A stretch of 38,847 bases of DNA, taken from positions 1 to 38,847 of the forward strand of contig JAFGLO010000014.1 in the NCBI GenBank assembly GCA_016927995.1, written 5' to 3'. Made by a program: the position numbers and the translations under genes. The notes below the pieces were generated by a model. The model saw only the letters and a list, made by a program, of their open reading frames with translations. It had not been told where the DNA came from and did no database searches. Position 1 is the first letter of the stretch; every line of letters starts with the position of its first letter. Origin of the DNA: Candidatus Dojkabacteria bacterium (GTDB lineage: Bacteria > Patescibacteriota > Dojkabacteria > JAFGLO01). This document shows positions 1 through 38,847 of the stretch, in pieces.

Positions 1-163
1 GTTCAAGAACTTCTTTTGCATTTACTGGAATCCTTGTCGGTTGATATTTTGCAGCCTCAACTAATTTTGCGTTATTTCCCGATTGCTCTACAGCAGCTGG
101 CTGTTCAACTTGGGCGGCTTCCGGGTCGGGTTGCGAGCCATTAGAGCCTGTATCTGGACTCAT
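1..163 (-). CDS. Partial protein, N-terminal 54 residues only
   Basis: The reading frame starts with ATG at 163-161 and runs off the left edge. The visible residues (beginning MSPDTGSNGSQPDPEA) are rich in Pro, Gln, Glu and Ala and look disordered. The last ones (TRIPVNAKEVLE) may begin a folded domain. It lies 22 nt downstream of the cyclophilin gene on the same strand and is probably cotranscribed with it. The family cannot be recognised from this much sequence, so no function is offered. Confidence 0.6.
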   Translation of the reverse strand, partial: MSPDTGSNGSQPDPEAAQVEQPAAVEQSGNNAKLVEAAKYQPTRIPVNAKEVLE

Positions 164-185
164 TATTTAGGCAGTTAAAGTTATA

Positions 186-860
186 TTAGTAGCTTACTTT
201 TTTAATAGTAACCGTTTGAATTTTTATGGCAGTCTTGGGCGAACCGTCGGAGTTGGTTTCCTTTCCGCAAACAGAATCGACTATTTTAGTTCCCTCGGTA
301 ACTTCACCAAACACGGTAAATTCACCATTCCATTCGGAAAGTTTTCGGGAAGAAACGCCTGAACATACAACAAAAAATTGACTTCCATTTGAGTTTGCCG
401 TTCCTTCGTTGGCATAAACAACAGAGTAAGCCTTTACCGCAACACTAGATTTGATTTCGTCGACAAAAGTATATCCCGGGCCACCCGATCCGTCACCCTT
501 TGGATCACCTGTTTGAAAAAGCGTTCCACCATTAATATAGTGAATTGTTAATCCGTCAAAGAACTTTTCTTCCGCAAGAAAAACAAAACTATTAACACCC
601 TTAGGGACTTCCTCTTCAAAAAGATCAATTGTAAAACTACCAACATTTTTTACATTAACTACTGCAGAATAGTCAAACCCTGAAGTAATTACAGTTTTGG
701 GATATTCCTTGTAAGTCTTCCTTTTTGTGGAACCATCGCTATCAAAAATTCCAAAATCAAATCCGGTACCAAATCCTGTAAGAGCCATAAGCAAAATAAC
801 GACAACGGCACCCATCAGCGGCAGCAATACCTTTTTGTGTTGATCCCAAACTTTTGACAT
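186..860 (-). CDS. Membrane-anchored cyclophilin-type peptidyl-prolyl isomerase
   Basis: Predicted 224-residue protein. Residues about 10-32 (KKVLLPLMGAVVVILLM...) form one membrane anchor, and residues about 66-224 a cyclophilin domain facing outward. Cyclophilin marks are FQTGDP, the GSGGPGYTF stretch, NSNGSQFFVV and GEFTVFGEV. The family normally catalyses proline cis-trans isomerisation during folding of exported proteins. The usual catalytic Arg in the F-H-R motif is Tyr here (IHYINGG, Tyr108), so activity may be weak. I chose the ATG at 860 over an upstream TTG at 905. A promoter (TTTACA, 17 nt, TACAAT) lies between the two and ends 8 nt before this ATG, so the upstream start would not be in that transcript. 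Confidence 0.88.
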   Translation of the reverse strand: MSKVWDQHKKVLLPLMGAVVVILLMALTGFGTGFDFGIFDSDGSTKRKTYKEYPKTVITSGFDYSAVVNVKNVGSFTIDLFEEEVPKGVNSFVFLAEEKFFDGLTIHYINGGTLFQTGDPKGDGSGGPGYTFVDEIKSSVAVKAYSVVYANEGTANSNGSQFFVVCSGVSSRKLSEWNGEFTVFGEVTEGTKIVDSVCGKETNSDGSPKTAIKIQTVTIKKVSY

Positions 861-868
861 AATTATTA

Positions 869-897
869 ATTGTATAGGATAAAAGATTCGTTGTAAA
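869..897 (-). promoter_or_regulatory. Promoter of the cyclophilin gene, near-leaderless
   Basis: On the minus strand TTTACA (897-892) and TACAAT (874-869) are separated by 17 nt. The start codon follows 8 nt after the -10 box, so the predicted mRNA begins about two bases before ATG. There is no Shine-Dalgarno sequence. This decides the start of the gene. Confidence 0.6.
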
Positions 898-1008
898 CTA
901 TCCAAACAAAAGTTTATATAAAGAAGTTAAGATAAATAAGTTGTTACTTTAGTAGCCTACAGTCCGTATATTTGATATAATTAACATATCTTCGAAAAAC
1001 GTGTACTA

Positions 1009-1037
1009 TTTACTAGATATAAAACACAGAATATAAG
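1009..1037 (+). promoter_or_regulatory. Candidate promoter of the deacetylase-peptidase-acyltransferase region
   Basis: TTTACT (1009-1014), a 17-nt spacer and TATAAG (1032-1037) lie upstream of the ATG at 1056, predicting a leader of only about 12 nt without a Shine-Dalgarno. A second -10-like TATAAT lies at 974-979 with no clear -35. The spacing is good but the region is A+T-rich, so chance matches are possible. Confidence 0.4.
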
Positions 1038-1055
1038 TTTTGTTCCTGCCGTAAA

Positions 1056-2501
1056 ATGCAAATGTATATAAGAAATGATGCGCTATACAGACAAAATAAG
1101 AACTCTAAAAGCAAGTGGATACCAATTTTTCTTTCACTTGCAATATTAATAATTGGGTATTTTCAACTGCGACCCGATCCGACCGACGGAAAGAATGACC
1201 CATTACCAACCGGTCCGGGAGTAACAACAGTGGAGGAAAACGTTGCAATCCCGTTCCCAACCGACGATCCTTCCTGTACCGAATACACAAGCTTTACAAA
1301 CTCGACCCAGGTTAATGTTTCAATAGAACGACTCTGGAATTTAGTGGGAGAAGAATTTTCCGACGAAGATCAAAAAATGGATGTCTATGCATCAATTGAT
1401 TCCTCGATAGCAAGTAGCGACATTAAAATCCAGTATGTAGTCGAAGAAAACGGCACCACAGCAATAATGGATAACACAGGTGATTTAAACTACCATGGTG
1501 TAGTTAATACCAAGATTTTTCCCAAAGGAACATATACAATAAGAGCAGTTGTAACATCAAAATGTTTGTACCTGCAAAGTAAACCTCAAACTTTTCACGT
1601 GTCCTACCCACTTTATGTACTTTGGACAACCGACTGGGAAGCACAACCGGCAAGTCAAAGCTTTATTCAAGCCGGGTTTACCCAAATGGAATCAATAAGC
1701 TCAACCTATGGAATTCCAATAACACACTTTTTTAACCCAAGAATCCTTATAAATTCCAGTTATGCCGGCATGAAAGATTGGATGGTAGACTGGATTAAGG
1801 GTCGTCGTGATAATAACGGTGATGAAATTGCATTGCATCTACACATGTATTACGACTTAGTACAGGCAACTGGCGTAAATGTAAGAAAAGAACCCAAATG
1901 GGCAAATAATGAAGATGGTTACGACGTTCCAAGCTCAGCCTATACCTACGATGAATACATGCAGATATTAAACTGGTCTATTGGTCAATACGAAGCCTAC
2001 GGTTTAGGAAAGCCGGTTAGTTACAGAGCCGGAGGCTGGTATGCCGATGCTTCGACCCTAAAAGCCGTTCAGAACTCGGGAATAAAAATTGATTCCTCGG
2101 GAAGAACTGAATATTCAATTGGATCAAACGACCTAAGCGGATACTGGAGACTTCCGGTTACAACAGTTCCGTACCACCCATCGCTTATCGATCCAAACTC
2201 CGACGAATATAGCCAAAAGCTAACAATTTGGGAAGTCGCAAATAATGGAGGAGATTCATGGTCATTTCCAGTAAACTCGATGAAAGAGCGATTCGAACAA
2301 AATTGGGTAAATCATGCACCTTTAAGTGAACGAAGAATGGTACTGTACCTGAGTCACCCTCAATGGTATACTCAGGAGTTTCCTAAGATAACCCAGGTGC
2401 TACAGTACATTTCGCAATACAAGTATACCGATGACAACGGTCCGGTTGTTTATGTTACTGTATCTCAACTTGGGGAGGTCTGGGATCAAATCCCACAATA
2501 A
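1056..2501 (+). CDS. Membrane-anchored polysaccharide deacetylase-like protein (NodB-type barrel)
   Basis: 481 residues. An N-terminal signal anchor (residues about 22-40, PIFLSLAILIIGYFQL) is followed by a Pro/Asp-rich linker, a beta-rich region to about 185, and a catalytic-type barrel (about 187-478). The order of motifs matches carbohydrate esterase 4/NodB-like enzymes: WTTDWE (Asp193, Glu195), an HLH metal-binding-like pair (His261, His263), YRAGGWYAD (Arg324) and LSHPQW (His434). HxH in place of the usual H-x3-H suggests a divergent WbmS-like branch. Expected role: metal-dependent removal of acyl groups from a surface polysaccharide, outside the membrane. It is 24 nt upstream of the next gene and probably cotranscribed. 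The fold is fairly secure, the substrate is unknown. An in-frame ATG two codons downstream is an alternative start. Confidence 0.7.
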   Translation: MQMYIRNDALYRQNKNSKSKWIPIFLSLAILIIGYFQLRPDPTDGKNDPLPTGPGVTTVEENVAIPFPTDDPSCTEYTSFTNSTQVNVSIERLWNLVGEEFSDEDQKMDVYASIDSSIASSDIKIQYVVEENGTTAIMDNTGDLNYHGVVNTKIFPKGTYTIRAVVTSKCLYLQSKPQTFHVSYPLYVLWTTDWEAQPASQSFIQAGFTQMESISSTYGIPITHFFNPRILINSSYAGMKDWMVDWIKGRRDNNGDEIALHLHMYYDLVQATGVNVRKEPKWANNEDGYDVPSSAYTYDEYMQILNWSIGQYEAYGLGKPVSYRAGGWYADASTLKAVQNSGIKIDSSGRTEYSIGSNDLSGYWRLPVTTVPYHPSLIDPNSDEYSQKLTIWEVANNGGDSWSFPVNSMKERFEQNWVNHAPLSERRMVLYLSHPQWYTQEFPKITQVLQYISQYKYTDDNGPVVYVTVSQLGEVWDQIPQ

Positions 2502-2525
2502 TTATAACCTATTGAGATAAGTAAG

Positions 2526-4655
2526 ATGACACAAGCGACAGCCTATTTAAATGAAAATTTGTTTGAGACTCTTTTTTGGGTAACAGTTGTACTAATCCCC
2601 CTGTTTCTGACTGTAAACATTATAAAAATATTAATCAACAAGAAAAAATCAAAACAATCACTGGACAGTACAAAACCACATATTCCCGAACAATTATCCG
2701 AGCAGCTTATCGCCGTTACCGATAACAAAGTCCGATTATTTTTCAGAAAAATCGGCCGTTTCATTAAGGTCTTTTTTACGAAAAATCCAAGATTTTGGGC
2801 GAATTTTCTGTTCTTCTTTTTTGACGTTGTTCTCTTTAGTGCAATTATTGGAAATATATATTACATGTTCTTTACGAAACCTGAAATTGCATACTCTATT
2901 CCTGAACTTGAGGAACATTGGATGGATCAAGAAACCCCTGTAGAGATAGTATTTAACGTTCCGGTCAAAGTAGAAGAATTAAAAGAAAACATATCCCCAA
3001 ATGTTGAAGGACGCTGGGAATACGTACAGTGTTTCCCAAATATTCCATTTCTAAACTTAGTTCGAAGAATAAAATTCTATCCTAAGGAAACGATTGCTCC
3101 CGAAACAAGAGTCGTAATATATATAACCGGAATCTCGCGCTTAACAAAACAGGAAAATCATGAATATGCAAGAGATTTTTATGCTGCTTATATGCCCACA
3201 GTTACCTCTACAAGTCCCGAAAACGGATTCGACAAAGTCCGCATAGAGGATTCGATCATTTTTAATATAAACAATTCCAACGAAAAAATCACTGCATGGG
3301 AAATTATCACAAATCCTGCATTTGAATTTACAACAACCACGTCAGAAGGAAGGCTTGTTGTAACTCCGACTCGACCATTTGACCAAGGTACAGAGTACAC
3401 AATCACTCTATACAAAACAATTTATCGTTACAACATTGAAACCGGTGAAGTCGTGGAAACACTTGAAACCAACGAAGAGACAGTACTACAATTTAAAACA
3501 GTTCCGGCACCGGGCCTACTTGATTATTCCCCGAAGGGTGAGAGTTCCAGAGTTGATAGCCCAATTAAAATTCAGTTTGACGGTGACGTAAACAGAAAAG
3601 AAGTTGAGGAACGATTTACCATTGAACCAACCATTGACGGTTCGATATCCTGGGAAGAAAATACCCTTACCTTTATGCCTAATGCACCCTTACCCTACGG
3701 CACCACTTATACAATCCGAATTGCACCCGGATTCCATAACCTAGACGGTGGTGTACGTGACAACGAAATTGTTCTATCTTTCTCAACAGTCGGTGAAATC
3801 AGAATATTGCAAACAACTCCGGTAGCAAATTCGACTGGGGTAAAAGTAGATAACAGAATAATAAGTATTGTATTTAATCAGGAAGTTGATCAGGCCTCTG
3901 CCCAGCAGCACTTTACAATTTCTCCATATATTGCAGGAACCTTTTCGTGGAATGGAAATACCATGAACTATACCACCGGAGCCAATTTTGCCTACAGCAC
4001 AACCTACACGGCCACAGTTTCGGCAGGAGTAAAATCAATTTATGGACTTGATCTTTCTACGCCATATTCCATTAGATTTACAACCGCATCAGATAGAACC
4101 GTAATTACCGGAGTACCCTGGTATAAGCAAACGGAATCATTTACCTGTAATGTGCAAGCTACTAACATGGTACTTGGATACTACGGCGTATATCTTGGAG
4201 AACAAGGGGTTAAAAATGCTTTTGGAATTGGCCAATGGCTAAACGAATCCGAAGGAACGGGAGGAAATCCACATGAAGACTGGATCGAGTTTTTTGGCAT
4301 ATTCTGGGAACCGGCATATGATCTTGTATCCCAGTATCGACCTGCTGAAATAAAGCAGGGCTGGACAGTTCAGGGTCTTACACAAATGATTCAAAATGGT
4401 GATCTGGCAATCATTTGGTGGCACAACGACTGGAGTACCTTTTACTGGAAAACCTGGGTAACACCAGGCGGACAAACAATTACCGGACTTAACGGAACCC
4501 ACTCCGAAGTTGTAATTGGATTTATCGGTCCGGCTGAAAACCCTACCCACATGATTACAAACGATCCATGGCGTGGTGCAGGTCGTATTTACGACATTGC
4601 CACATTTACCAGACTTTGGGCGGTTTATAACAATACCGCGGTAGTAGTATATTAA
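2526..4655 (+). CDS. Membrane protein with tandem Ig-like (Big_5) domains and a C39-like cysteine peptidase domain
   Basis: 709 residues. Two hydrophobic segments (about 16-37 and 91-115) are joined by a basic loop. Four Ig-like modules follow, at about 118-222, 224-327, 328-422 and 423-525. The repeated pattern TSPENG / SPKGES / TTPVANS ... Y-T-I/A-x-V marks the SbsA/Big_5 type. Residues 526-709 match a C39-like family 2 peptidase: PWYKQTESFTCN with Cys541, GTHSEVVIGFIG with His659 and TNDPWRG with Asp680 give a complete Cys-His-Asp set. The likely architecture is a stalk holding a peptidase outside the membrane. Substrate is unknown: a bacteriocin-type leader, cell wall peptides or neighbouring surface proteins are all possible. 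The close spacing to the deacetylase-like gene suggests shared envelope work. Confidence 0.75.
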   Translation: MTQATAYLNENLFETLFWVTVVLIPLFLTVNIIKILINKKKSKQSLDSTKPHIPEQLSEQLIAVTDNKVRLFFRKIGRFIKVFFTKNPRFWANFLFFFFDVVLFSAIIGNIYYMFFTKPEIAYSIPELEEHWMDQETPVEIVFNVPVKVEELKENISPNVEGRWEYVQCFPNIPFLNLVRRIKFYPKETIAPETRVVIYITGISRLTKQENHEYARDFYAAYMPTVTSTSPENGFDKVRIEDSIIFNINNSNEKITAWEIITNPAFEFTTTTSEGRLVVTPTRPFDQGTEYTITLYKTIYRYNIETGEVVETLETNEETVLQFKTVPAPGLLDYSPKGESSRVDSPIKIQFDGDVNRKEVEERFTIEPTIDGSISWEENTLTFMPNAPLPYGTTYTIRIAPGFHNLDGGVRDNEIVLSFSTVGEIRILQTTPVANSTGVKVDNRIISIVFNQEVDQASAQQHFTISPYIAGTFSWNGNTMNYTTGANFAYSTTYTATVSAGVKSIYGLDLSTPYSIRFTTASDRTVITGVPWYKQTESFTCNVQATNMVLGYYGVYLGEQGVKNAFGIGQWLNESEGTGGNPHEDWIEFFGIFWEPAYDLVSQYRPAEIKQGWTVQGLTQMIQNGDLAIIWWHNDWSTFYWKTWVTPGGQTITGLNGTHSEVVIGFIGPAENPTHMITNDPWRGAGRIYDIATFTRLWAVYNNTAVVVY

Positions 4656-4690
4656 GGGTGTGGCAGGGAACAGCCTTTTACTAACCAGCA

Positions 4691-4720
4691 TTTACAGTTT
4701 TAAGGTGTTTACGGTATAAT
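4691..4720 (+). promoter_or_regulatory. Leaderless promoter of the acyltransferase gene
   Basis: TTTACA (4691-4696), an 18-nt spacer and a perfect TATAAT (4715-4720) end 5 nt before the ATG at 4726. Transcription should start at or next to the A of the start codon, giving an mRNA with no leader. Confidence 0.65.
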
Positions 4721-4725
4721 TTTAA

Positions 4726-5733
4726 ATGGCAAAGAAAACTACCTCCACCACTCGCGATAAAACAATCGACATATTAAGGGCCGTTGCAATTATCACCATG
4801 ACATATACCCATTCGGTAGTGTTTTTCCACGACTTTTCAAACAATATCCTTTTGTGGTTCAGTGATATTGGTGGGAATATCTCATTTACGCTGTTTCTTT
4901 TTTGCTTTGGTGCTGCAATTTACTACTCTTTCCTGAAAAACCCCACCAAAGAGAAACGAAACAAGCTTTTAAAACGTGCGGGTTTATGGCTTTTAATCTA
5001 TTACGTTCTTGCATTTTTAGGGCGATATACAGAGCACAGATCCTTAACTGCAGGTATATTCTGGCAAATTCTTACTTTTTCTAAGATAGTTCCTTTTACC
5101 GAATTCTTCATAGCCTTCCCATTAATTCTAATAATCACACTTATCATTCCAAGATTAACCACGGTTATATCAAAAAATCCATTTATTCTCGGGCTCTTTT
5201 CGTTCGCACTTTATATTCTTGGGTCAATTACTGTTCAACTACTCACCGAATCGTCGATTATAAGCCTTTTTGTAGGATACAAAACCTTGCACTACTTCCC
5301 AGTTCTTTTCTATTCGTCAATATATCTTTTAGGAATAAATTATGCGCTAAGTACAAAAAACAGCGACAAGTCTGTTTTCTCGTCAATGGGTTTAATTTTG
5401 ACAATTATCTTTTATTTCATTTCACAATTAGTAGGTCAATTTAGCAGATTTCCACCGTCAATCCAATTTTTAATGTACGGATTAATCTTTACCTACGGTA
5501 TTCTTTTTGCAATTTCAATCTTTGAAAGTATAAAACACAAGTGGGTTCAAAAGATTTTGGACCTGCTCCAAAAGTTAGGTAACAGAGCGTTAACCGTCTT
5601 TATGATTAATACAGTAATTCTCTTTGCTTACAAGTATTTTCTACATAATACAAGCTTTTCCCAATGGTATATTGTATTGTTGCTTTGGCTGGTTGGTCTT
5701 GTAACAAGCGCACTATCCCAAATAACCCTATGA
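4726..5733 (+). CDS. Integral membrane acyltransferase (acyltransferase-3 / HGSNAT-like)
   Basis: 335 residues with about ten hydrophobic segments. The N-terminus TTRDKTIDILRAVAIITM followed by THS (His29) is the R-x-x-x-D-x-x-R ... H signature shared by acyltransferase family 3, OpgC and heparan-glucosaminide acetyltransferase-like (DUF1624) proteins. These move acetyl or other acyl groups across the membrane to sugars. The neighbouring deacetylase-like gene makes surface-glycan acylation and deacylation a reasonable pairing, but that is inference. The gene has its own leaderless promoter. Which of the related families it belongs to cannot be settled by eye. Confidence 0.65.
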   Translation: MAKKTTSTTRDKTIDILRAVAIITMTYTHSVVFFHDFSNNILLWFSDIGGNISFTLFLFCFGAAIYYSFLKNPTKEKRNKLLKRAGLWLLIYYVLAFLGRYTEHRSLTAGIFWQILTFSKIVPFTEFFIAFPLILIITLIIPRLTTVISKNPFILGLFSFALYILGSITVQLLTESSIISLFVGYKTLHYFPVLFYSSIYLLGINYALSTKNSDKSVFSSMGLILTIIFYFISQLVGQFSRFPPSIQFLMYGLIFTYGILFAISIFESIKHKWVQKILDLLQKLGNRALTVFMINTVILFAYKYFLHNTSFSQWYIVLLLWLVGLVTSALSQITL

Positions 5734-5768
5734 GACTATTGGTTGTATGTTCACCGCCACTAATAACC

Positions 5769-5794
5769 TACCAGGTAGATTTATCTGGTAAAAT
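5769..5794 (+). promoter_or_regulatory. Near-palindrome overlapping an extended -10 box
   Basis: A 22-bp near-palindrome (5769-5790, outer arms TACCAG / CTGGTA) runs into TGG-TAAAAT, an extended -10 (TGn at 5786-5788, TAAAAT at 5789-5794). The gene start follows 23 nt later. Its placement over the promoter fits an operator. There is no good -35, as expected for extended -10 promoters. The regulator is unknown. Confidence 0.3.
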
Positions 5795-5817
5795 CGTTAA
5801 GTCTAAGTTTATTAGAC

Positions 5818-6858
5818 ATGAAATTGAGCGATTTCCACGCAATAACGGTAGTCTTAAGTGGACACATTAACAAAAAGCGCTTTCTGAAAACTGTTTCGGA
5901 TAAGGCAAAAAAGCTTAATATTGTCGGATTTGCACAATTTAAACAGGATAACAGTTGCAAGATCCACGCAGAAGGTACAAAAACAGTTCTTTCCGAATTT
6001 CTTGATACATTAAACAGGCAAACAGCAGAGTTTGATCTTAATGAAGTTAATGTTTCATGGATAGACCCTTATAAAATTTATAACGACTTTAGGACGATAG
6101 ATCACCCGACATGGAATCCAACAGTTATATCCCCTTCCCCTACACATAAAACCCAAATTATCGAGCCGGTTAAGTACAAAAAAATCCCAACTCATGTTGC
6201 AATCCTTCCAATCGAGATGATTATGTGGGGAAAAGAGCTTTATAAACCCCTCACTCCATGGTTGCGACGTACCCAAAGAAGTTTTGAAACCATTATCGAG
6301 TTGTCTCAAAAGCTAAAAATCAAGTATTTGACAATATTAGAGATGCACTCATCGGTTTGGAAACTAAAGACAGATCAAATTAGAAGCCAGCTACATCTTA
6401 CGCACAGGTGGATTGAATTTATGCAACCATTCTTTAATACGTTTGGCATTAGACTAAAAGTTATCGGACGTAGAAATCGTCTTCCGACCGAGCTTTCTGC
6501 ACTTATAGCAAAGGTTGAAAAAAACACCCGCAACAATAAAAAACTTACATTTACCCTAGCAATTGACTATTCAGGGAAAAATGAGATTACCGAAGCCGTA
6601 AATGCCATAATTCAGTCTAAAATTCCTTCTGTTGACGAAAATACTCTAGATTCCTTTTTATGGACTCATGAATTACCACCTATTGACCTTGTAATTACAA
6701 ATGGCGGGGTAACAAGCCTACAGGGACACTTTTCCTGCAAAGCAGAAAATGCATCGGTTTACGTAAGCAATAAACTATTTTCCGAACTTAACACAGCTGA
6801 AATACTAAAAGCAATAGAAACATTTAATAATGATCAGAAAATTCTTTTAGGTAAATAG
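5818..6858 (+). CDS. Acylphosphatase-like / cis-prenyltransferase-like fusion, both domains without catalytic residues
   Basis: 346 residues. Residues about 6-90 align with acylphosphatase: LSGHINKKRFL aligns with the phosphate loop V-S-G-R-V-Q-G-V-G-F-R, placing Leu23 at the catalytic Arg, and GFAQF places Phe41 at the catalytic Asn. Residues about 120-345 align along their whole length with undecaprenyl diphosphate synthase: HVAILPIEMIMWGK against HVAIIMDGNGRWAK, then SSVWK, IRLKVIG, LAIDYSGKNEI and HELPPIDLVITNGG. The catalytic Asp is Ile132, the Gly-x-Arg arginine is Met136, and the R-T-G-G-E segment reads TNGGV (Thr294, Val298). The frame is intact, so this looks like a maintained pseudoenzyme and not a decaying gene. 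By analogy with the inactive NgBR/Nus1 subunit it might bind polyprenyl lipids or a partner synthase. It converges on rho with a 2-nt gap. Confidence 0.72.
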   Translation: MKLSDFHAITVVLSGHINKKRFLKTVSDKAKKLNIVGFAQFKQDNSCKIHAEGTKTVLSEFLDTLNRQTAEFDLNEVNVSWIDPYKIYNDFRTIDHPTWNPTVISPSPTHKTQIIEPVKYKKIPTHVAILPIEMIMWGKELYKPLTPWLRRTQRSFETIIELSQKLKIKYLTILEMHSSVWKLKTDQIRSQLHLTHRWIEFMQPFFNTFGIRLKVIGRRNRLPTELSALIAKVEKNTRNNKKLTFTLAIDYSGKNEITEAVNAIIQSKIPSVDENTLDSFLWTHELPPIDLVITNGGVTSLQGHFSCKAENASVYVSNKLFSELNTAEILKAIETFNNDQKILLGK

Positions 6859-6860
6859 CT

Positions 6861-8120
6861 TTACATACTACCGTCGGCAATTTTTGCCAGAAACTCTTCA
6901 TTATTCTTGGTTCTTGCAAGTTGCTCTACAAGTACTCGAGCAGGCTCCTCATCACCCTTTTCTAGCGCTTCAAGCATTCTACGAACTCTCCAAGATTGAT
7001 TAAGTAACTCACCTTTAAGCAAGAGTTCCTCGTTTCGAGTGCCCGATGCAACAACATCGATTGCAGGATAAATACGCATATTTGCAAGTTTTCTATCCAA
7101 GTGAAGTTCCATATTGCCTGTTCCTTTGAATTCTTCGTAGATGAGATCATCCATTCGACTGCCTGTATCAACAAGTGCGGTGGCAACAATTGTTAGACTT
7201 CCACCATCTTCAAAGTTACGTGCAGCACCAAAAAATCGCTTTGGCGGATAAAGGGCGGCAGGATCAAATCCACCTGAGAGTGTTTTACCTGATGTTGGCA
7301 TTACAATGTTATATGCACGAGCAAGTCGTGTTACACTATCCATAAGAATTACTACATCTTCACCCATTTCAGCAAGTCGCTTAGCTCTATCAAGTACCAT
7401 TTCTGATATTTTGGTGTGAAGGTCAGGCTTTTCGTCAAAGTTTGCGGCATAAACCTGTCCTTTAATACTTCGTTGCATATCGGTTACCTCTTCAGGCCTT
7501 TCACCAACTAAAAGTGCCATTAAAAGAACATTAGGATAATTTTTTTCAATTCCGGCAGCAATATCCTTTAGAAGCCACGTTTTACCGGCTTTAGGAGGCG
7601 AAACAACCATTGCTCGTTGTCCAAAACCTATTGGAGCCAAAAGATCAATTACACGGGTTGATAAGACGTCTTTTGTGGTCTCAAGTTTCATTTGCTTATC
7701 GGGGAAAACCGGGGTGAGCTTTTCAAACGCTGTTCTAATAACACTTTTATTAGGCTCCCTACCGTTTACGGTTTCAACCTTTAAAAGACTTAAGTATCTT
7801 TCACCTTCGTTTGGAAGCCTTGCCGGACCTTTGATTTCATCACCCGTTCGAAGGTTAAATTTTCGAATTTGGGTACCTGATATGTAAACGTCATTACTAC
7901 CGGGCAAAAGTCCTTCAGTACGCAGAACCCCATGGGTCATGTCATTCATGACCTCCAGAACTCCGGTTACAGAGATTTCACCGTCTTTTTGAGTATAAAT
8001 TCTTAGAAGTTCACTAATAAGACTTTGCCTTGCAAGCTCGGATACTCCCTTGATTCCTTCGGCTTTTGATTTGTCACGAAGATCGGGAAGTGAAAGATTT
8101 AATAGCTCTTTAATTTCCAT
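6861..8120 (-). CDS. rho: Transcription termination factor Rho
   Basis: 419 residues, the usual length, from ATG at 8120 (a GTG four codons upstream is less likely). Order: Rho-N helical domain (residues about 1-43), cold-shock-type RNA-binding domain (about 48-120; [23 protein letters not shown]), then the RecA-like hexameric ATPase. ATPase marks are Walker [19 protein letters not shown] with the catalytic Glu, Walker [17 protein letters not shown], the Q-loop region [11 protein letters not shown] and [14 protein letters not shown]. Rho loads on nascent RNA and terminates transcription. The Asp before the catalytic Glu in E. coli Rho (IDERPEE) is Gly here, and the first RNA-binding motif lacks the usual GFGF aromatics (HGVLR instead). 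Its own promoter (8211-8239) gives a leader of about 85 nt. Confidence 0.97.
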
Positions 8121-8210
8121 AAAAAACAACACTTGAATTAAATTAAGTCACCAAAGAGTTTTGCATAAAAATATGAATCAGCAGGATATTTACGTGAAAT
8201 ATACGTCTTT

Positions 8211-8239
8211 AATATAGTTGACATTTGAAAATAAGTCAA
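8211..8239 (-). promoter_or_regulatory. Promoter of rho
   Basis: TTGACT (8239-8234), 17-nt spacer and TATATT (8216-8211) on the minus strand. It begins directly after the terminator of the upstream RNA unit, so rho can be transcribed independently. The predicted start is near 8204, leaving about 85 nt of leader without a clear Shine-Dalgarno. Confidence 0.6.
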
Positions 8240-8455
8240 GAAAAAGGGGGATCGGCACTGCCCCAACCGACCCCGGCCTCGTATATCTTTCTTAAAAAAT
8301 CTACGAGGCAGATTCCGTTTAAGGAAAGTGCCAGTAAACCTACTAGAAACAGGTGATCTGATCCTAAGGCTCAGTAACGAGGGGGAACCCCGACCAAACC
8401 TTGGGAACAGATCACCTTATAAACACCTTTATCAAAGAACCTTATAGTAGATTGT
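8240..8455 (-). ncRNA. Unassigned structured RNA with its own promoter and terminator, upstream of rho
   Basis: About 215 nt with no plausible reading frame. On the minus strand a strong promoter (8461-8490) leads into nested helices. P1 pairs CTACTA (8450-8445) with TAGTAG (8345-8340). P2 is a perfect 10-bp helix AGGTGATCTG (8417-8408) / CAGATCACCT (8360-8351), continued inside by CCAAGG / CCTTAGG with one bulge. A third helix pairs CCTCGTA (8308-8302) with TACGAGG (8283-8277). GGCACT (8332-8327) can pair with AGTGCC (8259-8254), closing a branched 3' domain and overlapping the terminator stem by two bases. I looked for the hallmarks of SRP RNA, tmRNA, RNase P RNA and 6S RNA and did not find them. 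It may be a free small RNA or an attenuated leader of rho. Confidence 0.6.
8241..8274 (-). terminator. Intrinsic terminator of the structured RNA
   Basis: On the minus strand GGGGTCGG (8274-8267) pairs with CCGATCCCC (8255-8247) with one bulged base, followed at once by TTTTT (8245-8241). G+C-rich stem plus U-tract is a standard factor-independent terminator. Confidence 0.75.
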
Positions 8456-8460
8456 GATTA

Positions 8461-8490
8461 AGTATAGCACACGGGGTTCGGAATTGTCAA
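8461..8490 (-). promoter_or_regulatory. Strong promoter of the structured RNA
   Basis: Perfect -35 TTGACA (8490-8485), 18-nt spacer and an extended -10 TGC-TATACT (8469-8461) on the minus strand, with the predicted start near 8455. It is the closest match to the sigma-70 consensus in the window, suggesting a highly expressed RNA. Confidence 0.75.
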
Positions 8491-8689
8491 CAGGGTAAAA
8501 CAGCCAACCGTAAACAAGTACCGAACGGCGCGCAACGCGACCGTCCACATTATACTACACCCCTACCCTCCCGGTGTTATGATTGATGTGCCGCGCGATG
8601 GGTGTTACAATTACACTTAATGCGCCAATAAACCACAACATTGGGGCGTATCGCACTTTGTCCTGTAAAGATGTATACTAATAGCTAAT
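8491..8689. other. Gene-free stretch between the RNA promoter and the next gene
   Basis: No coding frame seen. It is locally richer in G+C than its surroundings (around 8525-8545 and 8590-8600). It holds an imperfect inverted repeat CGCCAAT (8623-8629) / ATTGGGGCG (8640-8648). TATACT at 8674-8679 could be the -10 box for the gene starting at 8690, with 10 nt between them and no clear -35. Confidence 0.35.
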
Positions 8690-9568
8690 ATGGTAATCAC
8701 TTTGAGCACAAATAAAAAATATCCCAATATTCTTGATATAACCTTTGATACCAAACATTTTCCCGTTCAAGGCAGTCAAACTGCAATCCTTATAAGCTTT
8801 TATCCGTATAGCAGAATACTAGATGCTAACTCATTTTCACTCTATCCATACGAAGAGTACGTAAAAGACATTGGAAGCCACAAACAAACTTCATACTTAA
8901 AGGATCCACGTACAGAAAAAAATCTATTCGGACTAACTCTAGGTGGCTTAATCGTGATGATTTTTGCTCTAATTGATACATCTCTTTTAATCTCTGTCGA
9001 GGCATTAGTCTCTGTTCTGGGTGTTTATACGATAGGTAAAGAAATTTGGGATGACCTTGATCAATTCCTTATAAATAAAAGTGAAAACCTGCCAATCCAG
9101 TGGATTGCCAAACCTTATGCATACATTAGAAGATCCTTCGGAATAATGCAGCAATTCTTTAAGTCAGCAAGGAACAAACGATACGGAAAAGACAAATTCT
9201 TAGCTAACAAATTTGATTTTTTTGAACACAGCAATTCCAAAACAGTTGATTTATTATTTAAAACGAGTTCACTAATCGACTTAAAATCACCAATAGGTCT
9301 TTTATCGGTTCACCTTAACAAAGAAGCAATCACTTCGATAACACAAGGCTACATGCTAACGGTAAGGTTGTCTGAAATCAAAAGGTTTGGACCCTTCTCC
9401 ATTATAAAACAGATTCACCAAGCCAAAGACTCGAACGAAATAGGTTGTGTTGATTCAGACGGCAATTGGATAAAAAATAATTCACTGGTCGAGTATTCCA
9501 TAACTTTGGGTAAACTTAAGTTACATCTTGGTAAAAGATTTGTGTTGAACACACGTTTGTTTTCTTAG
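8690..9568 (+). CDS. Hypothetical membrane protein
   Basis: 292 residues, family not recognised. Residues 1-70 are polar and beta-like. Residues about 80-115 are strongly hydrophobic and could form a two-helix membrane hairpin (GLTLGGLIVMIFALIDTSLLI, then VEALVSVLGVYTIG). Residues 116-292 are basic and soluble-looking. Both ends would lie on the same side of the membrane. No cysteine cluster or nucleotide-binding loop is visible. It meets manB end to end (no gap), so it is not part of the polysaccharide operon. The open frame and normal codon use support a real gene. Confidence 0.6.
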   Translation: MVITLSTNKKYPNILDITFDTKHFPVQGSQTAILISFYPYSRILDANSFSLYPYEEYVKDIGSHKQTSYLKDPRTEKNLFGLTLGGLIVMIFALIDTSLLISVEALVSVLGVYTIGKEIWDDLDQFLINKSENLPIQWIAKPYAYIRRSFGIMQQFFKSARNKRYGKDKFLANKFDFFEHSNSKTVDLLFKTSSLIDLKSPIGLLSVHLNKEAITSITQGYMLTVRLSEIKRFGPFSIIKQIHQAKDSNEIGCVDSDGNWIKNNSLVEYSITLGKLKLHLGKRFVLNTRLFS

Positions 9569-10948
9569 CTATCTAAGTTCGGTTCGCACAGGAATATTGT
9601 CCCGCTTACCGTCGATAATGTGCTCTATTTCTTTGAAATTCTCTATAACTAAGGGAACTGACGTTGCTTCAACATTTAACCTGATAAGTGGCTGCGTATT
9701 AGATGCACGCAGGGAAAACCTCCAGTCGCCAAAGGAGACGCCTATTCCATCGGTGGTATCAAGTTTACCTTCAGGGTAAGCCAATTTTACTTGCGCTAAC
9801 ACATCGGCCACATTAGAAACAGTGTAATTAACTTCACCGGAGTTGGGGTAATTTTCGTAGTAATAATCCATCTCTTTTGTAAAATCAAACCCACCTGATA
9901 AGAGTTTTAAAAATATTACCGTTGTTATCATTCCACTATCTGCATAATAAAAATCTCTATAAAAGAAGTGTGAACTCATCTCCATTCCAAAAACTGCATT
10001 TAGCTCTCTCATTTTCTGTTTAAAAAATATATGACCAGGCTTGCACACAGCCGCCTTAGCTTTAACTTTTTTAAGTTCGTTAATAATTGGCCAAACAATT
10101 CTAGGATCATGAACTATTACTGAATCTTCAGGCTCCTTTTTTAAGAGCTCCTTTGCCAAAACTACGCCCGTATACTCACCTGTTGGATTTCGTCCCTTTG
10201 AATCTATAAAAAACACCCTATCAGCATCGGCATCAAACGCAATTCCTAAGTCAAAATTTTCGACTTTTACTCTCTTTTTAAGCTCGGAAACATTTTCCTC
10301 TTTCATTGGATCGGCTACATGATTTGGAAAAGTGCCATCGGGTTCAAAATACATCCTGGTAACGGAAAGCGGTAAGTCGCTAAATATGTAATCAAACAAT
10401 TTTCCCCCAATTCCGTTGCCTGCATCAACTATGACTTTCATCGGTTTAATTTTTACGTCCCCTAAAAACGATAGCACCTTGGATTTATAGGCAGGAAAAA
10501 TATCAAGTTCAGAATAAGTTCCGTTTGTATTTTCAGAATCATTTATCAAATTCGAGCTCATTAAGTTCTTTATTTTAGAAATTTCCACAAAACTAACGTC
10601 CTTACCTACAAGCTTACAGCCGTTCCAACCGGCTGGATTATGTGATGCAGTAACAACTACCCCTCCGTCAAATTTTGGGTTGGATCCTACCGCAAAGTAA
10701 AGAAGTTCAGTGCCTATTTCGCCTATACTTGTAACATTACAGCCCGCCGATATTGCTCCTTTTGCAAAGGCATCGTGAAAACCCTTACTTTCGGGTCTTA
10801 TGTCGTAACCGACCACAATGTTTTTTGCATTCAAATACTCAACAAATGTCTTTCCTAATATCTCAAAAAAAGCTTCATCTAGTTCTTCCGGAACCTTTCC
10901 TCGAATATCATATGCATGAAAAACAGAATCTAAAAGCTGCTGATTCAC
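9569..10948 (-). CDS. manB: Phosphomannomutase / phosphoglucomutase
   Basis: 459 residues, the usual length for the alpha-D-phosphohexomutase family, starting with GTG at 10948. The four family motifs are present: the phosphoserine loop VVTASHNPAGWNG, the metal loop FDADADRVFF, the sugar-specificity loop GMEMSSHFFYRD and the phosphate-binding loop RASNTQPLIRLN. It interconverts mannose-6-P and mannose-1-P (and probably the glucose forms) in the cytosol. It follows manC by 16 nt, so the two give the GDP-mannose branch. Whether it prefers mannose is inferred from this pairing. The E-M-S-x-H loop is shared by dual-specificity PMM/PGM enzymes. Last gene of the minus-strand cluster. Confidence 0.93.
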   Translation of the reverse strand: MNQQLLDSVFHAYDIRGKVPEELDEAFFEILGKTFVEYLNAKNIVVGYDIRPESKGFHDAFAKGAISAGCNVTSIGEIGTELLYFAVGSNPKFDGGVVVTASHNPAGWNGCKLVGKDVSFVEISKIKNLMSSNLINDSENTNGTYSELDIFPAYKSKVLSFLGDVKIKPMKVIVDAGNGIGGKLFDYIFSDLPLSVTRMYFEPDGTFPNHVADPMKEENVSELKKRVKVENFDLGIAFDADADRVFFIDSKGRNPTGEYTGVVLAKELLKKEPEDSVIVHDPRIVWPIINELKKVKAKAAVCKPGHIFFKQKMRELNAVFGMEMSSHFFYRDFYYADSGMITTVIFLKLLSGGFDFTKEMDYYYENYPNSGEVNYTVSNVADVLAQVKLAYPEGKLDTTDGIGVSFGDWRFSLRASNTQPLIRLNVEATSVPLVIENFKEIEHIIDGKRDNIPVRTELR

Positions 10949-10964
10949 GATATTTTAAGTAAGC

Positions 10965-12026
10965 TTATTTAAATTTTGTGGGAATCTTCTCAAGTACTTC
11001 CTTTATATCACCTATATGGTCTTTATTAATAGCCAATAAGACATCCTTTGTATTAACAACTACCGTTCCATTTAAGCCTATACCTACAACTAGCTTATGT
11101 TTATCGTGATTTATAAGCATTGAATCAACACAATTGAAATCAATAACCTCGCCGGTTTTATAGTTTTTGTCGTTTGGTGCATGAAGCTGCTTAAGTGCAT
11201 ACAATGTACCGGGATCACACCAACCCATGTCGGTTTTGATAACTAAGGCATCTTTAGAAGAAACATTATATGGAACTGCATGATCAAAATGCATTTCCGG
11301 AATTGTCGGGTATACGGATGCAATGACACTAGCCTCTTTATCGGTATCTAAGGCTGCTTCAATTTTAGCAAGCTTTTGGTAAATTTCCGGACATTTTTTC
11401 TCATATATGCTAAGCAAATACTCGACGGTTGATATAAAATACCCTGTATTCCATAACCACTTACCGGTTTTATAATTTTTCTCGCATTCTTCTTTGTTAG
11501 GTCTATATATAAATTCCTTAAAAAGATGTTTATCTTTAGATTTAGTTACACCGTCAACATTTATCCATCCTATCTGCTCATTAGCAAAAAGTGGAGTCTC
11601 TCCAATAAAAACAATCTTAGCCTCGGATTTCAAGATTACGTTTTCGGCGATCTGAAGCTTTTCTTGAAGATTTTTAGTATCCCTAACAATACAGTCCCCC
11701 CAAAGAATTGCTACCGGCTCTTTAATCCCTAGCTTACGAAGCCTAATTAAATTTAAACCCACAGCAGCGGCAGCATCACGCCTGGCTGGTTCTGTAAATA
11801 TATGAGCATAGGGAACTTCGGGAATTTGTGTTTGGACAAGTGGTACGTATTTTTCGGCTGTAGCAACAAAAAGACTGTTCCAGCCGTAAACGGGTTGGAT
11901 TGCTTCTACTGTTAATTGAAGTGTTGATTTCCCTTCCCATACTGGAACAAATTGCTTTGGAAGCTTTTCGCGACTAAGTGGCCAAAATCGCTTACCGCCA
12001 CCGCCCGCAAATACAATTATTTTCAT
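10965..12026 (-). CDS. manC: Mannose-1-phosphate guanylyltransferase
   Basis: 353 residues, matching single-domain GMP forms without the isomerase domain. The nucleotidyltransferase signature is MKIIVFAGGGGKRFWPLSRE, followed by KQF, TEPARRDAAAAVG, the metal-site region ILWGDCIVRD and a late DMGWCDPGTLYALK. It makes GDP-mannose from Man-1-P and GTP. A good Shine-Dalgarno, GAAGGT, lies about 9 nt before the ATG, in contrast to the leaderless genes at operon heads. It sits 17 nt downstream of the AbiEi-like gene and upstream of manB. Confidence 0.92.
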   Translation of the reverse strand: MKIIVFAGGGGKRFWPLSREKLPKQFVPVWEGKSTLQLTVEAIQPVYGWNSLFVATAEKYVPLVQTQIPEVPYAHIFTEPARRDAAAAVGLNLIRLRKLGIKEPVAILWGDCIVRDTKNLQEKLQIAENVILKSEAKIVFIGETPLFANEQIGWINVDGVTKSKDKHLFKEFIYRPNKEECEKNYKTGKWLWNTGYFISTVEYLLSIYEKKCPEIYQKLAKIEAALDTDKEASVIASVYPTIPEMHFDHAVPYNVSSKDALVIKTDMGWCDPGTLYALKQLHAPNDKNYKTGEVIDFNCVDSMLINHDKHKLVVGIGLNGTVVVNTKDVLLAINKDHIGDIKEVLEKIPTKFK

Positions 12027-12043
12027 GTTGGAATACCTTCAAA

Positions 12044-12658
12044 TTAATCGTTCCGGTTGATTAGGAGTCTTTTAACACTTTCCTCAAGTTTATTCAACCG
12101 AACTAAAAGCCTTTTTTTACCAAACCCTCCCGCGATGTTATTACATCTGTAAAAATTTAAGGTAAAAAGATCATCAAACTCGACATCTCCATAACGGTAC
12201 AAGGTATCTACCACCGCCCGCTCGGGCGAAGCAATATTATAGAGCGAGTGTGAGCCCGATTTTACCGTAATGATGCCTGTTCTATATGAAAGCAAGTCGG
12301 GTCTAAGTTTTATCCCCTTATAAAGAATATTCTGATAGACAAAATTAAAAGAACGGCTTGATGCAACCGTAATAACCCCACTCCAATCATAAATGAGTTG
12401 ATGTTTATAACAAGCGGTATCGAAGGATATGTAGGAATATGAATCTGGACATATTTTTACTGCAAGCTCGAACTTTCTAATGGGTTTTCCTGTTACTCCG
12501 TAAAGTCCCCGTCTTATTGGGAATAGCTGATTATGCTTAAGCATGCGATAAATTCTTACTTTTAATGTGTTAAGGTCGGAAATGGCTAGCAAATCACTAA
12601 TCTCTTTTATTGTAAAAACTGAATTGGGTGAAAGGAGGAGCCGATATGTTTTTGACAC
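12044..12658 (-). CDS. AbiEi-like antitoxin / transcriptional regulator without a toxin partner
   Basis: 204 residues from GTG at 12658. Residues about 14-57 form a winged helix-turn-helix (FTIKEISDLLAISDLN ... RRGLYGV), as in type IV AbiEi antitoxins. The middle has the family-typical ASPERAVVDTLYRYGD. AbiEi proteins both neutralise the AbiEii nucleotidyltransferase and repress their own promoter through inverted repeats. No AbiEii-like gene follows. Instead manC starts 17 nt downstream. A palindrome (12678-12701) lies 20 bp upstream of the start. I infer a stand-alone regulator, possibly controlling itself and manC-manB. A copy of its first 20 codons and promoter lies at 35.6 kb. Confidence 0.7.
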   Translation of the reverse strand: MSKTYRLLLSPNSVFTIKEISDLLAISDLNTLKVRIYRMLKHNQLFPIRRGLYGVTGKPIRKFELAVKICPDSYSYISFDTACYKHQLIYDWSGVITVASSRSFNFVYQNILYKGIKLRPDLLSYRTGIITVKSGSHSLYNIASPERAVVDTLYRYGDVEFDDLFTLNFYRCNNIAGGFGKKRLLVRLNKLEESVKRLLINRND

Positions 12659-12733
12659 CCCCTGATTCCGTTACAAATTAGTGTACATTTTTGTACACTA
12701 ACTCGTCCCCAAACACAAGGGTTTTCAAAAGAC
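12599..12733 (-). repeat. 135-bp duplicated segment, copy A (intact abiEi 5' end and promoter)
   Basis: Matches 35583-35717 in the same orientation with 9 mismatches by my count (about 93% identity) and no gaps. It covers the first 20 codons of the AbiEi-like gene, its start and the palindromic promoter region. Confidence 0.85.
12678..12701. promoter_or_regulatory. Palindromic operator candidate of the AbiEi-like gene
   Basis: Perfect 10-bp arms TTAGTGTACA / TGTACACTAA around TTTT. On the minus strand a possible promoter, TTGTGT then 17 nt then TACAAA, places its -10 box inside this palindrome. This is the layout of an autorepressed antitoxin promoter. A one-mismatch copy is at 35662-35685. 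It could instead form a hairpin in RNA. Confidence 0.55.
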
Positions 12734-12811
12734 CCCCTCTAGGGACTCAGACGACTTCTCTGTTTTCGTCCGTCGACTTTATAATCTCGTTGACTGACCG
12801 TACAAACTGGA

Positions 12812-13957
12812 CTACCGATCGCATAATTTCGATGTTACATGTTCTAAAATTTCTTTTTTAAACCTCTCTTTACCAAAACGCCCGGCACTTTCCAAAAGGT
12901 CCTGTTGCTTAAAATGTCCTTCCATCGACAATTTTTCAAATTGATTAATTGCAGCAATAAGTGATTCCGGTGTTTGTTCGTTGAAAAATACGCCTGTCTT
13001 ACCATCCACTACCGTATCTTTTACCCCACCCTTGCCAAAAGCAATAACTGGGGTGCCTGCAGCTTGCGCCTCAACCGCTACTATTCCAAAATCTTCATGT
13101 GCACAAAACAAGAATGCCTTTGCCTCTGCGTGAAGCCGTAGTTTATCCTCAGAACTAACATATCCTAAAAACTCTATATTTGGTGCTTTGTCCGCTAAAC
13201 GTTCCAAATTGGCTCTTTCGGGGCCGTCTCCTGCTATTTTTAAATGTTTGTCCGGAAGCTTCTTAAAGGCTTCTATCATAAGGTCAATCCGCTTATACGG
13301 AATATGTCTCGATATCGTAAAATAATAGTCTTTTTTGACTGTTTTGGGGTGATTGGCAAGGTATTTTGAAAACGCATCTACCTCTGCATGTGGAAATATT
13401 ACATCGGCATCTCTGCCATAATACTTGGATATTCTTGCCCTAGCCTCTTTTGAAATTGCAATGTAATGGTCCGGACGCTGTGCTGCTGCATAATCCCAAA
13501 GTCGCAGGTAATGCAAAAATAGACTAGTTAAAGGTTTTTTAATAAAGCCCAAGAGTCCGCCCATGAATGGACTGTTTATATAGTCGAAGTAGCCCGACCA
13601 CGCCTGTCGCATGGGTGTGCATGAGTACGCAATGTGAACCTGGTCGGCACGTGTGATCACTCCATGTGAAACAAAGTATCCCCACGAGATTATTACGTCG
13701 TATTTGCTAAGGTCAAACTGTTCAACTGCTGTTGGATAAAGCATAAAGTAGTTTCGGTAGTGGGTTTTGGCAAACGGCAGCTTTTGAATAAAGCTTGTGG
13801 CTTTAAGCCGCTTGCTGATTATGGAGTTTTGGTAATACTGCGGGTTGTACATCATTGCGTATAGGTCGGCTTGGGGAAGGGTTTCAAGTAGTGCTTCGAG
13901 AACGGTTTCGGCTCCTCCTAGTTCTGCGAGTTTGTCTGTAATTATGGCAAGTTTCAT
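12812..13957 (-). CDS. Glycosyltransferase family 4 (WbaZ-like mannosyltransferase)
   Basis: 381 residues, two Rossmann domains (GT-B). The N-terminus LAIITDKLAELGGAETVLE holds the glycine-rich acceptor loop. The C-terminal nucleotide-sugar domain has DYYFTISRHIPYKRIDL, LKIAGDGPE and the E-x7-E motif in HEDFGIVAVEAQAAGTPVIA. It transfers a sugar, in relatives mannose from GDP-mannose, to a lipid-linked acceptor at the inner membrane face. It ends 153 bp before the AbiEi-like gene, so it may be the last gene of the main operon before the abiEi-manC-manB unit. Mannose specificity is inferred from similarity to WbaZ-type sequences. Confidence 0.85.
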   Translation of the reverse strand: MKLAIITDKLAELGGAETVLEALLETLPQADLYAMMYNPQYYQNSIISKRLKATSFIQKLPFAKTHYRNYFMLYPTAVEQFDLSKYDVIISWGYFVSHGVITRADQVHIAYSCTPMRQAWSGYFDYINSPFMGGLLGFIKKPLTSLFLHYLRLWDYAAAQRPDHYIAISKEARARISKYYGRDADVIFPHAEVDAFSKYLANHPKTVKKDYYFTISRHIPYKRIDLMIEAFKKLPDKHLKIAGDGPERANLERLADKAPNIEFLGYVSSEDKLRLHAEAKAFLFCAHEDFGIVAVEAQAAGTPVIAFGKGGVKDTVVDGKTGVFFNEQTPESLIAAINQFEKLSMEGHFKQQDLLESAGRFGKERFKKEILEHVTSKLCDR

Positions 13958-13972
13958 GGGTTCAAAGATGAC

Positions 13973-14893
13973 TTAACCATTGTTTTGACCACCTATGCTA
14001 AATTGTTCATTAAACATAAATATTCTAATAATGTATAGCAATTCTAAACTTCTCATCCAGTAAGAAAAAGCTATCACTTGTAATGTTAGACCAACTCCTA
14101 GCTTTTCTTTAAAAATTCGTTTGTAAGGCAACAAAACAATTCTCGCAAGATACAAAACCAGTCGGGGTTTTAAAAATCTAAACCTGTCGTCCCAAATGGA
14201 TACAAGCGTCCTCCTTCCACACCTGACTCTTATCATTTTTTGGTCCATAGATTCCCTTAACGGATGCATTACCATAAGTGTTTCATCGAAGTGTTGACTA
14301 TATTTTTTTGACATCCATACTCTGTTACCAAACTCTAAATCACCACTTGAGAAAAGTCTTCTGTCAAATGCCCCTAAATCCTCAATTATGACTCTTTTTA
14401 CAAACAAATTTACTGTAGGACAAAAGTGTCGTCTCGCTAGATATGTTTTATTATCAAATTCCGTAAAGTACTGATACCAATGGACCAATTTAGTTACCTT
14501 TGACTTGTCAAACACAACACTACCACCCATATAATCGTATTTCTTTAGATTTTTTATACCCTTTTCAAGCCAGTCTTTAGAAACCTTCACATTTGCATTG
14601 ACAAACGCGATATATTCTCCGCTTGACACCTGTAGACCTAGGTCCCTCGCACTATACGAGCCCTTATTTGAAAACTGACTTACTGTTTTAACCTTATACT
14701 CTTCGCAAACTTTTTCAGTCTCAGAATCTGCACCATCGTTTGCGACAATCACCTCATATTCTGAGGGCTTTAAAGTCTGGGTTTTAAGGGATTCAAGTGT
14801 ATCCTTTATTCCAGCGGGATCCTTGTAAACCGGAATAATTACGGAAATAAAGTCGCACTTAGCTTTGTTTTTGAATGCTACTTTGTTATACAT
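13973..14893 (-). CDS. Glycosyltransferase family 2 with altered DxD motif
   Basis: 306 residues, GT-A fold. ISVIIPVYKDPAGIKDTLE and VIVANDG are the normal nucleotide-binding start. The metal-binding D-x-D position reads FVNANV (Asn99, Asn101). SSGDLEFGNRVW corresponds to the usual E-D region. The last 60 residues are hydrophobic and basic and may attach it to the membrane. A Shine-Dalgarno-like GAGGTG inside the end of the preceding gene serves it. Sugar and acceptor are unknown. The Asn substitutions could mean a metal-independent or altered transferase, or reduced activity. Confidence 0.8.
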   Translation of the reverse strand: MYNKVAFKNKAKCDFISVIIPVYKDPAGIKDTLESLKTQTLKPSEYEVIVANDGADSETEKVCEEYKVKTVSQFSNKGSYSARDLGLQVSSGEYIAFVNANVKVSKDWLEKGIKNLKKYDYMGGSVVFDKSKVTKLVHWYQYFTEFDNKTYLARRHFCPTVNLFVKRVIIEDLGAFDRRLFSSGDLEFGNRVWMSKKYSQHFDETLMVMHPLRESMDQKMIRVRCGRRTLVSIWDDRFRFLKPRLVLYLARIVLLPYKRIFKEKLGVGLTLQVIAFSYWMRSLELLYIIRIFMFNEQFSIGGQNNG

Positions 14894-14897
14894 CCCG

Positions 14898-16076
14898 TCA
14901 AAGGTCCACCTCTTTAAATAAATCTAAGTATTCCAGAGAATTATATCGTTCAGAGATAACTTTCCCTTCTGTTTTATATGAATTTAGCATTAATCTCACT
15001 TGATTAATTATTTTATGTTGATCAAGATCGGTAACATCCGTAAAATATCTTTCTTGTGAAAAATGCATCATCAGTTCGTTATATTTGTCTGCCCATCCTA
15101 TACATACAACAGGTACACCCCTTTTGAAGGCATGAATAACCGAGTGATAACGCGAAGCTACAAGAAAGTTAAACATGGATATGATTTGTTCTAACTCTAT
15201 GCAGGTTAAATCCTCTCCAATCAAACTTACGTTATCTTTTGTTTCAAACATTCGCTTTATTATGTTACATATACGTAAATCCTCAACAGAGTGTCTTAGA
15301 ATATAAACAGTTTTTCCTTCACTTAAACATGTTTGAATAATGGATCCATACAAATCTAAGAAGGTGCGCTCCTTTAATCGATTATAAATTTTCTGATTTG
15401 GAACAATTCCAACTGAATCTTTAACAATCCTATATCTACGAAAAGGTGGAGGAACCTTAAATATATTTTCAAGAGAATATTCTCCGTTCCCTAAAACTAA
15501 ATCATTCGTTAAAATCACGTTTTGTCCTGTGAAATTGCTGAGTGCTTGCAGTCCGGATCTCTCCCTAACATATATTTTGGTCGGATATCTAAGATACTTC
15601 TTAAGTAAAGGGTTTATTATCAACGAGTAAGGAAAGATATAATCCAGCGGTCCTATTGACTGTGGAAAAATGAAATACGGAATATTATATTTCTGGGCAA
15701 TAATTATAGAGCTTAAGTAACGTAGGGAGTGAGTAAAATTTTTCCAATGACTTGAAAAAAAAACAGAGGATAGTGCATATCCACTTATATCAATGATTGC
15801 TTTTGTAGTTTTTAATATCTCAGTTATCCTTGTACTTTTCTCCCCTTTCAAAATCGGAAAAAGTAAACCTAGTTGAATATTTTTTGACCACGGTATAATC
15901 TCAAACTTGTATTTGAACTTTGAAGAACTTTTAACTTTATAGTCTTGTTCAGAAAAAAGGTATATCCTAGCCTTGGGGGATATAGCTTTTATTTGGTCAA
16001 CAACCGTGAATGCCATTGCCTGAGCGCCTTTATTCAACAAGTTTCCACCAACAATGACAACGTTTGGCGTTAACAT
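14898..16076 (-). CDS. Polysaccharide pyruvyl transferase family protein
   Basis: 392 residues. VVIVGGNLLNKGAQAMAFTV is the N-terminal loop of the family (CsaB/WcaK type). The C-terminal half has VASRYHSVIHAFKRGVPVV and IGWADKYNELM, the conserved R-x-H-S segment. Members add ketal pyruvate from phosphoenolpyruvate to sugars, or act as related transferases. It overlaps the FrhB-like gene by 7 nt. Such FrhB-like and pyruvyltransferase-family genes are repeatedly found side by side in polysaccharide loci, so they probably act in one modification step. Confidence 0.82.
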   Translation of the reverse strand: MLTPNVVIVGGNLLNKGAQAMAFTVVDQIKAISPKARIYLFSEQDYKVKSSSKFKYKFEIIPWSKNIQLGLLFPILKGEKSTRITEILKTTKAIIDISGYALSSVFFSSHWKNFTHSLRYLSSIIIAQKYNIPYFIFPQSIGPLDYIFPYSLIINPLLKKYLRYPTKIYVRERSGLQALSNFTGQNVILTNDLVLGNGEYSLENIFKVPPPFRRYRIVKDSVGIVPNQKIYNRLKERTFLDLYGSIIQTCLSEGKTVYILRHSVEDLRICNIIKRMFETKDNVSLIGEDLTCIELEQIISMFNFLVASRYHSVIHAFKRGVPVVCIGWADKYNELMMHFSQERYFTDVTDLDQHKIINQVRLMLNSYKTEGKVISERYNSLEYLDLFKEVDL

Positions 16077-17461
16077 ATTTCAACTATTTTCAGCTTATCT
16101 GAAGAACCATAAATTCTTGGAATTGTTAACCTTTCTCTAATCTCTGCAACTAATTTAAGTGCGCCGTGCGGTAATAACTTAAGAATCAATCTAAACCAAG
16201 AATGCTTTATTAGACGATAACACAACCAATAATGTGCATATGAAAAAATGGTGTAATTCTTTTGTAGCACCACTAGAACTTTATTGGACACCACATCATC
16301 AATCTCAAATTTAACTCCATAATCTGGAGCTTTCCTTCCGATTAACCGAGCAAAGTCACCAGCATAGCTTATTCCCAACTTTTTTTCCGCAACTTTCGTT
16401 GATTTTGCGATGTCTTTCAGTTCCATCTTTTTTAAAGTTAGAATTTTTGAATCCGAAAGCAGATTAACGAATTTATCACCCCTCGGGGTTTTAGTAATTA
16501 TATCTGACTTCCCCATACTTTTATAATAAACATCCCTTATATCAGATCTACAATATGCAGATGCAATTCTACAGTCACCACAAGATACGTCTGAAAACTC
16601 ATTTAGTTTATCAAAACATAACTGACATCTCCAATTAGTAAAAAAGCTTCTTGCGTTTAATTTGCTATAAGACGCCAAAAGATTAATCTCTTCACCTGAG
16701 TTTGTTTCTAACAACATGTCGCAAGGCCAGCCTCGAAATTTCTTTGACCTAAATTGAAAGGATTTTATCTCCGAACGTTTTTTATTGATCTTTGATAATA
16801 TCTGATCTTGATAATGATAATTAAACACCCCTAAGCAATGAAGTCCAATATACAAGGAAATTCTCTTAGCCAACTTAGGGAATACTTGTTCAGCTTTTCT
16901 CATCCCCTGTATCTGGCATGGAGTTCCAACAAATGCAAACCGACCGGATTTCATATTTTTTATTTCTCTAACTATACTTGCCACAGGAACGGGATGATAC
17001 TTAGACCCAACTGCTTGTAAAACTTCCTCACGGTTCCTAGCAATATACACAACCGGTGTAAACGGTGACGTTTCACTCCATTTGGTAACAACAACACCGT
17101 CAAACAGATTATTCTCAAGACCATATATTAGTGAAGCCGAAACAAATCCTCCACTTTGAGCTACATTAAGAATTTTTGAATCGTTAACGTATCCAGCATA
17201 TGCATTAATAACTCTTCCTGTTGCCATATTACCCGGCATACGTCCGTGAATTGTTTGCGACAATGCCTTATAGTCAAATCCTAGACCCGGGCACACTTTT
17301 TCACAAAGCCCACACAAGGCACACTTTCTTATATCAACGGTTGGTGTGCATATTCCATATTTGTCTATTGAAATTTTTATGGCATTCTGGGGACATATGC
17401 CCTCACAGACCCCACATCCTGTACAGAGTCCATCTTGTACCACCCACGATATGTTATTCAT
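16070..17461 (-). CDS. FrhB-like iron-sulfur flavoprotein (coenzyme F420 hydrogenase beta-subunit family)
   Basis: 463 residues. The N-terminus carries two 4Fe-4S ferredoxin motifs: CTGCGVCEGICP and CALCGLCEKVCP. It is followed by the FrhB N-terminal domain (AQSGGFVSASLIYGLENN, VGTPCQIQGMRK) and the C-terminal FrhB domain with further cysteines (WRCQLCFDK, DVSCGDCR). The family oxidises or reduces a substrate using FAD and iron-sulfur clusters. In polysaccharide clusters it is thought to work on a sugar, not on F420. The ATG overlaps the TGA of the flippase gene (ATGA), so translation is coupled. Confidence 0.88.
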   Translation of the reverse strand: MNNISWVVQDGLCTGCGVCEGICPQNAIKISIDKYGICTPTVDIRKCALCGLCEKVCPGLGFDYKALSQTIHGRMPGNMATGRVINAYAGYVNDSKILNVAQSGGFVSASLIYGLENNLFDGVVVTKWSETSPFTPVVYIARNREEVLQAVGSKYHPVPVASIVREIKNMKSGRFAFVGTPCQIQGMRKAEQVFPKLAKRISLYIGLHCLGVFNYHYQDQILSKINKKRSEIKSFQFRSKKFRGWPCDMLLETNSGEEINLLASYSKLNARSFFTNWRCQLCFDKLNEFSDVSCGDCRIASAYCRSDIRDVYYKSMGKSDIITKTPRGDKFVNLLSDSKILTLKKMELKDIAKSTKVAEKKLGISYAGDFARLIGRKAPDYGVKFEIDDVVSNKVLVVLQKNYTIFSYAHYWLCYRLIKHSWFRLILKLLPHGALKLVAEIRERLTIPRIYGSSDKLKIVEIC

Positions 17462-18936
17462 TTTTTTAAAATCTCTTCCATAAATTTTATATTTTTTTTG
17501 TCATACACAAAAAACAAATATAAATACGTCAAGATGAATACTACTATGGCGATTAATTGATCAATATCTGTCCCTAAATATCCCAACACCAGGTAAAAAC
17601 ACGAGTATATAAGCATACTAATTAAAATATTTGTTAATGGTATTTTTATCGCTTGAAAATACTGTAAGAAGGTAATTTTGATAACCTTACTCACGGCACG
17701 TTGTAATAAAATATGCTTAGTCAGAACTGACATGAGTAATACTATAACAACAACATTAATAGAAAACAAAGCGGCAATTGACAAAATCCCTAACCTTAGT
17801 AATGTAATAACAATTTCTATGTTAAATACCGTTTGAGTTTTTTCATATACAAACAAGGTTGGAGCCGTAAACCCGTTTGACATAAGCTGTAGCATTCCTA
17901 TCAAACAAAATATCTGCACAGGAAAAACAGCCTCACTCCACCCATCCCCCCAGATAAGAGGAACAAGCGTTGGAGTCAATAACAAACCGACAGGGAAAAT
18001 TACTGCCACTGCTGCAACAAAGTGAGTTAGTCTAAGATAAATTTCTGCAAACTTCTGGGTACTGGGTTTCACCTTAGAAAACAAAGGAAAAGTTACTTTA
18101 CTGAAGCCCGAATTTAAAAACGTAACAATCTTTCCTATTAAATTTTTGGCAAAATAGTAGACACCCAATGCCTGAATTCCCAAAAGCTTTCCAATTATTA
18201 TTTCGTCAAAATGAAATCCTATATAATTTAAGAATGTTCTTGCCGTCACAAAAAAACCAAACGAATAATGAGCCTTTACCTCTTCAAACCGAAAATGAAA
18301 TCTGGGTAACCACAATTTATTCTTAACGAAATATATAGTAAACAAAGAGGCATCGACAACGGCACCAAACAAAACGCCAAATAGATAGCTATGAATCCCT
18401 AAACCTGATAAAAGACAAATTACTGTAACAACAAAAATGAAAATACTCTTAACCATACCTATTTTCTCAATCACAGGAAAGTTGATGTCTTTCTGTAAAA
18501 CAGCCTCAAATATTAAATCCAGTGGCTCAATTATAAAAATGAACGAAAGAACTTTAATATATGTAGAAAGCTCCGGTTCTTTATAGAAGGAAGCAATTAT
18601 TCCACTAAACAAAAAAACTCCTAAAAAGACAGCAATCCCTATTGCTTGGTTAATCCAGAATATACTTGATAATTCATTGTCTGTTGTTTTTTTTCTACTG
18701 ATAATGGATTGTGCTATCCCAAACTCAACTAGTGTCTCGGACAATCCATAAACAACTGCAAGTATGCCTACTAATCCCATTTGCTCGGGTCCAAGTACAA
18801 GCGTAAGCATCGAGATAGTGGCAAAACCTACTCCTCCCTTGACAATACTGCTAATTGCGGCCCATTTGAATCTTTTTTTTGACTTTGTATAAAGCTCGTT
18901 AAATTCCATTGAAACGGTTTTAGGCTTCATTAGCAT
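17458..18936 (-). CDS. Wzx-like flippase / polysaccharide exporter (MOP superfamily), set B
   Basis: 492 residues, about 12-14 membrane helices. The N-terminal region AAISSIVKGGVGFATISMLTLVLGPEQMGLVG and the EFGIAQSIISRK loop match WzxC/TuaB-type transporters, which turn lipid-linked repeat units to the outer face of the membrane. An internal Met at residue 10 (MEFNELYTK) is an equally good start. The first codons overlap the end of the upstream glycosyltransferase gene by 17 nt. A second, less similar flippase-like gene lies at 28885-30177. Confidence 0.88.
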   Translation of the reverse strand: MLMKPKTVSMEFNELYTKSKKRFKWAAISSIVKGGVGFATISMLTLVLGPEQMGLVGILAVVYGLSETLVEFGIAQSIISRKKTTDNELSSIFWINQAIGIAVFLGVFLFSGIIASFYKEPELSTYIKVLSFIFIIEPLDLIFEAVLQKDINFPVIEKIGMVKSIFIFVVTVICLLSGLGIHSYLFGVLFGAVVDASLFTIYFVKNKLWLPRFHFRFEEVKAHYSFGFFVTARTFLNYIGFHFDEIIIGKLLGIQALGVYYFAKNLIGKIVTFLNSGFSKVTFPLFSKVKPSTQKFAEIYLRLTHFVAAVAVIFPVGLLLTPTLVPLIWGDGWSEAVFPVQIFCLIGMLQLMSNGFTAPTLFVYEKTQTVFNIEIVITLLRLGILSIAALFSINVVVIVLLMSVLTKHILLQRAVSKVIKITFLQYFQAIKIPLTNILISMLIYSCFYLVLGYLGTDIDQLIAIVVFILTYLYLFFVYDKKNIKFMEEILKK

Positions 18937-20047
18937 TATGTTTTGAAATGGATTTAAACCACAATAAATATTTTTTATCGATAATTTCCCAGGTAAAAAG
19001 CTCCTCTATTTGCTTCACGTAATAATTTGAATTATCAAATCGCTGTTCCTTCACGAATGAAAAGATTTTGGCTAAATCCCCTGCACTTCTAAAGTAAGTT
19101 CCCTGTTCCCCTACAACTCCCCTATTAAAAATATTGTCATGAACTACTACTAAAGTTCCTACACTTAAAGCCTCTAGCAAAGAAGGATTAGTACCGCCTA
19201 CACTATGTCCATGCAAATTCACTGCTGCGTACTTGCGGATTGTGAAAAGCTTTGTTTCATCATAGATACCTCCAACAAACCTTATACTTGATTCTCCACC
19301 GTACTTTTCATTTAAATATTCTGCATGAGGGGTTTTCATGGGTCCTACAATGACCATTGGATATACACCGTTTAAACTAGACTTAAGATAGCCTTCAATT
19401 ATCATTTCTAGGTTATTTTCAGGTTCTATGCGGGCAACCACTACACAGTACTTCCCCCTCACAAGCTTAAGTTCTTCCAAAATCGACTCGTCGAAAACTG
19501 TTACCGGATACTCTGTACCATATTCAATTACTTCAAGTTTAGATGCGGCTTCTGGAAACTCTTTGCTAAGATATGATTCAATTCCAGTTCCATCCGCGAT
19601 ACAGTGGTGAGATGATTTAACCGCAAGTTTTTCACAAAATTTAAGATATTTTTGAACCGGTTTACTCCATTTACTTCGCTTCCACTCCAATCCATCCATA
19701 TTGGTAACAAGAATTGATTTTGAGGAAAACAGTCTTATAATCCAAAGCAATATTGCACTTGTGTATGCGCACATGTAGATAATATCAAAGCGATTTGATA
19801 TTGCATAAATGATGGACAGAAAATCATATATTAAATTACCTAGAGCTCCAAGTTTTTTTTCTGGATCAAAAACAAACTTTAGACAAACACTTTCAAATGT
19901 GCTTTCTTTGTACTCTTGGTAATGAGGACAGGTAACAAAAGTATTAATTCCATTAGCGGCAAGATATGGCGCCAGCTTCTCCACAAACCGTTCATATCCC
20001 CCATGTGAGTTAGGTATCCCTTTTGTTCCAAGAAAAAGGATTTTCAT
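18920..20047 (-). CDS. Glycosyltransferase with DUF1972 N-terminus (rhamnosyltransferase-like, GT4)
   Basis: 375 residues. KILFLGTKGIPNSHGGYERF and VTNMDGLEWKRSKW are typical of the DUF1972/rhamnosyltransferase-type N-terminal domain. The C-terminal GT4 half has YCVVVARIEPENNLEMI, VGPMKTP and the loop HSVGGTNPSLLEALSVGT. It is a cytosolic or membrane-associated transferase adding a deoxyhexose or hexose to the growing repeat unit. No rhamnose synthesis genes are in the window, so the donor is uncertain. It overlaps the next upstream glycosyltransferase by 4 nt. Confidence 0.87.
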   Translation of the reverse strand: MKILFLGTKGIPNSHGGYERFVEKLAPYLAANGINTFVTCPHYQEYKESTFESVCLKFVFDPEKKLGALGNLIYDFLSIIYAISNRFDIIYMCAYTSAILLWIIRLFSSKSILVTNMDGLEWKRSKWSKPVQKYLKFCEKLAVKSSHHCIADGTGIESYLSKEFPEAASKLEVIEYGTEYPVTVFDESILEELKLVRGKYCVVVARIEPENNLEMIIEGYLKSSLNGVYPMVIVGPMKTPHAEYLNEKYGGESSIRFVGGIYDETKLFTIRKYAAVNLHGHSVGGTNPSLLEALSVGTLVVVHDNIFNRGVVGEQGTYFRSAGDLAKIFSFVKEQRFDNSNYYVKQIEELFTWEIIDKKYLLWFKSISKHNANEA

Positions 20048-21153
20048 AGAATCGATTCGTAAGCTGAAAGAGTAACCTCCGCTGCCTTACCCCAATTGTA
20101 GTTATTCTTTATATGCTCAACTAATTTGGCATTTCTAGGTGCGCTAAATGCCTTTGCAACCGAATCCCGTATAGAGCTTGTGCTTGCGGGATCACAATAA
20201 AAGGCTTTATCCCCGAAATATTCTCTCGTATCTCCCTTCTCTGTAACGACAATGTTGCAGCCCATCACCCCTGCCTCTAAGGAGGTAAGCCCTGTTGTCT
20301 CCATCCAGCTAGGCAAGATATGTACTTTGGCGATTGAATACAATGCCCTAAGCCTCTCTTTGTCCTGTTGTCCTAACGTGAAAACATTGGAAGCTGCAAT
20401 CTTCTCAATCTCCTTGAAATAGCTTTTACTGTTAGGAGAGGGTTGACCAGCTAAGACTACATTATATTTGGTATCTGCAAGTGCTTCTACCATCTTTAAC
20501 TGGTTCTTTCTTCCTTCTATTCGTCCAGCACACATAACACAGCCTTTGAATGGTAGTAAATCTTTAGGAACGTGAATAACCTTGTCTCTAGAAAAAAAAT
20601 CTATATCCACGGCATTGGGTACAACTCTGTACACCAATTTGCGACGATCAAGAACAAAATTATTAATTAACCGATCCATCTCAGATTCTGAATTAGGAAG
20701 CAAAAGATCTGACAAAGAAACTATCTGCTGAACAACCTTTAAATATGGTTTTTTGAGAACTTGCCAAAATCCATCATGAACTTCGAAATGCTTAATACAC
20801 TTTAAAAGAACTTTAGTTTTTTCGACGAAATATCTATTGGTACACTTGGCAAGTAGTCCCAAAAAACCACCTCTTACATACCGCTCATATTCCCAATAAT
20901 CAACATATATCGTTGACAAGACAACCTTTTTCCCGTACTTTTTTGCGTTATTAACCTGCAAATATGCCTCATGTGGTCTCGTTATATTAAAAACATGAAC
21001 AATATCATAATTAGATATGTCTGGGGTCAATTCCACTGAGCAGTCAACCGTTACGCCCAACTTTTCTAGTGATTCCATTGTTTTATTAACTTGAACAGTA
21101 TCTCCACCTGGATCGGAAAACAGATTTTGTCGAGATTGCATCAAAACCTTCAT
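20044..21153 (-). CDS. Glycosyltransferase family 4
   Basis: 369 residues, GT-B. MKVLMQSRQNLFSDPGGDT has the glycine-rich acceptor loop. Later come VVPNAVDIDFFSRD, CAGRIEGRKNQLKMVEAL, VVLAGQPSPNS and SWMETTGLTSLEAGVMGCNIV with the donor-binding E-x7-E. Donor and linkage are unknown. It overlaps by 4 nt at both ends, placing it firmly in the operon. Confidence 0.87.
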   Translation of the reverse strand: MKVLMQSRQNLFSDPGGDTVQVNKTMESLEKLGVTVDCSVELTPDISNYDIVHVFNITRPHEAYLQVNNAKKYGKKVVLSTIYVDYWEYERYVRGGFLGLLAKCTNRYFVEKTKVLLKCIKHFEVHDGFWQVLKKPYLKVVQQIVSLSDLLLPNSESEMDRLINNFVLDRRKLVYRVVPNAVDIDFFSRDKVIHVPKDLLPFKGCVMCAGRIEGRKNQLKMVEALADTKYNVVLAGQPSPNSKSYFKEIEKIAASNVFTLGQQDKERLRALYSIAKVHILPSWMETTGLTSLEAGVMGCNIVVTEKGDTREYFGDKAFYCDPASTSSIRDSVAKAFSAPRNAKLVEHIKNNYNWGKAAEVTLSAYESIL

Positions 21154-22127
21154 ACGGTAGTCCTTGATCTAATCTTAGATGTAGTAAATGATGAACAAAA
21201 TACTTTAATCCGAAATAAGGCAAAATATAAATCACTCTTACCTTCTACGGATAATTTCTTGGAGAAAGAACCTAAAGCCAACTTTGTTATACCTTTCAGA
21301 CTAGCAACAAAAGCACCTATCAATAGTGTAATTCTGGCGACTAATAATCCATACCATTTTTTTAAATAAAGCAACTCGGAGTTAACACGTCTGTTTATTG
21401 ATAAAATGGGGATCTTTGTACACGAACCACCACCTATGTGCATTACTGAGACCTCTGGATAATACAATATTCTATACCCAAGTGCTCTAATGCGTCTACA
21501 TAGGTCTGCTTCCTCGTAGTACATAAAGAAACTTTCATCAAACCCATCAACTTCAGCAAAAACGTCACGTGGCAACATCATAAACGCACCAATAACCCAA
21601 TCTGGATAACTTTGACTATCCAGATCAACAAAGATCGACCACCTTCCCTTACAGTTTATTCTTGACAAAATACGGTCTACCCCTGGTCCAAACAGTAATA
21701 AATTAAATGGATTTGGATCAACTGCCGGAGAAAGCACTTTACTGCCATTTTTATCAACGATTGCAGGACTAATCATTCCACACTTTTGATCCATGTGGTT
21801 TATCAATTCAGGAATCACGTCCCCAGAGAATTCTGTGTCTGGATTAACCAACACAACGTATGCTCCATGGGAATTTTGGAACCCTAAATTACACCCCCTT
21901 CCAAACCCACTATTTTCTGGATTATATACAATCTTTATTTTATTAAATGGGAATGTTTCAAAGTTTAAATTTTTTAAATGATTGACCTCTTCTTGGTCAG
22001 AAAAATTGTCAACTATTATCAATTCATCACTTGAAATATCGACATATTTGACTAAGCTTGCAACGCTCTTCCATATCATTTTGCTGCTTGCCCAATTAAC
22101 AAAAATATAAGAACATCTAACTTTCAT
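21150..22127 (-). CDS. Glycosyltransferase family 2 (WbbL-like rhamnosyltransferase type)
   Basis: 325 residues. YIFVNWASSKMIWKSVASL and IIVDNFSD open the GT-A fold. NSGFGRGCNLGF is followed by VVLVNPDTEF, the N-P-D form of the metal motif usual for WbbL-type enzymes. GAFMMLPRDVFAEVDGFDE, FFMYYEEADLCRRI and the late HIGGGS complete the family pattern. It likely adds an early sugar to the lipid carrier or repeat unit. The C-terminal 70 residues include a hydrophobic segment. Confidence 0.87.
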   Translation of the reverse strand: MKVRCSYIFVNWASSKMIWKSVASLVKYVDISSDELIIVDNFSDQEEVNHLKNLNFETFPFNKIKIVYNPENSGFGRGCNLGFQNSHGAYVVLVNPDTEFSGDVIPELINHMDQKCGMISPAIVDKNGSKVLSPAVDPNPFNLLLFGPGVDRILSRINCKGRWSIFVDLDSQSYPDWVIGAFMMLPRDVFAEVDGFDESFFMYYEEADLCRRIRALGYRILYYPEVSVMHIGGGSCTKIPILSINRRVNSELLYLKKWYGLLVARITLLIGAFVASLKGITKLALGSFSKKLSVEGKSDLYFALFRIKVFCSSFTTSKIRSRTTV

Positions 22128-22130
22128 TTT

Positions 22131-22835
22131 TCACGACCTAAGATTAATTTTCTTTACCACCGCGGGAACACCCGCAATTAAAGAATTGGCAGGATATTCC
22201 TCGCCCTTTAGTACAGCTCCAGCCGCAACAACGGAGCCATCTCCCAATACACACCCGTCCAAAAATGTAACCTTAGCACCAATCCAACAATCCTTTCCAA
22301 CAACAATTCCCTTATTACTTACACCTTGATTTCGGATACTCTTACTCTTATCTTTATAAATGTGATTCTCAGAATGGAAAGAGACAAAATTACCAATAAT
22401 TGTATTTTCACCTATTTGTACACCCCCTGCACATCCCAAGAAAGAATTAGACCCTACCCCAACATTGTCCTCAATCTTTAATCCAACACCCACATGTCTC
22501 AGGGTTCCAGAACACTCTATGAAGCTATTTTTCCCTAAGGAAAAATTTCTACCAATAACAACGCCCTCGCGAGACAAAGCATCTATTCTTGCTCCCTCTT
22601 GAATATTGGCACCCACGGACCAGCGAATCTTCGATTTACACAAAATTCGTGCCGATGTAGAAATAAAGTTAGGCCTTTGGGTAATTAAAAGACCATTCAG
22701 CAACGACCAGCTCTTTACAATAATCTGTCCACAAAGGTAGGCTACCGGAATATTTGAGTCAATTTTGAACTCTTCTCCTCGAATCATCCGGTAAATCCTT
22801 GAAATCACTTTATAGAACATTTTCCTTAATTGCAT
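22131..22835 (-). CDS. Hexapeptide-repeat acyltransferase (left-handed beta-helix)
   Basis: 234 residues. Residues about 70-225 contain repeated [LIV]-G-x4 turns (IGRNFSLGKNSFIECSG, VGVGSNSFLGCAGG, IGENTIIGNFVSF, WIGAKVTFLDGCVLGDGSVV, AGAVLKG), ending in SLIAGVPAVVKK. The catalytic-type His is in FHSENHIY. It would O- or N-acetylate a sugar of the repeat unit with acetyl-CoA. It sits between the polymerase-like and a GT2 gene with gaps of 3-5 nt. Confidence 0.87.
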   Translation of the reverse strand: MQLRKMFYKVISRIYRMIRGEEFKIDSNIPVAYLCGQIIVKSWSLLNGLLITQRPNFISTSARILCKSKIRWSVGANIQEGARIDALSREGVVIGRNFSLGKNSFIECSGTLRHVGVGLKIEDNVGVGSNSFLGCAGGVQIGENTIIGNFVSFHSENHIYKDKSKSIRNQGVSNKGIVVGKDCWIGAKVTFLDGCVLGDGSVVAAGAVLKGEEYPANSLIAGVPAVVKKINLRS

Positions 22836-22840
22836 GTCTT

Positions 22841-24160
22841 TTAAGCATAATTTAAAACAAGTTGATCATGTCTACTATTCTCAGAATATTTTATCAACTC
22901 TGCCGCCAGGAACATCATAATCGGAATTGTTGCGTAACTAGCAACAGCTTGGAACAAAGCAGAATATAAGATAGCAACGAAAAAAGCAACGACAGTAAAG
23001 TATAGAATCTTTCTACCACGATCCGATATTTTTCTAAAATAATCATATTTGCCCAACAGTGTTCTAAACACACCAAGATATACGGATATCGGAATTATGG
23101 CAAACAGACCAAATATTGCGGCAAAATCCAGAACCGTAGAATCATAACCAATATTCGCCTTCGCACTAACATTGCCTAATCCGTAGCCTAGAACAGAGTT
23201 CTTCATATCCACTATAAATCCAGAATACTGATTAAACCGCCCTTTGGAAGAGGCATCGTTTAAAAATTGAACACCCGAGTTGACATATAATAAAGTCAAT
23301 GTGAATAATAAGATTAGGCCACCGAGTACCATACTTGCCTTAAACTTACGTAAGTAGCGAACGACCAACATCATTAAAACAACAAGTGGTATAGCAACCC
23401 ATGGCGTTCTGGTTGCACCAATCCAGAGGCCGAACAGGAAAAGCACGCCTAGTATAGTTCCCGCAAACTTGGTCTTCGGTTTCTGATGGAACAGTATTAA
23501 ATAAGCTGAGCCAAACAACGGTAACAACACCGACACACTATATTCTAACGGAGTTATAAATAAACCAAACGACCTCAATCTTCCGTTTTTAATGAAGTTG
23601 GTTGCATCGATCAAACGAACCTCGTCTCCACGCCCTAGAAGGTCAAAAAACCATATGTTCTGAACAGTTCCATTAAAAGTCAGTGAAAAGTATGCTGCGC
23701 ATAAAACATGTACTACAAAGGCCGTAAAAATAACCACAAAAAGCCACGGGGAACTTATTATTTTTTTGTTTTCCTTAAAAAAGAAGAACACAAAGATTGG
23801 AAAGAAAAAATCTCTGGCTCCCGTAATAACATTATATACAGACCCTGATACAAGATATCCCAAACCGCTACCATAGATAAATAATGCAAGCAAGATCATT
23901 CCTGTAATAGACAGGTGTTTACGGATAATAATATCTAGCCCCCACTTTACCAAGCACAACAGCATAAAGAGTTCTCTATACGCACACAAAAAAATATAAC
24001 TTGAGCCAAGGTAACTCTTTAACTTAATCGCAATAAATGAATAAAACATTCCCAGAAAGAAGAACACAATCGCTCCATAGAAAAAAGACTTTTCCCAAAA
24101 CAAAAGAATAACTGATAAATTCAACAAGATTGCAAGGAATATTAAAATGAAAAATTCCAT
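22841..24160 (-). CDS. Wzy-like polymerase / O-antigen ligase family membrane protein, set B
   Basis: 439 residues with about 11 hydrophobic helices and a larger outside loop around residues 175-215 (LLGRGDEVRLIDATNFIKNGRLRSFG). GLWIGATRTPWVAIPL and GYGLGNVSAK resemble the R- and G-rich loops of Wzy/O-antigen ligase proteins. It is expected to polymerise lipid-linked repeat units on the outer face. Assignment rests on topology and context since these proteins share little sequence. Confidence 0.72.
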   Translation of the reverse strand: MEFFILIFLAILLNLSVILLFWEKSFFYGAIVFFFLGMFYSFIAIKLKSYLGSSYIFLCAYRELFMLLCLVKWGLDIIIRKHLSITGMILLALFIYGSGLGYLVSGSVYNVITGARDFFFPIFVFFFFKENKKIISSPWLFVVIFTAFVVHVLCAAYFSLTFNGTVQNIWFFDLLGRGDEVRLIDATNFIKNGRLRSFGLFITPLEYSVSVLLPLFGSAYLILFHQKPKTKFAGTILGVLFLFGLWIGATRTPWVAIPLVVLMMLVVRYLRKFKASMVLGGLILLFTLTLLYVNSGVQFLNDASSKGRFNQYSGFIVDMKNSVLGYGLGNVSAKANIGYDSTVLDFAAIFGLFAIIPISVYLGVFRTLLGKYDYFRKISDRGRKILYFTVVAFFVAILYSALFQAVASYATIPIMMFLAAELIKYSENSRHDQLVLNYA

Positions 24161-24171
24161 ATGAGTAACAT

Positions 24172-25212
24172 TTACTTTAGCTTTCCATATAAGATAGTAC
24201 GTGATCGATTATTGTCAAAGCGTCCAGATAATCCATCGCCATACGCACTTACAATCATCCTCGTTCTTCTAATTTTATTATCATCAAACAAAATAACCCC
24301 TGTCAATGTCCTTAAGGCGTGTCTTATCAGCCCAATCCAAAAGTTTATTTTTGAAGTACAGTACTTGTTTGATAGCCAAGTTAGGTTTCTCTTTCCAAAA
24401 TAGGTAAGCCAGTATTTTTCAAACTGTATTCGATTACTACGCAACCAGAGGAGGCGTTTTTCCATATTTGCACTGCTAGCCCCTTCCTTATGCAAAACCC
24501 TGGACGACGGGATAAAAAAAACCTCCCCATACTCCCTAAGTCTAAGACAGTATTCCAAATCATCATAATGTATAAAGAACTCAGCATTTGGATACCCTAT
24601 TTTATCTATAGCCTTGCTGTTTACCAAAATCCCAACGAAAGAGGCGTGATCTATTTTTATTTTTGCCTGGCCATACTGTGATTCACTTACCGGAGTTACT
24701 ATCTGCTTAAATGGATTTTCCAAATTGAAATACCCACGATGCATTAATACGGGTTTCCCATCTAGTCCAATAATGCTACAAGCCAATGCACTAACATTGG
24801 ACTCATCGCAAAAGGGATAAATTGTCTTAAGAGCATCCTCATAAAGTTCGGCATCATCATCCATAAGCCACAACCAATCGTACCCAGCACTATGTGCCCT
24901 TTTTACACCTTCGTGAAACCCCCCAGCACCGCCTGTGTTTTGGGACATTCTCACATAGTAGAAGTTGATGGACTCCCCCGTATTAAAGTTTGTCATCTCC
25001 GTCACGATTTGAGTGGGTTCATTTAGCGTTTGGGGCAGATCATTAATAAAACCTTCCTTTAAAAGAAGTTCAGGAGTCCCATCAGTTGAAGCATTATCAA
25101 TCAAGTAAACAGCATCTATATTTTGTTTCTGCCGTTTGATCCCACGTAAACACTCAATTAGGTAGGCTTTTCTATTATACGTTACAATAACAGCACATAC
25201 CGTCTTCTTCAC
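24172..25212 (-). CDS. Glycosyltransferase family 2, galactofuranosyltransferase (GlfT2-like)
   Basis: 346 residues starting with GTG at 25212, overlapping the TGA of the mutase-like gene (GTGA). AVIVTYNRKAYLIECLRGI, IDNASTDGT, RMSQNTGGAGGFHEG and LWLMDDDAELYEDAL form the GlfT2-type start and DxD motif. HASFVGILVNSKAIDKIG and FFIHYDDLEYCLRL give the acceptor and catalytic base region, followed by a histidine (SRVLHKEG). Direct pairing with a UDP-galactopyranose mutase-like gene supports galactofuranose as donor sugar. That specificity is inference. Confidence 0.82.
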   Translation of the reverse strand: MKKTVCAVIVTYNRKAYLIECLRGIKRQKQNIDAVYLIDNASTDGTPELLLKEGFINDLPQTLNEPTQIVTEMTNFNTGESINFYYVRMSQNTGGAGGFHEGVKRAHSAGYDWLWLMDDDAELYEDALKTIYPFCDESNVSALACSIIGLDGKPVLMHRGYFNLENPFKQIVTPVSESQYGQAKIKIDHASFVGILVNSKAIDKIGYPNAEFFIHYDDLEYCLRLREYGEVFFIPSSRVLHKEGASSANMEKRLLWLRSNRIQFEKYWLTYFGKRNLTWLSNKYCTSKINFWIGLIRHALRTLTGVILFDDNKIRRTRMIVSAYGDGLSGRFDNNRSRTILYGKLK

Positions 25213-26537
25213 AACGTTTCATTGATGATTTTAAAACTAGCTCCAGCAACAAGCCCATCCTTAATAGAGCGGACCAAACCATCATTATTCCATGTTGCAA
25301 ACCGACCCACCTGAAAAATGTCATTTTTACGCAGCAGTGAGGTGGCCTCGCTGACCCAGGAGGACCGAGGATATTCCCATACGTAAGCATTTTTGACGAC
25401 ACATGAATCAACAACCTCGGCCCTTTTAATCCACTCCAGGTCTTGAAGTTCATTTACAACATCACTTGAGACCTTTCGTATCTGAGCTCGTGTCAACTTC
25501 TCTTTACTTAGATAAGCCTTTTCAACATATATTGACGCACGATCTTGGGTTTTTCGTGAGGATTTTGGAATAAACTCCTCATCTACGTTGCTGTAGAACC
25601 CAACCCTATAGAACCCTGATTTACTTTTAGGTATATATAACCAGTGACTTTGAGGACATTGTTCCCCTTTTATAGCCCCTATATTGGTCACCAATACCGT
25701 AGTGGATGGATCGGGTTTGGCTACAACTACCTTATCAAGCCCGGTTAACTTAATAATTTCTGCAAGAGAAATTGTGGAGAGTAATTTGTCATATTTTTGC
25801 TTGTCCCCATTTTCGAAATGAATAAACTTTGACTTGATGTCTATTCCCGAAATGGATTTTCCATAACTAATTTCGCACTTAGCTGCCATGTTTCTAACCA
25901 TTCGATCAAGTCCTCCTACTGGATATACAAATTTTGAATTATATCCGACCCCCGAAGTAGATGTAATTGCTCCCGCAACAACACTTTTAATGTCTATCGG
26001 GTTTTTATATAGATCAGAAGGCAGTACGCTACTGTATAACCCGACTGTATATAGTTCGTGAAACGGATAGAAAAATAATCTGCAAAGGGTTGCCCCAAAA
26101 GTCTTTTTGAACCACTCCTTCCAACTTTTAGGTTTGTCAGTGTTTCCCTGTGCCTGGATTATTTCATTAAGACAGCTTTCCGAAATTTTGGGTCCCAGGT
26201 ATCTCAAGTTATTTTGTATAGGATAAGGTATCAAGAGTCGCTTATCTTCTAAATAGACGGCAGTATCACGAGAATAACCCTTAAACCGTGCAAATGCTTT
26301 TAAGAAATTGTCCAGATACACATCTAGGCTATGAATCCAGTGCCCCCCACCCAACTCGAATCGATATACCTCTTGATCCTTCGGAGAAGTAAATAATCTC
26401 TCGGTTGAGCCAGCACGCATATAATAAGACGCACACTTTCCTCCAGGAAACTTTTCTGCTTCAATTACTGGCAATCCTGAAACGATTGCAGCAGAAAGAC
26501 CTGTTACACCGGCGCCGAGAACAAAACAATCTTTCAT
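25209..26537 (-). CDS. UDP-galactopyranose mutase-like FAD protein
   Basis: 442 residues. CFVLGAGVTGLSAAI is the FAD dinucleotide fold, followed by EKFPGGKCAS and ELGGGHWIH, the G-G-H segment seen in mutases. Mid-protein: FFYPFHELYTVGLYSSVLPSD and YPVGGLDRMVRNM. Near the end FQVGRFATWNNDGLVRSIKDG corresponds to the G-R-[YF]-G-x-W flavin site. The mutase converts UDP-Galp to UDP-Galf with reduced FAD. The length lies between bacterial (about 380) and eukaryotic (about 510) forms. A related amine-oxidase-type flavoprotein is the main alternative. The neighbour GlfT2-like gene and galE in the window favour the mutase. Confidence 0.7.
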   Translation of the reverse strand: MKDCFVLGAGVTGLSAAIVSGLPVIEAEKFPGGKCASYYMRAGSTERLFTSPKDQEVYRFELGGGHWIHSLDVYLDNFLKAFARFKGYSRDTAVYLEDKRLLIPYPIQNNLRYLGPKISESCLNEIIQAQGNTDKPKSWKEWFKKTFGATLCRLFFYPFHELYTVGLYSSVLPSDLYKNPIDIKSVVAGAITSTSGVGYNSKFVYPVGGLDRMVRNMAAKCEISYGKSISGIDIKSKFIHFENGDKQKYDKLLSTISLAEIIKLTGLDKVVVAKPDPSTTVLVTNIGAIKGEQCPQSHWLYIPKSKSGFYRVGFYSNVDEEFIPKSSRKTQDRASIYVEKAYLSKEKLTRAQIRKVSSDVVNELQDLEWIKRAEVVDSCVVKNAYVWEYPRSSWVSEATSLLRKNDIFQVGRFATWNNDGLVRSIKDGLVAGASFKIINETL

Positions 26538-26559
26538 TCAATATTCGCTTATGTAAGTT

Positions 26560-27738
26560 TTAGGATTCGGCAAGGTTTTGAATTTCTTTTAATGTAGCCT
26601 TTGCGGCATAATCATAATGTAAAATACTGTTGAACGCAAGTTTTTCGTTCTTCCTAACCTGAACTACTAGTTCAGGCTTATCAACAAATTTTTTAATAGC
26701 CTGCCGAAGACTCACTACAGACTCGTCTATGGCATAGAAACCTAATCCATACTTGTCAATTAAAGGCATTAACGACCTGTTCGGTGATGAAACTATTGGA
26801 ACACCACAACCGATATACTCAAAAAACTTTGTAGGAGCTGCTAGATCTGTCCCAACCGAGCTACTTGGCTTATAATAGACTATACCAATACTAGCTTCAT
26901 GAATTCGCGATAAAATTTCACGTCTCTGAACAGATGTTGCGATATAAAAGTTCCTCGGGCCCAATACTTGAGTACACTGATTTTTAAAATTTGCTATAGC
27001 CCCAGAGTCTCCGTAACAGAATCCAAAGAAAAAAACCTCGGATTTCATCGGAGCAAGAGCTTTTAAAAGCAGGTCTAACTCTCTATGTGCATAAACTCCG
27101 CCTGAGTATACAACAATTGGTCTGCTATCTATGTTTGCATTATAATCACTTAGTTTTTTCTTCTTAACAGGGACCTCGCTCTTGGGGATGGTATTAGGAA
27201 TTACAAATATCTTACTTGAAATATCAAAATATTTCTTCCTAAATGCAGCCCTCTCCTTATTACATTCAATGATTAAGTCCGACACTTCAGGATATGCGGT
27301 ATAGAATTTTAAACACAGTCGTTCAAGCAAAGAAAGGTCGCCCAATTCGTTTTCTGTAAACAACTCTGTATGATAATGGACAAGTTTTATGTCTGGTTTG
27401 AGTAGTTTGCTCAAAACAGCAATCGGATAGTAGAGAAGCTCGTGAACAATCACAACGGTTCGCCCCTTAAGACACATCCCAATAAAATCAAAAAAAGAAA
27501 AAATCCTGCGAACAATGGGAAATCGAGCATACCACTTACTATAAAAACTTTTGATCTCAAACTCATAGTTTCCTACTTCTTTCAGTTGATCAACCGGTAT
27601 CCAAGCCCAAAGCGACACATGAATTCCAGCCCTGTGCAGTCCTTGGGCCAGGTAAACGATACAACTATATGCCCTTAACGGGTTTATCGGAGACACTATA
27701 ATTACATTTCTCACACGTATTGTTTTTAAATCATTCAC
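26560..27738 (-). CDS. Glycosyltransferase family 4 (GT-B)
   Basis: 392 residues. The N-terminal half is divergent (NVIIVSPINPLRAYSCIVYL, VVIVHELLYYPIAVL). The C-terminal half has PIVVYSGGVYAHRELDLLLKAL, YFFGFCYG-like strands and the donor loop SSVGTDLAAPTKFFEYIGCGVPIVSS with the conserved E. Substrate is unknown. It overlaps the 2-epimerase gene by 4 nt, so it may use the ManNAc product of that enzyme, but nothing in the sequence proves it. Confidence 0.82.
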   Translation of the reverse strand: MNDLKTIRVRNVIIVSPINPLRAYSCIVYLAQGLHRAGIHVSLWAWIPVDQLKEVGNYEFEIKSFYSKWYARFPIVRRIFSFFDFIGMCLKGRTVVIVHELLYYPIAVLSKLLKPDIKLVHYHTELFTENELGDLSLLERLCLKFYTAYPEVSDLIIECNKERAAFRKKYFDISSKIFVIPNTIPKSEVPVKKKKLSDYNANIDSRPIVVYSGGVYAHRELDLLLKALAPMKSEVFFFGFCYGDSGAIANFKNQCTQVLGPRNFYIATSVQRREILSRIHEASIGIVYYKPSSSVGTDLAAPTKFFEYIGCGVPIVSSPNRSLMPLIDKYGLGFYAIDESVVSLRQAIKKFVDKPELVVQVRKNEKLAFNSILHYDYAAKATLKEIQNLAES

Positions 27739-28859
27739 TTAGATTGCAAACGTGCTAACAAGTTTGCAACCAAACTAGAGCTATTGCCGGTTCCATATGG
27801 ATTCCCAGCTTTAGCCATTTTGTTGTACTTGTTTTTATTTCCTAGCAGTAAATTTGTTTCCGTGGTAATTTTTGTGCTGTCTGTACCAACCAACAACGCA
27901 TTACCTGCTTCAATACCTTCAAACCTCTCTGTAACATTTCTTAACACAAGTATAGGTTTTCCAAGCGTTGGGGCTTCTTCTTGAATTCCCCCCGAATCAG
28001 TTAAAATCAAGTAACTCTTGTTCATTAGCCAAATCATGTCTGGATAATCCAGGGGAGCTGTTAAAAAAACGTTTTTCAAACTCGATAACTTAGAAAAAAC
28101 TACCTCTCTTACATTTGGATTCAGGTGGACCGGAAAAACCCAATTAACTTCTGGGTGCTCTTGCGCCAATCCTTTTATTGCCAAGCATATCTCCTCAAGA
28201 GGTGCCCCAAAGTTTTCCCTCCTGTGCGCAGTAACCAAGACCGTCCGATTAGAAAAGTCAATATCTCTAAATATTTCTGGAATTATATTTGACTTTTGTA
28301 CATTGAGCAGATCGAGACCCAACAAGAGTGCATCTATTCCTGTATTTCCAACCACGTACACATCTTTAGCTATACCCTCTTTACAAAGATTTTGTTTTGC
28401 CAATTCAGTTGGAGCAAAGTGTATATTAGCAATCCTCGATACCAACATTCTGTTTAACTCTTCAGGGAAGGGGGAATATTTATCACCGCTTCTCAACCCA
28501 GCTTCTATATGGATGACTGGTATTTGATGGTAGAAGGCACATAAAGCGCCACATAGGGTTGTTGTTGTATCTCCCTGAACAAAAACATAATCAAACTTGT
28601 CCTTGCTTAATATATCTCCAAGTTTCCTGATCATTCTGGCAGACAAAGTATCTAGCGACTGATTTGGACGCATGAGGTTCAAACTATAATCGGGAACAAT
28701 CCCAAAAAACTTAAGTACAGAATCCAACATTTCTTTATGTTGACCAGTATTACAGACCTTCATATCAAAGTCACCATCGTGAGCTTTAAATTCCTTTATC
28801 AAAGAAGCCATCTTAATTCCCTCTGGTCTCGTACCCAGGATAAAGAGTAACTTTTTCAT
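27735..28859 (-). CDS. wecB: UDP-N-acetylglucosamine 2-epimerase (non-hydrolysing)
   Basis: 374 residues, the usual length. Motifs: LFILGTRPEGIKM, TGQHKEML, VQGDTTTTLCGAL, IHIEAGLRSGDK, FPEELNRMLVSRIANIHFAP, VTAHRRENFG and LTDSGGIQEEAPTLGKPILV. It interconverts UDP-GlcNAc and UDP-ManNAc. No UDP-ManNAc dehydrogenase is in the window, so ManNAc itself may enter the polymer. It lies 25 nt downstream of a flippase-like gene. Confidence 0.95.
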   Translation of the reverse strand: MKKLLFILGTRPEGIKMASLIKEFKAHDGDFDMKVCNTGQHKEMLDSVLKFFGIVPDYSLNLMRPNQSLDTLSARMIRKLGDILSKDKFDYVFVQGDTTTTLCGALCAFYHQIPVIHIEAGLRSGDKYSPFPEELNRMLVSRIANIHFAPTELAKQNLCKEGIAKDVYVVGNTGIDALLLGLDLLNVQKSNIIPEIFRDIDFSNRTVLVTAHRRENFGAPLEEICLAIKGLAQEHPEVNWVFPVHLNPNVREVVFSKLSSLKNVFLTAPLDYPDMIWLMNKSYLILTDSGGIQEEAPTLGKPILVLRNVTERFEGIEAGNALLVGTDSTKITTETNLLLGNKNKYNKMAKAGNPYGTGNSSSLVANLLARLQSK

Positions 28860-28884
28860 GAGTGTTAATACAAATTAGATAGAG

Positions 28885-30177
28885 TTAAGAAATGCGTTGA
28901 TCAACGCTATTAGAGAATAATTTATGTCTGTTCATCATAACATACGTAAGAAACAAATGTACTACGTAGGCCAAAAGTTGAGAGTAAGAGAAACTTTCCA
29001 CATCATCAAAACGAGTATTTAATAACAGGTATCCCACAATCGCCAAAAATCCCCAAAAAAGATTTAGTTTTACACCAACCCATATTTTCCCAGATATACT
29101 TATAAGTAACCCAGACACATATGTAGCACTTATAACAACTGCAGTAATTAATGAGACAAAGAATTCATTGTGCCAAAAGTCTGGCAAACTTGTAATAAAT
29201 CTAGATCCGATCAATACAATTCCACAGCTCAAGGTACAAACAAATCCACTCAACAAGGAGGTTAAAACCCAGATCTTTTTTAATTTCTTATCCTCACCTT
29301 TAATGTAAATTTCTGTTATCAATGGAGTTGCTGCATTTAGTAATACGGTCGGAATTAATAGTAGAAAGTTTCTCCACTGCAATATAGAGTTCACCACGCC
29401 GATCACCTCAAATTCCCCAGTTTGAGATATCATTTTATTAAGCAGCCAAGTAACGGGAATTCCAACAAGACCCGAAATAAAGAAGGGTAATATCCATTTC
29501 CCAAAGTTTTTTCTTAAGAACAAGATAATTTCCCCAATACTCAACTTGTTCCTCTCTTGGGAAAGAATGGGACTCCTTCTTAGAGACATCAGTTGATAGC
29601 CAATACCAAGGCCACAACTCACGATTAAAGCACACAATACCAATGCCAGGTTCTCAGATCTAAAAAAAATATATATCCAAACTATACTTATAAGGCCTTG
29701 GATACCCGTTGAGAACGAAATAGCCTTAAAATTGTCAAGCCCTTGTAGTATTGAATTGATAAGGGTAAATATAGAGAAAAATATGCTTCCCAAAAAAGAT
29801 ATCACCACAATTGATGTATCAAAGCCATCAAAAAACAAAGTCATTCCCATCGTATTCAGAAGCACTGTGAGCAAAATTACATTTACTATGGTGAAAACGG
29901 TGACCACAGACATGATAACCAACTTTAATTGGTGAACCTCTTTTTTTACCTTTGCTTTCGTTGCAAATGTTGAAAGAAAAAAATTCATTCCAAACGTAGA
30001 GAAAAAAGATAATGTCATTATTGTATTAAAAAGATAGGAATATTGCCCCCAAAGAATATCTGATTTCCCCTGAATCAACTGAAAAGTAAAAAATGTAGAG
30101 GTCTTAGCTATCAGCAAGGATAAAAACGACAAAATTGAATTTAAGCCATATCTTTTTACAAAAGGCTTTTTGTTCAC
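28885..30177 (-). CDS. Wzx-like flippase (MOP superfamily), set A
   Basis: 430 residues, about 12 hydrophobic helices. The opening NSILSFLSLLIAKTSTFFTFQLI with GQYSYLFNTIMTLSFFSTFGMNFFLSTF and the central SILQGLDNFKAISFSTGIQG follow the Wzx/PST pattern. It overlaps the polymerase/ligase-like gene by 4 nt (ATGA), so this flippase and that protein are translated together. The sequence is clearly different from the flippase at 17458-18936. Confidence 0.82.
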   Translation of the reverse strand: MNKKPFVKRYGLNSILSFLSLLIAKTSTFFTFQLIQGKSDILWGQYSYLFNTIMTLSFFSTFGMNFFLSTFATKAKVKKEVHQLKLVIMSVVTVFTIVNVILLTVLLNTMGMTLFFDGFDTSIVVISFLGSIFFSIFTLINSILQGLDNFKAISFSTGIQGLISIVWIYIFFRSENLALVLCALIVSCGLGIGYQLMSLRRSPILSQERNKLSIGEIILFLRKNFGKWILPFFISGLVGIPVTWLLNKMISQTGEFEVIGVVNSILQWRNFLLLIPTVLLNAATPLITEIYIKGEDKKLKKIWVLTSLLSGFVCTLSCGIVLIGSRFITSLPDFWHNEFFVSLITAVVISATYVSGLLISISGKIWVGVKLNLFWGFLAIVGYLLLNTRFDDVESFSYSQLLAYVVHLFLTYVMMNRHKLFSNSVDQRIS

Positions 30178-31778
30178 TTAAATTCCACTCCCCTAAATTT
30201 ACCAAGTCCACCACCCACCCACACCCAAACCATAGGCAGATAAAATCCGTAATAAACCACCATGCCCGACAAAAACATAAACGGAATAGCTGTAATTAAA
30301 ACCGTTGCGGCAAGTTCGGTAAAAGGCCCTCTTTGTTTTGCCTTAACATAATTACCGAAAATCTTAACCAGTGAAACCCCAATCCACACAAAAAACGCAA
30401 GGTATACCAAAATTCCTAAAACACCCTCTTCAGCAAATTGTTTAGCAATCCATGAATGCGGATCGTTATCATGATCGGCAAGATTGTAATTATCCTGATA
30501 ATATCTATAGTAGCTACCTACGCCAATCCCTATGAAGCCGGCATCGGTGCCACCAATTCTGTAAGCTTCTTCTATAAGTTCAAAATGTCTAAGTGCCGAA
30601 CCTTCCTCCTCTATATCAATCCTGTTTTCAACAAATTCCTTAATATTCTTGGGCACATATTTTCCATAAAATACCATTCCAATGTAAAAAACAAAAACTA
30701 GTACAGTGGCAGTTCCCAAAAGCACAATAATCTTTTTGACCCATCTTTTTATTGTAATCATCCACAAAATCCAAAGAAGTCCTACAGTAAAAATTATCGC
30801 CACCAAAAGTCCAAAAATTGCCGACCTTGAAATACACGAAACCCCCACACCAAAGCTAATTACCGCCACCAGTCCGTAAAGTAAAACGCTATTAGTTTTT
30901 TCTTCGGAACTTTTTTTGTGAACAGTCCTTATTAGCAAGGCTACACAAAGTATACAAAGTGCAAACATCATAAATGCGTGCATATTTACGTCACCAAAGT
31001 TACCCATGGATCTAAAAAGTGGCTTATCACCAAACCAAAGCATTTGTTCGGTTAAAGAAAGCCCGCGGATTCCAAGCGTTACATGGTCAAACTTTAAAAA
31101 GAATTGGCAAGAATTCCACAAACAATCAAACTGTTGGGCAAGTGTAAGCGCAAAGTCTAAAAGTCCACCAACAATAAGGCCGGTGAAAAGGTACTCGGTT
31201 ATTGGTTGTGGGTTATTATTTCGGATTAACTGTTTGGCACTTACTGTTTTGGAATCATTGGGTGCTATTTCACTATTTACTGTTTTTGGCGGGTTAAAAA
31301 CCACGCCGCTACTATTCACCCAATACACCAAAAATGCCGTGCCAAACGTAAGTGCCCGCAGGAAAAGTTCAATAACGCCCTGAAGCCTATCGTACCCCCA
31401 AATTAGGGTAATTGCACTAGTTCCCCACATTAATAAAAGCCACCTAAAAAGCGAGTTTGCCCAAAGCACTTTCCAAACATGTAAAATCCCAGTCTTAGCT
31501 CTTTTCAGGAATTCCGTAGGTTTAGACAAGTTGCCCCTAATCTTAGATTTATACCCCTCAATAAACAGTATAAAAAGCTCACGCACTATAAAAACCGCAA
31601 TAAATATAAAAGAAAGTTGGATAGATCTATTTAATGAAACAATATACAGATTGTACCGCTGGATAAAAAGCGAAACCCCAAGCACGAACATTCCCCACCT
31701 GCGATCTTTGATAATGGCGAAAATACCAATCAGTGCCATCAATAAAAACAGACTCTGATAGACCAGGAGAACATTCAA
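30174..31778 (-). CDS. O-antigen ligase / Wzy-like membrane protein, set A
   Basis: 534 residues with about 12 helices. GVGVSCISRSAIFGLLVAII and a large outer loop ending with GIGVGSYYRYYQDNYNLADHDNDPHSWIAKQFAEEG match the Wzy_C/O-antigen ligase family, in which R and H of this loop (HDNDPHS) are important. Residues about 152-195 (NSSGVVFNPPKTVNSE ... NNNPQPITEY) form an unusual hydrophilic insert whose DNA resembles the low-complexity repeats at 32.6 kb. The product polymerises or transfers polysaccharide outside the membrane. Confidence 0.85.
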   Translation of the reverse strand: MNVLLVYQSLFLLMALIGIFAIIKDRRWGMFVLGVSLFIQRYNLYIVSLNRSIQLSFIFIAVFIVRELFILFIEGYKSKIRGNLSKPTEFLKRAKTGILHVWKVLWANSLFRWLLLMWGTSAITLIWGYDRLQGVIELFLRALTFGTAFLVYWVNSSGVVFNPPKTVNSEIAPNDSKTVSAKQLIRNNNPQPITEYLFTGLIVGGLLDFALTLAQQFDCLWNSCQFFLKFDHVTLGIRGLSLTEQMLWFGDKPLFRSMGNFGDVNMHAFMMFALCILCVALLIRTVHKKSSEEKTNSVLLYGLVAVISFGVGVSCISRSAIFGLLVAIIFTVGLLWILWMITIKRWVKKIIVLLGTATVLVFVFYIGMVFYGKYVPKNIKEFVENRIDIEEEGSALRHFELIEEAYRIGGTDAGFIGIGVGSYYRYYQDNYNLADHDNDPHSWIAKQFAEEGVLGILVYLAFFVWIGVSLVKIFGNYVKAKQRGPFTELAATVLITAIPFMFLSGMVVYYGFYLPMVWVWVGGGLGKFRGVEFK

Positions 31779-31802
31779 GCTAGTTTATTCCAAATTTAAA
31801 AT

Positions 31803-32576
31803 CTACTTCCACTTTTTAAAAAGTACCATTACAAAGCCAACTCCTGCACCCAAGAATGCTCCAACTGCCCCAAGAATTAAGGAAGATAATTGAACGTTAT
31901 TACCATTTGAATTTGGGGAAACAGCCCAATATACATCACTGTCGAGTGCAACCGAATCGGCAAGTTCACTCCTTGATTCAACAAGATCAAGAATCGACTC
32001 GTTTATTTCCACAGGGTTCGATCCGACAATAACAGAAGAATCGCCCTGGGCAATTAATGCGTCAAACATTGCCTGCTTTTCATAGGCATCGGCTAACTGA
32101 ATTTCTATAGCGTCAAGATTATCTTTTAACCTAGTAACCGCCATATTTGCATAAACACCAAGATCATCGTTTGATTGAAGCCCTTTTAACACATCTTCCA
32201 AAAGCTGTTCTCCGGATTTAATATCTTTTGCCTTGGTGGTAAACAAAATCTGAAATCTAGGGACAATTGCAGATGAACTTGTAGTACCCTTAAGTATTGA
32301 ATAACTTACACTGCCTTTCTCGGCAAATTCTGAGCTTTCAACATATTTATCGATGATTTCGGTAACAACATCCGGCGTTACACCCCATGAATAAGGAACT
32401 TGCATAATTGCACTAACCTCATACTTTTCGGGAAGCATTGTAGCACCAACTGCACCAACACCACCCAAAAGAATTGCACACAAAAGAATTGTAACCCAAC
32501 CTTTTTGGATTCTCTGCCAGACTGCAATAAGATCGATTTCATCGTTAACGATTAAGGGTCGAAGTTTCGTAGCCAT
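31803..32576 (-). CDS. Wzz / chain-length determinant-like protein (YveK type)
   Basis: 257 residues, membrane helices at about 27-48 (WVTILLCAILLGGVGAVGA) and 230-252 (LSSLILGAVGAFLGAGVGFV) with an external loop between, partly coiled-coil (about 150-200). The DLIAVWQRIQKGW start matches Wzz/YveK proteins, which set polymer length. No tyrosine kinase domain or partner gene is visible. A leaderless-type promoter (TCAACA, 17 nt, TAAAAT, then 5 nt) directly precedes the ATG. Confidence 0.85.
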   Translation of the reverse strand: MATKLRPLIVNDEIDLIAVWQRIQKGWVTILLCAILLGGVGAVGATMLPEKYEVSAIMQVPYSWGVTPDVVTEIIDKYVESSEFAEKGSVSYSILKGTTSSSAIVPRFQILFTTKAKDIKSGEQLLEDVLKGLQSNDDLGVYANMAVTRLKDNLDAIEIQLADAYEKQAMFDALIAQGDSSVIVGSNPVEINESILDLVESRSELADSVALDSDVYWAVSPNSNGNNVQLSSLILGAVGAFLGAGVGFVMVLFKKWK

Positions 32577-32581
32577 TTTTT

Positions 32582-32610
32582 ATTTTAGTAAGTTAGTTAT
32601 TGGTTGTTGA
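32582..32610 (-). promoter_or_regulatory. Leaderless promoter of the Wzz-like gene
   Basis: Minus-strand TCAACA (32610-32605), 17-nt spacer and TAAAAT (32587-32582), with the ATG 5 nt further. It would give a second start of transcription inside the polysaccharide cluster. Confidence 0.5.
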
Positions 32611-32896
32611 TTACTAGTTATTGGGTACTGGTTGTTATTTACTGATTGCGATTATAGCGGGTTGTGTAAACTTTTCCAACCACCAACGTTCTATTTCACT
32701 ACTTTACTGCTTAATCCTCCGTTGATCTGTGTGTCCATCGGAAGCCCCTTGCTTATTTTCCCTTATTGTTAAAGCTTGCCACTTCTCTCATAGGTATCTT
32801 CCGGAGTACTACTTCACTGTTTTACTACTTATCCCAACTCAGTCATCTGTTGCCCAGTGTGTTACTTTACTATTTCACTACTTCACTACTTTACTA
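32591..32896. repeat. Gene-free stretch with degenerate short tandem repeats
   Basis: No gene seen between the Wzz-like and WcaJ-like genes. 32591-32660 repeats variants of TTATTGG / TTACTG. From 32692 the octamer TAYTTYAC recurs: twice at 32692-32707, once or twice from 32810, and four times in a row at 32863-32894, running up to the stop codon of the next gene. The rest (32708-32809) has no recognisable content. Confidence 0.6.
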
Positions 32897-34372
32897 CTAA
32901 TACGCTCCCGTCCTTTTCCCGAATATCATGTCAATTACAACTCCGGCTGTTTTAAAAAAGATTACTACATCAAGCCATACTGACCAGTTTCGAATATACC
33001 AGGCATCAAGCTCAAGCCGTTTTACAAACCCCACATCGTTTCGACCACTAACCTGCCAAAGACCTGTCATTCCGGGTTTAACCGACAATATAACATTAAA
33101 ATAATCACCAATATCCTCTCGCTCTCTTGGCAAGTACGGACGCGGTCCTACAAGGCTCATCTGTCCAAGCATTACGTTAAATATCTGAGGAATTTCATCG
33201 AGACTTGTTTTTCTAAGCAATTTTCCGAGTTTCGTAACTCGTGGATCGTCATCATCCCTGATTTTTTTGAAAACTTCCCAATCTCTTTTGGCTTTAGGAT
33301 TTTTTGCGAAGTAATTGGCTAACACCTTTTGCTCATATTCCTTATCCTCGGAAACTCGACGCTGCATCGTCTGAAACTTAAACGGTTTAAACTCTTTACC
33401 CCCTTTACCATATCTTGTCATCATGAAAAAGGGTTTATTCCCATCGATTATAATAATAAGCAGAGATATAAAAATAATAACCGGTAATCCGATAACAAGC
33501 GCAATAAGCCCGACAAAAGTATCAAAAACGGTCTTTACAATTCTATTCTCAAAGGACTTAAGTGTGTTTGGCATTTCAAGAACAAATAACCGTTCATTAA
33601 AAAGGTGAAAAGCGCTCGATCCCATTAAGGATAAGTCGCCGTTATACGGAACCCAGAGTACCTTATCTACATATCTGTAAGCTTCGTTTATAAGTGCATT
33701 GATGCTTCCTTTATCCCCACGTTTAACCAAGCAAATAATCGTCTGAACATTTCCGGGCTTAAGCGTTTTTACAAGATCCTTTTGTGAACCGATGTTAGTA
33801 TATTTCGAAGATTTAGACGGTGTATCCGATATTATTCCGATTATGTGATATCCCAAATAGTAATCAGCAGTTATGCCATCGAGATCCGTGTCGGATAGTT
33901 CACAGTCTGTTAAGACCACAGCCGTTTGACCCCAAATTCCCAATCGATATAAAACAACTTTTACTAAAAATCTAATAATAGGGAAAATAAAGATCGCGAG
34001 TCCAACCTGAAAAAGTACAACAATTCGAGAAATGTCATACGGAACACGCATAAATCCCACAACCGAGAAGCTTATTACCCCGGCTATTACTATTGACCTC
34101 ACATACATTTCGGCTTCATACCAGAAGGGTTTTCGTCTTGTATATAGGTCGTGGATCATAAATACTGCAACAAATAAAAGTGGAAAAATCCAATATTCTG
34201 TAAATTGGCTAAATCTAAAGAGTGTGTTTAGCTCCATAAATTCGATATTTTCAACAGCAAAGTTTCGCAACTTTACGGAAAGATAAAGGGTAAGATAGTA
34301 AGCAAATATATCGGCACAAAGTAGTGTGAATAGCGAAAACAATTTTTTAAATTTGGTTATTAGCCTGCTCAT
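32897..34372 (-). CDS. Undecaprenyl-phosphate sugar phosphotransferase (WbaP/WcaJ type)
   Basis: About 491 residues. Four N-terminal helices (about 10-120) are followed by a Rossmann-like cytosolic domain (about 135-260), a further helix near 275-305 (VIGLPVIIFISLLIIII) and the catalytic bacterial sugar transferase domain. Marks: KPFKFQTM, RDDDDPRVTKLGKLLRKTSLDEIPQ in two parts, MSLVGPRP and KPGMTGLWQVSGRND. It moves a sugar-1-phosphate to undecaprenyl phosphate, the first committed step. I start at the ATG at 34372: TATAAT lies 8 nt before it, whereas the ATG at 34378 is only 2 nt from that -10 box. Probable first gene of the cluster. Confidence 0.92.
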   Translation of the reverse strand: MSRLITKFKKLFSLFTLLCADIFAYYLTLYLSVKLRNFAVENIEFMELNTLFRFSQFTEYWIFPLLFVAVFMIHDLYTRRKPFWYEAEMYVRSIVIAGVISFSVVGFMRVPYDISRIVVLFQVGLAIFIFPIIRFLVKVVLYRLGIWGQTAVVLTDCELSDTDLDGITADYYLGYHIIGIISDTPSKSSKYTNIGSQKDLVKTLKPGNVQTIICLVKRGDKGSINALINEAYRYVDKVLWVPYNGDLSLMGSSAFHLFNERLFVLEMPNTLKSFENRIVKTVFDTFVGLIALVIGLPVIIFISLLIIIIDGNKPFFMMTRYGKGGKEFKPFKFQTMQRRVSEDKEYEQKVLANYFAKNPKAKRDWEVFKKIRDDDDPRVTKLGKLLRKTSLDEIPQIFNVMLGQMSLVGPRPYLPREREDIGDYFNVILSVKPGMTGLWQVSGRNDVGFVKRLELDAWYIRNWSVWLDVVIFFKTAGVVIDMIFGKRTGAY

Positions 34373-34380
34373 TGTCATGG

Positions 34381-34386
34381 ATTATA
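34381..34386 (-). promoter_or_regulatory. -10 box of the polysaccharide cluster
   Basis: Perfect TATAAT on the minus strand, 8 nt before the ATG at 34372. No good -35 is seen at 16-18 nt, so this is only a candidate. It predicts a near-leaderless mRNA for the first gene of the cluster. Confidence 0.4.
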
Positions 34387-34409
34387 CAATAAATCACCCC
34401 CCATTCGTA

Positions 34410-34438
34410 GTAGGGGCGGGTTTTAAACCCGCCCCTAC
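34410..34438. repeat. 29-bp perfect palindrome (REP-like)
   Basis: Two 14-bp arms, GTAGGGGCGGGTTT and its complement, around one central T. It lies between the divergent polysaccharide cluster and tatD and contrasts strongly in G+C with the flanks. It resembles the short G+C-rich palindromes scattered in many bacterial genomes and could also form a hairpin in RNA. Confidence 0.8.
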
Positions 34439-34478
34439 AATAATTAAACGAATCCATATATACTATCAAGCATAATCT

Positions 34479-34484
34479 TATAAA
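34479..34484 (+). promoter_or_regulatory. -10 box of tatD, leaderless position
   Basis: TATAAA ends 6 nt before the ATG at 34491, with a second -10-like CATAAT at 34471-34476. No convincing -35. The placement again predicts an mRNA beginning at the start codon. Confidence 0.35.
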
Positions 34485-34490
34485 CAAACA

Positions 34491-35318
34491 ATGATCGATT
34501 CACACGCACATCTGTCTTTTAAATTCGAAAAAGCCGGCAAAACTCCAAAATCTCCGGTAGATCAGCTAAAGTCTGCCTCAACAGCGGGAGTTACCGATAT
34601 CATGTGTATTTTATTGGACAATTACGAAACCGAGTTTACAAAGGTTGATAAACCCATATTAAAACACAACGGTAAACTGCCAACAGTATACTACTCTGCA
34701 GGAATACACCCTGATCATGAAACTGCCGAAGCATTATCAACCGACCAAAAGCTCACAAATCTTATTCTTTTTGTGGAATCTAGCAGAAAAATATCAGCTA
34801 TTGGTGAATGTGGACTTGACTATTATGATACTAAAATGCCTAAAAAAGAGCAGGAAGCTTTACTTAACCGCCAAATAGAGCTAGCCAATTCTTTTCACCT
34901 GCCAATGATTATTCATACCCGCCCTAGTTCCCTAGAATCTACCGACGCTTATGTCGACATGCACGCCATATTAAAATCAAACACGCCCAAATTCGGCTTT
35001 GTAATCCATTGCTTTTCAGCTGATCCCAAAACTGCAAAGATGTTTTTAGAGCTCGGTGCTTTTATTGGCTTCGCAGGAAATTTAACATACCCTAAAGCTG
35101 AAATCATTAAGGAAGCAGCAAAATATATACCACTCGACAGAATACTAACAGAAACCGATGCACCATTTTTGGCTCCACAAGCATACCGCGGGGGTATTAA
35201 CGAGAGCGCTTTTGTAGTGGAAGTCGCAAAAGAGCTTGCCAACCTAAAGGGTATTTCGCTCCCCGAAGTTGAAAGCATTACCACAAAGAATTTCCTGGAA
35301 TTTGTGAGCGGAGATTAG
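34491..35318 (+). CDS. tatD: TatD family metal-dependent hydrolase (DNase)
   Basis: 275 residues. All metal-ligand motifs are seen: MIDSHAHLSF, AIGECGLDYYD, PMIIHTRPS, FVIHCFSADP and LTETDAPFLAP. It is a TIM-barrel exonuclease/hydrolase acting on DNA ends in the cytosol. It is divergent from the polysaccharide cluster, with the REP-like palindrome between. An ordinary housekeeping gene here. Confidence 0.93.
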   Translation: MIDSHAHLSFKFEKAGKTPKSPVDQLKSASTAGVTDIMCILLDNYETEFTKVDKPILKHNGKLPTVYYSAGIHPDHETAEALSTDQKLTNLILFVESSRKISAIGECGLDYYDTKMPKKEQEALLNRQIELANSFHLPMIIHTRPSSLESTDAYVDMHAILKSNTPKFGFVIHCFSADPKTAKMFLELGAFIGFAGNLTYPKAEIIKEAAKYIPLDRILTETDAPFLAPQAYRGGINESAFVVEVAKELANLKGISLPEVESITTKNFLEFVSGD

Positions 35319-35335
35319 AATTCTGTACCTCACGT

Positions 35336-35399
35336 CGCCACTTAATCATATATTTAAACCGCTTATACGAAGTTTAGTTAGCATCATTAATCCTTTGCT
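35336..35399 (+). repeat. 64-bp direct repeat, copy 1
   Basis: Matches 35800-35863 with 3 mismatches, same orientation. It starts 18 bp after the tatD stop codon. Together the copies bracket about 400 bp that includes the abiEi remnant. Neither copy has a start codon or readable domain. Confidence 0.8.
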
Positions 35400-35460
35400 A
35401 CGCAGAACCTATTTTAATCTGTATCGAAGTCAATTTATTGATCTTACCGTAAAATACTAG

Positions 35461-35583
35461 GAGGCTAGGCTCGCCGAAGCAGTTGTACAAGCTGAACTTG
35501 ACCTTAAGTCCGCAGAAGCCCATACACCCGAAGAAGTCTACGACACCAAGGCCGTTATGAAACTAGCCATTTCAGCTACTTGA
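35461..35583 (+). pseudogene. Possible C-terminal gene remnant
   Basis: An open stretch of 40 codons (beginning EARLAEAVVQAELDLKSAEA, ending MKLAISAT) with protein-like composition but no start codon and a TAG just before it. It reads like the helical tail of a lost gene. The parent is not recognised. Confidence 0.35.
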
Positions 35584-35642
35584 ATCTCGCTTATTGTAAA
35601 AACGGAATTTGGTGAAAGGAGAAGCCGATCTGTTTTTGACAC
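35538..35642 (-). pseudogene. Truncated AbiEi-like gene remnant
   Basis: From GTG at 35642 the first 20 codons read almost as in the intact gene (VSKTDRLLLSPNSVFTISEI). After codon 21 the sequence is unrelated and stops at codon 35. The promoter and palindrome upstream are retained (35662-35685, one mismatch). If the operator still binds, this copy could titrate the regulator. Confidence 0.75.
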
Positions 35643-35717
35643 CCCTTGATTCCGTTACAAATTAGTGTACATTTTTGTACACCAACTCGTCCCCAAACAC
35701 AAGGGTTTCCAAAAGAC
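35583..35717 (-). repeat. 135-bp duplicated segment, copy B
   Basis: Counterpart of 12599-12733, same orientation, about 93% identical. It carries the palindromic promoter of the AbiEi-like gene about 23 kb from the intact copy. Confidence 0.85.
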
Positions 35718-35799
35718 ACTGCCGACACACTTAAGTCCGACATCTACTTTATACTCCTTAGATTTTGTAGATTTGATCATACTATTATTGTATCACGCA

Positions 35800-35863
35800 C
35801 GCCACTTAATCATATATTTAAACCGCTTATACGAAGTTTAGCTAGCGCCATTAATCCTTTGCT
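35800..35863 (+). repeat. 64-bp direct repeat, copy 2
   Basis: Second copy of 35336-35399 (3 mismatches). It is followed by an AT dinucleotide run (35880-35893) and then the next small gene. Confidence 0.8.
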
Positions 35864-35928
35864 CCATTGACACAAACCCTATATATATATATAACGGCGA
35901 AAATTTATAATTTTATGACAGATTTAAG

Positions 35929-36423
35929 ATGGGTGGACAGCAAATTCCCCTCGAAAAGATTACTAAAGATGCTATGGAGATAACTCGTCCAGATAAGACT
36001 ATAGGTGGAATATCCGGAGAAGCTATGCAGAGCAATCCTAACGCCGCAGCAACTGAAGATCCAGAAATGACTCCAACCTCACCGGAGGCTCAGCCAGCAA
36101 TACGAAAATCCCGAGATGAAGTAATTACAGCAGCAGAAAATCCAGATCAGTCTACACTTAGATCAGAATATGATGCTATTTACCAAGCAGCAAAGAGTCA
36201 CGCACTTAAATATGGCAGAGGTACAAGCCCAACGGAGCAAGGTAGTCCTGCTCTTCTCGAGGCTTACAGTAAGTTGGAATCTGACCGTGCCTGGTTGGCA
36301 ACCTTAGCCATTAATCGACTTGCTTTCACTAAACAAGAAGGATTTGAGGCAACTACACAAAGATTACGAACGCTAATTGCCGAGCTAAGCCAACCCGCGG
36401 AAGGCTCATCGGACAGGCAATAA
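35929..36423 (+). CDS. Small hypothetical protein, disordered N-terminus
   Basis: 164 residues, no family recognised. Residues 1-75 are rich in Pro, Glu, Thr and Ala (TEDPEMTPTSPEAQP) and look disordered. Residues about 80-155 are predicted helical (STLRSEYDAIYQAAK, LEAYSKLESDRAWLATLAIN, ATTQRLRTLIAELS). There is no signal peptide or membrane segment. TATAAT at 35906-35911 could be its -10 box, giving a leader of about 12 nt. Its position in a stretch of repeats and fragments leaves some doubt that it is conserved. Confidence 0.5.
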   Translation: MGGQQIPLEKITKDAMEITRPDKTIGGISGEAMQSNPNAAATEDPEMTPTSPEAQPAIRKSRDEVITAAENPDQSTLRSEYDAIYQAAKSHALKYGRGTSPTEQGSPALLEAYSKLESDRAWLATLAINRLAFTKQEGFEATTQRLRTLIAELSQPAEGSSDRQ

Positions 36424-36430
36424 TTCACTG

Positions 36431-36456
36431 GCGGCGGGTCATAGACCACGCCGCTA
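36431..36456 (-). pseudogene. Possible fragment of the wzy-like gene
   Basis: 26 bp match the insert region of the 30174-31778 gene (around 31295-31320) with 3 mismatches. Translated, SSGVVYDPPPVN resembles SSGVVFNPPKTVN. It is fused directly to the galE fragment. It is short, so chance cannot be excluded. Confidence 0.35.
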
Positions 36457-36522
36457 CTCTTTTTTGTACCATCTGTCCGCGTCTTTAACCATGTCATGAT
36501 AATCGTATTTGGCTTTCCAGCA
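36454..36522 (-). pseudogene. galE 3'-end fragment
   Basis: The minus strand reads WKAKYDYHDMVKDADRWYKK-E-stop, nearly the C-terminus of intact GalE (WKAKYDYHDMVKDADRWYGK). DNA at 36466-36521 matches 37743-37798 with 5 mismatches in 56. It is a duplicated tail with no start and no upstream coding sequence. Confidence 0.85.
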
Positions 36523-36569
36523 CACAAACAACCCAATTTGCAGGATTGCCAATCCTTGAAATTTGACAA

Positions 36570-36597
36570 TTTACAGGATTTGTGCTAAGGTTATAAT
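36570..36597 (+). promoter_or_regulatory. Candidate promoter of the DUF4143-type ATPase gene
   Basis: TTTACA (36570-36575), 16-nt spacer and perfect TATAAT (36592-36597), only 1 nt before the ATG at 36599. Normal initiation from it would start inside the gene. An alternative is TTGACA (36563-36568) with a poor -10 at 36586-36591, which would start at the ATG. A small palindrome AGGATT-GCC-AATCCT (36542-36556) lies just upstream. Confidence 0.4.
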
Positions 36598-36598
36598 C

Positions 36599-37726
36599 AT
36601 GAAGATTCCACGTATACACGAAGATCTCAAAAAGCTTATAAAGAAAAACAAGGTTCTCTTGATCTACGGACCAAGGCGTGTAGGTAAAACAACCTTATTA
36701 ACAGACTTTCTTAAAAGATCAAAGCTTAAATACAAGCTTGATTCAGGCGAAAATATATTAACCCAAGAAGTTTTAAGCTCCCAAAACTTTAAGAAAATAA
36801 CCGATTACTGCCGTGGATACGAATTACTTGCAATCGATGAGGCACACAAGATCCCAAATATTGGGATGGGTCTAAAAATTATCGTAGATCACATACCACA
36901 AATCGCTGTTATAGCAACAGGTTCCTCATCATTTGAACTTGCAGGTCAAATTGGAGAACCCCTTGTCGGAAGGGAAAGGACGTTAATGATGTATCCAATC
37001 TCAAATATAGAGCTACTTAGGTACCATAATCAATACGAATTGGTTAACAAGTTGCCGGAATTACTGGTATATGGCAGCTATCCTCAAATTTTAACAACCG
37101 AGGACAAGGCAGAAAAAACACAACTATTAAACGAAATCGTACAAGCATATTTACTAAAAGACATCCTTGAACTTGAGAAAGTTAAAGGCTCAAAAGTTCT
37201 TCTTGACTTATTAAGGCTTGTCGCATTCCAAGTTGGCAGCGAAGTATCACTTACCGAACTTGGTACACAACTTGCTTTAGATTATAAAACGGTTGCTAGG
37301 TACTTAGACCTATTTGAAAAATCATTTATTCTATTTAACCTTCGAGGCTACTCCAGATCGCTTAGACAGGAAGTAACAAAGAAAAGTAAATACTACTTTT
37401 ACGACAATGGAGTAATGAACGCCATAATTTCCAATTTCAATCAAATCGAAATAAGGAATGACATTGGAATGCTGTGGGAAAACTTTTTAGTTGCCGAAAG
37501 AATAAAAAAGCTGACTTATACCCCGATTTATGCAAACACATATTTCTGGAGAATGTGGAATCAGAAAGAAATCGACTGGATAGAAGAACGAGAAGGAAAA
37601 CTCTTTGGATATGAATTTAAATATACGGGCAATATCGCAAAACACAAAGCGGCGTTTATGGAATTGTATCCAGAGTCAACCGTATCCGTTATAAACAAGG
37701 AAAACTACCTAGATTTCATAACTTAA
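36599..37726 (+). CDS. AAA-type ATPase with DUF4143 domain
   Basis: 375 residues from ATG at 36599 (MKIPRIHEDLKK, the normal start of the family). The N-terminal AAA domain has Walker A LLIYGPRRVGKTTLL, Walker B LLAIDEAHKI and a sensor-like VIATGSSSFELAG. The C-terminal DUF4143 domain contains a winged-helix stretch (VSLTELGTQLALDYKTVARYLD) and ends with an endonuclease-like fold (YFWRMWNQKEIDWI ... LFGYEFKY: D-x-n-E-x-K). The biological role of this widespread, often horizontally moved family is unclear. The gene sits between two copies of the galE 3' end and converges on galE with a 4-nt gap, suggesting insertion. Confidence 0.85.
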   Translation: MKIPRIHEDLKKLIKKNKVLLIYGPRRVGKTTLLTDFLKRSKLKYKLDSGENILTQEVLSSQNFKKITDYCRGYELLAIDEAHKIPNIGMGLKIIVDHIPQIAVIATGSSSFELAGQIGEPLVGRERTLMMYPISNIELLRYHNQYELVNKLPELLVYGSYPQILTTEDKAEKTQLLNEIVQAYLLKDILELEKVKGSKVLLDLLRLVAFQVGSEVSLTELGTQLALDYKTVARYLDLFEKSFILFNLRGYSRSLRQEVTKKSKYYFYDNGVMNAIISNFNQIEIRNDIGMLWENFLVAERIKKLTYTPIYANTYFWRMWNQKEIDWIEEREGKLFGYEFKYTGNIAKHKAAFMELYPESTVSVINKENYLDFIT

Positions 37727-37730
37727 CCCC

Positions 37731-38720
37731 CTACCCCTTCCCGTACCACCTGTCCGCATCCTTAACCATGTCGTGGTAATCGTATTTGGCTTTCCAGCCT
37801 AAAAGCTTTTCAGCTTTATCGCAATTGCCGTAAATTTCAATAGCTTCTTGTGGAATTGGGTCAGTTACTTCAAACGGAATCTTTTTGCCCGTGACCTTTT
37901 CTACCTCATCGATTAACTCTTTAACCGTTGTACCCTTACCTGTTCCTACATTAAACACATGACTACCGATATTTTTGTCCAAAAAAGAAAGCGCTTTTAC
38001 ATGAGCATCCGCCAGGTCGGAAACATGGATATAATCACGAATTTGACACCCGTCTCTTGTGGGAAAATTATTTCCAAATACCTTTAGCTCGTATTTCCCA
38101 AGTACAACCCCAAATAGTCGAGGAATAAGATTAGCTAAAATGTTGGGGTCCTCACCAATTATTGCAGTTGGGTCGGCTCCTGCCACGTTAAAATATCTAA
38201 GTCGTACTGAATTAAGCCCAAGTGCCGCAAAATCAGAAAGCATATATTCAATACAAAGTTTGGTTTTTGCGTACGGACTAAGCGGCGAAAGTGGAGATTC
38301 TTCTGTAACCGGTAGCACTTTTGGAGTCCCATACACAGCACAGGTTGATGAAAATACAATGTTTGTTGTAGATCCTTTGGGTCCGCCTTTTAGCATTGCT
38401 ATTAGCAAATTATATGTTCCAATCACATTATTTTCATAGTATTTGTCTGGAATTTTTGCCGATTCGGGCACATTTTTGTATGCAGCAAAGTGGATTACGC
38501 ACTCGTACTTTTGGGAAAACACCTTTTCAAGATCATCTAAGTTTCGCAGGTCGCCTTTTATAAAGTCAATCTTTTTACCTGTTTCCTTTTCCAAAACCGA
38601 GATTACCTCCTTACTACTCTTCTCAAGATTATCAAACACTGTTACATCGTACCCTGCGCGCAAAAGCGCTAAAACCGTATGCGACCCTATATATCCGCAC
38701 CCTCCTGTGACTAGTATCAT
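37731..38720 (-). CDS. galE: UDP-glucose 4-epimerase
   Basis: 329 residues. MILVTGGCGYIGSHTVLALL is the NAD-binding loop, FKGD-like and HFAAYKNVPES follow, then the catalytic SSTCAVYG (Ser region) and the Y-x3-K pair in PYAKTK. RYFNVAGADP, CQIRDYIHVSDLADAH and FNVGTGKGTTVKELI are standard. It interconverts UDP-Glc and UDP-Gal, supplying galactose for the polysaccharide and substrate for the mutase-like protein. It is transcribed from the right edge and separated from the main cluster by tatD, debris and the ATPase gene. Confidence 0.95.
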   Translation of the reverse strand: MILVTGGCGYIGSHTVLALLRAGYDVTVFDNLEKSSKEVISVLEKETGKKIDFIKGDLRNLDDLEKVFSQKYECVIHFAAYKNVPESAKIPDKYYENNVIGTYNLLIAMLKGGPKGSTTNIVFSSTCAVYGTPKVLPVTEESPLSPLSPYAKTKLCIEYMLSDFAALGLNSVRLRYFNVAGADPTAIIGEDPNILANLIPRLFGVVLGKYELKVFGNNFPTRDGCQIRDYIHVSDLADAHVKALSFLDKNIGSHVFNVGTGKGTTVKELIDEVEKVTGKKIPFEVTDPIPQEAIEIYGNCDKAEKLLGWKAKYDYHDMVKDADRWYGKG

Positions 38721-38847
38721 TGGAAGTTGATGGTTAAGTTAGGTAAATAAAAGAGGTTACATGTTATATGTTTTATGTTAAGCAAATGATATCGTTTCAA
38801 CGAATTGATGGCAAGCTTTCTCTTGAATAAAAAGCAATATATATATA

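Follow-up and report, generated by a model that had tools for sequence, protein, structure and literature searches.

A degenerate acylphosphatase-cis-prenyltransferase fusion, probably a pseudoenzyme, encoded by a Dojkabacteria genome

Inactive proteins with the cis-prenyltransferase fold are known from eukaryotes. NgBR (human NUS1) and yeast Nus1 are inactive subunits that pair with an active subunit, and yeast Nus1 does not have the canonical C-terminal RxG motif (PMC7573591). Literature searches found nothing direct on inactive bacterial cis-prenyltransferases, nor on a fusion of acylphosphatase with undecaprenyl diphosphate synthase (UppS). The window analyzed here (the whole stretch of 38,847 nucleotides, contig JAFGLO010000014.1 of a Candidatus Dojkabacteria bacterium) encodes a protein that joins both types of domain. 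It has the fold of bacterial UppS (PF01255; e.g. 6szg, 1jp3) and partly retains the structural motifs GRxxRLP and DYxGxxEI, but the catalytic Asp, Asn and His, the phosphate-binding Arg residues and the Glu are all missing. Similarly, it shares the acylphosphatase fold (PF00708) above the Pfam cut-off but not the catalytic Arg and Asn. NgBR and Nus1 resemble it in being inactive members of the cis-prenyltransferase fold; they are eukaryotic and partnered, whereas this protein is bacterial, is fused to an acylphosphatase-like domain and has no partner that we could find. The features of the protein are as follows.

5818-6858, + strand: the complete ORF (346 aa and a stop codon), a degenerate acylphosphatase-cis-prenyltransferase fusion
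5845-6093, + strand: acylphosphatase-like domain, residues 10-92 (PF00708 and alignment with relatives)
6094-6186, + strand: linker, about residues 93-123, modelled at low confidence
6187-6840, + strand: cis-prenyltransferase domain, about residues 124-341; fold kept, catalytic residues gone (PF01255 and Foldseek)
6208-6228, + strand: former catalytic motif 1, where PDGNRRW has become PIEMIMW (residues 131-137; alignment)
6343-6366, + strand: former FSTENW-R motif, now MHSSVWKL (residues 176-183; alignment)
6694-6723, + strand: former IRTSGExRxS motif, now ITNGGVTSLQ (residues 293-302; alignment)

The ORF starts with ATG and stays open for 346 codons with no stop or frameshift. Its product matches PF00708 (residues 10-92; 36.2 bits, gathering cut-off 22.5) and PF01255 (residues 152-341; 105.3 bits, gathering cut-off 27). 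An NCBIfam search returned many UppS and acylphosphatase models, each under its cut-off, and active cis-prenyltransferases head the sequence matches to solved structures. The predicted structure has a mean pLDDT of 83.7, and Foldseek matched it to UppS across the whole domain (E-values down to 1.5e-19; TM-scores of about 0.8-0.86 by target length). Residues 131-150, which include former motif 1, are modelled with a pLDDT of about 58-62, where an intact relative reaches about 93. The linker does not have the helix that is predicted for an intact relative. Directly 5' of the ATG lies a 6-bp inverted repeat (GTCTAA-gttta-TTAGAC, 5799-5815) that may be due to chance.

The protein was aligned with 24 full-length fusion relatives and numbered from an E. 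coli UppS fragment, checked as identical to PDB 1jp3. Of the 87 columns that reach 85% conservation among the intact fusions, the protein keeps 33. None of the 13 catalytic positions (which we take to be those established by work on UppS and acylphosphatase) is among them, whereas 33 of the other 74 are kept (Fisher p = 0.0014). Within the cis-prenyltransferase half, the corresponding counts are 0/11 and 28/58 (p = 0.002). The changes in E. coli numbering include F70M, S71H, N74V, R77L, R194T, E198V, R200S, S202Q and E213S, eight of which (at S71, N74, R77, R194, E198, R200, S202 and E213) affect residues that are invariant in 24/24 intact fusions. The GH pair of UppS reads RR, and the C-terminal RxRRFGG is lost, the tail being NDQKILLGK. 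The residues required of a UppS enzyme (D26, H43, R77, R194, R200 and E213) have thus been replaced. In the acylphosphatase half, the required Arg and Asn have become L23 and F41. Judged by these residues, the protein is very probably a pseudoenzyme. An earlier note on this DNA had described two degenerate enzyme domains in one frame, and this description holds, as both halves pass the Pfam cut-offs with their catalytic residues replaced; the profile searches and single-protein structure prediction that it proposed gave the scores and the confident UppS-like fold reported above. Its residue calls (L23, F41, I132, M136 and TNGGV at 294-298) are exact, but its list of losses was incomplete, with further UppS positions and the tail also replaced.

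The same note suggested that the fusion itself would be new, which is not supported: versions with essentially intact UppS motifs are encoded by Dojkabacteria, by a few further CPR bacteria and by DPANN archaea. The fusion was found in 10 of the 86 genomes of the Dojkabacteria/WS6 class (the present genome and G003, G005, G007, G008, G009, G010, G026, G044 and G045; the G008 copy is interrupted by a contig end). Beyond the class, it occurs in a small number of other CPR bacteria and in DPANN archaea, chiefly Pacearchaeota. The collected loci (L051-L075) come from Dojkabacteria, a few other CPR bacteria, Pacearchaeota and Woesearchaeota. A search on the linker region, covering one genome per species, detected it in Pacearchaeota, a Woesearchaeota genome and further archaeal genomes, as well as in a Magasanikbacteria genome and two more bacterial genomes. 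Because the search pattern contained [DN]GN, it was blind to other copies without that motif. The UppS motifs are largely intact in 24/24 full-length relatives, most of which retain the acylphosphatase Arg and Asn as well. Intact fusions are at least 35% identical to one another across bacteria and archaea (about 40-50% between these two domains of life). Their gene neighbours vary by lineage; three archaeal loci have a DHH phosphoesterase upstream.

These intact fusions share with the protein their domain order, linker position, full-length collinear alignment and length (open frames of 341-392 aa). Unlike it, they have kept the UppS motifs and in most cases also Arg and Asn of the acylphosphatase half; it has kept none of these. 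As it has the architecture of this lineage (N-terminal PF00708, linker and C-terminal PF01255, collinear throughout), it is classified here, from sequence, among the CPR/DPANN acylphosphatase-UppS fusions, of which it would be a degenerate member. Partial erosion is seen in two other genomes (the L056/L060 set): the G009 fusion has NGNRTW for DGNRRW (D26 to N) and has lost the GH pair, which is also lost in G010. These changes are possibly intermediate steps or signs of altered chemistry. The occurrence of one fusion in both CPR bacteria and DPANN archaea suggests gene exchange between two groups of very small-celled, largely host-dependent organisms, and also suggests a functional link between the acylphosphatase and UppS domains.

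The protein is only 19-26% identical to the intact fusions, and its tree branch is 5.4 changes per site long (median 0.49). With a branch of this length, the tree gave it no supported placement relative to the fusion group; it is best described as a divergent, long-branch descendant of an intact fusion. Rho of the same genome is 55-69% identical to full-length homologues of the class, compared to the 19-26% above, and judged by these identities the genome as a whole does not appear aberrant in rate. A rho tree was also tried as a rate control and dropped because the sampled rhos are near-copies; the raw identities were used instead. By rho, the nearest families have unfused cis-prenyltransferases where they have any, and no neighbour of the ORF, rho included, lies near a fusion in other genomes. 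The earlier note had proposed a survey of related genomes for the same fusion and the same substitutions. The fusion recurs, as described above, but the substitutions do not: with the protein as query, which avoids the motif bias of the linker search, no similar degenerate copy was found in 380 Patescibacteria genomes. An exact-peptide search of genome and viral contigs found no close relative, a viral structure search gave nothing convincing, and searches at the family and order levels contained this genome alone.

The genome is 849 kb in size and 97.5% complete, and its source, a tiny bacterium, is probably host-dependent. Profile searches for named families identified two PF00953 (MraY/WecA-type) enzymes and one DedA-family protein. 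The contig carries a polysaccharide locus with Wzy_C-containing ORFs and Wzz, and encodes the following on its minus strand.

17458-18936, - strand: Wzx-type flippase of the polysaccharide locus (PF13440/PF01943, profile match)
32897-34378, - strand: PF02397 match, an initiating sugar transferase presumed to act on polyprenyl phosphate

From these genes, the bacterium evidently uses a carrier lipid. The same kind of search found no second PF01255 protein (the assembly may lack 2.5% of the genome), no second PF00708 protein, no PF00348 trans-prenyl synthase and no IspH (the mevalonate route being outside its scope). The "true UppS" that had been presumed for this genome was thus not found, its sole PF01255 match being the ORF at 5818-6858. 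As enzymes that use the lipid are present and no complete route for its synthesis was found, the carrier lipid is probably scavenged from other cells. The ORF is tied to the carrier-lipid genes only by sharing a contig with the polysaccharide locus. Elsewhere in that locus, a polysaccharide pyruvyl transferase adjoins an FrhB/FdhB-like iron-sulphur protein (14898-17461). A further protein of the window, encoded at 2526-4655, looks membrane-anchored; it carries repeated Big_5 (bacterial Ig-like) domains and, at its C-terminus, a C39-like peptidase domain.

The explanation that we propose starts from an active acylphosphatase-UppS fusion of the kind that Dojkabacteria and a few other CPR bacteria share with DPANN archaea. 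The lineage would have lost isoprenoid chain synthesis and would now take undecaprenyl phosphate from other cells. Once the substrate supply had gone, both active sites would have been freed from selection and the fold retained. The protein may still bind polyprenyl (di)phosphate or the membrane via the former product tunnel, which is still largely hydrophobic, and could hold, shuttle or present the scavenged lipid to MraY/WecA/WbaP-type enzymes. Alternatively, it could act as a scaffold for these enzymes. Taken as a whole, this explanation is tentative and has somewhat less than an even chance of being right. Loss of the trans-prenyl synthase as the only cause of the dead active site was considered and rejected, as G044 and G045 have no PF00348 protein and keep intact fusions.

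Carrier handling is favoured because 12 of 15 positions taken to line the tunnel are still hydrophobic and the genome still uses the lipid. Four changes (A69E, L85Q, F89T and A92W) would make the tunnel narrower or more polar. As tunnel positions double as fold core, and given these four changes, lipid handling is a lead only, and a specific carrier-handling role is rather doubtful. That a host-dependent bacterium has converted its carrier-lipid synthase into a dedicated undecaprenyl phosphate binding or handling protein is a little more doubtful still. If true, a bacterial pseudo-UppS with a non-catalytic role would offer a molecular handle on the acquisition of carrier lipid by CPR bacteria. 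A synthase that stays folded but dead once its pathway is lost is a candidate, open to testing, for a part in this acquisition.

A gene with a very long branch and both active sites lost might simply be decaying, its frame open by chance. Neutral drift was simulated from three intact fusion genes and scored on a fusion profile, on which the protein reaches 179 bits; drift to the same identity gave means of 18-25 bits and at most about 68. As identity to the true ancestor is not known, a second simulation asked how much drift would bring the score of an intact gene to about 179 bits. This takes 0.3-0.4 neutral substitutions per site, at which 13-16 stops are expected. At 0.2 substitutions per site or more, none of 300 simulated frames stayed open, and at 0.1 only 0-0.3% did. 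A pseudogene would be expected to show stops, frameshifts or neutral change; the ORF shows none of these, and it preferentially keeps conserved non-catalytic sites. Because 13-16 stops are expected and none is present, and because the predicted fold is confident, neutral decay is unlikely; chance survival of an open frame in a decaying gene is quite improbable. The earlier claim of selection on a folded, non-catalytic protein is thus borne out by the drift simulations, the open frame and the confident fold.

Selection could also have rebuilt the scaffold around a different active site, for another reaction on a prenyl or unrelated substrate. Fast change with the fold kept, as seen in the branch length, fits neofunctionalisation, and polar residues (H177, S178, S179, K182 and Q302) occupy the former site. 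However, there is only one sequence from which to judge conservation of a new residue set, and the motif-1 region is modelled at low confidence; such an enzyme is unlikely, if less so than decay. Continued cis-prenyltransferase activity, with catalytic residues supplied from other positions, has in its favour that the genome needs carrier lipid and offers no other candidate, but it is scarcely credible given that all 11 catalytic positions, with the Asp and arginines R77, R194 and R200 among them, are changed and no allylic primer synthase was found in the genome. The earlier note had likened the protein to NgBR and Nus1, and eukaryotic inactive subunits of this fold do activate a separate catalytic cis-prenyltransferase (PMC7573591). 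Here, such a complex would have no catalytic partner, as the 97.5% complete genome yielded no second PF01255 protein, nor a trans-prenyl synthase to supply the partner's primer. The tail arginine of the RxG motif is lost, which is a weak test as yeast Nus1 also departs from the canonical motif, and neither the sequence matches nor the 50 best fold matches included an NgBR or Nus1 chain. With no partner found, the protein is not grouped with NgBR/Nus1, and a role of that kind is very unlikely.

A non-catalytic protein in a cell that scavenges its carrier lipid, the explanation preferred here, can be set beside the wider class. PF01255 matches occur in 38 of the 86 class genomes; the one in G064 is spurious (inside a helicase-like protein), so that 37 genomes have a credible cis-prenyltransferase homologue and 49 do not. 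A trans-prenyl synthase (PF00348) is encoded by 27/86 and a PF00953 MraY/WecA-type enzyme by 86/86. The cis and trans synthases co-occur (22 genomes with both, 15 with cis only, 5 with trans only and 44 with neither; p = 1.3e-6). As MraY/WecA-type enzymes are found in all of these genomes and each type of prenyl synthase in fewer than half, many of the cells must rely on others for carrier lipid or for its precursors, which suggests that scavenging is widespread in the class. We know of no means by which such cells acquire carrier lipid, and a literature search on carrier-lipid scavenging in CPR bacteria found nothing direct. A second degenerate cis-prenyltransferase, this one unfused, is encoded by G048 of the same class (L034; minus-strand ORF of about 256 aa), a genome without PF00348. 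DGNRRY is retained in this protein, but MIITCGQIDYEG stands at the place of IIRTSGExR, and its gene adjoins that of a PAP2-type phosphatase.

Follow-up and report, generated by a model that had tools for sequence, protein, structure and literature searches.

A new structured RNA family beside rho in Patescibacteria, with a possible role in the control of Rho

Results

A complete RNA unit lies directly upstream of rho

The window, a stretch of 38,847 nucleotides from a Candidatus Dojkabacteria bacterium whose genome comprises 849 kb in 15 contigs, carries rho on the minus strand at 6861–8132. The gene encodes 423 aa when read from a GTG codon, although the probable start is an ATG at 8120, and its product contains the Pfam domains Rho_RNA_bind (PF07497) and ATP-synt_ab (PF00006). 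The closest named rho genes are those of 'bacterium isolate DTUPAT1 3-Genome6' (68%) and Candidatus Daviesbacteria (58–60%). Next to rho, on the plus strand (5818–6858), a single open reading frame encodes an undecaprenyl diphosphate synthase domain with an acylphosphatase domain fused ahead of it.

A first-pass annotation had proposed that a strongly expressed, unassigned structured RNA, complete with promoter and terminator, is encoded on the rho strand just upstream of rho. The unit is present as described. The RNA occupies 8241–8455 on the minus strand (~215 nt, with the 5' end estimated from the -10 box) and is preceded by a near-consensus promoter, P1 (8461–8490; 11/12), in which TTGACA (8490–8485) and TATACT (8466–8461) are separated by an 18-nt spacer and the -10 box is extended by TG. 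The strength of expression is inferred from this promoter only, as there are no transcript data. Downstream of P1, a boxA-like element, GTTCTTTGATAAAG (8427–8440), is followed by hairpin B (8351–8417; ~20 bp), which has the core CCCAAGGUUUGGU...ACUGAGCCUUAGG with conserved tandem U.G/G.U pairs and includes the predicted 10-bp helix, AGGTGATCTG/CAGATCACCT (8351–8360/8408–8417). The fold places a further hairpin, D (8276–8309), whose sequence is not conserved, directly 5' of hairpin E, on which it is stacked. Hairpin E (8247–8275; GGGGUCGG-UUGGGGCAGUG-CCGAUCCC) together with a run of five T (8245–8241) forms the G+C-rich intrinsic terminator. Its 11-nt loop (8256–8266; UUGGGGCAGUG) is our proposed recognition site. 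The 215-nt RNA folds at -86 kcal/mol, against a shuffled mean of -59.7 (z = -6.3), and 0 of 200 shuffles reached an energy as low. After the terminator, rho has its own promoter, P2 (8211–8239, minus strand; TTGACT-17-TATATT, 10/12), again as the annotation had it. The annotation had also noted a GGCACT/AGTGCC pairing that might allow switching. The window does contain this pairing, but of 55 class RNAs just 5, counting that of the window, share an exact counterpart (1 expected); since the pairing is not conserved, the switch is unsupported.

The RNA is conserved and covaries across a class

A DNA search of 58 relatives showed the last ~35 nt of the RNA to be almost identical in about half of them, and the aligned loci share one order of promoter, boxA, hairpin B, hairpin D, and hairpin E. 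We built a covariance model (R1) from 16 sequences. It has a single match in the window's own genome (8245–8420) and finds the RNA in 80 of 86 genomes of a Patescibacteria-like class, normally at one locus per genome. Among the six class genomes without an R1 match, two (G015 and G030) retain hairpin B upstream of rho, one (G066) is cut by a contig end, and three (G023, G053, and G056) have neither rho nor the RNA, perhaps because of assembly gaps. Some f10 and g15 genomes likewise retain hairpin B with no recognized hairpin E.

Over 65 distinct sequences, 96.5% of cells in the model's helices are paired, with 342 two-sided changes, a level that none of 500 shuffles reached; the covariation score is 0.530 versus 0.173 for shuffled alignments. 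Hairpin B, with the consensus core UCCC..RGUYUGG...ACUGGRCY..GGA and its tandem U.G/G.U, contributes 22 pairs, of which 16 have two-sided changes in this set (95.4% of cells paired). A hairpin abutting E on its 5' side, in the position of D, is found in 51 of 55 relatives against 27.5 expected. A promoter equivalent to P1 scoring at least 10/12 precedes the RNA in 63 of 64 relatives, and 39 of 52 have a U run after E (at least 7 T in 12 nt); the U run is missing in f54-type genomes and in one phage contig. The conserved G.U pairs, together with the direction of P1, boxA, and the U run, fix the transcribed strand. The existence of the RNA family is near certain.

Several variants of the unit were seen. 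The whole B-D-E unit is duplicated in tandem in G083 (L166, 2462–2767), and hairpin E alone is duplicated in tandem, with a different stem, in G014 (L162, 3913–4096). In two genomes, G016 and G009 (L163, ~2912, and L164, ~325), a hairpin B stands by itself in the 5' leader of a gene for a CsoR-like repressor, downstream of which lie metal-binding or copper-transport-like genes.

The 5' element follows the boxA pattern G[AT]TC[TA]TTnAA. With up to one mismatch allowed, it occurs within 34 nt after the -10 box in 40 of 64 relatives, versus 7.1 expected in shuffles. The window's own 16S leader contains GCTCTTTGAAAATT, and in several of the same genomes the 16S leader starts with a match to the boxA of the RNA. 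The boxA of rRNA operons is a recruitment site for NusB and S10 and shields untranslated transcripts from Rho. By analogy, we infer that the boxA of the RNA may be used in the same way.

The RNA matches no curated family

Searched with Rfam, the whole window gave no match at gathering score. Within the RNA region, Rfam 15 returned a single hit at E ≤ 10, to S6-S18-Chlorobi (E = 2.6; 16.7 bits against a cutoff of 47.4), and nothing was found on the RNA at 12 related loci. The annotation's description of the RNA as unassigned therefore holds. We considered three housekeeping RNAs individually. 6S RNA was rejected: RF00013 has no match in the window's own genome, and in RNA-bearing f3 genomes 6S RNA lies at other loci. 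Across 20 class genomes searched, 6S RNA scored above gathering in only two, both f3 (G009, C74:20054–20214, and G016, C19:6182–6341). SRP RNA was rejected as well, as no domain IV sequence is seen in the RNA. Neither RF00169 nor RF01854 matched any of the 20 class genomes, the window's own included, so the SRP RNA of this class may just escape these models; it is either very divergent or absent. For tmRNA, RF00023 has no match on the RNA, and in f8 genomes tmRNA is a separate neighboring gene. We found no earlier description of the RNA in the open-licence literature. We regard it as a new RNA family, matching no curated one, whose mechanism is so far only inferred.

The terminator loop is invariant and tied to rho across the phylum

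In the class, the loop of hairpin E is invariant (nnGGGGCAGUG). In other classes, only an E-like hairpin is found upstream of rho, with wholly different stems and the same GGGCAGU loop core. A model of E alone (R2; 97.2% of cells paired, 37 two-sided changes, loop core invariant) has a covariation score of 0.884 versus 0.236 shuffled. When 380 genomes of the phylum were searched with R2, 28 matches outside the class were confident (E < 1e-3); 27 of them lie directly upstream of rho, and for the remaining one the contig stops short of the next gene. No confident hairpin E was found away from rho outside the class in these 380 genomes, and at 79 rho loci from other lineages and phyla R2 matches did not exceed chance. 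Pattern matches in G119, G357, G302, and G373 and weak R2 matches in G144, G212, G217, and G232 have no adjacent rho and were treated as chance. In a sample of 116 phylum genomes, rho was detected at E ≤ 1e-30 in only 27, and 89 showed none; on this sample, most of the phylum appears to be without Rho. Because the signature loop is confidently found only in rho-bearing genomes, the RNA probably helps to control Rho.

The form of the element varies outside the class. In five families (f54, f72, f87, f103, and f132), E sits between the upstream gene and rho without P1 and without a U run. Four others (f24, f30, f44, and f46) have E-only units with a promoter directly before E, so that a boxA would hardly fit. 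In several rho-bearing families (f18, f22, f56, and f67) no E is seen.

The RNA persists where rho has moved away

Within the class, 71 of 80 genomes have the RNA immediately before rho and on the rho strand, often with radA preceding the RNA, and a promoter scoring at least 10/12 lies between E and rho in 39 of 46 relatives (shuffled mean 8.4). One rho match (G085, C15:8716–9969) contains one in-frame TAG, which may be a sequencing error, the mark of a pseudogene, or a case of recoding. Eight genomes, six of family f4 and two of f8, retain the RNA away from rho. The three f4 genomes that we read closely have the gene order clpC-RNA-rplJ-rplL; in one of the three, G010, rho is found beyond rplK-rplA and on the other strand, an arrangement like that left by an inversion with a breakpoint between the RNA and rho, and B, E, and the U run are preserved. 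In the two f8 genomes the RNA adjoins tmRNA, far from rho. With these eight genomes, the expectation for a rho leader attenuator, that it always stand in cis upstream of rho, is not met. Since rho has its own P2 and the RNA stands apart from rho in f4 and f8, the sequences favor the view that in this class the RNA is an autonomous gene and not merely a leader. The element may have started as a cis-acting one that turned into a gene in this class, or evolution may have run the other way.

Two phage contigs carry the element

We found the element in two IMG/VR phage contigs of 43–45 kb, L310 and L309. In L310 (2570–2296), P1, a boxA-like sequence, B, D, and E lie upstream of a replication initiation gene, beside RecT/RecE-like genes. 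In L309 (10525–10840), D-E lies upstream of RecE/RecT-like genes, with a boxA-like GCTCTTTATACA ~280 nt upstream of E; this contig also encodes a terminase small subunit and RusA. After E, L310 has no U run and L309 has a weak one. When viral contigs were scanned with looser patterns, the matches were at chance level and were told apart by stem checks and R2, and one form of hairpin B sought in viral contigs gave two matches, both chance. As just two contigs were found, we treat the phage occurrence as a lead only; the copies fit either an anti-Rho RNA or a nut-like site. The phage copies, the invariant loop, the tie to rho across classes, and the RNA apart from rho all go beyond the first-pass annotation, whose proposed check by conservation and covariation in relatives came out in its favor.

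Discussion

Our leading interpretation, held tentatively, is that the RNA is a new Rho-linked regulatory RNA acting in trans on Rho or its termination machinery. This is an inference, and no binding partner has been shown. We suggest that the gene, which we call Rho-linked RNA, would present hairpin E as a loop to be recognized by Rho itself, or by a Nus or RNA polymerase factor that works with Rho, and so hold Rho activity in check. Its boxA might let this untranslated RNA escape Rho during its own synthesis, its location beside rho might balance RNA and Rho, and in phages the element might protect early transcription from host Rho. Support for a trans role comes from the presence of the RNA in most of the class, its covariation, the near-constant P1, the boxA shared with 16S leaders, the separate P2 of rho, the retention of the RNA away from rho, the tie of E to rho across the phylum with no E at rho loci of other phyla, and the two phage contigs. 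Against it, nothing shows Rho binding the RNA, and the promoterless E without a U run between the upstream gene and rho in f54, f72, f87, f103, and f132 looks cis-acting. The same-strand position upstream of rho in many families also fits control in cis, and the trans reading must further contend with hairpin B lacking a recognized E (f10 and g15) and with the rho-bearing families that lack E. A bolder version, in which the E loop is a direct Rho ligand and the RNA a stand-alone natural anti-Rho gene, acting in trans in much of rho-bearing Patescibacteria and adopted by phages for early transcription, we regard as doubtful.

Ranked second is a cis-regulatory leader, a possibility that we cannot call likely. 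In this view, transcription from P1 would terminate at E, and binding of a ligand or protein to B or to the E loop would let it continue into rho, a feedback on rho expression. The adjacency to rho on the same strand in 71 of 80 genomes suits such a leader, as does E directly upstream of rho in other classes, including E without its own promoter. It is harder to reconcile with P2 just after E, with an RNA that stays intact where rho has moved away (f4 and f8), and with an alternative pairing that is not conserved.

Third, and less likely again, E could be part of a nut- or put-like antitermination site, at which boxA plus a hairpin with a recognized loop makes RNA polymerase resist Rho or downstream terminators in cis. 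The boxA that this requires is present well above expectation and recurs in 16S leaders; the phage copies lie near replication and RecE/RecT genes, one of them with no U run after E; and hairpin B occurs alone in the leader of a csoR-like operon. In the class, however, E is usually a terminator with a U run followed by a new rho promoter, and the E-only units of f24, f30, f44, and f46 leave little room for boxA.

We think it improbable that the RNA is a base-pairing small RNA whose exposed 11-nt loop pairs with mRNAs and whose adjacency to rho is historical. An invariant exposed loop, a promoter and terminator of its own, and persistence away from rho would all suit a small RNA. Yet confident loops are confined to rho-bearing genomes, which is not expected of a general small RNA, and the loop is fixed across classes while the stems vary, so any mRNA target would also need to stay fixed. 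A complement of the E loop was found in 0 of 40 rho mRNAs, which argues against simple antisense control of rho. An 8-nt complement in 16S rRNA was found in the window's own 16S only and is absent from the others, and pairing with 16S rRNA was rejected.

Two further explanations rank lowest. That the element is nothing more than a conserved strong terminator or insulator between neighboring genes is very improbable: E is an intrinsic terminator in many genomes, but termination alone would not require an unchanging loop, f54 genomes and one phage contig retain the loop with no U run after it, and hairpin B and P1 go unexplained. A highly divergent housekeeping RNA, such as the missing SRP RNA, is hardly credible, for all its ubiquity in the class and the failure of both SRP RNA models there, given the absence of SRP domain IV sequence, the reduction of the unit to one short hairpin in other classes, and its coexistence with 6S RNA (G009 and G016) and tmRNA (G007 and G014).

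How does the Rho-linked RNA compare with known systems? Model bacteria control Rho through proteins and through a few RNA elements that lie within mRNAs. In the lambda nut site, boxA is followed by a single short hairpin, boxB, and the site is located in cis to the genes that it serves. Like nut and the rRNA leader boxA, the Rho-linked RNA carries a boxA close to where the transcript begins and, after it, a hairpin whose loop is conserved, and it shares with them a connection to phages and Rho biology; unlike nut, it has a 20-bp hairpin, a terminator hairpin, and a separate rho promoter. 6S RNA is similarly non-coding, of similar length, and has its own promoter, but does not match and lies at other loci in f3 genomes that carry the Rho-linked RNA. 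In Salmonella, the mgtCBR leader contains a Rho-antagonizing RNA element (RARE), which reportedly locks Rho into a state defective in termination (PMC7858274). Both are RNAs linked to the Rho pathway, and RNA-based control of Rho is what we propose here, but RARE is part of an mRNA leader, whereas the Rho-linked RNA appears to be an autonomous gene with its own promoter and no binding shown. The dfn-type leader hairpin of natural-product operons has a UNCG tetraloop and is bound by LoaP, a NusG paralog (PMC12691694). It too is a short hairpin with a fixed loop found in leaders, and is bound by a transcription factor; it differs in its tetraloop and in serving natural-product operons and not rho. 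In function, the Rho-linked RNA is closest to RARE, nut sites, and the LoaP hairpin, none of which is close to it in sequence or architecture.

If our interpretation is true, termination would be controlled in a new way, by a dedicated RNA gene that is normally single-locus, is tied to rho in different classes of the candidate phyla, and is apparently also present in phages. The fixed 11-nt loop makes its partner directly testable. The small gene set of bacteria that are known almost only from sequence would also gain a nearly universal RNA.
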